From Pelagibacteraceae bacterium AG-464-B04 (GTDB lineage: Bacteria > Pseudomonadota > Alphaproteobacteria > Pelagibacterales > Pelagibacteraceae), in contig QCRZ01000005.1 of assembly GCA_003209225.1 (NCBI GenBank), positions 1-56,787 of the forward strand: a stretch of DNA of 56,787 nucleotides. Direction: 5' to 3'. The position numbers were made by a program, and so were the translations under genes. The notes under the pieces are model-generated. The model was not told where the DNA came from. It searched no databases and was given only the letters and a program-made list of their open reading frames with translations. Positions 1-56,787 of the stretch are shown here, piece after piece (position 1 is the first letter of the stretch; the number at the start of each line of letters is the position of its first letter).

Positions 1-547
1 AATTATCATCAACAGAAAATGGGGGAGCTCCTTTTTTATCTTTAGGTACTGGTATTTTATTTTTTTTTGCATATTTAATTAAATCTGATCTTGAATTTAA
101 TTTCCATATTCTCCAAGGAGCAATCACTTTAATTTTAGGACCAAAATAATGGTATCCAAGTTCAAATCTTACTTGGTCATTTCCTTTACCTGTTGAACCA
201 TGAGAAACCGCATAAGCTTTAAATTTTTTTGCTAAAGCAATTTGCCTTTTTGCTATTAGAGGCCTTGCTATAGATGTTCCTAGCAAGTAAACACCTTCGT
301 AAATTGCATGTGCTCTTATTATTGGATATACATAATTTTTTACAAAATTATCTTTTAGATCTTCAATTATAATTTTTTTAACATTTAATAATTTAGCATT
401 ACTAAATATTTTTTTTTTATTTATTTTCTGTCCAATATCTGCAGTAAAAGCAATTATTTCCGCATTATAATTTTCTTGCAACCATTTTAAAATGATTGAT
501 GTATCCAATCCACCAGAGTAGGCAAGAACAATTTTTTTTTTGTCCAT
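1..547 (-). CDS. argG: Argininosuccinate synthase, N-terminal part (cut by window edge)
   Basis: ArgG joins citrulline and aspartate with ATP to form argininosuccinate, the penultimate step of arginine synthesis in the cytoplasm. The minus-strand frame opens at 547 with [17 protein letters not shown]. The SGGLDTS P-loop at residues 11-17 is the ATP pyrophosphatase signature of this family. About 182 codons are visible and the frame stays open to the window edge, so roughly the C-terminal half (family length about 400) lies outside. The next gene on the same strand ends 14 bases upstream of this start, so the two may be co-transcribed. Identification is firm from the N-terminal motif. Confidence 0.95.
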
Positions 548-561
548 TAAAATTAAGTAAT

Positions 562-1080
562 TTAACTACAATTTTTTTTAGCAGCGTCGTAAGCCTTAGA
601 AAAACCCATTAAAGAATAATGATCTATAGTTTGTTTCCCTTGTTCTGTTCTGCCAACAATCATTACTCTGGACGCTTTTTTCATTGCTTTAATAAATTTT
701 TGTTCTACCGCTGCATCAAGAATCCAAGCAAAATTTTCTTGAGAAAAAAAATCAAAAGTTTTTTTACCAGTTTTTGCTTTTACGACTTTTTCTTTTTGAA
801 AATTATATCCAGAGGTAGTGCTTACTTCATCTTTAATATCTTCAGCAGGTCTAAAACTTATAAACAATCTTGAAGGGTCTCGTTCGTATTTTTTGGGAGC
901 TCTTAATATCGGAATAGATTGAGCAAAACAAACTTTATTACTATTTTCAGTTAAAGCAAAAGCTTCCCAGTCTTTAAATTTTCCAATGCTCTCAGGACCC
1001 TGTTCTGCTCTTGCTGAAGGAAAAAATAAAATTAGCATCAGAAGAATAGATAACAGTACTTTTTTAAGTTTTTGGTGCAT
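562..1080 (-). CDS. Invasion-associated locus B (IalB) family secreted protein
   Basis: The 172-residue protein starts with a clear signal peptide: basic MHQKLKK, a hydrophobic run and a likely cut after ARA near residue 25, so it should act in the periplasm. The body resembles the IalB family: a W/F-rich start ([11 protein letters not shown]), a Cys near residue 51, a central segment on phenotype-like residue conversion, and a C-terminal [13 protein letters not shown]. The two Cys residues could form a disulfide. IalB was named in Bartonella, but the family is widespread in free-living alphaproteobacteria and its biochemical role is unclear, so no virulence function should be inferred. It lies upstream of argG on the same strand. 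Confidence 0.75.
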
Positions 1081-1124
1081 GAATTATCTACATTAATAAA
1101 GATTAATTAAATTTTTTCAACATA

Positions 1125-1153
1125 TTGAAATTTTACTTTTTAACTTATATATA
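1125..1153 (+). promoter_or_regulatory. Candidate sigma-70 promoter of the Bax-inhibitor-1 gene
   Basis: TTGAAA at 1125-1130 is followed after 17 bases by TATATA at 1148-1153. A start six to seven bases downstream would fall on the A of the ATG at 1160, giving a leaderless mRNA. No Shine-Dalgarno-like sequence precedes that ATG, which fits. The region is AT-rich, so chance matches are a concern. Confidence 0.4.
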
Positions 1154-1159
1154 CCCTGT

Positions 1160-1915
1160 ATGGAATTTAATAGAGAAAATATTCATTCTAAAGCAAAAAC
1201 CACAGAACAACATGTAATAGATGAAGGATTGAGATCATACATGTTAAAAGTTTATAATTATATGTCATCAGGTATATTTTTGACTGGATTCATATCATTG
1301 TTATTATTTAAACTTTCTGTAGTTACGAATTCTGAGGGTGCGATCACAGGTTTGACGGCTATCGGAAATTCTTTATACAATTCGGCTTTAATGTGGGTAG
1401 TAATGTTGGCACCACTAGGTGTTGTTTTTTATATGAGTTTTGGAATAAACAAAATGAGTTCTTCAAAAGCACAAACTACTTTTTGGATATTTGCTGCATT
1501 GATGGGCGCATCTCTTTCATCAATCTTTTTAGTTTATACCGGAGCAAGCATTACAAGAGTATTTTTTATTACTGCTGGAACTTTTAGTGCTATGAGTTTG
1601 TATGGTTATACAACCAAAAAAGATTTAACAAGACTTGGCTCGTTTTTGATGATGGGTTTAATAGGAATAATAATTGCATCAATTGTAAATATTTTTATGA
1701 AATCTACAATGATGTACTTTGTGATTTCTATAATTGGAGTTTTGGTTTTTGTTGGTTTAACTGCATATGATACTCAAAAAATAAAAAATATGTATCTTGC
1801 TAGTGATAGTGGCGAAGTCATGGGAAAAAAAGCTGTTATGGGAGCATTAACTCTTTACCTAGACTTTATTAATTTGTTTATTATGTTGCTTCGTTTGTTT
1901 GGTCAAAGAAGATAA
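1160..1915 (+). CDS. Bax inhibitor-1 / YccA family membrane protein
   Basis: A 251-residue polytopic inner-membrane protein with about seven hydrophobic segments, matching the BI-1/YbhL/YccA family in length and layout. Family features visible are the N-terminal RSYMLKVYNYMSSGIFLTG, the central GYTTKKDLTRLGSFLMMG and the C-terminal acidic/basic pair around LTAYDTQKIKN followed by LYLDFINLFIMLLRLFG. Members are proposed to be pH-dependent calcium leak channels or to modulate FtsH proteolysis; the role here is unknown. The ATG at 1160 lacks a ribosome-binding site and may be read from a leaderless message. The gene converges on the DUF2794 gene with a five-base gap. Confidence 0.9.
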   Translation: MEFNRENIHSKAKTTEQHVIDEGLRSYMLKVYNYMSSGIFLTGFISLLLFKLSVVTNSEGAITGLTAIGNSLYNSALMWVVMLAPLGVVFYMSFGINKMSSSKAQTTFWIFAALMGASLSSIFLVYTGASITRVFFITAGTFSAMSLYGYTTKKDLTRLGSFLMMGLIGIIIASIVNIFMKSTMMYFVISIIGVLVFVGLTAYDTQKIKNMYLASDSGEVMGKKAVMGALTLYLDFINLFIMLLRLFGQRR

Positions 1916-1920
1916 TTTTT

Positions 1921-2271
1921 TTAATTTACTATTTTCAATTTTCTCCATCTAGTTTTATTTAATACTTCTTCTAAATTTTTTGATGCGTTCAAAGTATTTC
2001 CATGAGAGTCTAAAGTAAAATATTTTAAATTTTTGTTTTTTTGTTTAAAATTTTTACAAATTTTAAATTCTGGATTTTCAGAGGCTCTTCTGTATATGTT
2101 AAAACTAACTTCTTCCATAGAAATATTTAATCCATAATCTTTCCAGAAACCTTTAGAAACCATTTTTGAATAAAAGCTGAGAATCATTTTTAATTCAGAC
2201 TTATTAAAAAAAAAATTTCTTTTTTCTTTAATTATATTTGAGTTTTTAACTATTAATTTTAAATGACTCAT
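1921..2271 (-). CDS. DUF2794-like small conserved protein
   Basis: A 116-residue protein without signal peptide or membrane segment. The pattern FNKSELKMILSFYSKMVSKGFWKDYGL, followed by an FNIYRRASENPEFKI stretch and a terminal SLEEVL-like helix, resembles the alphaproteobacterial DUF2794 family, which has the same length. I recall this family only from sequence, and no function is established. Its start (2271) directly abuts the stop of the yciB-type gene (2272), so the two are probably one transcript. (The first motif is given here only as residues 23-49 with key F, W and Y positions in mind; the assignment rests on overall resemblance.). Confidence 0.65.
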   Translation of the reverse strand: MSHLKLIVKNSNIIKEKRNFFFNKSELKMILSFYSKMVSKGFWKDYGLNISMEEVSFNIYRRASENPEFKICKNFKQKNKNLKYFTLDSHGNTLNASKNLEEVLNKTRWRKLKIVN

Positions 2272-2823
2272 TTATTTTTCAGTTTTATATTTTTTAATAA
2301 GTGGAACTTGAAAAACAGCAAATAAAAAAGAAATTGGCATTAATCCCCAAACTTTAAAATTTACCCAAAATTCTTCTGACTGAGTTCTCCAGACCGCTTC
2401 ATTTAAAATTGCTAAAAATAAAAAAAATATTATCCATCTATCACTAAATTTTTTCCAACCTTCATCCTTTAATTTAAAAGAACTTTTAAATAATATTTTA
2501 AGCAAAGGTTGCTTTGAAAAAAATTTTCCAAATATTAAAACTATAGCAAATAAAATATTTACTACAGTGGGTTTCATATAAATGAAAATAGGATTATCAA
2601 AATATAAAGTTAAACCCCCAAAAAATGTTATTAAAATTCCACTTAACAAGGGAATAAAAGAAATTTTTTTCTCCAATAAATAAATTATTGCAAGTGAAAC
2701 TAGAGTTGCAATTATTAAAGGAGGTATCGCTACACTTAAATCTCGCTCACTTTGATAGTAAAAAATAAAAAAAATTAGAAGTGGACCAAAATCTGTAGCA
2801 AATTTAATGAAAGCTCTATTCAT
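2272..2823 (-). CDS. yciB: Inner-membrane-spanning protein YciB / septation protein A
   Basis: A 183-residue polytopic protein with about five hydrophobic segments. It opens with the family pattern KFATDFGPLLIFFIFYY and ends with the conserved block FWVNFKVWGLMPISFLFAV, including the N-E-x-x-W motif in AILNEAVWRTQS. The YciB/IspZ family acts in the cell envelope and has been linked to septation and envelope integrity. Length is normal for the family. It is the first gene of a short minus-strand pair with the DUF2794 gene and is divergent from hspQ across an 86-base AT-rich gap. Confidence 0.9.
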   Translation of the reverse strand: MNRAFIKFATDFGPLLIFFIFYYQSERDLSVAIPPLIIATLVSLAIIYLLEKKISFIPLLSGILITFFGGLTLYFDNPIFIYMKPTVVNILFAIVLIFGKFFSKQPLLKILFKSSFKLKDEGWKKFSDRWIIFFLFLAILNEAVWRTQSEEFWVNFKVWGLMPISFLFAVFQVPLIKKYKTEK

Positions 2824-2909
2824 TTAATACACATTATCATATCAATATAACTTTAGTTTAATTTTTACTATTGATTTTTTTTAAAATATATTTAGTTTAA
2901 ATTTATCTT

Positions 2910-3230
2910 ATGGCAATTAATAATGCAAAATTTTCAATAGGTAACGTTGTAAAACATAAACATTTTGATTTTAGGGGTGTAATTTATGATGTGGATTTTG
3001 AATTTAATAATTCTGAGGAGTGGTATCAATCAATCCCTAAAGATGTAAGACCAAGAAAAGATCAACCTTTCTACCATCTCTTAGCAGAAAATAATGAGAT
3101 TACTTACGAGGCATACGTTTCAGAACAAAATTTAGTATTAGATCATTCCGAAGAACCAGTTAAACATCCTTTAATCAAAGAAATATTTTCTGGCAAAAAG
3201 GGATCAGGATACTTTAAAATTTCAAATTAA
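2910..3230 (+). CDS. hspQ: Heat shock protein HspQ
   Basis: A 106-residue cytoplasmic protein matching the HspQ/YccV hemimethylated-DNA-binding fold. Diagnostic stretches are FSIGNVVKHKHFDFRGVIYD near the start, the central RPRKDQPFYHLL and AYVSEQNLV near residues 68-80. HspQ was described in E. coli as a heat shock protein and a specificity-enhancing factor for Lon protease. Length is normal. Expression would come from the divergent gap upstream; I see TTGATT at 2871-2876 but no convincing -10 partner. The gene is followed by the largest gene-free gap in the window. Confidence 0.93.
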   Translation: MAINNAKFSIGNVVKHKHFDFRGVIYDVDFEFNNSEEWYQSIPKDVRPRKDQPFYHLLAENNEITYEAYVSEQNLVLDHSEEPVKHPLIKEIFSGKKGSGYFKISN

Positions 3231-3268
3231 ATTTATTGCCGCAAATTTAACACAGTTCATACAAATCT

Positions 3269-3298
3269 TTGACAAAATGGAATTTTACTATGTTTAAA
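3269..3298 (+). promoter_or_regulatory. Candidate promoter for an intergenic small RNA
   Basis: A perfect -35 consensus TTGACA lies at 3269-3274 in the gap after hspQ. The best -10 choices are TTTAAA at 3293-3298 (18-base spacing) or TGTTTA at 3291-3296 (16-base spacing). Either would start transcription near the base of the hairpin beginning at 3299. The -10 is imperfect, so this is suggestive only. Confidence 0.35.
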
Positions 3299-3387
3299 TG
3301 GTCTGCTTAGAAGCAAATTTTCTTCTACATAAGAATCATATCTCCCTCTTTGTTTCTCAAGCAGACCAGTTTACTAACATCTAAACT
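3290..3387 (+). ncRNA. Candidate structured small RNA between hspQ and pagL
   Basis: The gap 3231-3488 contains a long near-perfect inverted repeat. Bases 3299-3317 pair with 3349-3368 as 19 base pairs with one bulged C (3358) and one G-U, which is very strong for DNA this AT-rich. Inside, TTCTT (3320-3324) and AAGAA (3331-3335) form a small hairpin, leaving 3336-3348 single-stranded with CTCCCTC, an anti-Shine-Dalgarno-like sequence. The stem can extend outward through 3290-3298 and 3370-3380, or AGTTTA (3368-3373) can instead pair with TAAACT (3382-3387). There is no U-tract right after the stem, so it is not a classic terminator. It could be a free small RNA or a processed 3' UTR of hspQ. 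Strand is inferred from the TTGACA element upstream. Confidence 0.5.
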
Positions 3388-3488
3388 TTAAAATACAATA
3401 TTTCTTAAAGAAAAATTTTAGAGAAAAATGAAAAAAATATAGGTTTTCTTAAACTAATTAATTGTTTGAAATATTGTTAACGGAGTAT

Positions 3489-4019
3489 ATGTTACAAGAA
3501 ATGAAAATACTTAATAAATTTTTACTTCTATTAATATTAATTATCGGATCCTTGTCAGCGGGATTTGCTGAAGAAAAAAAATTGAATGTAGATAATCACG
3601 AATTGAATTTTTTTTCAGGCATGTTTGATTTTAGTGATCAAAAACAGAGAGCCGTATTAGTTGGCTTTCAACATCAAAACGAAGAGCTATATAGAGATAC
3701 ATTTTTAGGAAATTTATCACCCATTACAGGTGGTTTCGTAACCGAAAATTCAGCTCTTTATGCTTACACAGGTGTTGAATGGAATTTTGATCTTGGTCCA
3801 ATTAATTTTACACCAAGTTTTGCGCCTGGAATTTATGGTGAGGGTGATGGAAAAGATTTAGGTCATGTTTTGGAATTTAAAAGCGAAGTTCAAGCAACAT
3901 TTAATTTTTCAGACAGTAGTAGCCTGGGTATGTCCTATAATCATTTATCAAATGCAAGTTTAGGAGATAAAAACCCTGGTGCTAATAGCTACATGTTCAA
4001 CTTCTTAAAAAAGTTTTAA
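3489..4019 (+). CDS. pagL: Lipid A 3-O-deacylase, PagL-type outer-membrane protein
   Basis: PagL removes the 3-O-linked acyl chain of lipid A at the outer membrane. The protein has an N-terminal signal peptide (MKILNKFLLLLILIIG with a likely cut at GFA-EE) and alternating beta-strand-like segments. Near the C-terminus it carries YNHLSNASLGDKNPGANSY, matching the PagL H-x-S active-site motif with the following N-P-G-x-N. Length after cleavage (about 155) suits the family's eight-stranded barrel. Start choice is uncertain. ATG 3489 has GGAG only three bases upstream. ATG 3501 gives a cleaner signal peptide but puts GGAG 15 bases away. An earlier TTG at 3462 is less likely. Confidence 0.8.
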   Translation: MLQEMKILNKFLLLLILIIGSLSAGFAEEKKLNVDNHELNFFSGMFDFSDQKQRAVLVGFQHQNEELYRDTFLGNLSPITGGFVTENSALYAYTGVEWNFDLGPINFTPSFAPGIYGEGDGKDLGHVLEFKSEVQATFNFSDSSSLGMSYNHLSNASLGDKNPGANSYMFNFLKKF

Positions 4020-4037
4020 GATCGATTTTTAAACACA

Positions 4038-5192
4038 ATGAATCTTAAAGATTGTCATAACTTTGACGATTTCAGAAAATTAGCAAAAAAAAAATTACCT
4101 TCCCCAATTTTTCATTATATAGACGGTGGATCGGATGATGAAGTAACTTTAAAGAGAAATACAGAGTCGTTTAATAGCTACGATTTGATACCTAGTGTTT
4201 TAAGCGATGTAGGTGGCATAGATTTATCCACTACCGTCTTAGGACAAAAAATTGATTTTCCATTATTTCTTTCAGCAACTGCAATGCATCGTCTTTATCA
4301 TCATCATGGAGAACGAGCCACTGCAAAGGCTGCCGAAAAAATGGGTACAATGTTTGGTATATCAACTATGGCAACAACTAGCATTGAAGAAATTGGAAAA
4401 CTAACCAATGGTCCAAAACTTTTTCAACTTTATATTCATAAAGATAGAGGATTGACTGATAATTTAATTGAACGATGTAAAAAACATGGCTTTAACAGTA
4501 TGTGTTTAACCGTAGATACGGTTGTAGCAGGCAACAGAGAAAGAGACCATAGAACGGGATTTTCTACACCTCCCAGACTAAATTTGGATAGTCTTTTAAG
4601 TTTTGCTTTTCATCCCAAGTGGAGTTTAAACTATTTGCTTAGTGGTAAATTTAAATTAGAAAACATTATTCATATGACAGATAAAGGTAGCAGTATTGAT
4701 AAATCAGTTATGGATTATATAAACGAACAATTCGATCCTTCAATGAATTGGAAAGATGCTGAGTACTGTGTAAAAAAATGGGGTGGACCATTTGCTTTAA
4801 AAGGCGTTATGTCTGTTGAAGATGCAAAAAAAGCAATTGATATTGGATGCAGTGCAATAATGATTTCAAATCATGGTGGTAGACAATTAGATGGTTCGAG
4901 AGCACCTTTTGATCAACTAGCTGAAATTGTAGATGCGGTTGGAGATAAAATAGAAGTGATTTTGGATGGTGGTGTTAGAAGAGGTACCCATGTTTTAAAA
5001 GCTTTAGCACTCGGTGCAAAAGCTTGTAGTTTTGGGAAAGGTTATTTGTTTGCCTTAGGAGCAGCTGGTCAAGAAGGTGTTGTATCAATATTGCAGAAAA
5101 TGAAAGCAGAAATAAATCGTGACATGATATTGATGGGTTGTAAGTCAGTTAAGGAACTTAATAGATCAAAAGTGGTATTTAGAAAAAATTAA
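4038..5192 (+). CDS. lldD: FMN-dependent alpha-hydroxy-acid oxidase / L-lactate dehydrogenase
   Basis: A 384-residue member of the FMN-dependent alpha-hydroxy-acid dehydrogenase family (LldD, glycolate oxidase, mandelate dehydrogenase). These enzymes oxidise L-2-hydroxyacids to 2-oxoacids at the membrane or in the cytoplasm. The active-site block ISNHGGRQLDGSRAP contains His279 as catalytic base and Arg282 as substrate carboxylate ligand. The substrate-side Tyr sits in LFQLYIHKD, and the FMN phosphate site is DGGVRRGTHVLKALALGAKA. Lactate is the likeliest substrate, but (S)-glycolate-type acids are possible given the Glc genes that follow. The aminotransferase gene begins two bases after the stop, so they are one operon. 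Confidence 0.9.
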   Translation: MNLKDCHNFDDFRKLAKKKLPSPIFHYIDGGSDDEVTLKRNTESFNSYDLIPSVLSDVGGIDLSTTVLGQKIDFPLFLSATAMHRLYHHHGERATAKAAEKMGTMFGISTMATTSIEEIGKLTNGPKLFQLYIHKDRGLTDNLIERCKKHGFNSMCLTVDTVVAGNRERDHRTGFSTPPRLNLDSLLSFAFHPKWSLNYLLSGKFKLENIIHMTDKGSSIDKSVMDYINEQFDPSMNWKDAEYCVKKWGGPFALKGVMSVEDAKKAIDIGCSAIMISNHGGRQLDGSRAPFDQLAEIVDAVGDKIEVILDGGVRRGTHVLKALALGAKACSFGKGYLFALGAAGQEGVVSILQKMKAEINRDMILMGCKSVKELNRSKVVFRKN

Positions 5193-5194
5193 TA

Positions 5195-6358
5195 ATGAAA
5201 ATAGCTAAGAATGTAGAAAGACTTGGCACCGAGGCAGTTTATAGTATTTTTGCTAAAACAAAGAAGTTAACACAACAAGGAAAAAAAATTATTGATTTAA
5301 GTTTAGGGCAATCTAATTTTAAATCCCCTAAGCACGTAGTAGATGCAACAATCAAAGCTTTAAAAGATGGTCATCATGGCTACACGTTACCTAATGGAAC
5401 TATTGAATGTAGAGAAGCAGTAAGCCGAAAAATTAAAAGTTTATATAAAGCCAATATTGAACCCGAAAGAATAATTATTATGCCTGGTGGAAAACCAACT
5501 ATGCATTATGCAATTTCTTTTTTTGGAGAGCCAGGAGCAGAAATTATATATCCAGACCCAGGTTTTCCCATTTATGAGTCGATGATCCATTATACTGGAG
5601 CAAAGGCAGTATCTTTTAACTTGGTTGAAAATAAAGATTTTTTAATTAATCCTGATAAAATTTTATCTTTGATTAATGAAAAAACGCGATTATTAATTTT
5701 AAACAATCCAAATAATCCGACAGGCAGTTTCACCGGGAAAGATATAATTGATAAGCTTGCCGATGGATTAAAAAAATTTCCTCAGGTAGCAATTTTGTGT
5801 GACGAAATTTATGATAGGTTGATTTTTGACAAAAAAGAAATTCCAACTTTCCTTAATTATCCAGATCTATATGACAGGCTCATTATACTTAATGGATGGA
5901 GTAAAACTTATGCTATGACAGGATGGCGTTTAGGTTGGGGCGTGTGGCCAGAAAAATTGATTGAACATGTATTCAAATTTTGTGTAAATAATCATTCATG
6001 TGTAAATACTGCGGCACAGTATGGTGCAATTGCAGCATTGGACGGACCTGAGAATGAACTAAATAATATGATTAAAGAATTTACTATAAGAAGAAAACTG
6101 CTAGTTGATGGACTAAGAAATTTAAAAGGCATTGAATGCAGTATGCCAGGCGGGTCTTTTTTTGCATTTCCTAACATCAAAGGAACTGGGATGAATGGAG
6201 AAGAATTTACAAATAGGTGTTTGCAAGAAGCGGGGGTCGCCGTGATTCCTGGAACTGCATTCGGAAAATTTGCAACAAACTATGTAAGGTTTAATTTTGC
6301 AACTTCGCAAAAAAATATTTCCAATGCTTTAGAAAAAATTCATAATATGTTAAGCTGA
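5195..6358 (+). CDS. PLP-dependent aminotransferase, class I/II
   Basis: A 387-residue fold-type I aminotransferase of the aspartate/alanine group. Visible motifs are the N-P-N-N-P-T-G loop (LNNPNNPTGSF), the Asp-Tyr pair in CDEIYDRLIF that contacts the pyridoxal ring, and the Schiff-base lysine in WSKTYAMTGWRLG (Lys237). The C-terminal VRFNFA holds the Arg that binds the substrate carboxylate. Exact amino-acid specificity cannot be read from sequence. Its place between lldD and glcDEF suggests it handles a 2-oxoacid made by those oxidases, for instance glyoxylate or pyruvate to glycine or alanine, but that is inference. Confidence 0.88.
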   Translation: MKIAKNVERLGTEAVYSIFAKTKKLTQQGKKIIDLSLGQSNFKSPKHVVDATIKALKDGHHGYTLPNGTIECREAVSRKIKSLYKANIEPERIIIMPGGKPTMHYAISFFGEPGAEIIYPDPGFPIYESMIHYTGAKAVSFNLVENKDFLINPDKILSLINEKTRLLILNNPNNPTGSFTGKDIIDKLADGLKKFPQVAILCDEIYDRLIFDKKEIPTFLNYPDLYDRLIILNGWSKTYAMTGWRLGWGVWPEKLIEHVFKFCVNNHSCVNTAAQYGAIAALDGPENELNNMIKEFTIRRKLLVDGLRNLKGIECSMPGGSFFAFPNIKGTGMNGEEFTNRCLQEAGVAVIPGTAFGKFATNYVRFNFATSQKNISNALEKIHNMLS

Positions 6359-6370
6359 TATCCACAAGTT

Positions 6371-7867
6371 ATGTCTGAATTAATTTTACCAAAAATAGAT
6401 AAAACAACAATTTTAAGTAGAGATAAAATTATTTATAAATTAAAAAAAATAACTAAATCAGAAAATGTTTTACATCAAGATGATGAAATTAAACCTTATG
6501 AAACTGATGCATTATCAGCTTATAAACAACGACCACTACTCGTTGTATTGCCAGAAAATGTTCAAGAAGTAAGTAAAATTTTAAAATATTGTAATGAAGA
6601 AAAAATTAAAGTTATACCAAGGGGAGCGGGCACGGGGTTATCGGGAGGAGCTTTGCCACTAAATGATGCAATTCTTTTAGGTCTCGGTAAATTTAATAAA
6701 ATTTTAGAAATTGATTTTAATAACAAATGTGTTGTTGCTCAGCCTGGAGTAACAAATCTATCTATTACTCACGCTGTTCAACATAGGGGTTTTTATTATG
6801 CCCCAGATCCTTCAAGTCAATTGGCTTGTTCAATTGGTGGAAATGTAGCTGAAAATTCTGGGGGAGTACATTCTCTTAAATATGGAACAACAACTAATAA
6901 TATTTTAGGTGTAGAGTTAGTTTTAATGGATGGAAAAATTTGTAGGTTAGGAGGAAAAACGCTTGATCAAGAAGGTTATGATTTGCTCGGATTAATATGT
7001 GGTTCAGAAGGCCTGCTAGGAGTAATTACAGAAGTTACTGTAAAAATTTTAAAAAAACCCCAGTCAGTAAAAGCAGCTTTAATAGGATTTCCTTCAATTG
7101 AGGATAGTGGTAACTGTGTTACTGAAATTATTTCTAAAGGAATTGTTCCAGCTGGAATGGAAATTATGGACAAGGCCTTAATAGAAGCAACAGATAACTT
7201 TTGTAAGGCAGGATATCCAAGAGATGCAGAAACTTTATTAATCGTTGAATTAGATGGAACTACATCAGAAGTAAATGAATTGATCAAAACAGTAAGTGAA
7301 ATTGCAAAAAAAAACAATTCTTCAAGTATAAAATTAAGTAAAAATGAAAAAGAAAGGTTAGCATTTTGGGCTGGTAGAAAAGCTGCCTTTCCAGCTTGTG
7401 GAGCAATGGCCCCAGACTATTATTGTATGGATGGAACAATACCAAGGGGAAAGCTTTCTCAAGTTTTAAAAGAGATTCAAAGATTATCAAAAAAATATAA
7501 TCTACCAGTTGCAAACGCATTTCATGCGGGGGATGGAAATTTACATCCTTTAATAATGTACGATGGAAATAATAAAGACGAACTTAAAAGGACCGAAGAA
7601 TTTGGAGCAGATATTTTAAAATACTGCGTGAAACTTGGGGGAGTGCTTACGGGAGAACATGGGGTTGGTATAGAAAAAAGAGAACTAATGTGCGAAATGT
7701 TTAATGATAACGATATTCAGCAACAACTTAAGATTAAACAATCTTTGGATGAAAAAAATCTGCTAAATCCAGGAAAAGTTTATCCAATACTGAGAAAGTG
7801 TGCAGAGGAAGGAAGAGTTCATGTCCACAGAGGTGAAAATAAATTCCCCGATCTCCCAAGATTCTAA
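6371..7867 (+). CDS. glcD: Glycolate oxidase subunit GlcD (FAD-linked)
   Basis: A 498-residue FAD-binding oxidase and the catalytic subunit of glycolate dehydrogenase GlcDEF, which oxidises glycolate (and D-lactate) to glyoxylate and passes electrons to the respiratory chain. The FAD pyrophosphate loop is PRGAGTGLSGGALPL, and the family's conserved C-terminal HAGDGNLHPL and GEHGVGIEKRELM motifs (metal and substrate site) are present. Length is normal for GlcD. The next gene, glcE, starts inside it in another frame with a 47-base overlap, so expression is coupled. Glycolate from phytoplankton is a known SAR11 carbon source, which fits. Confidence 0.95.
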   Translation: MSELILPKIDKTTILSRDKIIYKLKKITKSENVLHQDDEIKPYETDALSAYKQRPLLVVLPENVQEVSKILKYCNEEKIKVIPRGAGTGLSGGALPLNDAILLGLGKFNKILEIDFNNKCVVAQPGVTNLSITHAVQHRGFYYAPDPSSQLACSIGGNVAENSGGVHSLKYGTTTNNILGVELVLMDGKICRLGGKTLDQEGYDLLGLICGSEGLLGVITEVTVKILKKPQSVKAALIGFPSIEDSGNCVTEIISKGIVPAGMEIMDKALIEATDNFCKAGYPRDAETLLIVELDGTTSEVNELIKTVSEIAKKNNSSSIKLSKNEKERLAFWAGRKAAFPACGAMAPDYYCMDGTIPRGKLSQVLKEIQRLSKKYNLPVANAFHAGDGNLHPLIMYDGNNKDELKRTEEFGADILKYCVKLGGVLTGEHGVGIEKRELMCEMFNDNDIQQQLKIKQSLDEKNLLNPGKVYPILRKCAEEGRVHVHRGENKFPDLPRF

Positions 7868-9101
7868 TTATATATTAAAGCCTAAAAATGAAGAAGAAGT
7901 TTCTTTAATTGTAAAAGATCTTTACAAAAAAAATCTTCCAACTGAAATTATAGGATCAAGTTCAAAAAACTTTATAGGCAATAAATTGCAGTGCGCAAAA
8001 ATTTTAAACCTTTCAAAATTATCTGGAATCATTGAATATTTACCTGAAGAGCTTTATATAAAAGTAAAAGCATGTACTCCATTAGTAGAGATTGAGGAAA
8101 TTTTAAGAAAAAACAACCAACAACTTGCTTTTGAACCAATTGATTTTGGTTATATTAGCTTTTCAAAAAGTAATAAAGGTACCGCAGCTGGATATCTTTC
8201 GTGTAATTTTGCTGGTTCCAGAAGATTTAAATCTGGGAGTGTCAGAGATCATGTTTTAGGATTTAGAGGTGTTAACGGCAAGGGAGATATAATCAAATCG
8301 GGTGGAACAGTTGTAAAAAATGTTACAGGTTATGATCTCTCTAAATTAATAACGGGATCTTTTGGCACGCTTATTGCATTAACCGAGATTACTTTTAAAG
8401 TTCTTCCAAAAAAAGATTCTAGCAGTACACTAGTAATTCACGAAAAAAATAAAGAGAAAATAGCAAAATTATTTGATAACCTTCAAAGCTCTAGTAACGA
8501 AATTTCAGGTTCAATATTTGTTCCAGTTGAACCAAATGATAAAAAATATACTAAAAATCGTGAAAAAATATTTAAATTTAATGACCTTAAAAACGAAGGA
8601 TCTTTTTTGGCGATAAGAATGGAGGGATCAAAAAAATCAATTGATGAAAGAATTAGAGGTTTAACTGATGAATTAAACCTTAAAGATAAAACAAAATCTA
8701 TCTTAGATGTTCACCAATCATTATTATTTTGGGAAAGGATAAATAATCTTGAATTGTTTTCTGAGACCTTAAATGGTTTAGTGCGGGTTGTTGTTCCACC
8801 CTCTAGGTGTATTGATTTAATGAAGTATTTAGACCAGAATTATAAATACTACATTGATTGGTGTGGTGCTTTATTTTGGATTGAAATATCAGGTATGGAT
8901 GAAACAAAATTATTAAAAATCAAAGATTATATTATAACGTTAGGTGGATATGTTACAGTTATTAAAAATCCTAAAAATTTGGCACCAATAAAAGATATTT
9001 TTACTATTGATGAAACTAGATTACATATATCAAAAAAAATCAAAGAAAGCTTTGATCCCAAAGGAATTTTTAATCCTGGAAAAATGTACAGGAGTATTTA
9101 A
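7821..9101 (+). CDS. glcE: Glycolate oxidase subunit GlcE (FAD-binding)
   Basis: A 426-residue FAD-binding subunit of the glycolate dehydrogenase complex. It has the shorter GlcE version of the FAD domain, with GTAAGYLSCNFAGSRRFKSG and GSVRDHVLGFRGVNGKGD near residues 110-150 and VTGYDLSKLITGSFGTLIA soon after. It ends with the family's FDPKGIFNPGKM. I chose ATG 7821 because AGGAAGGAAGAG sits just upstream (7806-7817) and the protein then begins MSTEVKI, as homologues do. An in-frame ATG or TTG at 7800 would add seven unneeded residues. It overlaps glcD by 47 bases, and its TAA shares an A with the ATG of glcF. Confidence 0.92.
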   Translation: MSTEVKINSPISQDSNYILKPKNEEEVSLIVKDLYKKNLPTEIIGSSSKNFIGNKLQCAKILNLSKLSGIIEYLPEELYIKVKACTPLVEIEEILRKNNQQLAFEPIDFGYISFSKSNKGTAAGYLSCNFAGSRRFKSGSVRDHVLGFRGVNGKGDIIKSGGTVVKNVTGYDLSKLITGSFGTLIALTEITFKVLPKKDSSSTLVIHEKNKEKIAKLFDNLQSSSNEISGSIFVPVEPNDKKYTKNREKIFKFNDLKNEGSFLAIRMEGSKKSIDERIRGLTDELNLKDKTKSILDVHQSLLFWERINNLELFSETLNGLVRVVVPPSRCIDLMKYLDQNYKYYIDWCGALFWIEISGMDETKLLKIKDYIITLGGYVTVIKNPKNLAPIKDIFTIDETRLHISKKIKESFDPKGIFNPGKMYRSI

Positions 9102-10402
9102 TGCAAACTAATTTCACAGAAAATCAATTAAAAGATAAGGATAATAAATCTTCAGAAAAAATTCTTAGAAAATGTGTTCATTGTGGAATGTGTAATGCAA
9201 CCTGTCCAACGTACCAATTATTAGGTGATGAGCTAGATGGTCCAAGAGGAAGAATTTATTTAATACAAGATATGATTGAGAATGAAAAAAAACCATCTCG
9301 GAATGTTGTTAAGCATATAGATAGGTGTTTGTCTTGTTATAGTTGTATGACCACCTGTCCCTCAGGAGTTAATTATATGCACCTCATTGATCATGGTAGA
9401 AATTATATTGAAAAAAATTACAAAAGACCTTTCGTAGATAGACAAATTAGAAATTTACTTTCAACATTGCTTATTAATCAAAACTTATTTCGTGCCTCAG
9501 GTTTTTTAATTAGACTTCTTAAACCATTTAAATTTTTATTTCCAAAAAAAATTAATACTATGATTACCCTGATGCCTTCAAAATTTCCAAAAAAAAAATT
9601 AGCAGAAAAAGAAATATATCCAGCCAAAAATGGAAAAAAAATCGCTAGAGTTGCTCTTTTATCTGGCTGTGTACAAAAAACACTTTCGCCACAGATTAAT
9701 GAAGCTACTATAAGATTATTAAATCGGCATGGGGTAGAAGTTGTGGTACCTAAAAAAATAGGTTGCTGTGGTTCCTTAAATCACCACTTAGGTAAATCAG
9801 ATTTTGCCCATAAAGATTTTAAAAATAACATTAATGTTTGGTACGAGGAATATTTAAATAAAGGTTTAGACGCAATTATTTCTAATACTTCTGGATGTGG
9901 CACTACTTTAAAGGATTATGGGTTTATTTTTAAAGATGATAAAAAATTTAAAAAAAAAGCAAAAAAAATTTCCGAATTAACAAAAGATATTGCTGAATTT
10001 TTAGCTCAAAACTTAAAACTTAAATTTGAAAAGAAAATAAAAAAAAACAATTATAAAATTGCTTATCATTCAGCTTGTTCTATGCAACATGGGCAAAAAA
10101 TTCATAATGAACCAATAAATTTAATAAAGAAAACAGGAAACGAAGTTGTAGAAATTCCAGATGGACATATTTGTTGTGGTTCTGCAGGGACTTACAATAT
10201 GTTGCAGTCTGAAATTGCAGATAAATTACTCAAAGAAAAAATAATAAATATTCGTAAAGTTAAACCTGATATTATTTCTACAGGCAATATTGGATGTATA
10301 ACTCAAATTTCTAAAGCAACAAGAATTCCAATTTTACATACAGCTGAAATTATTGACTGGTATACAGGAGGACCAAAACCAAAAATTTTATCAAAGCTAT
10401 GA
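9101..10402 (+). CDS. glcF: Glycolate oxidase iron-sulfur subunit GlcF
   Basis: A 433-residue electron-transfer subunit of glycolate dehydrogenase. Two ferredoxin-type 4Fe-4S motifs are near the N-terminus: CVHCGMCNATCP and CLSCYSCMTTCP. Two CCG domains follow: SGCVQKTLSPQIN with IGCCGSLNHHLG, and HSACSMQHGQK with HICCGSAGTYN. These cysteine-rich domains mark GlcF, GlpC and LutA-type subunits. The start overlaps the glcE stop by one base (TAATG), and the next gene overlaps this one by four bases, so the group is tightly coupled. Electrons probably go to quinone. Confidence 0.95.
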   Translation: MQTNFTENQLKDKDNKSSEKILRKCVHCGMCNATCPTYQLLGDELDGPRGRIYLIQDMIENEKKPSRNVVKHIDRCLSCYSCMTTCPSGVNYMHLIDHGRNYIEKNYKRPFVDRQIRNLLSTLLINQNLFRASGFLIRLLKPFKFLFPKKINTMITLMPSKFPKKKLAEKEIYPAKNGKKIARVALLSGCVQKTLSPQINEATIRLLNRHGVEVVVPKKIGCCGSLNHHLGKSDFAHKDFKNNINVWYEEYLNKGLDAIISNTSGCGTTLKDYGFIFKDDKKFKKKAKKISELTKDIAEFLAQNLKLKFEKKIKKNNYKIAYHSACSMQHGQKIHNEPINLIKKTGNEVVEIPDGHICCGSAGTYNMLQSEIADKLLKEKIINIRKVKPDIISTGNIGCITQISKATRIPILHTAEIIDWYTGGPKPKILSKL

Positions 10403-11352
10403 AAAAAGTTTTAATTACTAGAAAATTACTAAAATCTAATGAAAAAAGAATATCCAAAATTTGGAATGCTAAATTAAATTTAAATGATGAAAATTATTCG
10501 CAAAATAAATTGGTTGAATTAAGCAAAGGTTGTGATGCTATTTTAAGTTCCATAGCGGATAAAATTGACATGGAAACAATTGCTAAAATCTCAGATTCAG
10601 TAAAAATTATATCTAATTTTGCGGTTGGTTTTGGAAATATTGATATTAAAGCAGCTAGAAAAAAAAATATTGCTGTCACAAACACTCCTGATGTTTTAAC
10701 TGATGCAACGGCCGAAATAGCCATGTTGCTAATTCTTGGTACAGCAAGAAGAGCTATAGAGGGAATGGAATACGCAAAAAACCAAAATTGGAAATGGTCT
10801 GCGGATTTTTTAACAGGAAAACAACTTGATGGTTCTAGGTTGGGAATTTTAGGAATGGGTAGAATTGGGAGGGCAGTTGCTAAACGAGCAAGAGCTTTTG
10901 GAATGAAAATTCATTACCATAATAGATCTAGATTAAATAAAGATTTAGAGTTTGGAGCAGAATATCATAAAAATATAAAAAGTTTATTTTCTGTGTCAGA
11001 TTTTTTATCAATAAATTGTCCAGCTACATTAGAAACAAAAAATATAATAAATAAAAAAACTTTAGAATTTTTTCCTAAGGATGCAATCATTATTAATAGT
11101 GCAAGAGGTGATATGATTGACGACGAAGCAATGGTTCAGGCTTTAATTAATAAAAAAATTTATGCTTTAGGTTTAGATGTTTATAATGGTGAACCAAATA
11201 TTAATCCAGGCTATATAAAACAACCAAATATTTTTGTCTTACCTCACATAGGAAGTTCTACAGAAAGAACCAGAACTGCAATGGCCGATCTTGCTATCGA
11301 TAATATTGAAGAGTATTTTAAAACTGGAAAGTGCAATAATATAGTTAACTAA
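10399..11352 (+). CDS. D-2-hydroxyacid dehydrogenase (glyoxylate/hydroxypyruvate reductase-like)
   Basis: A 317-residue NAD(P)-dependent D-isomer 2-hydroxyacid dehydrogenase. The nucleotide fold shows RLGILGMGRIGRAVAKRA with the GxGxxG motif near residues 150-155. Catalytic Arg lies in INSARGDMID, Glu in the ALGLDVYNGEP block and His in VLPHIGSST. The N-terminal substrate half has SNFAVGFGNID. Family members reduce glyoxylate or hydroxypyruvate, or act on related acids. With glcDEF directly upstream (4-base overlap), a role in glyoxylate/glycolate interconversion is the best guess. A terminator hairpin begins at its stop codon, closing this operon. Confidence 0.88.
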   Translation: MKKVLITRKLLKSNEKRISKIWNAKLNLNDENYSQNKLVELSKGCDAILSSIADKIDMETIAKISDSVKIISNFAVGFGNIDIKAARKKNIAVTNTPDVLTDATAEIAMLLILGTARRAIEGMEYAKNQNWKWSADFLTGKQLDGSRLGILGMGRIGRAVAKRARAFGMKIHYHNRSRLNKDLEFGAEYHKNIKSLFSVSDFLSINCPATLETKNIINKKTLEFFPKDAIIINSARGDMIDDEAMVQALINKKIYALGLDVYNGEPNINPGYIKQPNIFVLPHIGSSTERTRTAMADLAIDNIEEYFKTGKCNNIVN

Positions 11353-11379
11353 ATACAACTTTCTGTTGTATTTTTTTTT
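11353..11379 (+). terminator. Rho-independent terminator after the glc operon
   Basis: ATACAAC (11353-11359), loop TTTCT, GTTGTAT (11365-11371), then a run of T to 11379. The 7-bp stem is AT-rich, but the long T tract makes it a typical intrinsic terminator. Confidence 0.75.
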
Positions 11380-11455
11380 GTAATTACAAATATACCTAAG
11401 TTCTTGAGCTTTATTTAGAAAGACTCCGATGAGATGATGTGCTTAAATTCAGTTA

Positions 11456-11467
11456 AGTTAATTAACT
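11456..11467. promoter_or_regulatory. Possible operator palindrome upstream of dctP
   Basis: AGTTAATTAACT is a perfect 12-bp palindrome located 26 bases before the dctP start, overlapping a CTTAA/TTAAG inverted repeat at 11442-11457. It could be a repressor site for the TRAP genes. AT-only palindromes are common by chance in DNA of this composition, so support is weak. Confidence 0.2.
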
Positions 11468-11493
11468 AAATGACAAATATAGGGAGGGAACTC

Positions 11494-12639
11494 ATGTCAA
11501 AAAAAGTTAAAACGTTAAAAGGAGTAAAAACTCCTTCAAGACGTAAGTTCTTTAAGACTGCCGCTGCAACAGGTGCTGCTGCTGCTGCAACATTAGCAAT
11601 GCCAAATATTGCTTCTGCTGCAACAACATTGAAAGTACAAGCTGCATGGGGTGGTGGAATTTTCCTAGAGAATGCCAACGCATACGTTAAAAGAGTAAAC
11701 GAAATGTCTGGCGGTAAATTGAAGATCGATCTTTTACCAGTAAATTCTGTAGTGAAAACAAGTCAAATGCAAGATGCAGTTCATAGAGGTGTTCTAGATG
11801 GATGTCACTACGTTCCTGCATATTGGTATAGTAAAGCTGCATCCGCATCTCTTTTCGGAACTGGCCCTTGTTGGGGTTGGAGCGCAAATGAGTTATTAGG
11901 ATGGATACACTATGGAGGTGGTAGAGAACTATATTATGAACTAATGGGTAACTTAGGTTTAAATCTTGTTGGTTTCTTTAATAGTGCAATGCCAGCTCAG
12001 CCACTTGGATGGTTTAAAGAGCAAATCAAAAAATCTTCTCAAATGAAAGGTTTGAAATATCGTACTGTGGGATTAGCAGCAGACGTTCTTGGTGAAATGG
12101 GAATGTCAGTTGTTCAATTGCCAGGTGGAGAAATTCAACCTGCAATGAAGAGTGGTTTGATTGATGCTGCTGAGTTTAACAATCCAACTTCTGATAGTGA
12201 CTTTGGTATGCAAGATGTATCAAAACATTATCACTTAGCAAGTTTCCACCAATCACAGGAAGCTTTTGAGATTGCGTTTAACAAAGGAACATTTGATGGT
12301 TTAGCTCCAGAATTGCAAAAAATTCTTGAGTATGCTTCAGAAGCTGAAAATTCAAACTTCTTCTGGCATAATACTTTAAGGTATGCTGATGACCTTGTTA
12401 AATTGAAAAACAAGCTTGGTGTTAATATTTACAGAACACCAGACGGAGTTATGCAAGATCAATTAAAAGCATGGGATGTAATTACAGCTAAATTTGAAAA
12501 AAGTGATCCTTTCTTCAAAAAAGTTGTAGCATCACAAAAAGTATATGCTAAAAAAGTTATGGCATATTTATTGCTTAATTCACCTGATTATGGAATGGCT
12601 TATAGACATCACTTCGGTGAGCCTACAAAAGCAATTTAA
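11494..12639 (+). CDS. dctP: TRAP transporter periplasmic substrate-binding protein (DctP/TakP type)
   Basis: A 381-residue solute-binding protein of a TRAP transporter. The N-terminus carries a twin-arginine signal (SRRKFFKTAAATG, then an Ala-rich core ending ASAA), so it is exported folded. I chose ATG 11494 because GGGAGGG at 11482-11488 is an excellent ribosome-binding site; an upstream ATG at 11470 would add eight residues. The block LPGGEIQPAMKSGLIDAAEF with PTSDSDFGM matches the 2-oxoacid/lactate subgroup (TakP-like) as I recall it, where this region binds the carboxylate. Substrate is likely a small 2-oxo- or 2-hydroxyacid, in keeping with the oxidase genes upstream. A strong hairpin follows the stop. 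Confidence 0.9.
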   Translation: MSKKVKTLKGVKTPSRRKFFKTAAATGAAAAATLAMPNIASAATTLKVQAAWGGGIFLENANAYVKRVNEMSGGKLKIDLLPVNSVVKTSQMQDAVHRGVLDGCHYVPAYWYSKAASASLFGTGPCWGWSANELLGWIHYGGGRELYYELMGNLGLNLVGFFNSAMPAQPLGWFKEQIKKSSQMKGLKYRTVGLAADVLGEMGMSVVQLPGGEIQPAMKSGLIDAAEFNNPTSDSDFGMQDVSKHYHLASFHQSQEAFEIAFNKGTFDGLAPELQKILEYASEAENSNFFWHNTLRYADDLVKLKNKLGVNIYRTPDGVMQDQLKAWDVITAKFEKSDPFFKKVVASQKVYAKKVMAYLLLNSPDYGMAYRHHFGEPTKAI

Positions 12640-12663
12640 TTAATCAAATAACAATATTTAATA

Positions 12664-12689
12664 AAGGGCGACTTTTACAAGTCGCCCTT
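12664..12689 (+). terminator. Intercistronic hairpin between dctP and dctQ
   Basis: AAGGGCGACTT (12664-12674) pairs perfectly with AAGTCGCCCTT (12679-12689) around the loop TTAC. At 11 bp with six G-C pairs it is one of the strongest hairpins in the window. The downstream tract ATTTAG is short, so it may be a partial terminator or a 3' stability element that lets dctP be made in excess over the membrane subunits. Confidence 0.8.
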
Positions 12690-12709
12690 ATTTAGTTAGA
12701 CTAAATCAA

Positions 12710-13309
12710 ATGGAAAAATTTATATATTTTTTTGAAAGCCTAAGCATTTGGATAGGTAGAGCCTTTGGTTGGTGTATTCTTATTTTAACACTTTCTGTTA
12801 CTTATGAAGTTTTTGTACGTTATGTATTGAACGCCCCCACGGTTTGGGTTTTTGATATGATGGTTCAAATGTATGGTGGTCTTTTTTTAATGGCCGGACC
12901 TTATGCTTTAGCACAAGATGCACATGTTAGAGGAGATGTATTATACAGATTATTTCCAGTTAAAGCTCAAGCATGGATAGATTTGATACTTTATATTTTC
13001 TTCTTCTTCCCTGGAATGTTGGCATTATTTTATTTTGGTTATGAAATAGCATCAGATTCTTGGAGATATAAAGAGGTAAGCTGGAACAGTCCTGCACGAA
13101 TTCAAATATATTATTTTAAATCTTTGATACCTTTGGCTGGTGGACTATTGATTATACAAGGAGTTTCAGAATGCATGAGATGTATTTTGTGCATTAGAAA
13201 TGGTCAGTGGATGAAAAGACATGAGGATGTAAGAGAAACAGAAGAAGATTTAATGAAAAAACAAGCGGAAGAACAAAGACAAAAGAGAGCATTAAATAAA
13301 GGAAACTAA
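12710..13309 (+). CDS. dctQ: TRAP transporter small membrane subunit (DctQ)
   Basis: A 199-residue inner-membrane protein with four hydrophobic segments (about residues 10-35, 50-75, 90-115 and 140-165), the DctQ layout. Family signatures are RYVLNAPTVWVFDMM and GPYALAQDAHVRGDVLY. The C-terminal 35 residues are a charged cytoplasmic tail (EETEEDLMKKQAEEQ-like). It pairs with DctM to form the sodium-driven permease fed by DctP. It lies 70 bases after dctP, past the hairpin, and its stop abuts the dctM start. Confidence 0.92.
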   Translation: MEKFIYFFESLSIWIGRAFGWCILILTLSVTYEVFVRYVLNAPTVWVFDMMVQMYGGLFLMAGPYALAQDAHVRGDVLYRLFPVKAQAWIDLILYIFFFFPGMLALFYFGYEIASDSWRYKEVSWNSPARIQIYYFKSLIPLAGGLLIIQGVSECMRCILCIRNGQWMKRHEDVRETEEDLMKKQAEEQRQKRALNKGN

Positions 13310-14656
13310 ATGACAGATCCACAAGTAGCAATATTTATGCTTTCGCTTTTTATTTTCCTAGTTTTATTAGGATTTCCGATAGCCTTTACTCTTGTTGCAA
13401 TGGGCGTGGGTTTTGGCTATTACGCTTATTTTCAAGAAGGACAACTACTTACCAATAAAATATTTTACCTACTAAATCAAAATACTTATTCTGTTATGGA
13501 AAACGATGTGCTCGTTGCCATACCATTATTTTTATTTATGGGTTACGTGGTTGAAAGGGCAAACATTGTAAATCGTTTGTTTTTCAGTTTGCAATTAGCT
13601 ACACGACATCTTCCAGGTTCTATGGCTGTAGCAGCATTAGCTACTTGTGCAATATTTGCTACAGCAAGTGGAATTATTGGAGCTGTTGTAACATTAATGG
13701 GTTTACTAGCATTTCCAGCAATGGTTAAAGCAAATTATCATCGAGGATTTGCTGCGGGAGTTATTTGTGCGGGAGGAACTTTAGGAATTTTAATTCCACC
13801 AAGCATTATGCTTATTGTTTATGCGGCTATAGCAGAATTATCGCCATTAAGACTTTATGCCGCAGCAATTTTCCCTGGTTTTATATTAGCGGGTTTTTAT
13901 ATGGTTTATGTTGTTACTCGAGCATATTTTAATCCAAGTATTGCACCAAAGCCTTTAGAAGAAGAAGTGCCTCCAACGAAAGTTATTATTATACAATTGC
14001 TAACTTCTTTTGTTCCATTGTTTTTATTAATTTTGTCAGTACTAGGTTCAATTTTACTCGGATTAGCAACTCCAGCAGAAGCTGCTGCAATCGGTGCATT
14101 TGGAGGATTATTTTTAGCATTTTGTTATAGAACACTTACATTCGAAAGTTTAAAACAATCAATTTTTTTAACAGCAAAAACTACTGCCATGGTCTGTTGG
14201 TTATTTGTAGGTTCTTGGACTTTTGCGTCTGTTTTTTCATATCTAGGAGGTCATGCCATCATTGAACATTGGATTGTTGGTATGAATCTGGAACCTTGGC
14301 AATTCCTTGTATTGGTTCAGTTAATAATTTTCTTGTTAGGGTGGCCTTTAGAGTGGACTGAGATATTAATTATTTTCGTACCAATCTTTTTACCAATGCT
14401 TGATACTTTTGGTGTAAATCCATATTTTTTCGCAATGCTAGTTGCTTTAAATCTTCAAACATCATTTTTAACCCCGCCCATGGCCATGGCTGCCTATTAT
14501 TTAAAAGGAGTTGCAGGCGACGCAATTGAGTTACTTGAAATATTTAAAGCAATTATGCCTTATTTATTTATAGTAATATTTACCATGGTACTAATGTATA
14601 ATTTTCCAGGTATAGCATTATTTTTACCAGATTATTTTTTTGGCGTTGGTAAGTAA
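13310..14656 (+). CDS. dctM: TRAP transporter large membrane subunit (DctM)
   Basis: A 448-residue polytopic permease with about 12 membrane segments, the ion-coupled transport subunit of a TRAP system. Typical DctM features are LLGFPIAFTLVAMGVGF near the start, VAIPLFLFMGYVVERA, the GVICAGGTLGILIPPSIML block around residue 155, and the C-terminal FLTPPMAMAAYYLKG. Length is normal. It begins immediately after dctQ and is followed five bases later by an amidase gene, which may share the transcript. Confidence 0.95.
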   Translation: MTDPQVAIFMLSLFIFLVLLGFPIAFTLVAMGVGFGYYAYFQEGQLLTNKIFYLLNQNTYSVMENDVLVAIPLFLFMGYVVERANIVNRLFFSLQLATRHLPGSMAVAALATCAIFATASGIIGAVVTLMGLLAFPAMVKANYHRGFAAGVICAGGTLGILIPPSIMLIVYAAIAELSPLRLYAAAIFPGFILAGFYMVYVVTRAYFNPSIAPKPLEEEVPPTKVIIIQLLTSFVPLFLLILSVLGSILLGLATPAEAAAIGAFGGLFLAFCYRTLTFESLKQSIFLTAKTTAMVCWLFVGSWTFASVFSYLGGHAIIEHWIVGMNLEPWQFLVLVQLIIFLLGWPLEWTEILIIFVPIFLPMLDTFGVNPYFFAMLVALNLQTSFLTPPMAMAAYYLKGVAGDAIELLEIFKAIMPYLFIVIFTMVLMYNFPGIALFLPDYFFGVGK

Positions 14657-14661
14657 AACTC

Positions 14662-15984
14662 ATGTCTTCAATTAAAACTTCTGCAGTAGAAATGGTTCAA
14701 TCCATTAAAAAAGGAGAAATAACATCAGAAGAACTTGTTAAAAAATATATAGAACAAATAAAAAAAAAAGAAAAAAATATCGAAGCTTGGGAATTCTTTG
14801 ATGAAAATCTTGTACTTGCTCAAGCAAAGAAATTGGATGCGTTACATCAAGCGGGTCAACATGGAGACCTTCATGGAATCCCAGTTGGTATTAAAGATAT
14901 TTTCGACACAGGTGATATGCCAACTGAAGATGGTACAGAAATTCATAAAAAAAATTTAAGCTTAAATGATTGTACCGTTGTATCAAAATTAAAACAGGCG
15001 GGAGCAATTATTATGGGAAAAACAGTAACAACTGAACTTGCATATTATTCGCCTGGTAAAACTAAAAACCCTCATGATCTAAACAGAACACCAGGTGGAT
15101 CATCAAGCGGTTCTGCGGCAGCCGTTGCCTCACATATGGTACCACTTTCTGTTGGAAGCCAAACAAATGGTTCTGTAATTAGACCAGCTTCTTATTGTGG
15201 CGTGGTAGGTTATAAGCCTACCAAGGGACTAATTTCGCGGCATTTAGTTTTACAAATTTCTCGAAAATTAGACCAGGTTGGTATTTTTTCTAATTCTATC
15301 GAAGATGCAGCATTAATTAGTGAGCAGCTTATTGGCCATGACAATCAAGATCCTGATACATCATTAAATCCGAAACCAAAATTATTAGCTGCAAGCAGGC
15401 AAAAACCACCAATGGAACCTTTGCTGGCTTATATCAAGTTACCTTTCATGGATAAATTAGATCAAGATACTGTGGATGGGTTTAATGAAGTGAAAGATGA
15501 GCTTAAGGGCCAGGTAGTTGAAATTGAGTTGCCAGAGGGTTTTGCTAAAATACCTGATTGGCATAAAATAATTATGGAATCTGATATGGCAACGTCGTTT
15601 TCAGAAGAATATAAAAATTCTAAAAATAAGCTAAGTGATAAAATTATAGAGGCCATCGAAAGAGGAATGAAGTATACTTCCGTGGAATACAATAACGCTC
15701 TATCAAAAATAGATATAGCCAATGCATACTTTAAACAATTTTTTCACGATTATGATGCAATCTTAACCCCATCTGCGACTGGTGAGGCTCTAAAAGGATT
15801 AAAATCTACGGGAGATCCTATATTTTGTACGGTTTGGACATATTGTGGTATGCCATCTATTAGCTTACCATTGTTACAAGGTAAAAATGGTCTTCCGGTT
15901 GGTGTACAATTAGTATCATCTTTATTTGATGATGAAAGATTATTTAGGAACGCTAGTTGGTTGACAAGTAAAATTAAAAGATGA
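14662..15984 (+). CDS. Amidase signature family hydrolase (GatA-like)
   Basis: A 440-residue amidase-signature enzyme. The Ser-Ser-Lys triad is visible: Lys in GIPVGIKDIFDT, the first Ser in TPGGSSSGSAAAVA, and the nucleophilic Ser in SQTNGSVIRPASYCG. GVVGYKPTKGLISR follows as in the family. It is unlikely to be the tRNA amidotransferase GatA: no gatB or gatC neighbours occur, and the family has many free-standing amidases. Its place at the end of the TRAP genes hints at release of an organic acid and ammonia from an imported amide, which is inference. Confidence 0.85.
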   Translation: MSSIKTSAVEMVQSIKKGEITSEELVKKYIEQIKKKEKNIEAWEFFDENLVLAQAKKLDALHQAGQHGDLHGIPVGIKDIFDTGDMPTEDGTEIHKKNLSLNDCTVVSKLKQAGAIIMGKTVTTELAYYSPGKTKNPHDLNRTPGGSSSGSAAAVASHMVPLSVGSQTNGSVIRPASYCGVVGYKPTKGLISRHLVLQISRKLDQVGIFSNSIEDAALISEQLIGHDNQDPDTSLNPKPKLLAASRQKPPMEPLLAYIKLPFMDKLDQDTVDGFNEVKDELKGQVVEIELPEGFAKIPDWHKIIMESDMATSFSEEYKNSKNKLSDKIIEAIERGMKYTSVEYNNALSKIDIANAYFKQFFHDYDAILTPSATGEALKGLKSTGDPIFCTVWTYCGMPSISLPLLQGKNGLPVGVQLVSSLFDDERLFRNASWLTSKIKR

Positions 15985-15996
15985 TTAGAAAATAAT

Positions 15997-16182
15997 ATGA
16001 AATTTAGTGAAAAGTTTACAATTTTTTTAGGTGTTACACTTGTTGGCGTTTTTTTAATAGGTTTGGCTTGGAGCATAAGTACAGGACTTGCTGGATTTTG
16101 GAGAGGACTTCCTTTTTGGGTAATAGTCATATTATGCATGTCTCTCTTAATTTATGATTCCATAAAAGCAATTAAAAAATAA
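15997..16182 (+). CDS. Small two-helix membrane protein, unknown
   Basis: A 61-residue protein that I do not recognise. It has two hydrophobic segments (about residues 8-28 and 38-54) separated by a short STGLAGFWRG loop, with lysines at both ends (MKFSEK, AIKK), so both termini should face the cytoplasm. It starts 12 bases after the amidase stop. The coding look is supported by tight spacing and a clean membrane topology, not by homology. There is no obvious Shine-Dalgarno site. Confidence 0.55.
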   Translation: MKFSEKFTIFLGVTLVGVFLIGLAWSISTGLAGFWRGLPFWVIVILCMSLLIYDSIKAIKK

Positions 16183-16217
16183 AAAAATTATTTTTATAGA
16201 TAAATTCAAATAATAAA

Positions 16218-17018
16218 ATGTTTTTTATAAAATCTATTGTTTTAATTATTTTTTTATATCTAATATTGTTAATTTTTTTGTACTTTTACCAAAATAAATT
16301 ACTTTATCATCCAAATATTAACAGTTATTCGGAAATTAATAATTTAATTCCAAAAATAGAAAAAGTTAAAATTACCACATCAGATAATTACAAACTTCTA
16401 GGATGGTTTCATAAGAAAGATATTTCAAAAAAAACTATTTTATTCTTACATGGCAACGCAGGTTCTTTGGAAAATAGAATATATAAACTAAACCACTTTG
16501 AAAATTTTGATTTAAATTTTTTAATAATAGCTTGGAGAGGATTTAGTGGAAATGATGGAAAACCAAATGAAAAAGGTCTTTATGAAGATGCAAAAGGTGC
16601 ATTAAATTGGCTTAGATCTATAGGAGTTAAGGAAGAAAAAATTATTTTGTATGGAGAGTCATTAGGTACAGCTGTGGCAATAGAAATTGGTCAAAATAAA
16701 AAATACGCTGGAATGGTATTAGAGGCACCTTTTACATCAATGATAGATATGGGAAAAAAATATTATTCTTTTTTCCCTGTAAGTTTTTTATTGAAAGACA
16801 AATATGAAAGCGTGAAAAAAATACAAAATATATATTTCCCCGTTTTAGTAATGCATGGTAAAAAAGATAAAATCGTTCCCTTTAAAATGGGAAAAAAAAT
16901 TTATAACTCAGCAAATTTACCAAAATATCATTATTTTTCTGAATATGACGATCATATGATGGACTTTAATGAATCACTTATAAAAGAACTGAAATTATTT
17001 ATTGAAGGCTTAAATTAG
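16218..17018 (+). CDS. Membrane-anchored alpha/beta hydrolase
   Basis: A 266-residue serine hydrolase of the BEM46/YfhR-like group. An N-terminal hydrophobic segment (residues 2-24) probably anchors it in the membrane with the catalytic domain outside the cytoplasm. The oxyanion loop is LHGNAGSLENR, the nucleophile elbow YGESLGTAVAIE, the acid MHGKKDKIVP, and the His lies in YDDHMMDF. The natural substrate is unknown. It is a single gene between a small membrane protein and an unknown secreted protein. The gap downstream carries a 9-bp inverted repeat that reaches into the next start codon. Confidence 0.85.
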   Translation: MFFIKSIVLIIFLYLILLIFLYFYQNKLLYHPNINSYSEINNLIPKIEKVKITTSDNYKLLGWFHKKDISKKTILFLHGNAGSLENRIYKLNHFENFDLNFLIIAWRGFSGNDGKPNEKGLYEDAKGALNWLRSIGVKEEKIILYGESLGTAVAIEIGQNKKYAGMVLEAPFTSMIDMGKKYYSFFPVSFLLKDKYESVKKIQNIYFPVLVMHGKKDKIVPFKMGKKIYNSANLPKYHYFSEYDDHMMDFNESLIKELKLFIEGLN

Positions 17019-17019
17019 G

Positions 17020-17068
17020 TCACATTTTAAACAAAGAAGTTTCACAAATTAAGATTAGAAAAATGTGA
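17020..17068 (+). promoter_or_regulatory. Inverted repeat overlapping the start of the next gene
   Basis: TCACATTTT (17020-17028) is the exact complement of AAAATGTGA (17060-17068), 31 bases apart. The right arm includes the GTG/ATG start region of the unknown secreted protein gene, so the folded mRNA could hide its initiation site. Confidence 0.3.
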
Positions 17069-17643
17069 TGAAAAAATTTCTTACATATATCTTATTTTTT
17101 ATGTTTATTTTTAATATTCAAGGAAATTCAAATGAATCAAATCCTTATAAGGAGGATGTTGAGGACATTTTCAATATTGGCAAAATGTTATCACATGACA
17201 AAAAATTTACACTTTTTTTTAAAACAAGAAATAAATCTGTATTAGCAAGAGGAGAAAATTTTAATTACATAACCGATTATCCACAGGATTTATATTTATT
17301 TAATAATCGTACTGAAAAAATAAAACCACTAATTACGTATGACTGGTTCCCTACAAAAGCAAAGTCTTTATCAAGAAACAATAAACTTCCGGTTTTTCCA
17401 GAAGACTATGCTTATTATTTACTAAATGATAACCAAACAATTATTATGATAAGCGCAGTAAAGTATTTAGATAGTAATTTTAAATACAATATTATTACAA
17501 ATTCTCTTGAAACTTTGGCAAAAAATAATCGATATAACTTTATGATTTCATCTATTTTAAAAAGTTGTGGATTTAAAGATTTAAATTCACTTTATAAATG
17601 TAGGTATTATAAACCATTAATTTCAACTAATTTAATTAATTAG
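17068..17643 (+). CDS. Unknown secreted protein
   Basis: A 191-residue protein that I do not recognise. It begins MKKFLTYILFFMFIF, a signal peptide probably cut near residue 20 (GNSNES), so it should be periplasmic or outer-membrane associated. The mature part is mixed alpha/beta with one late Cys pair (SCGFKDLNSLYKCRYY), which could form a disulfide. GTG at 17065 directly precedes the ATG chosen here, and either may start translation. Its stop overlaps the stop of the convergent MFS gene by four bases. It may be specific to the SAR11 lineage; no function is proposed. Confidence 0.6.
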   Translation: MKKFLTYILFFMFIFNIQGNSNESNPYKEDVEDIFNIGKMLSHDKKFTLFFKTRNKSVLARGENFNYITDYPQDLYLFNNRTEKIKPLITYDWFPTKAKSLSRNNKLPVFPEDYAYYLLNDNQTIIMISAVKYLDSNFKYNIITNSLETLAKNNRYNFMISSILKSCGFKDLNSLYKCRYYKPLISTNLIN

Positions 17644-18866
17644 ATTTTCTTAATATTTATTAAAATTATTAACCCAATTACAAGCAAGATAATCGCAGAA
17701 GAAAAACCTATTCTCTGACTATCAGATAGAAATGTAACTGTACTTACTAACAAAGGCCCAATAAATGAAGTTAATTTTCCAGATGTAGCAAATAGACCAA
17801 AACCTTTCCCTTGGTTATTATTATTTAGCAGAGTAGTTATTATAACTCGACTTGCAGATTGAATTGGTCCAATGAATAATCCATTAATTGCTGCCATAAT
17901 AAAAAATAATAATTTGGAATAAGCAAAAAGAATTATTATTGAAGAAAATATTAGTCCTAACAAAGAAATAATAATGACGATTTTAGAACCATATTTATCA
18001 TTAGCTATTCCACCTATAACGGCACCGACTAATGCAGTAACATTCATTAAAACTGAAAGTATTAAAAGTTCTTTGATTTCAAGATTAAATACACCTACTG
18101 CAAAAATTCCTCCCATTATTATAATTGCATTTAAACCATCCGCATAAAGCATCCTTGCAATTAAAAATTTTCCTAAAGTTTTTAAACCTCTTTTCCAAAC
18201 TAAATTTTTTAAATCTGAAAAATTTGATAAAGAGGATTTTTTAAATTTTTTAATTTTTTTTTTAAAAAAAAAAAGAAATGGAATAGAAAATAATAAAAAC
18301 CAAGCACCAACTAAAATTGCCGTTGCTCGTATATTTTGAGACTCTTCTTTAGATAATCCAAAAGGCAAGTTTTCATTATCAATAAATAATTTTATACTAA
18401 TGAATAGTATAACTATTCCCCCCAAGTATCCCAAAGCAAATCCCAAACCGGATGACTTACCCAAATTTTTATTTTTTGAAATATCTTTTAGTAAAGAGTT
18501 ATAAAAAATTAAACTTAATTCATAAAAAAAATTTGCAATTCCAACAATTATTAAAGTATATAAAAGATAATTTTCATATGGTTTTGCAAACCAAAGCAGA
18601 GAGGTAAAAAAAATGCATAGCAAAGAAAAGCATCTTAAAAAAAAAAGAATTTGGTTATTTTTGTCTGCAAAAGAACCAATAAACGGTCCTGAAATGGCTA
18701 CAAAAAATCCCACTAAACCAATTGTCCAACCCCAGTATGATTGACCTAGTACCGGGTTCGGTGCAATTTGTTTTGCAAAATAAGTTGCGAAAATAAAAGT
18801 TATAATAATTGTTGTAAAAGCAGAATTTGCAAAATCATAAAGAGCAAAATTAAATACTTTTTTCAT
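17640..18866 (-). CDS. MFS transporter, UMF1/Atg22-like family
   Basis: A 408-residue major facilitator permease with about 12 membrane segments. The N-terminus NFALYDFANSAFTTIIITF and the motif A-like GPFIGSFADKNNQ are characteristic of the UMF1 family related to fungal Atg22. Substrates of bacterial members are not established; amino-acid efflux is one suggestion by analogy to Atg22. It is the last gene of a minus-strand group with ftsY and dapF, beginning seven bases after ftsY ends. Confidence 0.85.
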   Translation of the reverse strand: MKKVFNFALYDFANSAFTTIIITFIFATYFAKQIAPNPVLGQSYWGWTIGLVGFFVAISGPFIGSFADKNNQILFFLRCFSLLCIFFTSLLWFAKPYENYLLYTLIIVGIANFFYELSLIFYNSLLKDISKNKNLGKSSGLGFALGYLGGIVILFISIKLFIDNENLPFGLSKEESQNIRATAILVGAWFLLFSIPFLFFFKKKIKKFKKSSLSNFSDLKNLVWKRGLKTLGKFLIARMLYADGLNAIIIMGGIFAVGVFNLEIKELLILSVLMNVTALVGAVIGGIANDKYGSKIVIIISLLGLIFSSIIILFAYSKLLFFIMAAINGLFIGPIQSASRVIITTLLNNNNQGKGFGLFATSGKLTSFIGPLLVSTVTFLSDSQRIGFSSAIILLVIGLIILINIKKI

Positions 18867-18873
18867 TTATTTT

Positions 18874-19788
18874 TTAGTGTTGCATTATTGCTTTTGCATA
18901 TTCTTCCGCTTTAAATAATTCCAAATCATTTTCATGTTCACCCAAACCTACGGCAATAATTGGTAAATTATATTTTTTTGCAACAGCTAGTAAAATACCT
19001 CCTTTTGCTGTTCCATCAAGTTTTGTCATAATCAAACCAGAAATTGGTGTAATTTTTTGAAATTCTTCAACTTGATTCAATGCACTCTGTCCCGTTGTTG
19101 CATCTAAAATTAATATTGTTTCATGAGGAGAGTGAGGATTAATTTTTTTTAAGACTTTTGATATTTTTTTAAACTCTTCCATTAAATTTTTTTTATTTTG
19201 CAGTCTTCCTGCGGTATCGATTAAAAGATAATCAATATTATTTTTTTTTGAATATTCTAACGCTTTAAAAGCTACAGAAGCTGGGTCAGAGCCAATTTCT
19301 GATTTAATAATTTTTGCGCCAATCTTTTTAGACCAAATTTCTAATTGTTCAATAGCAGCAGCTCGAAATGTGTCTGCCGCTGCAAAGACAACTTGTTTAT
19401 TGTTACTAGCTAATATTTTTCCCAATTTTCCAATTGTTGTAGTTTTGCCTACACCATTAACACCTGCGACTAATATAACTTTGGGTTTAATATTTTCTTC
19501 AATAAATAAATTTTTTTCAAGTGGTGACATTAAGTTTTTAATATAATTTTCAACAATTAAATTGATCTGATTTGTAATATTTTTTTTTGGATCAATTTTA
19601 ATTTGAGAAAAAATTTGTTTTAACTCCTTAGCGGCAATTACCCCAACATCAGATTGAATTAAAAAATCTTCTAGATCACCAAGTGTTTGTGAGTCGATTT
19701 TTTTATTAATAACTAAATTTTGAATACCAAAAGAAAAATTTTTAGAGCTTTTACTTAACCCAATTTTAAATTTTTCGAAAATTCCCAT
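18874..19788 (-). CDS. ftsY: Signal recognition particle receptor FtsY
   Basis: A 304-residue SRP-type GTPase that docks SRP-ribosome complexes at the membrane. The four-helix N domain covers about residues 1-95 and the G domain follows, with P-loop GVNGVGKTTT (109-118), the DTFRAAAIEQL insertion-box motif, DTAGRLQNK (G3) and TKLDGTAKGG (G4). It lacks the long acidic A domain of E. coli FtsY, as is common in alphaproteobacteria. Its partner gene ffh lies only 1 kb away on the opposite strand, so the two SRP-pathway GTPases flank dapF. Confidence 0.97.
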   Translation of the reverse strand: MGIFEKFKIGLSKSSKNFSFGIQNLVINKKIDSQTLGDLEDFLIQSDVGVIAAKELKQIFSQIKIDPKKNITNQINLIVENYIKNLMSPLEKNLFIEENIKPKVILVAGVNGVGKTTTIGKLGKILASNNKQVVFAAADTFRAAAIEQLEIWSKKIGAKIIKSEIGSDPASVAFKALEYSKKNNIDYLLIDTAGRLQNKKNLMEEFKKISKVLKKINPHSPHETILILDATTGQSALNQVEEFQKITPISGLIMTKLDGTAKGGILLAVAKKYNLPIIAVGLGEHENDLELFKAEEYAKAIMQH

Positions 19789-19793
19789 TTATT

Positions 19794-20618
19794 TTAAATA
19801 TTAATATCAATTTCTTTTATTTCAGAAACTTCACCTTTCATATTTATAGAGTTATTTTTATCTATAGTGACTGTTATTTTGCCAAGTTTAAATTCGATAT
19901 CCAATATATTATTTGTCAATTTTTTTGTAAAAGCAGCTACCGCAGTTGCGCAAGCTGCAGTTCCACAAGCCTTGGTCATTCCAGCTCCTCTTTCCCAAAC
20001 ATGAACTTTAATTAATTTTTTACTTTTTACTTCAGCTATTGTAATATTACATTTTTTTGGAAACAAAGCATGTGTTTCCAATTCAGGACCTATTTTTGAT
20101 AAATTGTAATTTTCTAATTTACTTACAAAAAAAATCAAATGTGGATTTCCAACACTTAAAGCATAACCTCCTTTCAAACTATTTCCCTCTTTGTCTAAAA
20201 TGACAATTCCTAAATTGGTGTTATCAATTTCTTTACTCAGAGGAATTTCTTTCCAGTTGAATTTTGGAGTTCCAATATTGGTTTCAACCATTTTAATTCC
20301 TAATATTTTTGATTTTAGTACACCACTTTCTGTTTTAAATTGAATTTCTTTTTTGTTTTTTTCTTTCGCAATAAAATAAGCTACACATCTAGTGCCATTA
20401 CCACACGCAGAGGATTTTCCCCCATCAGAATTGTAAAAATCTAATTCTGCGTCGTAATCGTTACTTTTATTAATAAAAATCAATTGGTCGCAGCCTACAA
20501 AACTTCTGTCTGAAATTTTTACAATTTCTTTTTTAGTTAAATAGGTTGTTTTTTTTCTATTATCAAAAATAACAAAATCATTTCCTAACCCATCCATTTT
20601 ATAAGCTTTTAAATTCAT
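19794..20618 (-). CDS. dapF: Diaminopimelate epimerase
   Basis: DapF converts LL- to meso-diaminopimelate for lysine and peptidoglycan synthesis. At 274 residues it has normal length. The two catalytic cysteines are Cys72 in SSACGNGTRC and Cys218 in TKACGTAACA, each in its conserved context. The N-terminal KMDGLGNDFVIFD is also diagnostic. It starts a minus-strand operon with ftsY (five-base gap), the usual dapF-ftsY neighbourhood in this class, although the MtaB-type methylthiotransferase often found between them is absent. Confidence 0.97.
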   Translation of the reverse strand: MNLKAYKMDGLGNDFVIFDNRKKTTYLTKKEIVKISDRSFVGCDQLIFINKSNDYDAELDFYNSDGGKSSACGNGTRCVAYFIAKEKNKKEIQFKTESGVLKSKILGIKMVETNIGTPKFNWKEIPLSKEIDNTNLGIVILDKEGNSLKGGYALSVGNPHLIFFVSKLENYNLSKIGPELETHALFPKKCNITIAEVKSKKLIKVHVWERGAGMTKACGTAACATAVAAFTKKLTNNILDIEFKLGKITVTIDKNNSINMKGEVSEIKEIDINI

Positions 20619-20643
20619 AGTATTTAGACTTTTAACTTATTTA

Positions 20644-20671
20644 TTGACTTTTTGAAGGTCTAATGTAATTT
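20644..20671 (+). promoter_or_regulatory. Candidate promoter of the ffh operon
   Basis: TTGACT (20644-20649) and TAATTT (20666-20671) are separated by 16 bases. Transcription would begin near 20676-20678, at the foot of the leader structure. An AT-rich background tempers this call. Confidence 0.35.
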
Positions 20672-20673
20672 AT

Positions 20674-20753
20674 GCGAACTTCCCGCAAAAAATAACAATT
20701 CTTTGCGGTGTCTTTGGAAACAAAGAGATCGACATTAGTCAGCGAGAGTTCGC
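20674..20753 (+). ncRNA. Structured leader RNA upstream of ffh
   Basis: Three perfect helices are visible. P1 pairs GCGAACT (20674-20680) with AGTTCGC (20747-20753). P2 pairs CCGCAAA (20683-20689) with TTTGCGG (20702-20708). P3 pairs TCTTTG (20711-20716) with CAAAGA (20721-20726), closed by a GAAA tetraloop. P2 and P3 sit side by side inside P1, giving a multibranch junction, and GAC/GTC (20731-20740) may add a short fourth stem. A competing pairing exists: CTAATGT (20660-20666) with ACATTAG (20732-20738), which crosses P1. It lies 31 bases before the ffh start and could be a cis-regulator. It does not look like SRP RNA or tRNA. RNA family collections may already list an ffh leader; I cannot check. 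Confidence 0.6.
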
Positions 20754-20784
20754 CCACTAGTGCGATTATTGCTGGAAATTGAAA

Positions 20785-22143
20785 ATGTTTGAAAATTTAA
20801 CAAATAAATTAGAAGAAATTTTTTCTTCTTTAAAAAAAGCTCCTTCGTTAAACGAAAAACAGGTTGACGAAGGTTTAAGAAGTATTAGGCAAGCTCTATT
20901 AGAAGCCGATGTAGCATTGCCTGTAGCGAAAAAGTTGATTGAAAACATCAAACCCAAGGCCATTGGAAAAGAAATTATAAGATCAACTACCCCAGGTCAA
21001 ATGATTGTAAAAATTGTTTATGATGAGTTAGTTCAATTGCTTGGTGATCAAAAATCAGAATTAAATTTAAATGCAGTTCCTCCAGTTTCTATTATGTTGG
21101 TTGGACTACAAGGCTCAGGTAAGACTACAACAGCAGCAAAATTAGCTCAATATCTTGAGAAGAATAATAAAAAGAAAGTCTTGCTGGTAAGTTTAGATAT
21201 TTATCGACCTGCAGCTCAAGAACAACTTAAAATTTTAGGAGAACAAAATTCTTTACAAACTTTGCCAATAGTTAAAGATCAATTGCCAAACGAAATTGCC
21301 AGGAGATCTTTAAGTGCAGCATCATTATCTGGTTCAGATGTAATCATTTTTGATACTGCCGGAAGAACTCAAATAGATCTTTCAATGATGAGTGAAATTA
21401 AAGAATTAAAATCAATTCTTAATCCATCAGAAATAGTATTAGTTGCTGATTCTTTAACAGGTCAAGTGGCTGTAGATATAGCTTCAGAATTTAAAAAAAC
21501 TGTTGATCTAACAGGAATAGTACTAACCAGAGCGGATGGGGATGGAAGAGGTGGAGCTGCTGTAAGTATGAAATTTACAACTGGGGTCCCAATAAAATTT
21601 TTAGGAGTAGGAGAAAAAATTGAAAATATTGAAATTTTTCATCCTGATAGAATAGCAAATAGAATTCTTGGGATGGGAGACATTGTTTCTCTTGTTGAAA
21701 AAGCTTCAGAAGATTTAGATCAAGATAAAATAAAAGAAACTGAAGAAAATTTAAAAAAAGGGAAATTTTCAATGCAAGATTATTTAAGTCAATTAAGACA
21801 AATGAAAAAAATGGGAGGTATGGAAGGAGTTTTATCGATGCTTCCTGGTGTTTCAAAAATAAAATCCCAGATGGATAATTCAGGCATTGATGAAAGCATA
21901 ATAAATAAAAATGAAGCAATAATTTTATCAATGACAAAAAAAGAAAGAAAAAATCCAAAAATTATTAATGGGTCAAGGAGAAAAAGAATTGCTAATGGTT
22001 CTGGAACTGACGTTGCCACTATCAATAAATTATTAAAACAATTTAAGTTAATGTCTGACATGATGAAAAAAATGTCTAAAGGTAACCAAAAAGGGATAGG
22101 GGACAAAGGAATTCCCCCAGAACTTTTTAATCAATTAAAATAA
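20785..22143 (+). CDS. ffh: Signal recognition particle protein Ffh
   Basis: A 452-residue SRP54 homologue that binds signal peptides and 4.5S RNA to target membrane proteins. The NG domain has P-loop [10 protein letters not shown] (107-116 region), [18 protein letters not shown] and [10 protein letters not shown]. The Met-rich M domain covers the last 130 residues ([15 protein letters not shown], then [13 protein letters not shown] for RNA contact, then [11 protein letters not shown]). I chose ATG 20785, with GGA eight bases upstream, over a TTG two codons earlier. It heads the ffh-rpsP-trmD-rplS operon behind a structured leader. Confidence 0.97.
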
Positions 22144-22156
22144 AAAAAGGAGAAAA

Positions 22157-22699
22157 ATGTTAAAAATAAGATTATCTATGGGTGGAGCAAAAAAAAGACC
22201 TGTTTACAAAATAGTCGTTGCAGATAGTAGATTTCCTAGAGATGGAAGATTTATAGAAAAATTGGGTTTTTTTAATCCTCTAGTTCCAAAAAATAAAAAA
22301 GATAGAATGAAAATTGAAATTGAGCGTGTTAAGCACTGGATCAAACAAGGAGCAAAACCAACAACAAGAGTTGCAAGAATTCTTGGAGAGGCTGAAATTA
22401 TTGCTATGCCAGTGCCCGGCAATAATCCTTTAAAAGCTGTACCAAAAAAGGACAGAAAAAAGATTGAAAAAGATAATAAAAAAGAAGTTGAACCTAAAAA
22501 AGTAGAAGAAAAAAAGGATCAAAAAATAGCTGAAAAAAAAGAAGTTGAACCTAAAAAAGTAGAAGAAAAAAAGGATCAAAAAATAGCTGAAAAAAAAGAA
22601 GTTGAACCTAAAAAAGTAGAAGAAAAAAAGGATCAACCAAAAGCAGAGACGGTAAATAAAAATCTAAAAGCAGATAAATCGGAAGGAGAAAAAAAATAG
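22157..22699 (+). CDS. rpsP: Ribosomal protein bS16 with long repeat-containing tail
   Basis: The first 85 residues are a normal bS16 ([20 protein letters not shown], then [14 protein letters not shown] and [16 protein letters not shown]), a small-subunit assembly protein. The family is usually 80-90 residues long, but this protein continues to 180 with a Lys/Glu-rich tail. Within it the 19-residue unit [19 protein letters not shown] recurs 2.7 times, encoded by exact 57-base tandem copies. The tail is predicted to be disordered and charged. AAAAAAGGAGAAAA just before the ATG is a strong ribosome-binding site. The downstream gene is trmD after eight bases, with no rimM between. Confidence 0.95.
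22484..22636 (+). repeat. 57-base exact tandem repeat inside rpsP
   Basis: Unit 1 is 22484-22540, unit 2 is 22541-22597 and a 39-base partial unit 3 is 22598-22636. The units are identical base for base, and 57 is divisible by three, so the reading frame is kept. Exact identity implies recent expansion or ongoing slippage/recombination. Copy number may differ between strains. Confidence 0.95.
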
Positions 22700-22707
22700 T
22701 TACAATA

Positions 22708-23397
22708 ATGTGGCAAGCTCAAGTATTTACATTGTATTCAGATATGTTCCCCGGTCCATTAAATAAAGGACTTTATGGAAAGGCCTTAATAAAAAAAATC
22801 TGGGATTTAAAAGTTGTAAATATAAGAGACTATGCAGAAGACAAACATAAAACAGTTGATGATACTCCATTCGGAGGTGGAAGTGGAATGCTTTTAAAAG
22901 CAGATGTATTGGCAAAGTCTATTGATCAAAATGTTAAGGAAGGTGAAAGAATTTTTTATCTATCACCAAAAGGCAAAAAATTTAATCAAAAAATTGCAAA
23001 AGAACTTTCGGAAGAAAAAACTATCAATTTAATATGCGGCCATTTTGAAGGAATTGATGAACGTATTTTAATCACAAGAAATATAGAAGAAATTAGTATT
23101 GGAGACTATATTTTGTCTGGAGGTGAATCGGCAGCTTTTGTTGTAATAGACAGCGTGCTAAGATTGCTTCCTGGAATACTTGGTAACGACGTATCAAAAA
23201 ATGATGAGAGTTTTGAAAATGGATTATTGGAATATCCTCAATATACAAAACCTCAAATTTGGGAGAAAGAAAGTGTCCCGGAAGTACTATTATCCGGGGA
23301 TCATGCGAAAATTAAAGACTGGCGTTTATCACAATCTGAAGCTATAACACGACGCCGAAGACCAGATTTATGGGAAAAATATAAAAAAAAGAAATAA
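22708..23397 (+). CDS. trmD: tRNA (guanine-37-N1)-methyltransferase TrmD
   Basis: TrmD methylates G37 next to the anticodon of several tRNAs using S-adenosylmethionine, which prevents frameshifting. At 229 residues it is of normal length. The trefoil-knot motifs are clear: [13 protein letters not shown] in the N-terminal part, [13 protein letters not shown], and [20 protein letters not shown] near residues 130-150, which holds the cofactor. The C-terminus has the usual [18 protein letters not shown]. It lies between rpsP and rplS as in most bacteria. Confidence 0.97.
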
Positions 23398-23413
23398 ACT
23401 TTTGACTTACATT

Positions 23414-23920
23414 ATGAAAAATATCGAAGACATCAATAAGGAAAGTGTTAAAAAGATTTTAGCATCTAAAAAATACCCTCAATTTTTTCCTGGAGACATT
23501 ATTAAAGTAGGAGTTAGAATTACTGAAGGTAAAAGAGAAAGGATTCAATATTTTGAAGGCGTGTGCATTGCAAAAAAAAATAGAAGTTTAAACTCTTCTT
23601 TTACTGTAAGAAAAATTTCTTTCGGAGAAGGTGTTGAAAGAACTTTTGCATTATTTAGTTCAGTAATTAATTCGATAAAAGTAATTAGATCTGGAAAAGT
23701 AAGAAGAGCTAAGTTATATTATTTAAGAGATAGAACAGGAAAGTCAGCTAGAATTGCTGAAAAAATTAAAAAGAAAATAGGTATTGATTTAGAAAGTAAA
23801 TCAGAAAAAAAAACTGAAGAAATAAAAGTTGATAAATCTTTGAAAAGTATAAAAGAAGAAAATAAAAGCATCAAAAAAACAACGGAAAAAAAAGAAATAT
23901 CAAATAAAGAAAAAAAATAA
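23414..23920 (+). CDS. rplS: Ribosomal protein bL19 with charged C-terminal extension
   Basis: A 168-residue large-subunit protein at the 30S-50S interface. Residues 1-120 match bL19: [39 protein letters not shown], and [20 protein letters not shown]. bL19 is normally about 115-130 residues; here about 48 extra residues form a Lys/Glu/Ser-rich tail that looks disordered, similar in character to the tail on bS16 in the same operon. I chose ATG 23414; a TTG four codons earlier is possible but unneeded. It closes the ffh-rpsP-trmD-rplS operon, and leuC follows 11 bases later. Confidence 0.95.
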
Positions 23921-23931
23921 ATTTTTTCTAA

Positions 23932-25335
23932 ATGTCTTTAACACTGTACGATAAAATTTGGAATGATCATTTGGTTCATCAGCAAGAAGATGGAACAGCA
24001 TTGCTTTATGTAGATAGACATCTTATTCACGAAGTGACCAGCCCACAAGCTTTTGAAGGATTAAGAATCGCTAATAGAAAAGTGAGACAGCCAAACTTAA
24101 CTCTTGCTGTTGCCGATCACAATGTTCCAACTACTGACAGATCAAAAGGTATTAATGATGAGGAGTCTAAAATTCAAGTAGAAACTTTAGAAAAAAATTG
24201 TAAAGAGTTTGGAATTGAAATTTTTGATATGAAAGATAAAAGACAAGGTATCGTTCATATTATTGGTCCAGAACAGGGCTTTACCCAACCAGGAACTGTT
24301 ATAGTTTGTGGGGATAGTCATACAGCAACACATGGAGCGTTCGGTGCACTAGCTTTTGGTATTGGTACCTCAGAAGTTGAGCATGTGTTGGCGACCCAAA
24401 CACTAATTCAAAAAAAATCAAAAAACCTTAGAGTAAAAGTCATTGGTGAATTACAAATTGGAGTGACTTCTAAGGATGTTATTTTACAAACCATAGGAAA
24501 GATTGGTACCGCGGGTGGTACCGGAATGGTTATCGAGTATGCTGGATCAGTAATAGAAAATCTAAGTGTTGAGCAACGTATGACAATTTGCAATATGTCA
24601 ATAGAGGCAGGAGCTCGTGCAGGATTAATTGCACCAGATCAAAAGACTTTTAATTATCTTAAAGATAAACCTAAATCACCAAAAGGAAATAGATGGGATA
24701 GAGCAATTGTAAATTGGTCAAAACTTAAGTCAGACATTGGTGCAAGATTTGATAAAGAAATAGAAATTAGTGGTGGTGAAATTAGTCCAATGGTAACTTG
24801 GGGTACTTCGCCTCAAGATGTAGTTTCAATAACAGGTACAATTCCTGATCCAAAGAATGAAAAAGACGAAGACAGAAAAGCGTCTATGAATAGATCTTTA
24901 GATTATATGGGACTTAAACCAAATATCAAAATAACAGATATTAAAGTTGATAGAATTTTTATTGGTAGCTGTACTAATGGAAGAATTACTGATCTTAGGG
25001 ATGCGGCCAAAATAGCTAAAGGAAGAAAAATTGCTCAACATATAAATGCCATGGTTGTTCCGGGATCTGGCCTTATAAAACAGCAAGCAGAACAAGAGGG
25101 TTTAGATAGAATTTTTAAAGATTCTGGATTTGAATGGAGAGAACCAGGCTGTTCAATGTGCTTAGCAATGAATGCAGATAAACTTAATCCTAAAGAAAGA
25201 TGTGCATCTACTTCGAATAGAAATTTTGAAGGACGTCAGGGTCGTGGTGGTAGAACCCACCTAATGAGTCCCGCAATGGCTGTTGCAGCAGCAATCGATG
25301 GACATTTGACAGATGTAAGAAAGTTTAAAAATTAA
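23932..25335 (+). CDS. leuC: 3-isopropylmalate dehydratase large subunit
   Basis: LeuC, with LeuD, isomerises 2- to 3-isopropylmalate in leucine synthesis. The 467-residue protein has the aconitase-family layout: [20 protein letters not shown] at the start, [19 protein letters not shown], and the 4Fe-4S cysteines in [15 protein letters not shown] and [15 protein letters not shown]. Length matches the bacterial LeuC norm. leuD begins one base after its stop. There is only an 11-base gap after rplS and no sign of a leader peptide or T-box for leucine control. Confidence 0.97.
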
Positions 25336-25336
25336 A

Positions 25337-25936
25337 ATGGAAAAATTTAATATTTTAAAAGGCATACCAGCCAATCTACCAATGATAAATGTAGATACAG
25401 ATATGATTATTCCAAAACAATTTTTAAAAACGATAAAAAGAACCGGGCTTGGAAAAAGTTTATTTTTTGAAATGCGTTATGACGAAGAAGGAAAAAAAAT
25501 AAATGAATTTGTTTTAAACAAAGTGCCCTATAATAAATCTTCCATTTTGTTAACTGGAAAAAATTTTGGATGTGGATCCTCAAGAGAACATGCTCCATGG
25601 GCTCTGTTAGATTTTGGAATTAGATGTGTAATAAGTCCAAGTTTTGCAGATATTTTTTATAACAATTGTTTTAAGAATGGCATGCTACCAATTGTTTTGG
25701 ACTCAAAACAACTAGAAAAAATTATAGAATATTCAACAAAAAAAGAAACTATAGAAATTGATCTTTCTGAACAAAAAATTAAATTTGGAAATGAAATAAT
25801 TATTTTTAATGTTGATGCTTTTAAAAAAAAATGTTTGTTAAATGGTTTAGATGATATTGATCTTTCATTGGAAAAAATTGAAAAAATTTCTTCTTATGAA
25901 AAAAATATCCAAAAGACTAAACCTTGGATGAATTGA
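25337..25936 (+). CDS. leuD: 3-isopropylmalate dehydratase small subunit
   Basis: A 199-residue swivel-domain partner of LeuC. Diagnostic stretches are [16 protein letters not shown] near residue 18, [20 protein letters not shown] near residues 71-90 and [20 protein letters not shown] around residue 105. These are the substrate-binding loops of the family. Length is normal. It is tightly packed between leuC and leuB. Confidence 0.96.
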
Positions 25937-25937
25937 T

Positions 25938-27044
25938 ATGATTAAAATTAAGGATAGAAAAATTTTGTTATTGCCGGGTGATGGTATTGGACCAGAAGTA
26001 GTTAGTGAAGTAAAAAAAATTATACAATGGTTAAACTCTAAAAAATCTTTAGATTTTAAAATAGATGAAGATTTAATCGGGGGGGCGTCAATTGAAAAAC
26101 ACAAAAATCCAATTACTGATGAAGTATTCTATAAAGCAATGGAATCCGAGGCAATAGTATTAGGTGCATGCGGTGGTCCAAAATGGGACAATTTAGAATT
26201 TTCAAAAAAACCAGAAAGAGCATTACTAAAACTGAGAAAAGAATTAAAATTGTTTGCGAATCTTAGACCAGCGATTTGTTTTAAACAACTAGTAGATTCT
26301 TCTAGTTTGAAACCAGAAATTGTTTCTGGTTTAGATATTATGATTGTAAGAGAGCTTACCGGAGGTATATATTTTGGTGAGCCCAGAGGAATAAAACCTA
26401 TCGAAAATGGAGAAAGAAAGGGTATTAATACACATTCATATACAACTAATGAAATAATAAGGGTAGCCAAAGTAGCTTTTGAACTTGCAAAAAAAAGAAA
26501 TAAAAAAGTTACTTCTTGCGAAAAATCAAATGTTATGGAATCGGGAGTTTTATGGAGAGAAGAAGTTCAAAAATTGAGAGATGACGATTATACAGATATT
26601 GAATTAAATCATATGCTAGCAGACAACTGTGCTATGCAGCTTTTAAGAAATCCTAAACAATTTGACGTTATAGTAACGGACAATTTATTTGGAGACATGT
26701 TATCCGACGAAGCAGCTATGCTAACAGGATCACTGGGTCTATTGCCTTCTGCTTCTTTGGGTGCAAAAGATAAAAATGGTAAAATGAGATCTTTGTATGA
26801 ACCTGTACATGGATCTGCTCCAGACATTACTGGAAAAGGGATAGCTAATCCTATAGCGACTATTTTAAGCTTTTCAATGGCTCTTAGATATTCATTAGAT
26901 TTAGAACAAGAAGCTGATAACTTAGATCAGGCAGTTCATAAAGTTCTTGATGATGGATTAAGAACTAAGGACATTTTATCTAAAGGAAAAAAAGAAGTAT
27001 CTACATCACAAATGGGAGATGCAATAATTTCAAAACTTAAATAG
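25938..27044 (+). CDS. leuB: 3-isopropylmalate dehydrogenase
   Basis: LeuB oxidatively decarboxylates 3-isopropylmalate to 2-oxoisocaproate with NAD. The 368-residue protein shows [18 protein letters not shown] at the N-terminus, the substrate arginines in LFANLRPA and [11 protein letters not shown], and the Mg-binding block [37 protein letters not shown] holds the NAD site. Length is normal. It ends the leuCDB run. In many alphaproteobacteria asd lies close to leuB, but here a 7.6-kb DMSP/fatty-acid-type cluster lies between them. Confidence 0.96.
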
Positions 27045-27055
27045 TATCTGGTTCA

Positions 27056-29284
27056 ATGAATATTAAAAAAGTAGTTGTCATTGGTTCTGGAACTATGGGT
27101 AGTGGAATTGCAGCACAATTGTGCAACGCAAATATTCCAGTTACGCTTTTAGATTTAAAAACTGAAACTTCAGAAAAAGCAAAAAAAAAAATACTTGAAT
27201 CTCGCCCACCTTTATTAGTAGACAAAAGTAAAATTGATAATATCGAGGTAGGAAATATAAATGACAATTTTGATTTAGTTGGCAAAGCTGATTGGGTAGT
27301 AGAAGCTGTTGTTGAGAGAATAGACGTAAAACATAAACTTTATGAAAAAATTTCTAAAGTAAGAAAACCAAATTCAATAATTTCATCAAACACATCAACT
27401 ATTCCATTAAAAATCTTGTCAGAAAAAATGTCTGATCGGGACAAGAAGGATTTTTGTATAACCCATTTTTTTAATCCCGTAAGGTATATGGGTCTTCTAG
27501 AAATTGTTAGTGAGGAAATAAATGATATTGAAAAAATAAATTTTCTAAAATTTTTTTGTGAAGAGAATTTAGGAAAAGGAGTAATAATCTGCAAAGATAC
27601 ACCAGGATTTTTAGGAAATAGAGTTGGAGTATATGCGATGCAGGTAGCCATGACAGAAGCCATTAAAATGAAATTAAACATAGAAGAGGCAGATGCAGTT
27701 TTTGGAAGGCCTATGGGCATTCCTAAAACAGGAATTTTTGGTTTGTATGATTTGATCGGTATCGATTTAATGTCAGATGTTTTAAAAAGTTTTTTAAAAG
27801 AATTACCAAAATCCGATGTCTTTCATGAAGTAGCTCAAGAAATACCATTGGTAAAAAATTTAATTGAAAATGGCTACACCGGAAGAAAAGGAAAAGGTGG
27901 ATTTTATAGAATGAACAAAAAAGATGGAAAGAAAGTTTTAGAAGCAATTAATTTGACCACCAAAGATTATTCTCCATCGAAAAAAATCGATTTAAATATT
28001 GGTGAAAAAATTAATTTAAAAGAACTTGTCTCAAAAAATGACAAATACGGAGAATATGCATGGTCTGTAATCTCAAAAATTATTCTTTATGCATCTTCTT
28101 TAGTTCCCAATGTAACAAAAGATTATAATAATATTGATGAAGCCATGAGGCTTGGGTTTAATTGGACCAAAGGACCTTTTGAGATGCTCGAAGAACTCGG
28201 AGTAAAGTTTTTTGTAGAAAAAGACAATCAATTAAAAACGAATAAATTTATAAAAGAACTTTACGATAAAAAAGCTAAAACTTTTTATGGTCAAAGACAA
28301 ATTTATACAAATTTAGAAACGTTGGGAAAAGTAAAGCAATCAGCAAAAATTAACAAAGATAATAAATCAGCTTTTACATACGAATATAAAGATTATAAAA
28401 TTATAGAATTTAACACTAAAGCAAATACCCTAGATTATGACTCAATGGATGCACTAAAAAAAGCATCTGACAAAAACATGATCATTATCAATGAGGGAAT
28501 GCAATTTTCAGCTGGAGTTAATTTAAATTATGTCATGGATTTTGCAAAAGAAAAAAATTGGAAAGCTATTGAAAAGTTTATCCATCATTTTCAGATGACC
28601 TGCAAACAATTAAAATATTCCAATAATATAGTAGTTTCCGCACCATCAGGTTTAGCTTTAGGTGGTGGTTTTGAAGTATTAATTCAAAGCGATTATGTAG
28701 TTGCACACACAAACATTGTTACAGGATTAGTAGAAACACTAGTAGGATTAATTCCCGCAGGAGGAGGGACCACAAACATGTTGTGCAGGTGGATGCAAAC
28801 GCAAGAAGCCAAAAAAGATTCTGACTTTGCTCCACAAAAAGTATTTGATATTATTGGCTATGGTAAAACTGCCAGTTCACCCATAGAGGCTATACCATTT
28901 AAGTTTTTATTAGAGAAAGACAAAAGTATTATGAATAGAAACAAGCTACTTTCAGTTTCACAAGATTTAATTAACAATAATAAAGATGGATACAAACCGC
29001 CAAAAAAAGCAATTTTTAAGTTATCAGGAAGTCAGGTAAGAGAAAAAATGTTCCAAACTCTTGAAAATCTTTTTAGAGAAAAGAAAATTTTGGAGCATGG
29101 AATGGAAGTTGGAAAAAAATTAGCCTTTGTACTAAGTGGTGGTAACACAAACATCGACAAGGAATTATCCGAAGATGATATGTATGCTCTGGAGTTAGAA
29201 GCTTTTGTTCAGCTTATTCAAATGGAAAAAACTCAAGCTAGAATTAAACACACACTTTCAACAGGAAAACCTTTGGTGAATTAA
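27056..29284 (+). CDS. Fused 3-hydroxyacyl-CoA dehydrogenase / enoyl-CoA hydratase (FadN-like)
   Basis: A 742-residue bifunctional beta-oxidation protein. The NAD domain is first (VVIGSGTMGSGIAAQLCNA, residues 6-24), with the catalytic His in THFFNPVRYMG and the dehydrogenase C-terminal domain after it. A crotonase-fold hydratase domain covers about residues 430-650. Both crotonase glutamates are in place: Glu540 in LGGGFEVLIQ and Glu560 in GLVETLVGLIP. The order dehydrogenase-hydratase is that of FadN, the reverse of FadB. It heads the dmd cluster, so its hydratase half could act on methylthioacryloyl-CoA or acryloyl-CoA. That role is inference; ordinary acyl-CoA oxidation is the alternative. 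Confidence 0.88.
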   Translation: MNIKKVVVIGSGTMGSGIAAQLCNANIPVTLLDLKTETSEKAKKKILESRPPLLVDKSKIDNIEVGNINDNFDLVGKADWVVEAVVERIDVKHKLYEKISKVRKPNSIISSNTSTIPLKILSEKMSDRDKKDFCITHFFNPVRYMGLLEIVSEEINDIEKINFLKFFCEENLGKGVIICKDTPGFLGNRVGVYAMQVAMTEAIKMKLNIEEADAVFGRPMGIPKTGIFGLYDLIGIDLMSDVLKSFLKELPKSDVFHEVAQEIPLVKNLIENGYTGRKGKGGFYRMNKKDGKKVLEAINLTTKDYSPSKKIDLNIGEKINLKELVSKNDKYGEYAWSVISKIILYASSLVPNVTKDYNNIDEAMRLGFNWTKGPFEMLEELGVKFFVEKDNQLKTNKFIKELYDKKAKTFYGQRQIYTNLETLGKVKQSAKINKDNKSAFTYEYKDYKIIEFNTKANTLDYDSMDALKKASDKNMIIINEGMQFSAGVNLNYVMDFAKEKNWKAIEKFIHHFQMTCKQLKYSNNIVVSAPSGLALGGGFEVLIQSDYVVAHTNIVTGLVETLVGLIPAGGGTTNMLCRWMQTQEAKKDSDFAPQKVFDIIGYGKTASSPIEAIPFKFLLEKDKSIMNRNKLLSVSQDLINNNKDGYKPPKKAIFKLSGSQVREKMFQTLENLFREKKILEHGMEVGKKLAFVLSGGNTNIDKELSEDDMYALELEAFVQLIQMEKTQARIKHTLSTGKPLVN

Positions 29285-29356
29285 ATGAAAAAACTTTTAG
29301 GAATTTTGCTTATAGGTTTGTTGTGGTGCAATGTTGGGAAGGAGGCTTTAAAATAA
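29285..29356 (+). CDS. Micro-ORF bridging to dmdC, signal-peptide-like
   Basis: ATG at 29285 directly follows the upstream stop (TAAATG) and encodes 23 residues, MKKLLGILLIGLLWCNVGK and four more. Its TAA overlaps the dmdC ATG (TAATG). The peptide reads like a secretion signal with a lipobox-like LLWC. It also carries within it the GGAAGGAGG that serves dmdC. It may be a translated coupling peptide or the remnant of a lost secreted-protein gene. There is no independent evidence of expression. Confidence 0.35.
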   Translation: MKKLLGILLIGLLWCNVGKEALK

Positions 29357-31125
29357 TGACAACCTACAGAGCTCCCACAGAAGATATGATGTTTCTCTTC
29401 GAAAAGTTAAGAGACAATGCTTACTACAATGAACTAGAAAGATACAAGGAAGTTAATTCTGATCTTGCAAAAGATATTTTGGAACAAGCTGCAAAGCTAA
29501 CTGAAAATCTTATATTGCCCCTAGCTAAAACTGGAGATGAAGCGCCCACTAAATTAGAAAATGGCGTAGTAATAACACCACCAGGATACAAAGAAGCTTA
29601 CAAAAAATTTATTGAAGATGGCTGGGTATCTTTATCTTGTGATCCAAAATATGGCGGTCAAGGAATGCCAAACACTATCAAAACATTTTTTGACGAAATG
29701 CTATCTTCTGCTAGTCTTTCTTTTAAACTTTATAGTGAGCTTAGTATTGGTGCATATAATTGCATATTTCATCACGGAAACGATTCAATAAAAAAAAAAT
29801 TTCTTCCTAATATGGTTAAAGGCACTTGGAGTGGAACAATGTGTTTAACAGAGCCTGTTTGTGGAACAGATTTAGGATTATTAAAAACGAAGTCTGTAGA
29901 ACAATCAGATGGCACTTATAAATTAACCGGGCAAAAAATATTCATAACTTCTGGAGATCACGATCTTACAGAAAATATTATACATTTAGTTTTAGCAAGA
30001 ACTCCTGATGCACCATCGGGCACTAAGGGAATTAGTTTATTTTTAGTACCTAAAGTTAAAGTGAAAGAAGATGGATCTTTAGGTCCAAGAAATAGTGTTT
30101 CAACTAATTCAATTGAAAGTAAAATGGGAATTAAAGGATCTGCTACTTGCGTTTTAAATTTTGATGATGCTGTTGGATATATGATTGGACCAAAAAACAA
30201 AGGACTTAGTTCAATGTTTACTATGATGAATTTGGAAAGAATTGTTGTGGGACTCCAGGGATTGGGTTTATCTGAAATTGCATACCAGAATGCTTTAAAT
30301 TATTCTAAGGAGAGAAAGCAAGGAAAATCTAATAATAGCAAAACAGAAAATGGAGCAGATTTAATTATAGATCACGCAGACATCAGGAGATCATTATTAA
30401 ATATGAAATCAATTATAGAGGGTGAAAGAGCTTTAGGTTTTTGGCTGGCACAACAAACCGAAGTTAGTCTGCATCATAAAGACAATAAAATTAAAGAAGA
30501 AGCATCAGATCTAGTTTCTTTGATGACCCCAGTAGTTAAATCACTATTTACTGATATGGGCATGGAAATTACTAGTGATGCAATGCAAATTTTCGGAGGT
30601 TATGGTTACACAAAAGACCAAGGTATTGAACAACTATATAGGGACAACAGAATTACCCCAATATATGAAGGAACTAATTCAATTCAATCGATAGATTTGG
30701 TTTTTAGAAAACTTGCTAATAAAGATAGAAACGTTATTGATCGATATATTAAATTTATTGAAGAAGAAATTAAAAAAAACAATAATCACCCGCAGATAAA
30801 ACCACTTGCTGAAAAATTAGGACATTATTTAAAAATAATGACAAATTTTACTATTTGGATTGAGAAAAATATGAAAGTATCAAAAGATGATGTAAGCGCG
30901 GCATGTAATGATTACCTTAAAGTTTTAGGTTTGATTGCTTTGGCACATTCTTGGCTAAAAGTACTGGGTGTTAGCTACAAAGAAATGAACACAAACAAAA
31001 AATTTTTTGAGGATAAAATTCAAACTGCAAACTTCTTTTTTAAACGGATACTACCCAGAATTGATGCACATTATAATTCTGCAATTTCGGGAACTAATTA
31101 TATAATGGATTTTAAATTTAATTAA
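29356..31125 (+). CDS. dmdC: Methylthiopropionyl-CoA dehydrogenase DmdC (acyl-CoA dehydrogenase family)
   Basis: A 589-residue FAD acyl-CoA dehydrogenase of the long DmdC type, oxidising 3-methylmercaptopropionyl-CoA to methylthioacryloyl-CoA. The flavin and substrate loops GTMCLTEPVCGTDLG and KIFITSGDHD are present. The catalytic base is the Glu in PIYEGTNSIQSIDL, and QIFGGYGYTKDQGIEQLYRD precedes it. About 120 extra C-terminal residues beyond classic enzymes match DmdC length. I chose ATG 29356 (MTTYRAPT) because GGAAGGAGG lies upstream. The assignment to DmdC rather than a generic paralogue rests on dmdB and dmdA next door. Confidence 0.85.
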   Translation: MTTYRAPTEDMMFLFEKLRDNAYYNELERYKEVNSDLAKDILEQAAKLTENLILPLAKTGDEAPTKLENGVVITPPGYKEAYKKFIEDGWVSLSCDPKYGGQGMPNTIKTFFDEMLSSASLSFKLYSELSIGAYNCIFHHGNDSIKKKFLPNMVKGTWSGTMCLTEPVCGTDLGLLKTKSVEQSDGTYKLTGQKIFITSGDHDLTENIIHLVLARTPDAPSGTKGISLFLVPKVKVKEDGSLGPRNSVSTNSIESKMGIKGSATCVLNFDDAVGYMIGPKNKGLSSMFTMMNLERIVVGLQGLGLSEIAYQNALNYSKERKQGKSNNSKTENGADLIIDHADIRRSLLNMKSIIEGERALGFWLAQQTEVSLHHKDNKIKEEASDLVSLMTPVVKSLFTDMGMEITSDAMQIFGGYGYTKDQGIEQLYRDNRITPIYEGTNSIQSIDLVFRKLANKDRNVIDRYIKFIEEEIKKNNNHPQIKPLAEKLGHYLKIMTNFTIWIEKNMKVSKDDVSAACNDYLKVLGLIALAHSWLKVLGVSYKEMNTNKKFFEDKIQTANFFFKRILPRIDAHYNSAISGTNYIMDFKFN

Positions 31126-31127
31126 TT

Positions 31128-32756
31128 ATGAATGATTATGATAAAAATCTTGGTAAAAATAAAGCAAATTTTGTTCCGCTAACACCCATAAGTTTTATAG
31201 AAAGAACAAAAGATATTTATCCAGATTATGAAGCTTTGGTTTATAAAAAACGTTCTTATACATGGAAGCAAGTTTATGAAAGAAGTATAAAATTTGCTAG
31301 CGCTTTAGAAAAAAATGGAATTAAGTTGGGTGATACTGTGTCCATTATGGCCGCAAATACACCGGAACTATTCGAAGCTCATTATTCTGTACCAATGACA
31401 GGTGCGGTGCTTAATGCAATCAATACCAGATTAGATGCAAAAACAGTTGGATATATCTTTAAACATGCAGACACCAAAGCACTTATTGTAGATCGACAAT
31501 TCCATGACGTTGTCAAAAAGGCTTTAGAAACTCTTGAAAAGAAAATTTTAATTATAGACATAGTTGATAAGCAGGCAGATTTAAAAGAATGTGAAAAAAT
31601 TGGAGAATTTGAATATGAAAGTTTTTTAGAGCAGGGAGATCCTGATTATGTATGGAAAAGACCAAAGGACGAATGGCAATCGATTTCATTAAATTATACA
31701 TCGGGCACAACAGGTAATCCAAAAGGTGTTGTTTATCATCATAGAGGTTCATATTTAATGGCAACCGGAAGTGCTGCTGCATGGAATATGCCAAATCGAT
31801 TGAATTTTTTATACACGGTTCCCATGTTTCATTGTAATGGCTGGTGTTATCCATGGACGCTCGCAATGCTTCATGCTCGCGTAATTTGTATTAGAAATAT
31901 AAGAGCTAAGGAAATTTTTGAATTAATCGAGGAACATAAAGTTACTCACTTCGGTGGAGCACCAATTATACTAAATATGTTAGCTAGTGCACCAAAGGAA
32001 GAGCAAAAACCATTGAAGCATAAAGTGTACGTTTTAACAGCCGCTGCACCTCCACCAAGTATCATTTTTAAAAAAATGAAAAATTTAGGTTTTGAGGTTA
32101 TGCACGTATATGGCTTGACAGAAACTTATGGGCATATTTTGCAGTGTGCCTGGAATAATGAATGGGATAATTTTAATGAAGATGAAAAGGCAGATATTAA
32201 TGCTCGCCAAGGTGTGCGTTATCCTAACACCGAAGATGTTGATGTAATGGATCCGGAAACCATGAAATCTGTTCCCCGAGATGGGAAAACTATAGGAGAA
32301 ATTATGATACGTGGAAATGTTGTTATGAAAGGTTATTTTAAGGATAAAGAAGCTACCGAAAAAGCTATGAAAGGTGGATGGTTTCATTCTGGTGATTTAG
32401 CAGTGATACATGCCAACGGATATATTCAAATAAAAGATAGATCTAAAGATATTATTATTTCAGGTGGAGAAAATATTTCATCAATCGAGATTGAAAATAC
32501 AGTTGCTAAACATCCTTCCGTTTCTCTTGCAGCCGTTGTTGCTAAACCTGATGAAAAATGGGGTGAAACACCATGTGCTTTTGTTGAATTAGCTCCTCAG
32601 AAAAAAGCTACAGAAGAAGAAATAATAAAATTTTGTAGAGAAACCTTGGCCGGATTCAAACTTCCAAAAAAAGTAGTTTTTGGTGAATTACCAAAAACCT
32701 CTACTGGAAAAATAAAAAAATTTGAATTAAGAAAAAAAGCCAAGGAGATGAACTGA
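31128..32756 (+). CDS. dmdB: Methylmercaptopropionate-CoA ligase DmdB (AMP-forming)
   Basis: A 542-residue acyl-adenylate-forming ligase that activates 3-methylmercaptopropionate with CoA and ATP. Motifs are NYTSGTTGNPKGVVYHHRG (P-loop), VYGLTETYGH, GWFHSGDLAVIH and the C-terminal catalytic lysine in LPKTSTGKIKKFELR. Length matches known DmdB proteins (about 540). Related medium-chain acyl-CoA ligases look alike, so the call depends on dmdC upstream (two-base gap) and dmdA downstream. Its stop overlaps the proposed CTG start of the next gene. Confidence 0.85.
   Translation: MNDYDKNLGKNKANFVPLTPISFIERTKDIYPDYEALVYKKRSYTWKQVYERSIKFASALEKNGIKLGDTVSIMAANTPELFEAHYSVPMTGAVLNAINTRLDAKTVGYIFKHADTKALIVDRQFHDVVKKALETLEKKILIIDIVDKQADLKECEKIGEFEYESFLEQGDPDYVWKRPKDEWQSISLNYTSGTTGNPKGVVYHHRGSYLMATGSAAAWNMPNRLNFLYTVPMFHCNGWCYPWTLAMLHARVICIRNIRAKEIFELIEEHKVTHFGGAPIILNMLASAPKEEQKPLKHKVYVLTAAAPPPSIIFKKMKNLGFEVMHVYGLTETYGHILQCAWNNEWDNFNEDEKADINARQGVRYPNTEDVDVMDPETMKSVPRDGKTIGEIMIRGNVVMKGYFKDKEATEKAMKGGWFHSGDLAVIHANGYIQIKDRSKDIIISGGENISSIEIENTVAKHPSVSLAAVVAKPDEKWGETPCAFVELAPQKKATEEEIIKFCRETLAGFKLPKKVVFGELPKTSTGKIKKFELRKKAKEMN
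32742..32747 (+). promoter_or_regulatory. Ribosome-binding site deciding a CTG start
   Basis: AAGGAG ends five bases before CTG 32753, an ideal distance. The nearer ATG at 32748 is only the penultimate codon of dmdB in the other frame and opens a frame that stops at once, so the site must serve the hydrolase frame. Confidence 0.6.
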
Positions 32757-33541
32757 ATTTTGAAGTAGACCAAAAAAATGTTTTTGCATCAACTGGTGGA
32801 TTAGATTTTGATACTAAAAAACCAGTAATAATTATGATGCATGGTAGTGGTCTTACCCATATTGTTTGGTCTTTGCATGAACAATTTCTTGCCTCAAAAG
32901 GGTATAGTGTTTTGGCACTAGATTTGCCCGCGCATGGCAATTCTGAAGGGCCAGCAATTAAATCGATTGAAGAAATAACTGATTGGATTAATAAATTAAT
33001 GAAAAATTTAAAAATAAAAGAAATTTCATTTGTTGGCCACTCACAAGGCTGTTTGGTAGGGCTGGAGTTCGCGCAACGTTTTCCAAAATTAATTAAAAGT
33101 CTAACTTTAGTTGCTGGATCATACTCCCTTCCAGTGAACCAAGATCTTATTAATTTTGCTGATGGAGGTGACATGAAATCCGTAGAACTTATGATGAAGT
33201 GGGGATATGAGGGAGTAAAAAAATTTATTGGTGGTAACCCAGTGCAAAAAATTATTAATTCACCTCGACAGGTACAAGAAGGTTTAGCGATAGATCTTAG
33301 GGCTTGTAATAATTATAAAAATGGTTCAAACGCAGCAGAAACAATTAACTGTCCAACACTATGTATTTTAGGTGATAAAGATAAAATGGTACCTCTAGAA
33401 AAAGGAAAAAAAATGGCTTCAAAAATAAAAAATTCAGAATTAAGGATAATCGAAGAATGTGGACACATGATTTTATTTGAAAAAGCATTTGAAATGAGAG
33501 AAATTGTTAAAAATTTTATTGAAAAAAATCACAAAAATTAA
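32753..33541 (+). CDS. Alpha/beta hydrolase in the dmd cluster, probable CTG start
   Basis: An alpha/beta-fold hydrolase with oxyanion loop [13 protein letters not shown], nucleophile elbow [13 protein letters not shown], acid LGDKDKMVP and catalytic His in ECGHMILFE. The first in-frame ATG (32834) would remove about 27 residues of normal N-terminal strand, including [18 protein letters not shown]. No ATG, GTG or TTG lies between that ATG and the upstream in-frame stop at 32723. CTG 32753 has AAGGAG five bases upstream and overlaps the dmdB stop as CTGA, the same geometry as ATGA coupling. Starting there gives 262 residues. The substrate is unknown; a thioesterase or esterase in DMSP catabolism is a guess. 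A sequencing error from ATGA is the alternative. Confidence 0.75.
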
Positions 33542-33543
33542 TC

Positions 33544-34650
33544 ATGAAAAATTTTTATATAGCAAAGTCTAGGAGGCTAAGAAGTACGCCCTATACGAGT
33601 AGAATAGAAAGTCAGGGAGTTACTGCCTATACAACATATAACCATATGCTTTTACCAGCTTCTTTTGGAAATATAGAAAAAGAATATTTTCATTTAAAAG
33701 AGCATGTTCAGGTCTGGGATGTTGCTGCTGAAAGACAAGTTCAAATAACAGGAAAAGATTCATCAAAATTAGTTCAGTTAATGACTTGTAGAAATCTTTC
33801 AAAAGCAAAAATTGGAAGATGTTATTATGCTCCAATTGTTGATGAACAGGGAGGTATGTTAAATGATCCTGTAGCTTTGAAGTTAGGTGAGGATAAGTGG
33901 TGGCTATCATTAGCTGACTCTGACATTGGTCTTTACGCCAAAGGGATTGCTAGCGGTTTATCTCTACAAGTTGAAATAATCGAACCCGATGTAAATATTA
34001 TTGCTGTGCAAGGGCCCAAATCATTTAAATTAATGGAAAAAGTTTTAGGTAAAAAAATTACTGAGCTTAAATTTTTTGGTTTTGATTATTACATTTTTAA
34101 AGGAAATAAATTTTTAATAGCTCAATCAGGTTGGTCTAAACAAGGGGGTTACGAAGTTTATGTTGAAAATAGAGAGGCAGGACAAAGTCTGTACGACGAG
34201 TTATTTTCTGCGGGAAAAGAATTTAAAGTTGAACCTGGATGCCCTAATCTTATAGAAAGAATTGAAAGCGCCCTTCTGTCTGCGGGTAATGATTTTGATA
34301 GTGGGGACAATCCTTACGAGTGTGGTTTCGATAAATATATAGATATTAAATCAGATATTAACTATCTTGGAAAAAAAGCTTTAATTAAAATATTTAAAAA
34401 GAAAATTAACAGAAAACTTATGGGAGTTTTAATAGACTCAGATAAAATTGAAATCACAGAAGAAAAACCTCTTTACAATAGCAACAATTTAGTAGGTGGT
34501 TTAAGGTCAGCCACTTATTCACCTAATCTAAAAAAAGTCGTTGGTATAGCTATGATAAAAAAAGAATACTGGGACAAAAAAACTCCTATTGAATTACAAA
34601 TTGGAGATAAAAAAAGCAAGGGCACACTTTGCGATTTACCAATTGTCTAG
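33544..34650 (+). CDS. dmdA: DMSP demethylase DmdA (GcvT-like)
   Basis: DmdA transfers a methyl group from dimethylsulfoniopropionate to tetrahydrofolate, leaving 3-methylmercaptopropionate. It is the entry step of the demethylation route and a hallmark of SAR11. The 368-residue protein agrees closely with the P. ubique enzyme as I remember it: [20 protein letters not shown] at the start, [42 protein letters not shown] and [16 protein letters not shown]. The GcvT fold and length match. It ends the cluster that starts with the fused dehydrogenase, two bases after the hydrolase. Confidence 0.95.
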
Positions 34651-34686
34651 AATTGGTCGTAAAACAGTAGTAAAACTTTAGTTAAT

Positions 34687-35691
34687 ATGAATATAGCAAT
34701 TGTTGGAGCGACAGGAAATGTTGGTAGAAAACTCTTAGAAGTTTTAGAAAAACTTAATTTTAAATTTGAAGAAATATATTTAATTGCATCAGATAGAAGT
34801 ATTGGAAAAAAAATTAGTTTTAAAAATAAAGACTATTCTATTTTAGGGCTAAATGATTTTGACTTTTCAAAAGTTCAAATAGCCTTTTTCTCCGCAGGAA
34901 GTGCTATAGCAGAAAAGTGGGCTCCTATTGCTGCAAAAAAAACAATAGTTATTGATAATTCAAAACACTTTAGAATGGATAAAGATATTCCGCTAGTTGT
35001 TCCCGAAGTTAATCCTTCAAGTTTAGAGCTGTATAAAAATAAAAATATTATAGCCAATGCAAACTGTTCAACAATTCAGTTGGTTTTAGTTTTAAAACCA
35101 CTGCATGATCAATTTAAAATTAAAAGAGTAGTTACGTCTACCTATCAATCTGTTTCTGGTGGTGGCAAAAACCATATGATTGAGCTAGAAGAACAAACAA
35201 AATCTATTTTAGAAAGCAATAAAGTTAAATCTAAAAATTTTACTAAGCAAATAGCTTTTAATGTTATTCCTCATATCGATAACTTTATGGATGATGGCAC
35301 AACAAAAGAAGAATGGAAAATGGTGGTTGAAACTAAAAAAATTTTAGATCCTAATATAAAATTAACTGCGACGTGCGTAAGAGTCCCAGTTTTTGTAGGT
35401 CATTCAGAATCAGTAAATATTGAATTTGAAAATAATATTGATTTAAAAAAAATTAAAAATTGTTTAGATACTGCTCCTGGATGCAAAGTAGTAGATGAGC
35501 ATAAAGATGGCGGATATATAACCCCAGCAGAGATTGAAGGGGATTTTATAACTTATATTTCTAGAATAAGAGAAGATAAAACACAAAAAAATTCTATTAA
35601 TATTTGGGTAGTATCAGACAATTTATTAAAAGGCGCGGCTTTAAATGCTGTTCAAATATCTCAACTTTTGTGTGAGAAATACTTAAAATAA
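34687..35691 (+). CDS. asd: Aspartate-semialdehyde dehydrogenase
   Basis: Asd reduces aspartyl phosphate to the semialdehyde with NADPH, feeding lysine, threonine and methionine synthesis. The 334-residue protein has the nucleotide motif IVGATGNVGRKLLEVL, the catalytic cysteine in IANANCSTIQLVLVL and the active-site His in RVPVFVGHSESVNIEF. Length is normal. Five bases separate it from sdhC, so it may be co-transcribed with succinate dehydrogenase. Confidence 0.96.
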   Translation: MNIAIVGATGNVGRKLLEVLEKLNFKFEEIYLIASDRSIGKKISFKNKDYSILGLNDFDFSKVQIAFFSAGSAIAEKWAPIAAKKTIVIDNSKHFRMDKDIPLVVPEVNPSSLELYKNKNIIANANCSTIQLVLVLKPLHDQFKIKRVVTSTYQSVSGGGKNHMIELEEQTKSILESNKVKSKNFTKQIAFNVIPHIDNFMDDGTTKEEWKMVVETKKILDPNIKLTATCVRVPVFVGHSESVNIEFENNIDLKKIKNCLDTAPGCKVVDEHKDGGYITPAEIEGDFITYISRIREDKTQKNSINIWVVSDNLLKGAALNAVQISQLLCEKYLK

Positions 35692-35696
35692 TTAAA

Positions 35697-36083
35697 ATGA
35701 AAGATAACCAAAATCCATTGTCACCTCATCTTCAAATTTATAGATGGCATATTTCTTCTTTACTTTCCATAACACACAGAATTGTGGGCGTAATAAATCT
35801 TCTAGCGTTAATTTTAATATTTTTTTGGTTAATATCATTAAGTTTTGGTAAAGGTAGTTACGAATCATTTTTATTAGTAATTAATAGTTTTTTAGGAAAA
35901 TTTATTTTAGTTGGATTTACTTGGTCTATGAGTTTCCATCTACTAAGTGGTATAAGACATTTGGCCTGGGACCTTGGTTATGGATTTGAAATTAAAACTG
36001 CAAATATTTCTGGAATAATTGTAATTATTTTTTCATTAGTTTTTACAGTCATATTTTGGTTATTTGGAAGAGGTTTAATTTAA
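35697..36083 (+). CDS. sdhC: Succinate dehydrogenase cytochrome b556 subunit
   Basis: A 128-residue membrane anchor with three helices. The family opening is PLSPHLQIYRWHISSLLSIT with HRIVG close by (quinone-site Ser and Arg region). His81 and His88 in SFHLLSGIRHLAWDLG mark the heme b site of the third helix. SdhC binds heme and quinone for complex II. The stop directly abuts the sdhD start. Confidence 0.94.
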   Translation: MKDNQNPLSPHLQIYRWHISSLLSITHRIVGVINLLALILIFFWLISLSFGKGSYESFLLVINSFLGKFILVGFTWSMSFHLLSGIRHLAWDLGYGFEIKTANISGIIVIIFSLVFTVIFWLFGRGLI

Positions 36084-36407
36084 ATGAACGAAACAAAAAA
36101 ATGGATTCTACACCGAATAAGTGCTTTAATTTTGGCGCCACTATTTGTTTGGCTCTATTTTTCATTAATTTCACTTTCAACAAAAAATTATTCAGAGGCA
36201 ATTTATTTTTTTACAAATCCATTATTTGAAATTTTAACAATTTTGTTATTTTTTGTTGGTTTTTTTCATGCTAAAATTAGTTTAAATGAGATTTTAGAAG
36301 ATTATATTCATAATCAAAAAACCAAGGATATTGTAAATATTTTAACTTTAATATTGAGTTTAATAATTCCAGCAATAACTTTAATTTTATTAATATACAA
36401 AATTTAA
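36084..36407 (+). CDS. sdhD: Succinate dehydrogenase membrane anchor subunit
   Basis: A 107-residue three-helix anchor. The helices lie at about residues 10-27, 46-66 and 83-104. [19 protein letters not shown] contains the His and the Asp-Tyr pair that contribute to heme and quinone binding in SdhD. Sequence conservation in this family is low, so the position between sdhC and sdhA is part of the evidence. It shares one base with the sdhA start. Confidence 0.92.
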
Positions 36408-38182
36408 TGAGTGCATATAAAATAATTGATCATGAGTACGATGTATTAGTAGTTGGAGCTGGTGGAGCTGGTTTAAGAGCGGCAGTAGGATTAAGCGAGT
36501 CGGGTTTAAACACAGCTTGTATTTCAAAAGTTTTTCCTACTAGAAGTCACACATCAGCAGCTCAAGGCGGAATTTCCGCAGCACTTGGAAATGCTGGTGA
36601 AGATGATTGGCGTTGGCACATGTACGATACCGTGAAGGGTTCAGACTGGTTGGGAGATCAAGATTCCATTGAATATTTATGTAAAGAAGCACCTAGAGCT
36701 GTGATTGAGTTGGAGCATTATGGTGTACCATTTAGTAGAACAGATGATGGAAAAATTTACCAACGCGCTTTTGGAGGAATGACAAAAGATTATGGTAATT
36801 CACCTGTTCAAAGAACTTGTGCAGCAGCAGATAGAACGGGCCATGCAATTTTACATACCTTATATGGTCAAGCATTAAAACATGATACGAAATTTTTTAT
36901 AGAATATTTTGCGTTAGATCTAATAATGAAAGATGGAGAGTGTAAAGGGGTTATTGCTTGGAATCTTAATGACGGAACTATACATAGATTTAGATCTCAT
37001 ATTACAATTATTGCTACTGGTGGTTATGGAAAAATTTATTATTCAGCAACAGCGGCACATACATGTACTGGCGATGGGAATGCAATGTGCGCCCGTGCAG
37101 GACTGCCTTTGCAGGACCTCGAGATGGTCCAGTTCCATCCAACAGGACTTTATGGAGTCGGTTGTTTGATTTCCGAAGCAGTAAGAGGAGAAGGCGGTTA
37201 TCTTACAAATTCTAAAGGTGAACGTTTTATGGAAAAGTATGCGCCAAGTGCAAAAGATTTAGCTTCCAGAGATGTTGTAAGCAGATCAATTGCAATAGAA
37301 ATAAATGAGGGCAGAGGAATAGGTGAAAACAAAGATCATGCACATCTTCATATAAGTCATATTGATAAAAAAATAATTGAATCAAGACTACCTGGAATAT
37401 CAGAATCAGTTGAAACTTTTGTGGGTAGGGATGTAACCAAAGAACCAATTCCGGTTGTGCCAACAGTACATTATAATATGGGTGGTATACCCACTAACTA
37501 TAAAGCAGAAGTATTAACATCTAATGGCAAGGATAAAATTGTACCAGGTTTGATGGCAATTGGAGAGGCAGCTTGCGTATCGGTCCATGGTGCTAATAGA
37601 CTTGGTTCAAATTCATTAATTGACCTAGTTGTGTTTGGAAGATCGGCAGCACAAAGAGCTATAGAATTAGTAAAACCAAACACACCACATGAAATAATTT
37701 CATCTAGTGAAACAGACAGGTGTCTTGATAGGTTTGATAGACTAAGAAATGGTAACGGCTTAAACAAAACATCAGAATTAAGATTAGCAATGCAAAAAAT
37801 AATGCAATCTAAATGTGCAGTTTTTAGGAATGAAAAAACACTTAAGCAAGGTATAGAAGAGATTAAAAAACCATATGAAGGTATGGATTCAATATTTGTT
37901 AAAGACAAATCGTTAATATTTAACACAGATTTAATGGAAACCTTAGAATTTGATAATCTTATTAGGCAAGCAATATTAACAATGGAATCTGCATGTGCAA
38001 GAAGAGAAAGCAGAGGAGCACATGCTAGAGAAGATTTTCCAAAGCGGGATGACGTAAATTTTATGAAGCATACCTTAAGCTGGTTTAACGGAAAAGAAGT
38101 TAAAATTAACTATAGACCTGTTACTTTATCAACAATGAGCAATGATGTTCAATCATTTCCACCTAAAGAAAGAGTTTATTAA
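36407..38182 (+). CDS. sdhA: Succinate dehydrogenase flavoprotein subunit
   Basis: The 591-residue catalytic subunit of complex II oxidises succinate to fumarate. The FAD fold starts with [16 protein letters not shown], and the covalent-flavin His is His48 in [11 protein letters not shown]. The substrate residues lie in [13 protein letters not shown], in [14 protein letters not shown] (active Arg) and in [15 protein letters not shown] (His). Length is normal. sdhB overlaps the stop by one base. Confidence 0.97.
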
Positions 38183-38958
38183 TGATACGATTTAATCTTT
38201 CAGAAAATTCAAAAATTTTAAAAGGTGACTATTTTAAAGACAATACAGGATCAAAAAATATTAAAAAAGTAAATATTTATAGGTGGAATCCAGATAAAAA
38301 TGAAAATCCCAAGATTGATACTTTTGAGGTAGATTTAACAAACTGTGGAAATAAAGTACTGGATATTTTAAATAAAATTAAAAACGAAATAGATCCTTCT
38401 CTTACTTACAGACGATCATGCGCTCATGGTGTTTGTGGATCATGTGCCATGAATGTTGACGGGGTAAATACACTTTCATGTATGAAATCTCACAAAGATA
38501 TTAATGGAGATATAAATATTTATCCTTTACCACATTTAAAAGTAATAAAAGATTTAGTAGCTGATTTAAGTACATTATATCGTCAATATGAATCAATTGA
38601 GCCATGGCTTAAAACAAAAGAACAAAAATCCAAAACAATTGAAATTCATCAGTCAAAAGAAAATAGAAAAAAACTTGACGGTTTATATGAATGTATTATG
38701 TGTGCGTGCTGCTCAACTTCTTGTCCTAGTTATTGGTGGAATGGTGAAAAATATTTAGGCCCTGCTGTTTTGCTTCAAGCCTACCGCTGGATAATCGATA
38801 GCAGAGACGAAGAAAGAAAAGAAAGATTAAAAATTGTTGCAGACAAGCTTAAATTATATAGGTGTCATACAATTATGAACTGTACAAATTCTTGTCCAAA
38901 AGGACTAAATCCAGCAAAAGCTATTGGTTCAATAAAGAAAATGCTTGCAACTGGTTAG
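38182..38958 (+). CDS. sdhB: Succinate dehydrogenase iron-sulfur subunit
   Basis: A 258-residue subunit carrying three clusters. The 2Fe-2S ligands are Cys80, 85, 88 and 100 ([10 protein letters not shown] and LSCM). The 4Fe-4S motif is [16 protein letters not shown] (171-186), and the 3Fe-4S cysteines are 228, 234 and 238 in the [17 protein letters not shown] block. It passes electrons from SdhA to quinone. It closes sdhCDAB, and mdh follows after 51 bases. Confidence 0.97.
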
Positions 38959-38970
38959 AAGCTTAATTAA

Positions 38971-39969
<999 letters not shown>

Positions 39970-39979
39970 CTATAAATTA

Positions 39980-41140
39980 ATGAATATCCATGAACATCAA
40001 GCAAAAGAGTTATTAAAAAAATTCGGAGTTCCCGTTCCCCATGGCGTTGTTGCCTTTTCCGTAAAAGAAGTAATGCAAAAAGTTAAATTACTCAAAACAA
40101 AAAAATATGTTTTAAAGGCACAAATTCATGCTGGAGGTCGAGGTAAGGGCGGAGGAATAAAAATTTTAGATAATTTAGATGATTTAGAAAAAGAGTCATC
40201 AAATCTACTTGGTAAATTTTTAAAAACACCCCAAACCGGAAAAGAAGGAAAAGAAGTAAAAAGGTTATATATTGAAGAGGCCACAGAGATCGAAAAAGAA
40301 TTTTATTTATCATGTTTGGTTGATAGAAGTAGTTCTAAAATTGCCTTTATTTCAAGTGCACAAGGGGGCATGGATATAGAAGAAGTTGCTTTAAAAAATC
40401 CAACTAAAGTAATTACTTATAAAATAGAATATAAAGAAAAAATTTTAGATGAAGATGCTGAAAAAATTGTTTCGATTTTTAACTTAAAAAATTCATCTAA
40501 AAATCAAGCTAAACAAATAGTTAAATCAATCTACCAAACACTTATTAAAACTGATGCAAATTTAATAGAAATTAACCCACTAATAATTGCTAAAGATAAA
40601 AATGTTTTATGCTTAGATGCTAAAATGAATTTTGATGATAATGGTTTATTTAGGCATCCTGAAATTTTAAATCTAAGAGATTTAAGCGAGGAAGATCCAA
40701 CAGAGATAGAAGCAAGCAAACATGGATTATCATACATAAAATTAAATGGAAAAATAGGCTGTATGGTAAATGGAGCTGGTCTCGCCATGTCAACAATGGA
40801 TATTATTAAACTTTATGGTGAAGAGCCAGCAAATTTTTTAGATGTTGGTGGTGGAGCATCAAAAGAAAAAGTTTCTGCTGCATTTAAAATAATTTTATCT
40901 GATAAATCAGTTAAAGGCATTCTAATTAATATTTTTGGTGGAATAATGAGATGTGATGTTTTAGCTCAAGGCGTAGTTGATGCAGCTAAAGAAATTAAGA
41001 TTTCAGTTCCGTTAGTTGTTAGATTAGCTGGTACAAATTTTCAAGAAGGAAAAAAAATTTTAACTAATTCAAATTTGAAAATTATATCTGCTAATAATTT
41101 AGGAGATGCAGCAAAAAAAATTGTAGAAGCAATAAAATAA
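39980..41140 (+). CDS. sucC: Succinyl-CoA synthetase beta subunit (ADP-forming)
   Basis: The 386-residue beta subunit has the ATP-grasp nucleotide site ([20 protein letters not shown], then [19 protein letters not shown]) and the C-terminal CoA-ligase half with [18 protein letters not shown] and [16 protein letters not shown]. With SucD it makes ATP from succinyl-CoA in the TCA cycle. Length is normal. sucD begins one base after its stop. Confidence 0.97.
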
Positions 41141-41141
41141 T

Positions 41142-42017
41142 ATGTCAATTTTAGTTGATAAAAATACTAAATTAATTTGTCAAGGCTTTACAGGCTCCCA
41201 TGGAACCTTTCATTCTGAGCAAGCAATAAAATATGGAACTCAATTAGTTGGAGGTGTTACACCAAAAAAAGGTGGACAAAAACATTTAGGCTTACCTGTT
41301 TTTGATACAGTTGAAGAAGCCAAAAAATCAACTGGAGCAAAAGCTTCCATGATTTATGTTCCTGCTAAATTTGCAGCCGGAGCAATTATTGAAGCTATTG
41401 ATAGTAAAATAGAACTTATTGTCTGCATTACTGAGGGAATACCTATCTTAGATATGTTAAAAGTTAAATTAAAATTATCAAAATCTAGCAGTCGTTTAAT
41501 AGGGCCTAACTGCCCAGGAATAATAACACCTGATGAATGTAAAATTGGAATTATGCCTGGAAATATTCATAAAAGAGGTTCTGTGGGTATTGTTTCTAGA
41601 TCAGGAACTTTAACATACGAAGTAGTTGCGCAAACAACAGAAAATGGTTTAGGTCAATCGACATGTATTGGGATCGGTGGTGATCCAATTAATGGTACAA
41701 ATTTTATAGATTGTTTAGATCTTTTTTTAAAAGATCCAGAGACAAAATCAATATTAATGATCGGAGAAATAGGGGGCACCGCCGAAGAAGAGGCAGCTGA
41801 ATTTTTAAAAAACCATACAATAAAAAAGCCCGTAGTTGGATTTATAGCAGGTATTACCGCTCCCCCAGGTAGAAGAATGGGTCATGCTGGCGCTATTATT
41901 GCACAAGGAAAAGGTGGAGCCCAAGATAAAATAAAAATTATGGAGTCTTGTGGCATAACTATTGCTAAATCGCCTGCTGAAATTGGTAATACTTTATTAA
42001 AGAAACTTCATAATTGA
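41142..42017 (+). CDS. sucD: Succinyl-CoA synthetase alpha subunit
   Basis: The 291-residue alpha subunit binds CoA with [20 protein letters not shown] at the N-terminus and carries the phosphohistidine in [36 protein letters not shown] and [16 protein letters not shown] are further family blocks. Length is normal. A possible promoter for sucA overlaps its stop codon. Confidence 0.97.
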
Positions 42018-42043
42018 TAATCTGATATTTGTGCTAATATAAA
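42014..42043 (+). promoter_or_regulatory. Candidate internal promoter of sucA
   Basis: TTGATA (42014-42019) and TATAAA (42038-42043) lie 18 bases apart, with the start expected near 42050, five bases before the sucA ATG. It would give a very short leader without a Shine-Dalgarno site, as none is seen before sucA. AT-rich background limits confidence. Confidence 0.35.
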
Positions 42044-42054
42044 ATAAATAAATA

Positions 42055-44949
42055 ATGTCAGCTACAAAAGATAATTTAGTTTACGAAAAAACTTCTTTTT
42101 TGAGTAAAAGTAATAGTGCTTTTATTGAAAGTATGTACTTAAAATATGTTATTGATGATCCAAAACTACCAACAGGTTGGAAAGAATTTTTTGATGGACT
42201 GGGAGAAGAAAAAAAATATATTTTAAACGAAATCCAGGGACCAAGCTGGACACCTAGAAAAATAAATATTAAAAAAATAATAGATAAAGTAAAAATTGAT
42301 GCTGAGGAAAATTCAAATGGACCCACATCTTTAGATACGAATTATAAAAAAGAAAAAGAACAATCAATTAAAGCTATTACCCTTATAAGAGCTTATAGAA
42401 TTAGGGGTCATCTTATTGCAAAATTAGATCCTTTAGAATTGATGGAAAGAAAATATCTTAGCGACCTACATCCGTCTGATCATGGATTTAATAAAGAGGA
42501 CTATGATAAAAAAATTTATCTTAACGGTTATTTAGATCGTGATTTTGCAACAATTAGAGAAATACTTACATTTCTTAGATCAATCTATTGTCAAAAAATA
42601 GGTGCTGAATATATGCACATAGAAAATCCTATTGAAAAAAAATGGTTTAGAGAACGAATGGAGAAGAAAGAAAATAAAATAAATTTTACTGATAGTGGAA
42701 AAAAAGCTATTTTAAATAAATTAATTCAGGCAGAAGGATTTGAAAAATTTTTAGCAGTTAAATTTGTTGGTACAAAAAGATTTGGTATTGATGGAGGAGA
42801 ATCCTTAATTCCCGCTTTAGAACAAATTATAAAACGTGGTGGCCAATTAGGAGTTAAAGAAGTGAAAATTGGCATGCCTCACAGAGGTAGATTAAACGTT
42901 TTAGCAAATTTATTGCAAAAATCTTATAAAAGAATTTTTAATGAATTTGCAGGAGAAGACTTCTCTTCTGTAAAAGATTCAACGGGAGATGTTAAATATC
43001 ATTTAGGAGCTTCATCAAATAGAGAATTTGATAATAATATTGTTCATATTAGTTTGACAGATAATCCGTCACATTTAGAAGCAGTTAATCCTGTAGTGCT
43101 TGGTCAAACTCGAGCTAAACAATTTTTCCATAAAGACTCTAAAAGACAAAAAGTTGTTCCATTATTAATTCATGGTGACGCAGCATTTGCTGGACAAGGT
43201 GTTGTCGCTGAGTGTTTTGCAATGTCCGGGCTCAAAGGACACAATACTGGAGGAACAATTCATATTATTGTAAACAATCAAATAGGTTTTACCACCAGCC
43301 CAAGATTTGCTAGATCTTCTCCATATCCATCTGATATTGCAAAAATGGTTCAGGCACCTATTTTGCATGTTAATGGAGATGATCCAGAAGCAGTAGTTCA
43401 TTGCGCAAGGATTGCTATAGAATTTAGACAGAAATTTAACAGGGATATAGTAATAGATATGATTTGTTATAGAAGATTTGGCCACAATGAGGGAGATGAA
43501 CCATCATTTACTCAACCAATAATGTATCAAAAAATTAAAAAACATCCATCCACTTTGAATGTTTATGCTGAAAAATTAATTAAAGAAGAAAAAATTAATA
43601 AAGAAGAATTTAATAATATGAAATTAAAATTTAAAAATCTTCTCGACGAACAATTTAAGACTGCAAAAGAATACAAACCAAAACTAGAATGGTTCGAGGG
43701 AGTTTGGTCAAGATTCAAACCTGAGAAGGGAAAGGATAAAAGAGGAAAAACTGGTGTTACACTAGAAAAGATAAAGAAAATTGGAGATAAAATCACCTAT
43801 ATTCCTAAAGGCTTTGAAGTACATCCAACAATAAAAAAAATTTTTGATATTAAAAAGGGTATGTTTAAAAGTGGCAAAGGTTTTGACTGGGCTACAGCGG
43901 AACAGTTGGCATTCGCAACCCTATTAGAAGAAGGTTTCCCCGTTAGACTTTCTGGTCAGGATTCGGGGAGAGGAACTTTTAGTCAGAGGCATTCTGTGCT
44001 ACGAAATCAAAAAGATAACAACTATTATACTCCCTTAAACAATATATCTCATAAGCAAAAAAAATTTGAAGTAATTGATAGCTTGCTTTCAGAGCTTGCA
44101 GTTTTAGGATTTGAGCAAGGTTATGCTTTATCAGAGCCAACAACATTAGTTTTATGGGAAGCTCAATTTGGTGATTTTGTAAATGGAGCCCAGGTAGTAA
44201 TTGACCAATTTATTGCTTCTGGAGAGCGAAAATGGGCACGGGCAAGTGGCTTGGTTATGCTGTTACCACATGGTTATGAGGGACAGGGACCAGAACACTC
44301 TTCAGCAAGACTAGAAAGATTTTTACAACTTTGTGCTCAAGAAAACATTCAAGTTATGAATTGCACAACTCCTGCAAATTATTTTCATGCTCTAAGAAGA
44401 CAAATTCATAGAGATTTTAGAAAGCCTCTAATAATTATGACTCCAAAATCTTTACTAAGACACAAGAAATGTGTTTCAAATATAGAAGATTTTACTAAAA
44501 AAAATACTTTCCATAGAGTTTTACTAGATCATTCAGACGTTGGTGGTTACAATTTGATTAAACTAAAAAAAGATAAAGAAATAAAAAAAGTAATAATATG
44601 TTCTGGAAAAATTTATTTTGATCTTTTACAACAAAGAGAAAAAATAAAAAATAATGAAGTATTTTTTATAAGAATAGAACAATTATATCCATTTCCTGTA
44701 AAAACTTTGGCAAAACATTTAAAAAGATTTAAAAAAAAAACAAAATTCTATTGGTGTCAGGAAGAACCTCAAAATATGGGAGCCTGGAATGCAGCAAGAA
44801 ATTATATAGAATGGACATTAAATCACATAGATACAGAGAACCAGCAGGTAAAATATATTGGAAGAAAACCAGCTGCCTCACCAGCCACAGGTTATCAAAA
44901 AAAACATCTTGCACAACAGAGAGAAATAATAGAAAAGGTTTTTAAGTAA
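42055..44949 (+). CDS. sucA: 2-oxoglutarate dehydrogenase E1 component
   Basis: The 964-residue thiamine-diphosphate enzyme decarboxylates 2-oxoglutarate and passes the succinyl group to E2. The N-terminal E2-binding region reads FIESMYLKYVIDDPKLPTGW. The catalytic core has IGMPHRGRLNVLANLLQK, the thiamine motif from HGDAAFAGQGVVAECF to IVNNQIGFTTSPR, and CYRRFGHNEGDEPSFTQP. The C-terminal half shows SGQDSGRGTFSQRHSV and LLPHGYEGQGPEHSSARLER. Length is normal for the family. sucB follows seven bases later. Confidence 0.97.
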   Translation: MSATKDNLVYEKTSFLSKSNSAFIESMYLKYVIDDPKLPTGWKEFFDGLGEEKKYILNEIQGPSWTPRKINIKKIIDKVKIDAEENSNGPTSLDTNYKKEKEQSIKAITLIRAYRIRGHLIAKLDPLELMERKYLSDLHPSDHGFNKEDYDKKIYLNGYLDRDFATIREILTFLRSIYCQKIGAEYMHIENPIEKKWFRERMEKKENKINFTDSGKKAILNKLIQAEGFEKFLAVKFVGTKRFGIDGGESLIPALEQIIKRGGQLGVKEVKIGMPHRGRLNVLANLLQKSYKRIFNEFAGEDFSSVKDSTGDVKYHLGASSNREFDNNIVHISLTDNPSHLEAVNPVVLGQTRAKQFFHKDSKRQKVVPLLIHGDAAFAGQGVVAECFAMSGLKGHNTGGTIHIIVNNQIGFTTSPRFARSSPYPSDIAKMVQAPILHVNGDDPEAVVHCARIAIEFRQKFNRDIVIDMICYRRFGHNEGDEPSFTQPIMYQKIKKHPSTLNVYAEKLIKEEKINKEEFNNMKLKFKNLLDEQFKTAKEYKPKLEWFEGVWSRFKPEKGKDKRGKTGVTLEKIKKIGDKITYIPKGFEVHPTIKKIFDIKKGMFKSGKGFDWATAEQLAFATLLEEGFPVRLSGQDSGRGTFSQRHSVLRNQKDNNYYTPLNNISHKQKKFEVIDSLLSELAVLGFEQGYALSEPTTLVLWEAQFGDFVNGAQVVIDQFIASGERKWARASGLVMLLPHGYEGQGPEHSSARLERFLQLCAQENIQVMNCTTPANYFHALRRQIHRDFRKPLIIMTPKSLLRHKKCVSNIEDFTKKNTFHRVLLDHSDVGGYNLIKLKKDKEIKKVIICSGKIYFDLLQQREKIKNNEVFFIRIEQLYPFPVKTLAKHLKRFKKKTKFYWCQEEPQNMGAWNAARNYIEWTLNHIDTENQQVKYIGRKPAASPATGYQKKHLAQQREIIEKVFK

Positions 44950-44956
44950 GAAATAT

Positions 44957-46360
44957 ATGAGTAAAAATATTATTGTACCATCTTTGGGAGAAAGTATAAC
45001 AGAAGCAACTATTTCAAAATGGATTAAAAATAAAGGCGAGCAAGTAAAAATTGATGAGCCTATAGTTGAACTTGAAACTGACAAAGTAAATGTTGAAGTT
45101 CCTTCCCCAGCAGAAGGCATAATATCGGAAATTAATTTTAATAATGGAGACACAGTTGATGTCGGTGCTTCACTTGGAATAATAAGTTCACAAAGTGAAA
45201 GCACAACTTCTAAAAATAATGTTGCTTCTATTAAAAAAACAAAAACACAAAAAAGTAAAAAAAATATTAAAAAAGAAAAAAATTTATCTGTTTTCAATGA
45301 TTCAGATTTAAGTACAGATCAAGAAGAAGAAGAAGCGCCACTTATATTAAACAAAAAAGTTAAAGAAAATACTAAACAAACACTAATTTTGAATAAACAA
45401 GTTCAAGAAAAAGTGGAACAGCCACTAATTTTAAATAAAAATATTATTGAAAAAAATCAAGAAATTTCAAATAATAATGAACCCTTAAGTGAAAATAATT
45501 CATTGAATACATTTTCTCCAGCAGTACGTAAGATAATTGATGAAAATAAAATTGATATTAGCAATGTTCAAGGAACAGGCAAGGATGGAAGAATTTTAAA
45601 AAGTGATTTAATCGAATTAATGGATCAACACCCTCAACCTTCAAAAAGAAAAATACAACATGGTTCAGAAGAAGTAATTAAAATGACTAGGCTTAGGTTA
45701 ACCATAGCTAAAAGATTAAAAGAAGCCCAGGAAAACGCTGCAATATTAACAACTTTTAATGAAGTGGACATGAACAACATCATTCAGATGAGAAAAGACT
45801 ATCAAGAAGATTTTCAAAAAAAATTTTCAACAAAACTTGGGTTCATGTCTTTTTTTGTTAAAGCCTGTGTTGTGGGGCTGAGAAATTTTCCTGCAATGAA
45901 TGCCGAAATTAGTGGAGATAATATTGTTTATAAAAATTATTATAATATAAGTTTTGCGGTTGGAACTGAAAAGGGGTTAGTTGTACCTGTATTAAGAAAT
46001 GCCGACGAAATGTCTTTTGCAGATATAGAAAAAAATATTAAAACTATTTCTGAAAAAGCTAAAGATGGAAAGTTAAGCATTCAGGATCTTCAAGGGGGAA
46101 CTTTTACTATTAGTAATGGGGGGGTTTATGGCTCTATGCTTTCAACACCAATTTTAAACCCACCTCAATCAGGTGTTTTGGGTATGCATAATATTGTTGA
46201 AAGACCAATTTCAAGAGATGGAGAAATTATATCCAGACCAATTATGTACTTAGCGTTGTCTTATGATCACAGAATTGTTGATGGCAAAGACTCAGTATCT
46301 TTTTTAAAATGTATTAAAGAACACTTAGAAGAACCAAGAAGATTGTTTTTAAAATTATAA
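44957..46360 (+). CDS. sucB: 2-oxoglutarate dehydrogenase E2 (dihydrolipoyl succinyltransferase)
   Basis: A 467-residue succinyltransferase core of the complex. The lipoyl domain covers residues 1-77, with lipoyl-lysine Lys43 in ETDKVNVEVPSPAEG. The E1/E3-binding domain is at about residues 188-225 (FSPAVRKIIDENKIDISNVQ). The catalytic domain ends with SYDHRIVDGKDSVSFL, holding the active His and Asp. The linker is long (about 110 residues) and contains three copies of a 14-residue unit beginning LILNK (residues 129-170). E2 linkers are usually Ala/Pro-rich and not repeated in this way. Confidence 0.96.
   Translation: MSKNIIVPSLGESITEATISKWIKNKGEQVKIDEPIVELETDKVNVEVPSPAEGIISEINFNNGDTVDVGASLGIISSQSESTTSKNNVASIKKTKTQKSKKNIKKEKNLSVFNDSDLSTDQEEEEAPLILNKKVKENTKQTLILNKQVQEKVEQPLILNKNIIEKNQEISNNNEPLSENNSLNTFSPAVRKIIDENKIDISNVQGTGKDGRILKSDLIELMDQHPQPSKRKIQHGSEEVIKMTRLRLTIAKRLKEAQENAAILTTFNEVDMNNIIQMRKDYQEDFQKKFSTKLGFMSFFVKACVVGLRNFPAMNAEISGDNIVYKNYYNISFAVGTEKGLVVPVLRNADEMSFADIEKNIKTISEKAKDGKLSIQDLQGGTFTISNGGVYGSMLSTPILNPPQSGVLGMHNIVERPISRDGEIISRPIMYLALSYDHRIVDGKDSVSFLKCIKEHLEEPRRLFLKL
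45341..45466 (+). repeat. 42-base degenerate tandem repeat in the sucB linker
   Basis: Three in-frame units start at 45341, 45383 and 45425. They encode LILNKKVKENTKQT, LILNKQVQEKVEQP and LILNKNIIEKNQEI. The DNA copies have diverged, so the repeat is older than the exact one in rpsP. Confidence 0.85.
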
Positions 46361-46362
46361 TT

Positions 46363-47766
46363 ATGTCCGATTCTTTCGATTTTATTGTGATCGGTGGAGG
46401 ACCTGGAGGATATGTTTGCGCGATCAGAGCCGCGCAACTTGGTTTTAAAACTGCCTGCATAGAATCTAGAAGCACTCTAGGAGGAACTTGTCTCAATGTA
46501 GGATGTATACCTTCAAAAAGTTTGCTGAATTTATCTGAAAACTTTAGTAAGGCAAAAAACAATTTTTCAAGTGTTGGTATTGAGACTGGAAATGTAACTT
46601 TAAATCTTGAAAAAATGATGAAAGCAAAAGAAAAATCTGTAATGCTTTTAACAAAGGGAATAGAATTTCTTTTTAAAAAAAATAAAATTTCTTATATAAG
46701 AGGTAAAGCATCTATAAAATCAAACAAGGAAGTTATAGTTGATCAAGGTAATTCTCAAAAGGTTTATAAGGCCAACAATATAATAATTAGTACCGGTTCT
46801 GAGCCAACTTCTCTACCTGGTATAAAAATTGATGAAAAAAACATTGTATCTTCAACAGGAGCATTATCTTTTAATAAGGTGCCCAAAGAATTAGTTATAA
46901 TTGGAGGAGGATATATTGGGCTAGAAATGGGCTCAGTTTGGAAAAGGTTAGGATCCAATGTTACAGTAGTTGAATTTTTAGATCAAATCGTTCCTGGAAT
47001 GGATAAAGATATTTCTACTGAATTTTTAAAAATTCTTAAAAAACAAGGCATTAACTTTAAATTAAATTCAAAGGTTACAGGAGTTAGTTTAGTAAAAGAA
47101 AAAGCCATTATCGATATAACATCTAATGAAACTAAAATAAGAGAAAGAATTCAAGCAGACAAAGTGCTTGTTGCGGTTGGCAGAAAATCAAATACTAAAG
47201 GATTAAATCTGGAAAAAATGGATATAATGTGTGATAGCTTGGGTAAGATTAAAGTAGATAAAAATTTTAGAACATCTGTTAAAAATATTTATGCAATCGG
47301 AGATGTAATCGAAGGACCTATGCTAGCACATAAAGCCGAAGAAGAAGGAATTGCAGTAGCAGAAATTATTGCTGGGCAATCCGGACATGTAAATTATAAT
47401 ACTATTCCTGGAGTCATTTACACATCACCTGAAGTTGCTTCTATCGGAAACACTGAACAAAAATTAATAGAAAAAAATATAAAATATAAAATTGGAAAAT
47501 TTCCATTTGCTGCAAATTCAAGGGCAAAAGTAATAAATGAAACAGAGGGATTTGTGAAAATTTTAGCAGATAAAAATACAGATAAAGTTCTGGGTGTTCA
47601 CATGATAGGACCTCATGTTGGGGATATGATTGCAGAAATGGCTCTAGCAATGGAATTTGGAGCTAGTTCAGAAGATGTAGCAAGAACATGTCATGCACAC
47701 CCAACATATTCAGAGGCAATTAAAGAAGCAGCCCTAGCTGTAGATAAAAGACCAATACACTCATAA
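46363..47766 (+). CDS. lpd: Dihydrolipoyl dehydrogenase (E3)
   Basis: A 467-residue FAD disulfide oxidoreductase that reoxidises lipoyl groups with NAD. FAD site: VIGGGPGGYVCAIRAAQLG. The redox cysteines are Cys43 and Cys48 in GGTCLNVGCIPSK. The NAD fold has VIIGGGYIGLEMGSVW, and the C-terminal HAHPTYSEAIKEA carries the active-site His-Glu pair of the partner subunit. It completes the complex begun by sucA and sucB and closes the TCA block. Confidence 0.96.
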   Translation: MSDSFDFIVIGGGPGGYVCAIRAAQLGFKTACIESRSTLGGTCLNVGCIPSKSLLNLSENFSKAKNNFSSVGIETGNVTLNLEKMMKAKEKSVMLLTKGIEFLFKKNKISYIRGKASIKSNKEVIVDQGNSQKVYKANNIIISTGSEPTSLPGIKIDEKNIVSSTGALSFNKVPKELVIIGGGYIGLEMGSVWKRLGSNVTVVEFLDQIVPGMDKDISTEFLKILKKQGINFKLNSKVTGVSLVKEKAIIDITSNETKIRERIQADKVLVAVGRKSNTKGLNLEKMDIMCDSLGKIKVDKNFRTSVKNIYAIGDVIEGPMLAHKAEEEGIAVAEIIAGQSGHVNYNTIPGVIYTSPEVASIGNTEQKLIEKNIKYKIGKFPFAANSRAKVINETEGFVKILADKNTDKVLGVHMIGPHVGDMIAEMALAMEFGASSEDVARTCHAHPTYSEAIKEAALAVDKRPIHS

Positions 47767-47789
47767 AAATTTTTCATATTATATTAAGT

Positions 47790-49748
47790 ATGAAAGTTCC
47801 AATTCTTATTCCAAACATTTTTGACCATCCATTTACTTATGACAACAATTCATTAAAACTTTCTGAAGGAAATTTCGTTATAGTTCCTTTTGGATCAAAA
47901 AAGGTAACCGGAGTTGTTTGGAATGAATTTGAAAAAAATGAAAAAAAATTTCTTATAAAAAAAGTAGAAAAAAAGCTGGATGTCCCAAAAATTAATGAAA
48001 GTATGATTAAATTTTTAAATTGGTTTTCAATTTATAATATTGTTCCTATTGGCATGTCTATTCGGTTATCATTGTTAGAGCAAGATGTAGTTGAAAATAT
48101 TTCTGATAACAATTTTATTCAATATAAGATTACTAATAAAGATTTAAAAAATAAACTAAATTCAGATCAGGAAAAATGCTTACGTGAAATTAAAAAAAAA
48201 GGAAAAAATTTTAATGTACATGTTTTAGATGGTGTTACTGGTTCAGGAAAAACCTTAGTTTATTTTCATAGGTTATGGGAAGTTATACATAAAGGTTACC
48301 AGGCATTAATTCTGCTGCCAGAAATTGGCCTTACAACACAATTTAAAAAAAGGTTTGAAGATTTTTTTGGTTTCGAGCCCGCGGTTTGGCATTCATCTAC
48401 TACAAAAAAAAATAAAAAAATAATTTGGAGAGGGGTTATTGAAAATAAAATAAAAGTAGTTGTTGGAGCCAGATCTTCTCTTTTTCTACCTTTTGCTAAA
48501 CTTGGTATAATTATTGTTGATGAAGAACATGACTCTTCTTATAAGCAAGATGTGGGAATCTGCTATAATGCTCGTGATATGGCAGTGTCGAGAGGATTTT
48601 TTGAAAAAATTCCAGTAAATTTAATTACATCAATTCCTTCAGTAGAAACATTTAATAATATAATAAAAAATAAATATTCTATTTCGAGATTAGAAAAAAG
48701 ATATGCAAATGCAGCAATGCCAAATCTTGAAATAATTAATTTAAATAATAAAAAAATTTCAAATAAAAGTTGGATTTCAAATGAAACTATTGAAAAAGTT
48801 AATAATCATTTGAAAAAAGGAGACCAGGTGTTGTTTTTTTTAAATAGGAGGGGGTTTGCTCCTTTCGTAATTTGTAAAAAATGTTTTAATAAATTTCTTT
48901 GTCCAAATTGTTCAGTAAACTTAAATTATCATAAAAAAAAAAATTTTCTTTTGTGTCATTATTGTGGATATAAAACTAATCTAAATAAAGTTTGCAAAGA
49001 TAATAAAAAATGTGAATTTATAATGTGCGGACCAGGTGTTGAAAGAATAGCTGAAGAACTTGAAAAAAAATATCCTGACAAAAAAATTGTTATATTTTCA
49101 AGCGACACCTTAAACAAAAAAAAATATGCAGAAGATTTGATTGACAAAATAGAAAAAAAAAAAATCGATATACTTGTTGGAACGCAATTAATTTCTAAAG
49201 GTTTTCATTTTTCAAAATTAAATTGCATTGTAGTTATTGATGCTGATTTTACATCACATGGATATGATTTGCGATCAGCTGAAAAAAATGTTCAGCTTTA
49301 TCACCAACTCTCTGGTAGGGCTGGAAGGGAAGGGTTGCCATCAACTATTTACTTCCAAACATATACACCTAATGACGAAATATTGTTAAATCTTTCAACA
49401 AAAAATCCACATCAATTTTTATTAAATGAAATAGAATTAAGGAAAAGAAATAAACTTCCACCATTTTTTAGATTTATTTCCCTGATCGTTTCCGGAAAAA
49501 AAGAAAAACAAACTATCGATGAAGCAATAAAAATAAAAAATCAAATTGAACAAAAGGTAAATGAAGAAGTATTGGGTCCCGTTAATTCTCCAATATTTAA
49601 AATAAATAAAAATTACCGATGCAGATTGCTAATAAGATCGCAAAAAAATATTTCTGTTCAAAAAAAGTTAGCAAAAGCTATAAAAAAAATAAAAATATCT
49701 TCAGGAATAAAACTTATGGTTGATGTAGATCCAATTAATTTTAATTAA
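47790..49748 (+). CDS. priA: Primosomal protein N' (PriA helicase)
   Basis: A 652-residue DNA helicase that restarts stalled replication forks. It has the P-loop DGVTGSGKT (147-155), the DEEHDSSYKQD Walker B box, FLNRRGFAPFVICKKC leading into the zinc-binding segment with paired cysteines (CPNC, CHYCG and others), and the helicase C motifs VGTQLISKGFHF and QLSGRAGREG. It is shorter than the E. coli protein (about 730), mainly in the N-terminal DNA-binding part, as is plausible for a streamlined genome. It precedes the ATP synthase operon, separated by 124 bases. Confidence 0.95.
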   Translation: MKVPILIPNIFDHPFTYDNNSLKLSEGNFVIVPFGSKKVTGVVWNEFEKNEKKFLIKKVEKKLDVPKINESMIKFLNWFSIYNIVPIGMSIRLSLLEQDVVENISDNNFIQYKITNKDLKNKLNSDQEKCLREIKKKGKNFNVHVLDGVTGSGKTLVYFHRLWEVIHKGYQALILLPEIGLTTQFKKRFEDFFGFEPAVWHSSTTKKNKKIIWRGVIENKIKVVVGARSSLFLPFAKLGIIIVDEEHDSSYKQDVGICYNARDMAVSRGFFEKIPVNLITSIPSVETFNNIIKNKYSISRLEKRYANAAMPNLEIINLNNKKISNKSWISNETIEKVNNHLKKGDQVLFFLNRRGFAPFVICKKCFNKFLCPNCSVNLNYHKKKNFLLCHYCGYKTNLNKVCKDNKKCEFIMCGPGVERIAEELEKKYPDKKIVIFSSDTLNKKKYAEDLIDKIEKKKIDILVGTQLISKGFHFSKLNCIVVIDADFTSHGYDLRSAEKNVQLYHQLSGRAGREGLPSTIYFQTYTPNDEILLNLSTKNPHQFLLNEIELRKRNKLPPFFRFISLIVSGKKEKQTIDEAIKIKNQIEQKVNEEVLGPVNSPIFKINKNYRCRLLIRSQKNISVQKKLAKAIKKIKISSGIKLMVDVDPINFN

Positions 49749-49872
49749 TTCATCTGAATTAGGTCAATTTTACACATAATCTGTATCTTGAAGCATTTAA
49801 ATTGTTATGCTACTTACACCTCTGTTAATAAATTTGCCAACCATTAAATTCAATAACTAGAAGGAGATTGAT

Positions 49873-50430
49873 TTGGGATCAAAAATTAATTTTTCAGAAA
49901 TAGCAGCAGGAAGATATGCTTTGGCATTATTTGAACTTGGTCAAGAAAATTTTGAAATAGATAAAATAGAATTAGAAGCAAAAGATTTGCAAAATTTGTA
50001 TAAAAAAAGTTTTGATTTTTTTAGTTTAATAACAAACCCAACTTACAAAAGAAATGAACAAATGGAAGCTATAAAAATTTTAACAAAACAATTTAATTTT
50101 TCTAAAACTTTCAGTAAATTTTTATCTTTTCTAAGTTTTAAAAGAAGGTTGTTTTTTTTAGAAAGAATTTTAAATAATTTTTTACAACTCGTATCAAAAA
50201 GCAGAGGAGAAATTAAAGCTCAACTAAATTCATCAAAAAAATTATCTCAAATTGAGTTAGAAAATATTCAAAAAGAACTATCTAAAAATTTTACATCAAA
50301 ACTACGGTTAGATTATAAATATGATCCAGATTTAATCGGTGGATTAATTATTCAAGTAGGAAGCATTATGATTGATACGTCAATTAAAAGTAGACTTAAA
50401 CATTTAGAAAAAAGCATGATAGAGGTTTAG
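49873..50430 (+). CDS. atpH: ATP synthase F1 delta subunit, TTG start
   Basis: The 185-residue stator subunit links F1 to the peripheral stalk. The fold is recognisable from AAGRYALALFELGQEN at the start to the C-terminal DPDLIGGLIIQVGSIMIDTS with SRLKHLEKSM. The start is TTG at 49873, supported by AAGGAG at 49861-49866 six bases upstream, and no in-frame ATG lies at the right place. As in other alphaproteobacteria, the F0 genes are not in this operon. The 124-base gap upstream probably holds the promoter, but I see no convincing match. Confidence 0.93.
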   Translation: MGSKINFSEIAAGRYALALFELGQENFEIDKIELEAKDLQNLYKKSFDFFSLITNPTYKRNEQMEAIKILTKQFNFSKTFSKFLSFLSFKRRLFFLERILNNFLQLVSKSRGEIKAQLNSSKKLSQIELENIQKELSKNFTSKLRLDYKYDPDLIGGLIIQVGSIMIDTSIKSRLKHLEKSMIEV

Positions 50431-51966
50431 ATGCAAATAAATCCTTCAGAAGTTACAAAAATATTAAAAGAACAAATAAAGAAATTTGGTGAAAAAGTAG
50501 AAATTACTGAAGTTGGACAAGTGCTGTCCGTTGGAGATGGTATTGCTAGAATATATGGACTTGACAATGTTCAAGCTGGAGAAATGGTAGAATTTTCTGA
50601 TGGATCTAAAGGAATGGCATTAAATTTAGAAAATGACAATGTTGGTGTTGTAATTTTTGGAGATGACAAAGCAATTAAAGAGGGAGACACTGTTAAGAGA
50701 ACAGGTGCTATTGTTGACACGCCAGTTGGAAAAGAATTATTAGGAAGAGTGTTAGATGGTCTGGGTAACCCAATTGATGGCAAGGGTGCTCTAGATAAAG
50801 GTTTAAAAAGAAGTAGAGTTGAAGTAAAAGCTCCAGGAATTATTCCAAGAAAATCAGTTAGTGAGCCAATGCAAACTGGGTTAAAGTCAATTGATAGTTT
50901 AGTACCAATTGGAAGAGGCCAGCGAGAGTTGATTATTGGTGATAGACAAACTGGAAAAACCGCAGTTGCCATTGATACTATTATAAATCAAAAAAAAATA
51001 AATGAGTCAGATGACGAAAAACAAAAACTTTATTGTGTTTATGTAGCTATAGGACAAAAAAGATCGACTGTTAGGCAAATTCAAAAAACTTTAGAAGAAG
51101 CAGGAGCAATGGAATACACAACGATTGTAGCTGCTACAGCCTCTGACGCTGCTCCACTTCAATTTTTGGCGCCATATACCGGTTGTGCTATGGGTGAATA
51201 CTTTAGAGATAATGGAATGCATGCTTTAATTATTTATGATGATTTGTCAAAGCAGGCAGTAGCTTATAGACAGATGTCTCTTTTATTAAGAAGACCCCCG
51301 GGAAGAGAAGCTTATCCTGGTGACGTATTTTATTTACATAGCAGATTGCTTGAAAGAGCGGCTAAGCTTAGCAATGATCATGGTGGTGGTTCTTTAACAG
51401 CACTTCCGATTATTGAAACACAGGGTGGCGACGTTTCTGCCTTTATTCCAACTAATGTTATTTCAATTACTGATGGACAAATATTTCTTGAAACAGAGCT
51501 ATTTAACCAGGGCATAAGACCAGCTATAAACGTTGGTTTATCCGTATCTAGAGTTGGTTCATCTGCACAAACTAAAGCAATGAAAAAAGTTTCTGGATCA
51601 ATGAAATTAGAACTTGCTCAATATAGAGAAATGGCTGCATTTGCTCAGTTCGGATCAGATCTAGATGCTTCGACTCAAAAACTTTTAAATCGAGGTTCAA
51701 AATTAACTGAACTTTTAAAACAAAAACAATATTCGCCAATGACAGTAGCAGAACAAGTAATCTCTGTATTTTGTGGAGTCAAAGGTTATTTGGATGATGT
51801 TGATCTTAAAGATATTGCTGATTTTGAAACTAAAATTCTTGAAAAATGCAGATCTGCAAAAAAAGAAATTTTAGATTCTATTTCAAGTTCAGGCAAGCTT
51901 GATGAAGATACTGAAAAATTATTGACTGAAGAAATAACAGATTTTAAAAAAAAATTTAATTCATAA
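50431..51966 (+). CDS. atpA: ATP synthase F1 alpha subunit
   Basis: The 511-residue non-catalytic nucleotide-binding subunit has the P-loop GDRQTGKT (170-177) and the signature [20 protein letters not shown]. The conserved [18 protein letters not shown] block precedes the C-terminal helical domain. Length is normal. It directly abuts atpH. Confidence 0.98.
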
Positions 51967-51969
51967 AAT

Positions 51970-54663
<2,694 letters not shown>

Positions 54664-54667
<4 letters not shown>

Positions 54668-55143
54668 TTTAATAAGAGTTTTAATTCCTTAACAACAGCC
54701 CTATATACTTCGAGCTTAAATTTAACCACGACGTTTGTTAATTCTTCTACATTAATCCATTTCCATTCTTTAAATTCTGCATTTTTTGTTTTAATATTAA
54801 TTTCATTTTCTTTACCAATAAATTTCATGACAAACCATTTTTGTTTTTGCCCTCTATATTTTCCTTTCCATATTTTTCCTAAAAGATTTTCTGGTAATTC
54901 ATATGTTAATAAATTATCAATTTCTTTAAGAAGTTCTATGCTTATAATTCCAGTTTCTTCTTTTAATTCTCGACATGCTGCCTGAAAAAAATTTTCATTA
55001 TCATCTACCCCACCCTGGGGCATTTGCCATAAATTTACTGGATTATCTATTCTTTTACCTACAAAAACTTGATTATTTGAATTTAGCACCACGATTCCAA
55101 CCCCTTTTCTTAAGGGGAGCTTTTTAGTTTTGCTCAAGAACAT
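54664..55143 (-). CDS. rppH: RNA pyrophosphohydrolase (Nudix)
   Basis: RppH removes pyrophosphate from 5' triphosphate RNA and so triggers mRNA decay; it may also act on dinucleoside polyphosphates. The 159-residue protein starts with LPLRKGVGIVVLNSNNQVFV and carries the Nudix box at residues 44-66 (GGVDDNENFFQAACRELKEE) after NLWQMPQ. Length is normal. It is the last gene of a minus-strand group with ctpA and rsfS, sharing one base with the ctpA stop. Confidence 0.94.
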
Positions 55144-56285
55144 TAGCCATTCAATAATTTAACAGCAAAATTTAATTGATTATCACTAGCTGTATTTATT
55201 GTAAAATTTTCGTTTTCTTCTTCTATTTCAAAATCTGGTGTTACACCAACTTCAGAAATAGATTTTCCCGAAGGTAAATAATATTTTGAAATTGTTAATC
55301 TAATAGCTCCTTTATTTTTTAACGGTATTATTGATTGAACCGACCCTTTTCCATAACTATTTTCACCAATTAAAATTGCTCTTTTGTGATCCTTCAGTGC
55401 TCCAGCCACAATTTCCGAAGCTGATGCTGATCCATAATTAATTAATACTACAAGAGGTTTGCCATCAATTTTGTCCCCTTTTCTTGCAAACCATTTTCTA
55501 TTTTCTATTTTTTTTCTTCCTCGCGTTGAAACGATTTCTCCATCGTTTAAAAATAAATCTGAAATTTCAATTGCTTGTGACAATAATCCACCAGGATTAT
55601 TTCTTAGATCTAAAATAAAGCCATTAACTTTGTTAGTATCTTTTATTTCATTTATTTTTTTTTTTAACTGCTGACTACTATTTTCATTAAAAGAAGTTAA
55701 TCTAAAATAGCCAACATTATTATCAATAACTTTTGATGTCACAGATTTTATCTGTATTATTTCTCTAACTATATTAAATACGATAGCTTTTTTTGTACCC
55801 TTTCTTCTAACAGTTATTTCAATTGGTGAGCCCACTTCTCCTCTCATTAAACTAACGGCTTCCATCAAACTTTTTCCTTGTACCTGAATTGAATCAATTT
55901 TAACTATATAGTCACCAGCTTTAACTCCTGCTCTAGAAGCGGGAGTATCATCTATAGGAGATATTACTTTAACAACTCCAGCTTCCATTCCTACCTCAAT
56001 ACCAAGGCCACCAAATTTACCTTTTGTTTCAGTTTCCATATCGTTATACATTTCCGGATTCATATAAGATGAGTAGGGATCTAAATATTGTAAAACTCCA
56101 TTAATAGCTGCATCCATAATTTTGGCTTGATCTACTTCATCGACATAATTTTTTTTAATATTTTCTAAAACTTCACTAAATAGGTCAATTTTTTGATATA
56201 GTTCGTTTGAATTTTCTGCAACACAATGCTTGTTTAAAAATATTGATATTAAAAATATAATTATAAAACTTTTTATTCTTTTCAT
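55143..56285 (-). CDS. ctpA: Carboxy-terminal processing protease (S41 family)
   Basis: A 380-residue periplasmic serine protease. A signal peptide (residues 1-23, MKRIKSFIIIFLISIFL) is followed by a PDZ domain at about 90-170 (GGLGIEVGMEAGVVKVISP, SRAGVKAGDYIVKID). The catalytic Ser/Lys dyad lies in NYGSASASEIVAGAL (near 286-290) and SYGKGSVQ (Lys313). DLRNNPGGLLSQAIEISDLF is the substrate-cleft block. It trims envelope proteins such as peptidoglycan hydrolases in other bacteria. It overlaps rsfS by four bases. Confidence 0.95.
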   Translation of the reverse strand: MKRIKSFIIIFLISIFLNKHCVAENSNELYQKIDLFSEVLENIKKNYVDEVDQAKIMDAAINGVLQYLDPYSSYMNPEMYNDMETETKGKFGGLGIEVGMEAGVVKVISPIDDTPASRAGVKAGDYIVKIDSIQVQGKSLMEAVSLMRGEVGSPIEITVRRKGTKKAIVFNIVREIIQIKSVTSKVIDNNVGYFRLTSFNENSSQQLKKKINEIKDTNKVNGFILDLRNNPGGLLSQAIEISDLFLNDGEIVSTRGRKKIENRKWFARKGDKIDGKPLVVLINYGSASASEIVAGALKDHKRAILIGENSYGKGSVQSIIPLKNKGAIRLTISKYYLPSGKSISEVGVTPDFEIEEENENFTINTASDNQLNFAVKLLNG

Positions 56286-56632
56286 ATCATCAACCTTTCT
56301 TTTGGAATTAGCTCAGACCACATTTTTTCTAAATTATAAAATTTTCTTTTTGAAGGATTAAATATATGAACAATTATATCAATGCCATCTATAAGTTTCC
56401 ATTCGTTACTGTCTTTTCCCTCTACGTGACAATTAGAAACACCTTCTTTTTTGAGTCTTTCAACTATTGTTTCGGATAATGCCTGTAAGTGTCTCGAAGA
56501 AGTACCACTAGCGATAATCATATAATCAGCAACTGTGCTTTTACCTTCTAGATCAATTGTTTTTACATCAATCGCTTTATTGTCATTTAGAATCTGTTCT
56601 ATTTTTTTTTTTAATTGAAGAACTCTTTCCAT
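56282..56632 (-). CDS. rsfS: Ribosomal silencing factor RsfS
   Basis: RsfS binds ribosomal protein uL14 and blocks subunit joining when nutrients are low. The 116-residue protein shows IDVKTIDLEGKSTVADYMII, ASGTSSRHLQALSETIVE, the EGKDSNEWKLIDGIDIIVH block and a C-terminal YNLEKMW. Length is normal. It follows nadD, a common pairing. The rlmH gene often placed right after rsfS is absent, since ctpA overlaps its stop. Confidence 0.95.
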   Translation of the reverse strand: MERVLQLKKKIEQILNDNKAIDVKTIDLEGKSTVADYMIIASGTSSRHLQALSETIVERLKKEGVSNCHVEGKDSNEWKLIDGIDIIVHIFNPSKRKFYNLEKMWSELIPKERLMI

Positions 56633-56649
56633 TGGTTAGTTTCAGACTA

Positions 56650-56787
56650 TCAAATTTTTCTGATTTGGGAAGATGAAATATTTACTTTATTAAATTTAAT
56701 AAATTTCCACCTATTTTTAGGCATCTTTTTAGCTGCCAATGAATTAAGTGACTTTGATTTGTAACCATGTCTATCAAAAACTAAAAT
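56650..56787 (-). CDS. nadD: Nicotinate-nucleotide adenylyltransferase, C-terminal end (cut by window edge)
   Basis: The last 45 codons of a minus-strand gene ending in TGA at 56650-56652. The visible peptide includes FDRHGYKSKSLNSLAAKKMP and ends VNISSSQIRKI. The final ISSSQIR matches the conserved ISST-x-IR motif of NadD-type adenylyltransferases, which make deamido-NAD. The position directly before rsfS is the common nadD-rsfS arrangement. The protein stops immediately after that motif, earlier than many family members, so its C-terminal helix is short. Confidence 0.8.
   Translation of the reverse strand: MLVFDRHGYKSKSLNSLAAKKMPKNRWKFIKFNKVNISSSQIRKI

Follow-up and report, generated by a model that had tools for sequence, protein, structure and literature searches.

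The gene ffh heads an operon in a 56,787-nucleotide window from the Pelagibacteraceae bacterium AG-464-B04 (contig QCRZ01000005.1). The short leader in front of it raises two questions: is this RNA a folding switch, and which protein might it respond to? A preliminary description, made from the letters alone, had proposed a junction of perfect helices closed by a helix P1. A further helix crossing P1 was thought to form a pseudoknot or to allow two alternative folds. The leader is a real RNA, previously catalogued as RF01793 (the Rfam family "ffh"), and not a folding switch. As to its partner, gene context makes ribosomal protein S16 a reasonably good candidate.

The genes of the operon lie on the forward strand. 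They are ffh (20785..22143; TIGR00959, 572 bits), rpsP, which encodes S16 and is the proposed ligand gene (22157..22699; TIGR00002, 100 bits), trmD (22708..23397; NF000648, 300 bits) and rplS, which encodes L19 (23414..23920; TIGR01024, 140 bits). The preliminary description was right in seeing a structured leader of the ffh operon. There is no rimM; other alphaproteobacteria usually have this gene after rpsP and before trmD, and it is missing from the window operon (22699-22708). Upstream on the reverse strand are the divergent neighbour dapF (19794..20618; TIGR00652, 233 bits) and ftsY, encoding the SRP receptor (18874..19788; TIGR00064, 319 bits). The open reading frame list starts ffh at a TTG (20779); the conserved start is the ATG at 20785 (ATGTTTGA in all aligned SAR11 leaders). 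The distance of 31 bases given earlier, from 20753 to this ATG, is correct.

Fold of the leader

The helices were examined in an alignment of 61 distinct SAR11 leaders. All of the pairings listed in the preliminary description are present in the window sequence, and P2 and P3 are conserved, but P1 and the crossing helix exist as 7-mers only. The pairings do exist on paper: the 94 nt contain three perfect 7-mer pairings where 0.25 are expected from mononucleotide shuffles (P=0.019). In the relatives, P1 (20674-20680 with 20747-20753) is paired in 56% of cells and the crossing helix (20660-20666 with 20732-20738) in 68%, or 62% for both combined; neither has a doubly changed pair, and neither does better than shuffled controls. 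Compensatory changes, for which the preliminary description had proposed to test every helix in an alignment of relatives, are found in P2 and P3 and are absent from P1 and the crossing helix.

The false P1 has a simple origin. The region first described stops at 20753, inside a further hairpin (P4), so P1 was built from half of P4; its right arm is shared with the inner stem of that hairpin. Folding of 20660-20753 alone gives the P1 junction. With the next 11-31 nt included P4 replaces P1, and the pair probability becomes 0.005 for P1 and about 0.98 for P4. The junction is thus an artefact of the end point.

The crossing helix has a different difficulty. A -35-like box (TTGACT, 20644..20649, forward strand), in which TTGAC is invariant in the 61 SAR11 leaders, and a -10-like box (TGTAAT, 20664..20669, forward strand; TATAGT, TATACT or TGTAGC in relatives) together resemble a promoter, and such a function is inferred. 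The spacer in the alignment is 14-15, and a generic promoter scan with a 16-18 spacer misses the pair because its spacer is short (14). Transcription would be expected to start near 20676. The left arm of the crossing helix (20660..20666, forward strand) looks like promoter spacer and -10 sequence and not like a conserved RNA arm. Since it coincides with these conserved promoter-like elements, it is probably left out of the transcript, a risk which the preliminary description had itself pointed out. The two-state switch is refuted by the alignment of relatives; we see practically no prospect that the junction and crossing helix describe the folding of this RNA.

What does fold is a row of three hairpins. 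The segment 20676-20790 is predicted to form P2, P3 and P4 at -32.8 kcal/mol (z -3.7). Jointly, these are paired in 99.4% of cells in the 61 SAR11 leaders, and ten of the pairs have changed on both sides; sliding the pairing never gives more than 49%. P2 (20683..20708, forward strand) has the 7-bp arms CCGCAAA and UUUGCGG at 20683-20689 and 20702-20708. It is paired in 98.1% of cells and two of its pairs are doubly changed. P3 (20711..20726, forward strand) consists of UCUUUG, a GAAA loop and CAAAGA, with 6-bp arms at 20711-20716 and 20721-20726; it is paired in 99.7% of cells, and all six pairs are doubly changed somewhere. A GGU/AUC pairing, present in 61 of 61 SAR11 leaders and nearly invariant, may extend P3 to 20707-20730. 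Elsewhere in the class, 17 of 40 other alphaproteobacteria have a P3-like hairpin that no more than 5 of 100 shuffles can equal.

The core of the element is P4 (20733..20762, forward strand). It has 7 bp, a C.C mismatch (20740/20755), an A.C (20741/20754), 4 bp and a 4-nt loop (20746-20749). All cells (100%) are paired in the SAR11 leaders, and 11 of 12 pairs are doubly changed among 47 diverse P4s from across the class. Among 83 distinct P4s, the C.C mismatch is kept in 81; the position next to it varies between A.C, C-G, G.U, U-A, G-C and A.A. P4 is followed by a single-stranded 3' tail (CGAUUAUUGCUGGA, 20763..20776, forward strand), in which individual positions are conserved as far as +13, where conservation stops. 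Among 63 distinct non-SAR11 elements, T reaches 90% at +4, +10 and +11 and G reaches 73% at +13.

Two other devices were considered for the leader and rejected. An intrinsic terminator or attenuator at P4 finds no match in a scan (0 terminator-like sites at 20550-20850), and the sequence after P4 is T-rich only from +3 to +5, then mixed. A pairing of GGUGUC with GACACY, which would oppose P4, is broken by GGUGCC variants; the T-to-C change covaries within P3 instead.

A catalogued RNA and its distribution

It had been asked whether this might be a known ffh leader, and comparison with the RNA families answers that it is. In an Rfam 15 scan of the window, RF01793 matches 20718-20770 on the forward strand with 54.6 bits against a gathering score of 35. 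This is the sole match above a gathering score in the whole window; other families give only chance-level matches in the leader. The ffh motif was described by Meyer et al. (2009) in 'Candidatus Pelagibacter ubique', Rhodobacterales, Sphingomonadales and Rhizobiales as one bulged hairpin with no function assigned (PMC2704228). The window element is the same RNA at the same site before ffh. Besides its score it has the same hairpin, P4, with a covarying bulged stem and two conserved C residues.

The element differs from the catalogued motif in extent and detail. The 52-nt Rfam model stops short of the tail's end; it also leaves out P2 and the greater part of P3, which are on its upstream side and covary in SAR11. 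On the evidence of the alignments P2, P3 and the 3' tail to +13 are parts of the element. The published 2x2 bulge is better read, given the variation among P4s, as one C.C mismatch that hardly ever changes, with a variable pair, often A.C, after it. The distribution also differs, as it reaches genomes without ffh, where the element precedes rpsP.

The element is present in 169 of the 197 genomes of the family to which the window's genome belongs. Among 397 genomes sampled from the phylum, every match to the model of the element (R1) is labelled as the same class. A second R1 match in one genome (G328, locus L329, 33 bits) has no operon genes within 5 kb; it is probably a chance match and was set aside.

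Genes downstream and an order without SRP

Distances and absences of genes are those given by tblastn and HMM searches that reached 5-20 kb from the element. The first gene after it is ffh in most genomes. For each of ffh, rimM, trmD and rplS there is some element locus where the gene is missing or displaced; rpsP follows the element wherever the locus has enough DNA. At one locus (L349, in the 1.5 Mb genome G659) rimM-trmD lies about 16 kb downstream of ffh-rpsP; the operon has apparently been split by insertion or rearrangement. HMM and BLAST searches of about 19 kb downstream find neither trmD nor rplS in L350 and L351. The same searches and distance give no rplS in L352 and L355, where the element and rpsP are present. 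The single exception for rpsP is L354 (G387, C222), where ffh stops mid-gene and is joined to unrelated opposite-strand genes. As the ffh-rpsP order is intact in two further genomes of that family, this is probably an assembly join.

The most informative case is an order in which SRP itself appears to be lost. It is represented by 18 genomes (the order of G235), all of one family, with no other genomes of the order in the set; the family was first singled out in the class-wide search for the element. These alphaproteobacteria (L141, L142, L143, L159-L177) have small genomes of 0.9-1.4 Mb. The placement of relatives other than named records rests on kinship labels. Two loci can be tied to such records: in L175 (AG-349-L06) and L177 (AG-343-O05), TrmD is identical over the aligned part to that of G590 and G581, respectively. 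Both are single-cell genomes entered as "uncultured PS1 clade bacterium", and both are without an SRP54 GTPase domain.

This domain, which would identify Ffh or FtsY, is above the cut-off in 0 of the 18 genomes of the order; the single sub-threshold match has 20.5 bits. The same search is positive in all 14 control genomes and in other alphaproteobacteria. The Ffh protein of the window, used as a query, finds nothing in five genomes of the order. An SRP RNA match is likewise seen in 0 of 18; this counts for less, because the model missed 3 of 14 controls. SecY is present in 14 of 18 genomes, including all six near-complete ones, so the loss of the SRP genes is not due to incompleteness. In a small literature search no report of SRP loss in this order was found, though it may have been reported already. 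These apparently free-living bacteria, without Ffh, FtsY or detectable SRP RNA, would offer a useful case for SRP-independent membrane protein targeting.

The element persists in this order. It is present in 14 of the 18 genomes and in five of the six near-complete ones; it lies directly before rpsP, with dapF divergent upstream as in SAR11 and no ffh between. Within the order P4 is 100% paired and has two doubly changed pairs. Beyond dapF, L142 and L143 carry a MiaB-like and a thioredoxin-like gene (named by eye from translations), with no ftsY.

Candidate ligands

Several readings of the element can be weighed against this gene context. Repression by Ffh or SRP of its own synthesis would be the natural one where ffh follows the element, as it does in most genomes, and a role in ffh regulation was suggested by Meyer et al. 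(PMC2704228). The same authors saw no resemblance to the Ffh-binding helix of SRP RNA (PMC2704228), and the leader has no Rfam SRP RNA match. A limited likeness lies in a GUCAG strand next to mismatches, which we take to be common to the element and to helix 8 of SRP RNA, the Ffh site. The main point is the order without SRP, where an RNA that required Ffh as its ligand should have decayed. The RNA persists there with compensatory changes, although Ffh and FtsY are gone and SRP RNA is not detected; Ffh is thus very probably not the required ligand. Of the ligands suggested in the preliminary description, a ribosomal protein still stands, while autoregulation by Ffh, set against an order which keeps the RNA after losing SRP, has become a quite remote explanation.

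Another ribosomal protein of the operon, L19, could be bound instead. The gene rplS is usually in the operon, and Firmicutes and Flavobacteria have known L19 leaders (PMC7247131); they are ribosomal-protein leaders, as the present element probably is. However, no Rfam match to an L19 family is found in the leader, and rplS is not found within about 19 kb downstream in L350, L351, L352 and L355 while the element and rpsP are there. Binding of L19 is therefore improbable, and RimM, TrmD and L19 alike are made unlikely as ligands by the gene context (L349, L350, L351, L352, L355 and the window). A different kind of reading is that no ligand is involved, and that the element is a structure for processing, stability or the loading of ribosomes, or else a small RNA in its own right. 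The family type of RF01793 in Rfam is sRNA, and ffh RNA is among the expressed RNAs in sRNA-seq of Bartonella (PMC7717549) and Mesorhizobium (PMC5596092). Termination or decay can nevertheless make a leader show up as a small RNA. The element keeps its place before the same operon, and the near-invariant C.C mismatch and position-locked tail suggest specific recognition. We regard a function without a ligand as unlikely but deserving of some weight.

S16 is the remaining candidate, because rpsP alone is always downstream and because ribosomal leaders usually bind a protein which they regulate (PMC7247131). It is reached by elimination, on the assumption that one of the operon's own genes encodes the ligand. 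For Flavobacteria, Eckert & Weinberg (2020, PMC7247131) proposed an S16 leader in front of rpsP-rimM, also with S16 predicted as the ligand by gene context. The likeness is one of gene context: that leader belongs to another phylum, and the alphaproteobacterial operon usually starts with ffh. As would be expected of an S16 leader, the element is conserved and structured, and it forms the 5' leader of an operon that includes the gene for the candidate ligand. We consider it fairly probable that the element is an autoregulatory leader with S16 as its ligand. Mimicry of 16S or 23S rRNA, which ribosomal leaders often show but need not, was also considered, with nothing convincing in E. coli: the R1 model has no match to an E. 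coli rrn operon at E<=10, and a local scan of E. coli rRNA for C.C hairpins gives no convincing site, both being weak tests.

The regulation itself, with S16 as the ligand, and its sign and mechanism can be proposed from the sequence comparisons as follows. S16 in excess of free 16S rRNA would bind P4, at the C.C mismatch, together with the tail, and operon expression would fall. A protein bound there in SAR11 would reach into the ribosome-binding region, since 8 nt separate the end of the tail (20776) from the ATG at 20785. Direct blocking of the start codon is not a general, or not the sole, mechanism, since the distance between the element (end of the matched model) and the start codon varies from about 6 to about 285 nt in other alphaproteobacteria.

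A wider reading, to which we would give an even chance, is that the name 'ffh motif' is a misnomer. The RNA would be an S16-sensing leader across much of Alphaproteobacteria, placing ffh under ribosomal-protein control, and a whole order of small-genome marine alphaproteobacteria, with single-cell genomes deposited as 'PS1 clade', would live without SRP while the leader still serves rpsP. The RNA has been known since 2009 without an assigned ligand, and the natural knock-out of ffh now points to one protein, S16, and shifts the probable role of the element from ffh towards rpsP. If this is true, many alphaproteobacteria set their SRP synthesis through feedback from a ribosomal protein, and secretion capacity would thereby be tied to the number of ribosomes.

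The S16 proteins have a feature of their own. In the window, S16 (22157-22699) carries a long, charged C-terminal tail with a repeated unit in about three copies. S16 of the order without SRP likewise ends in a repetitive Ala/Glu-rich tail, and such repeats may explain why contigs break just after rpsP in several of its genomes.
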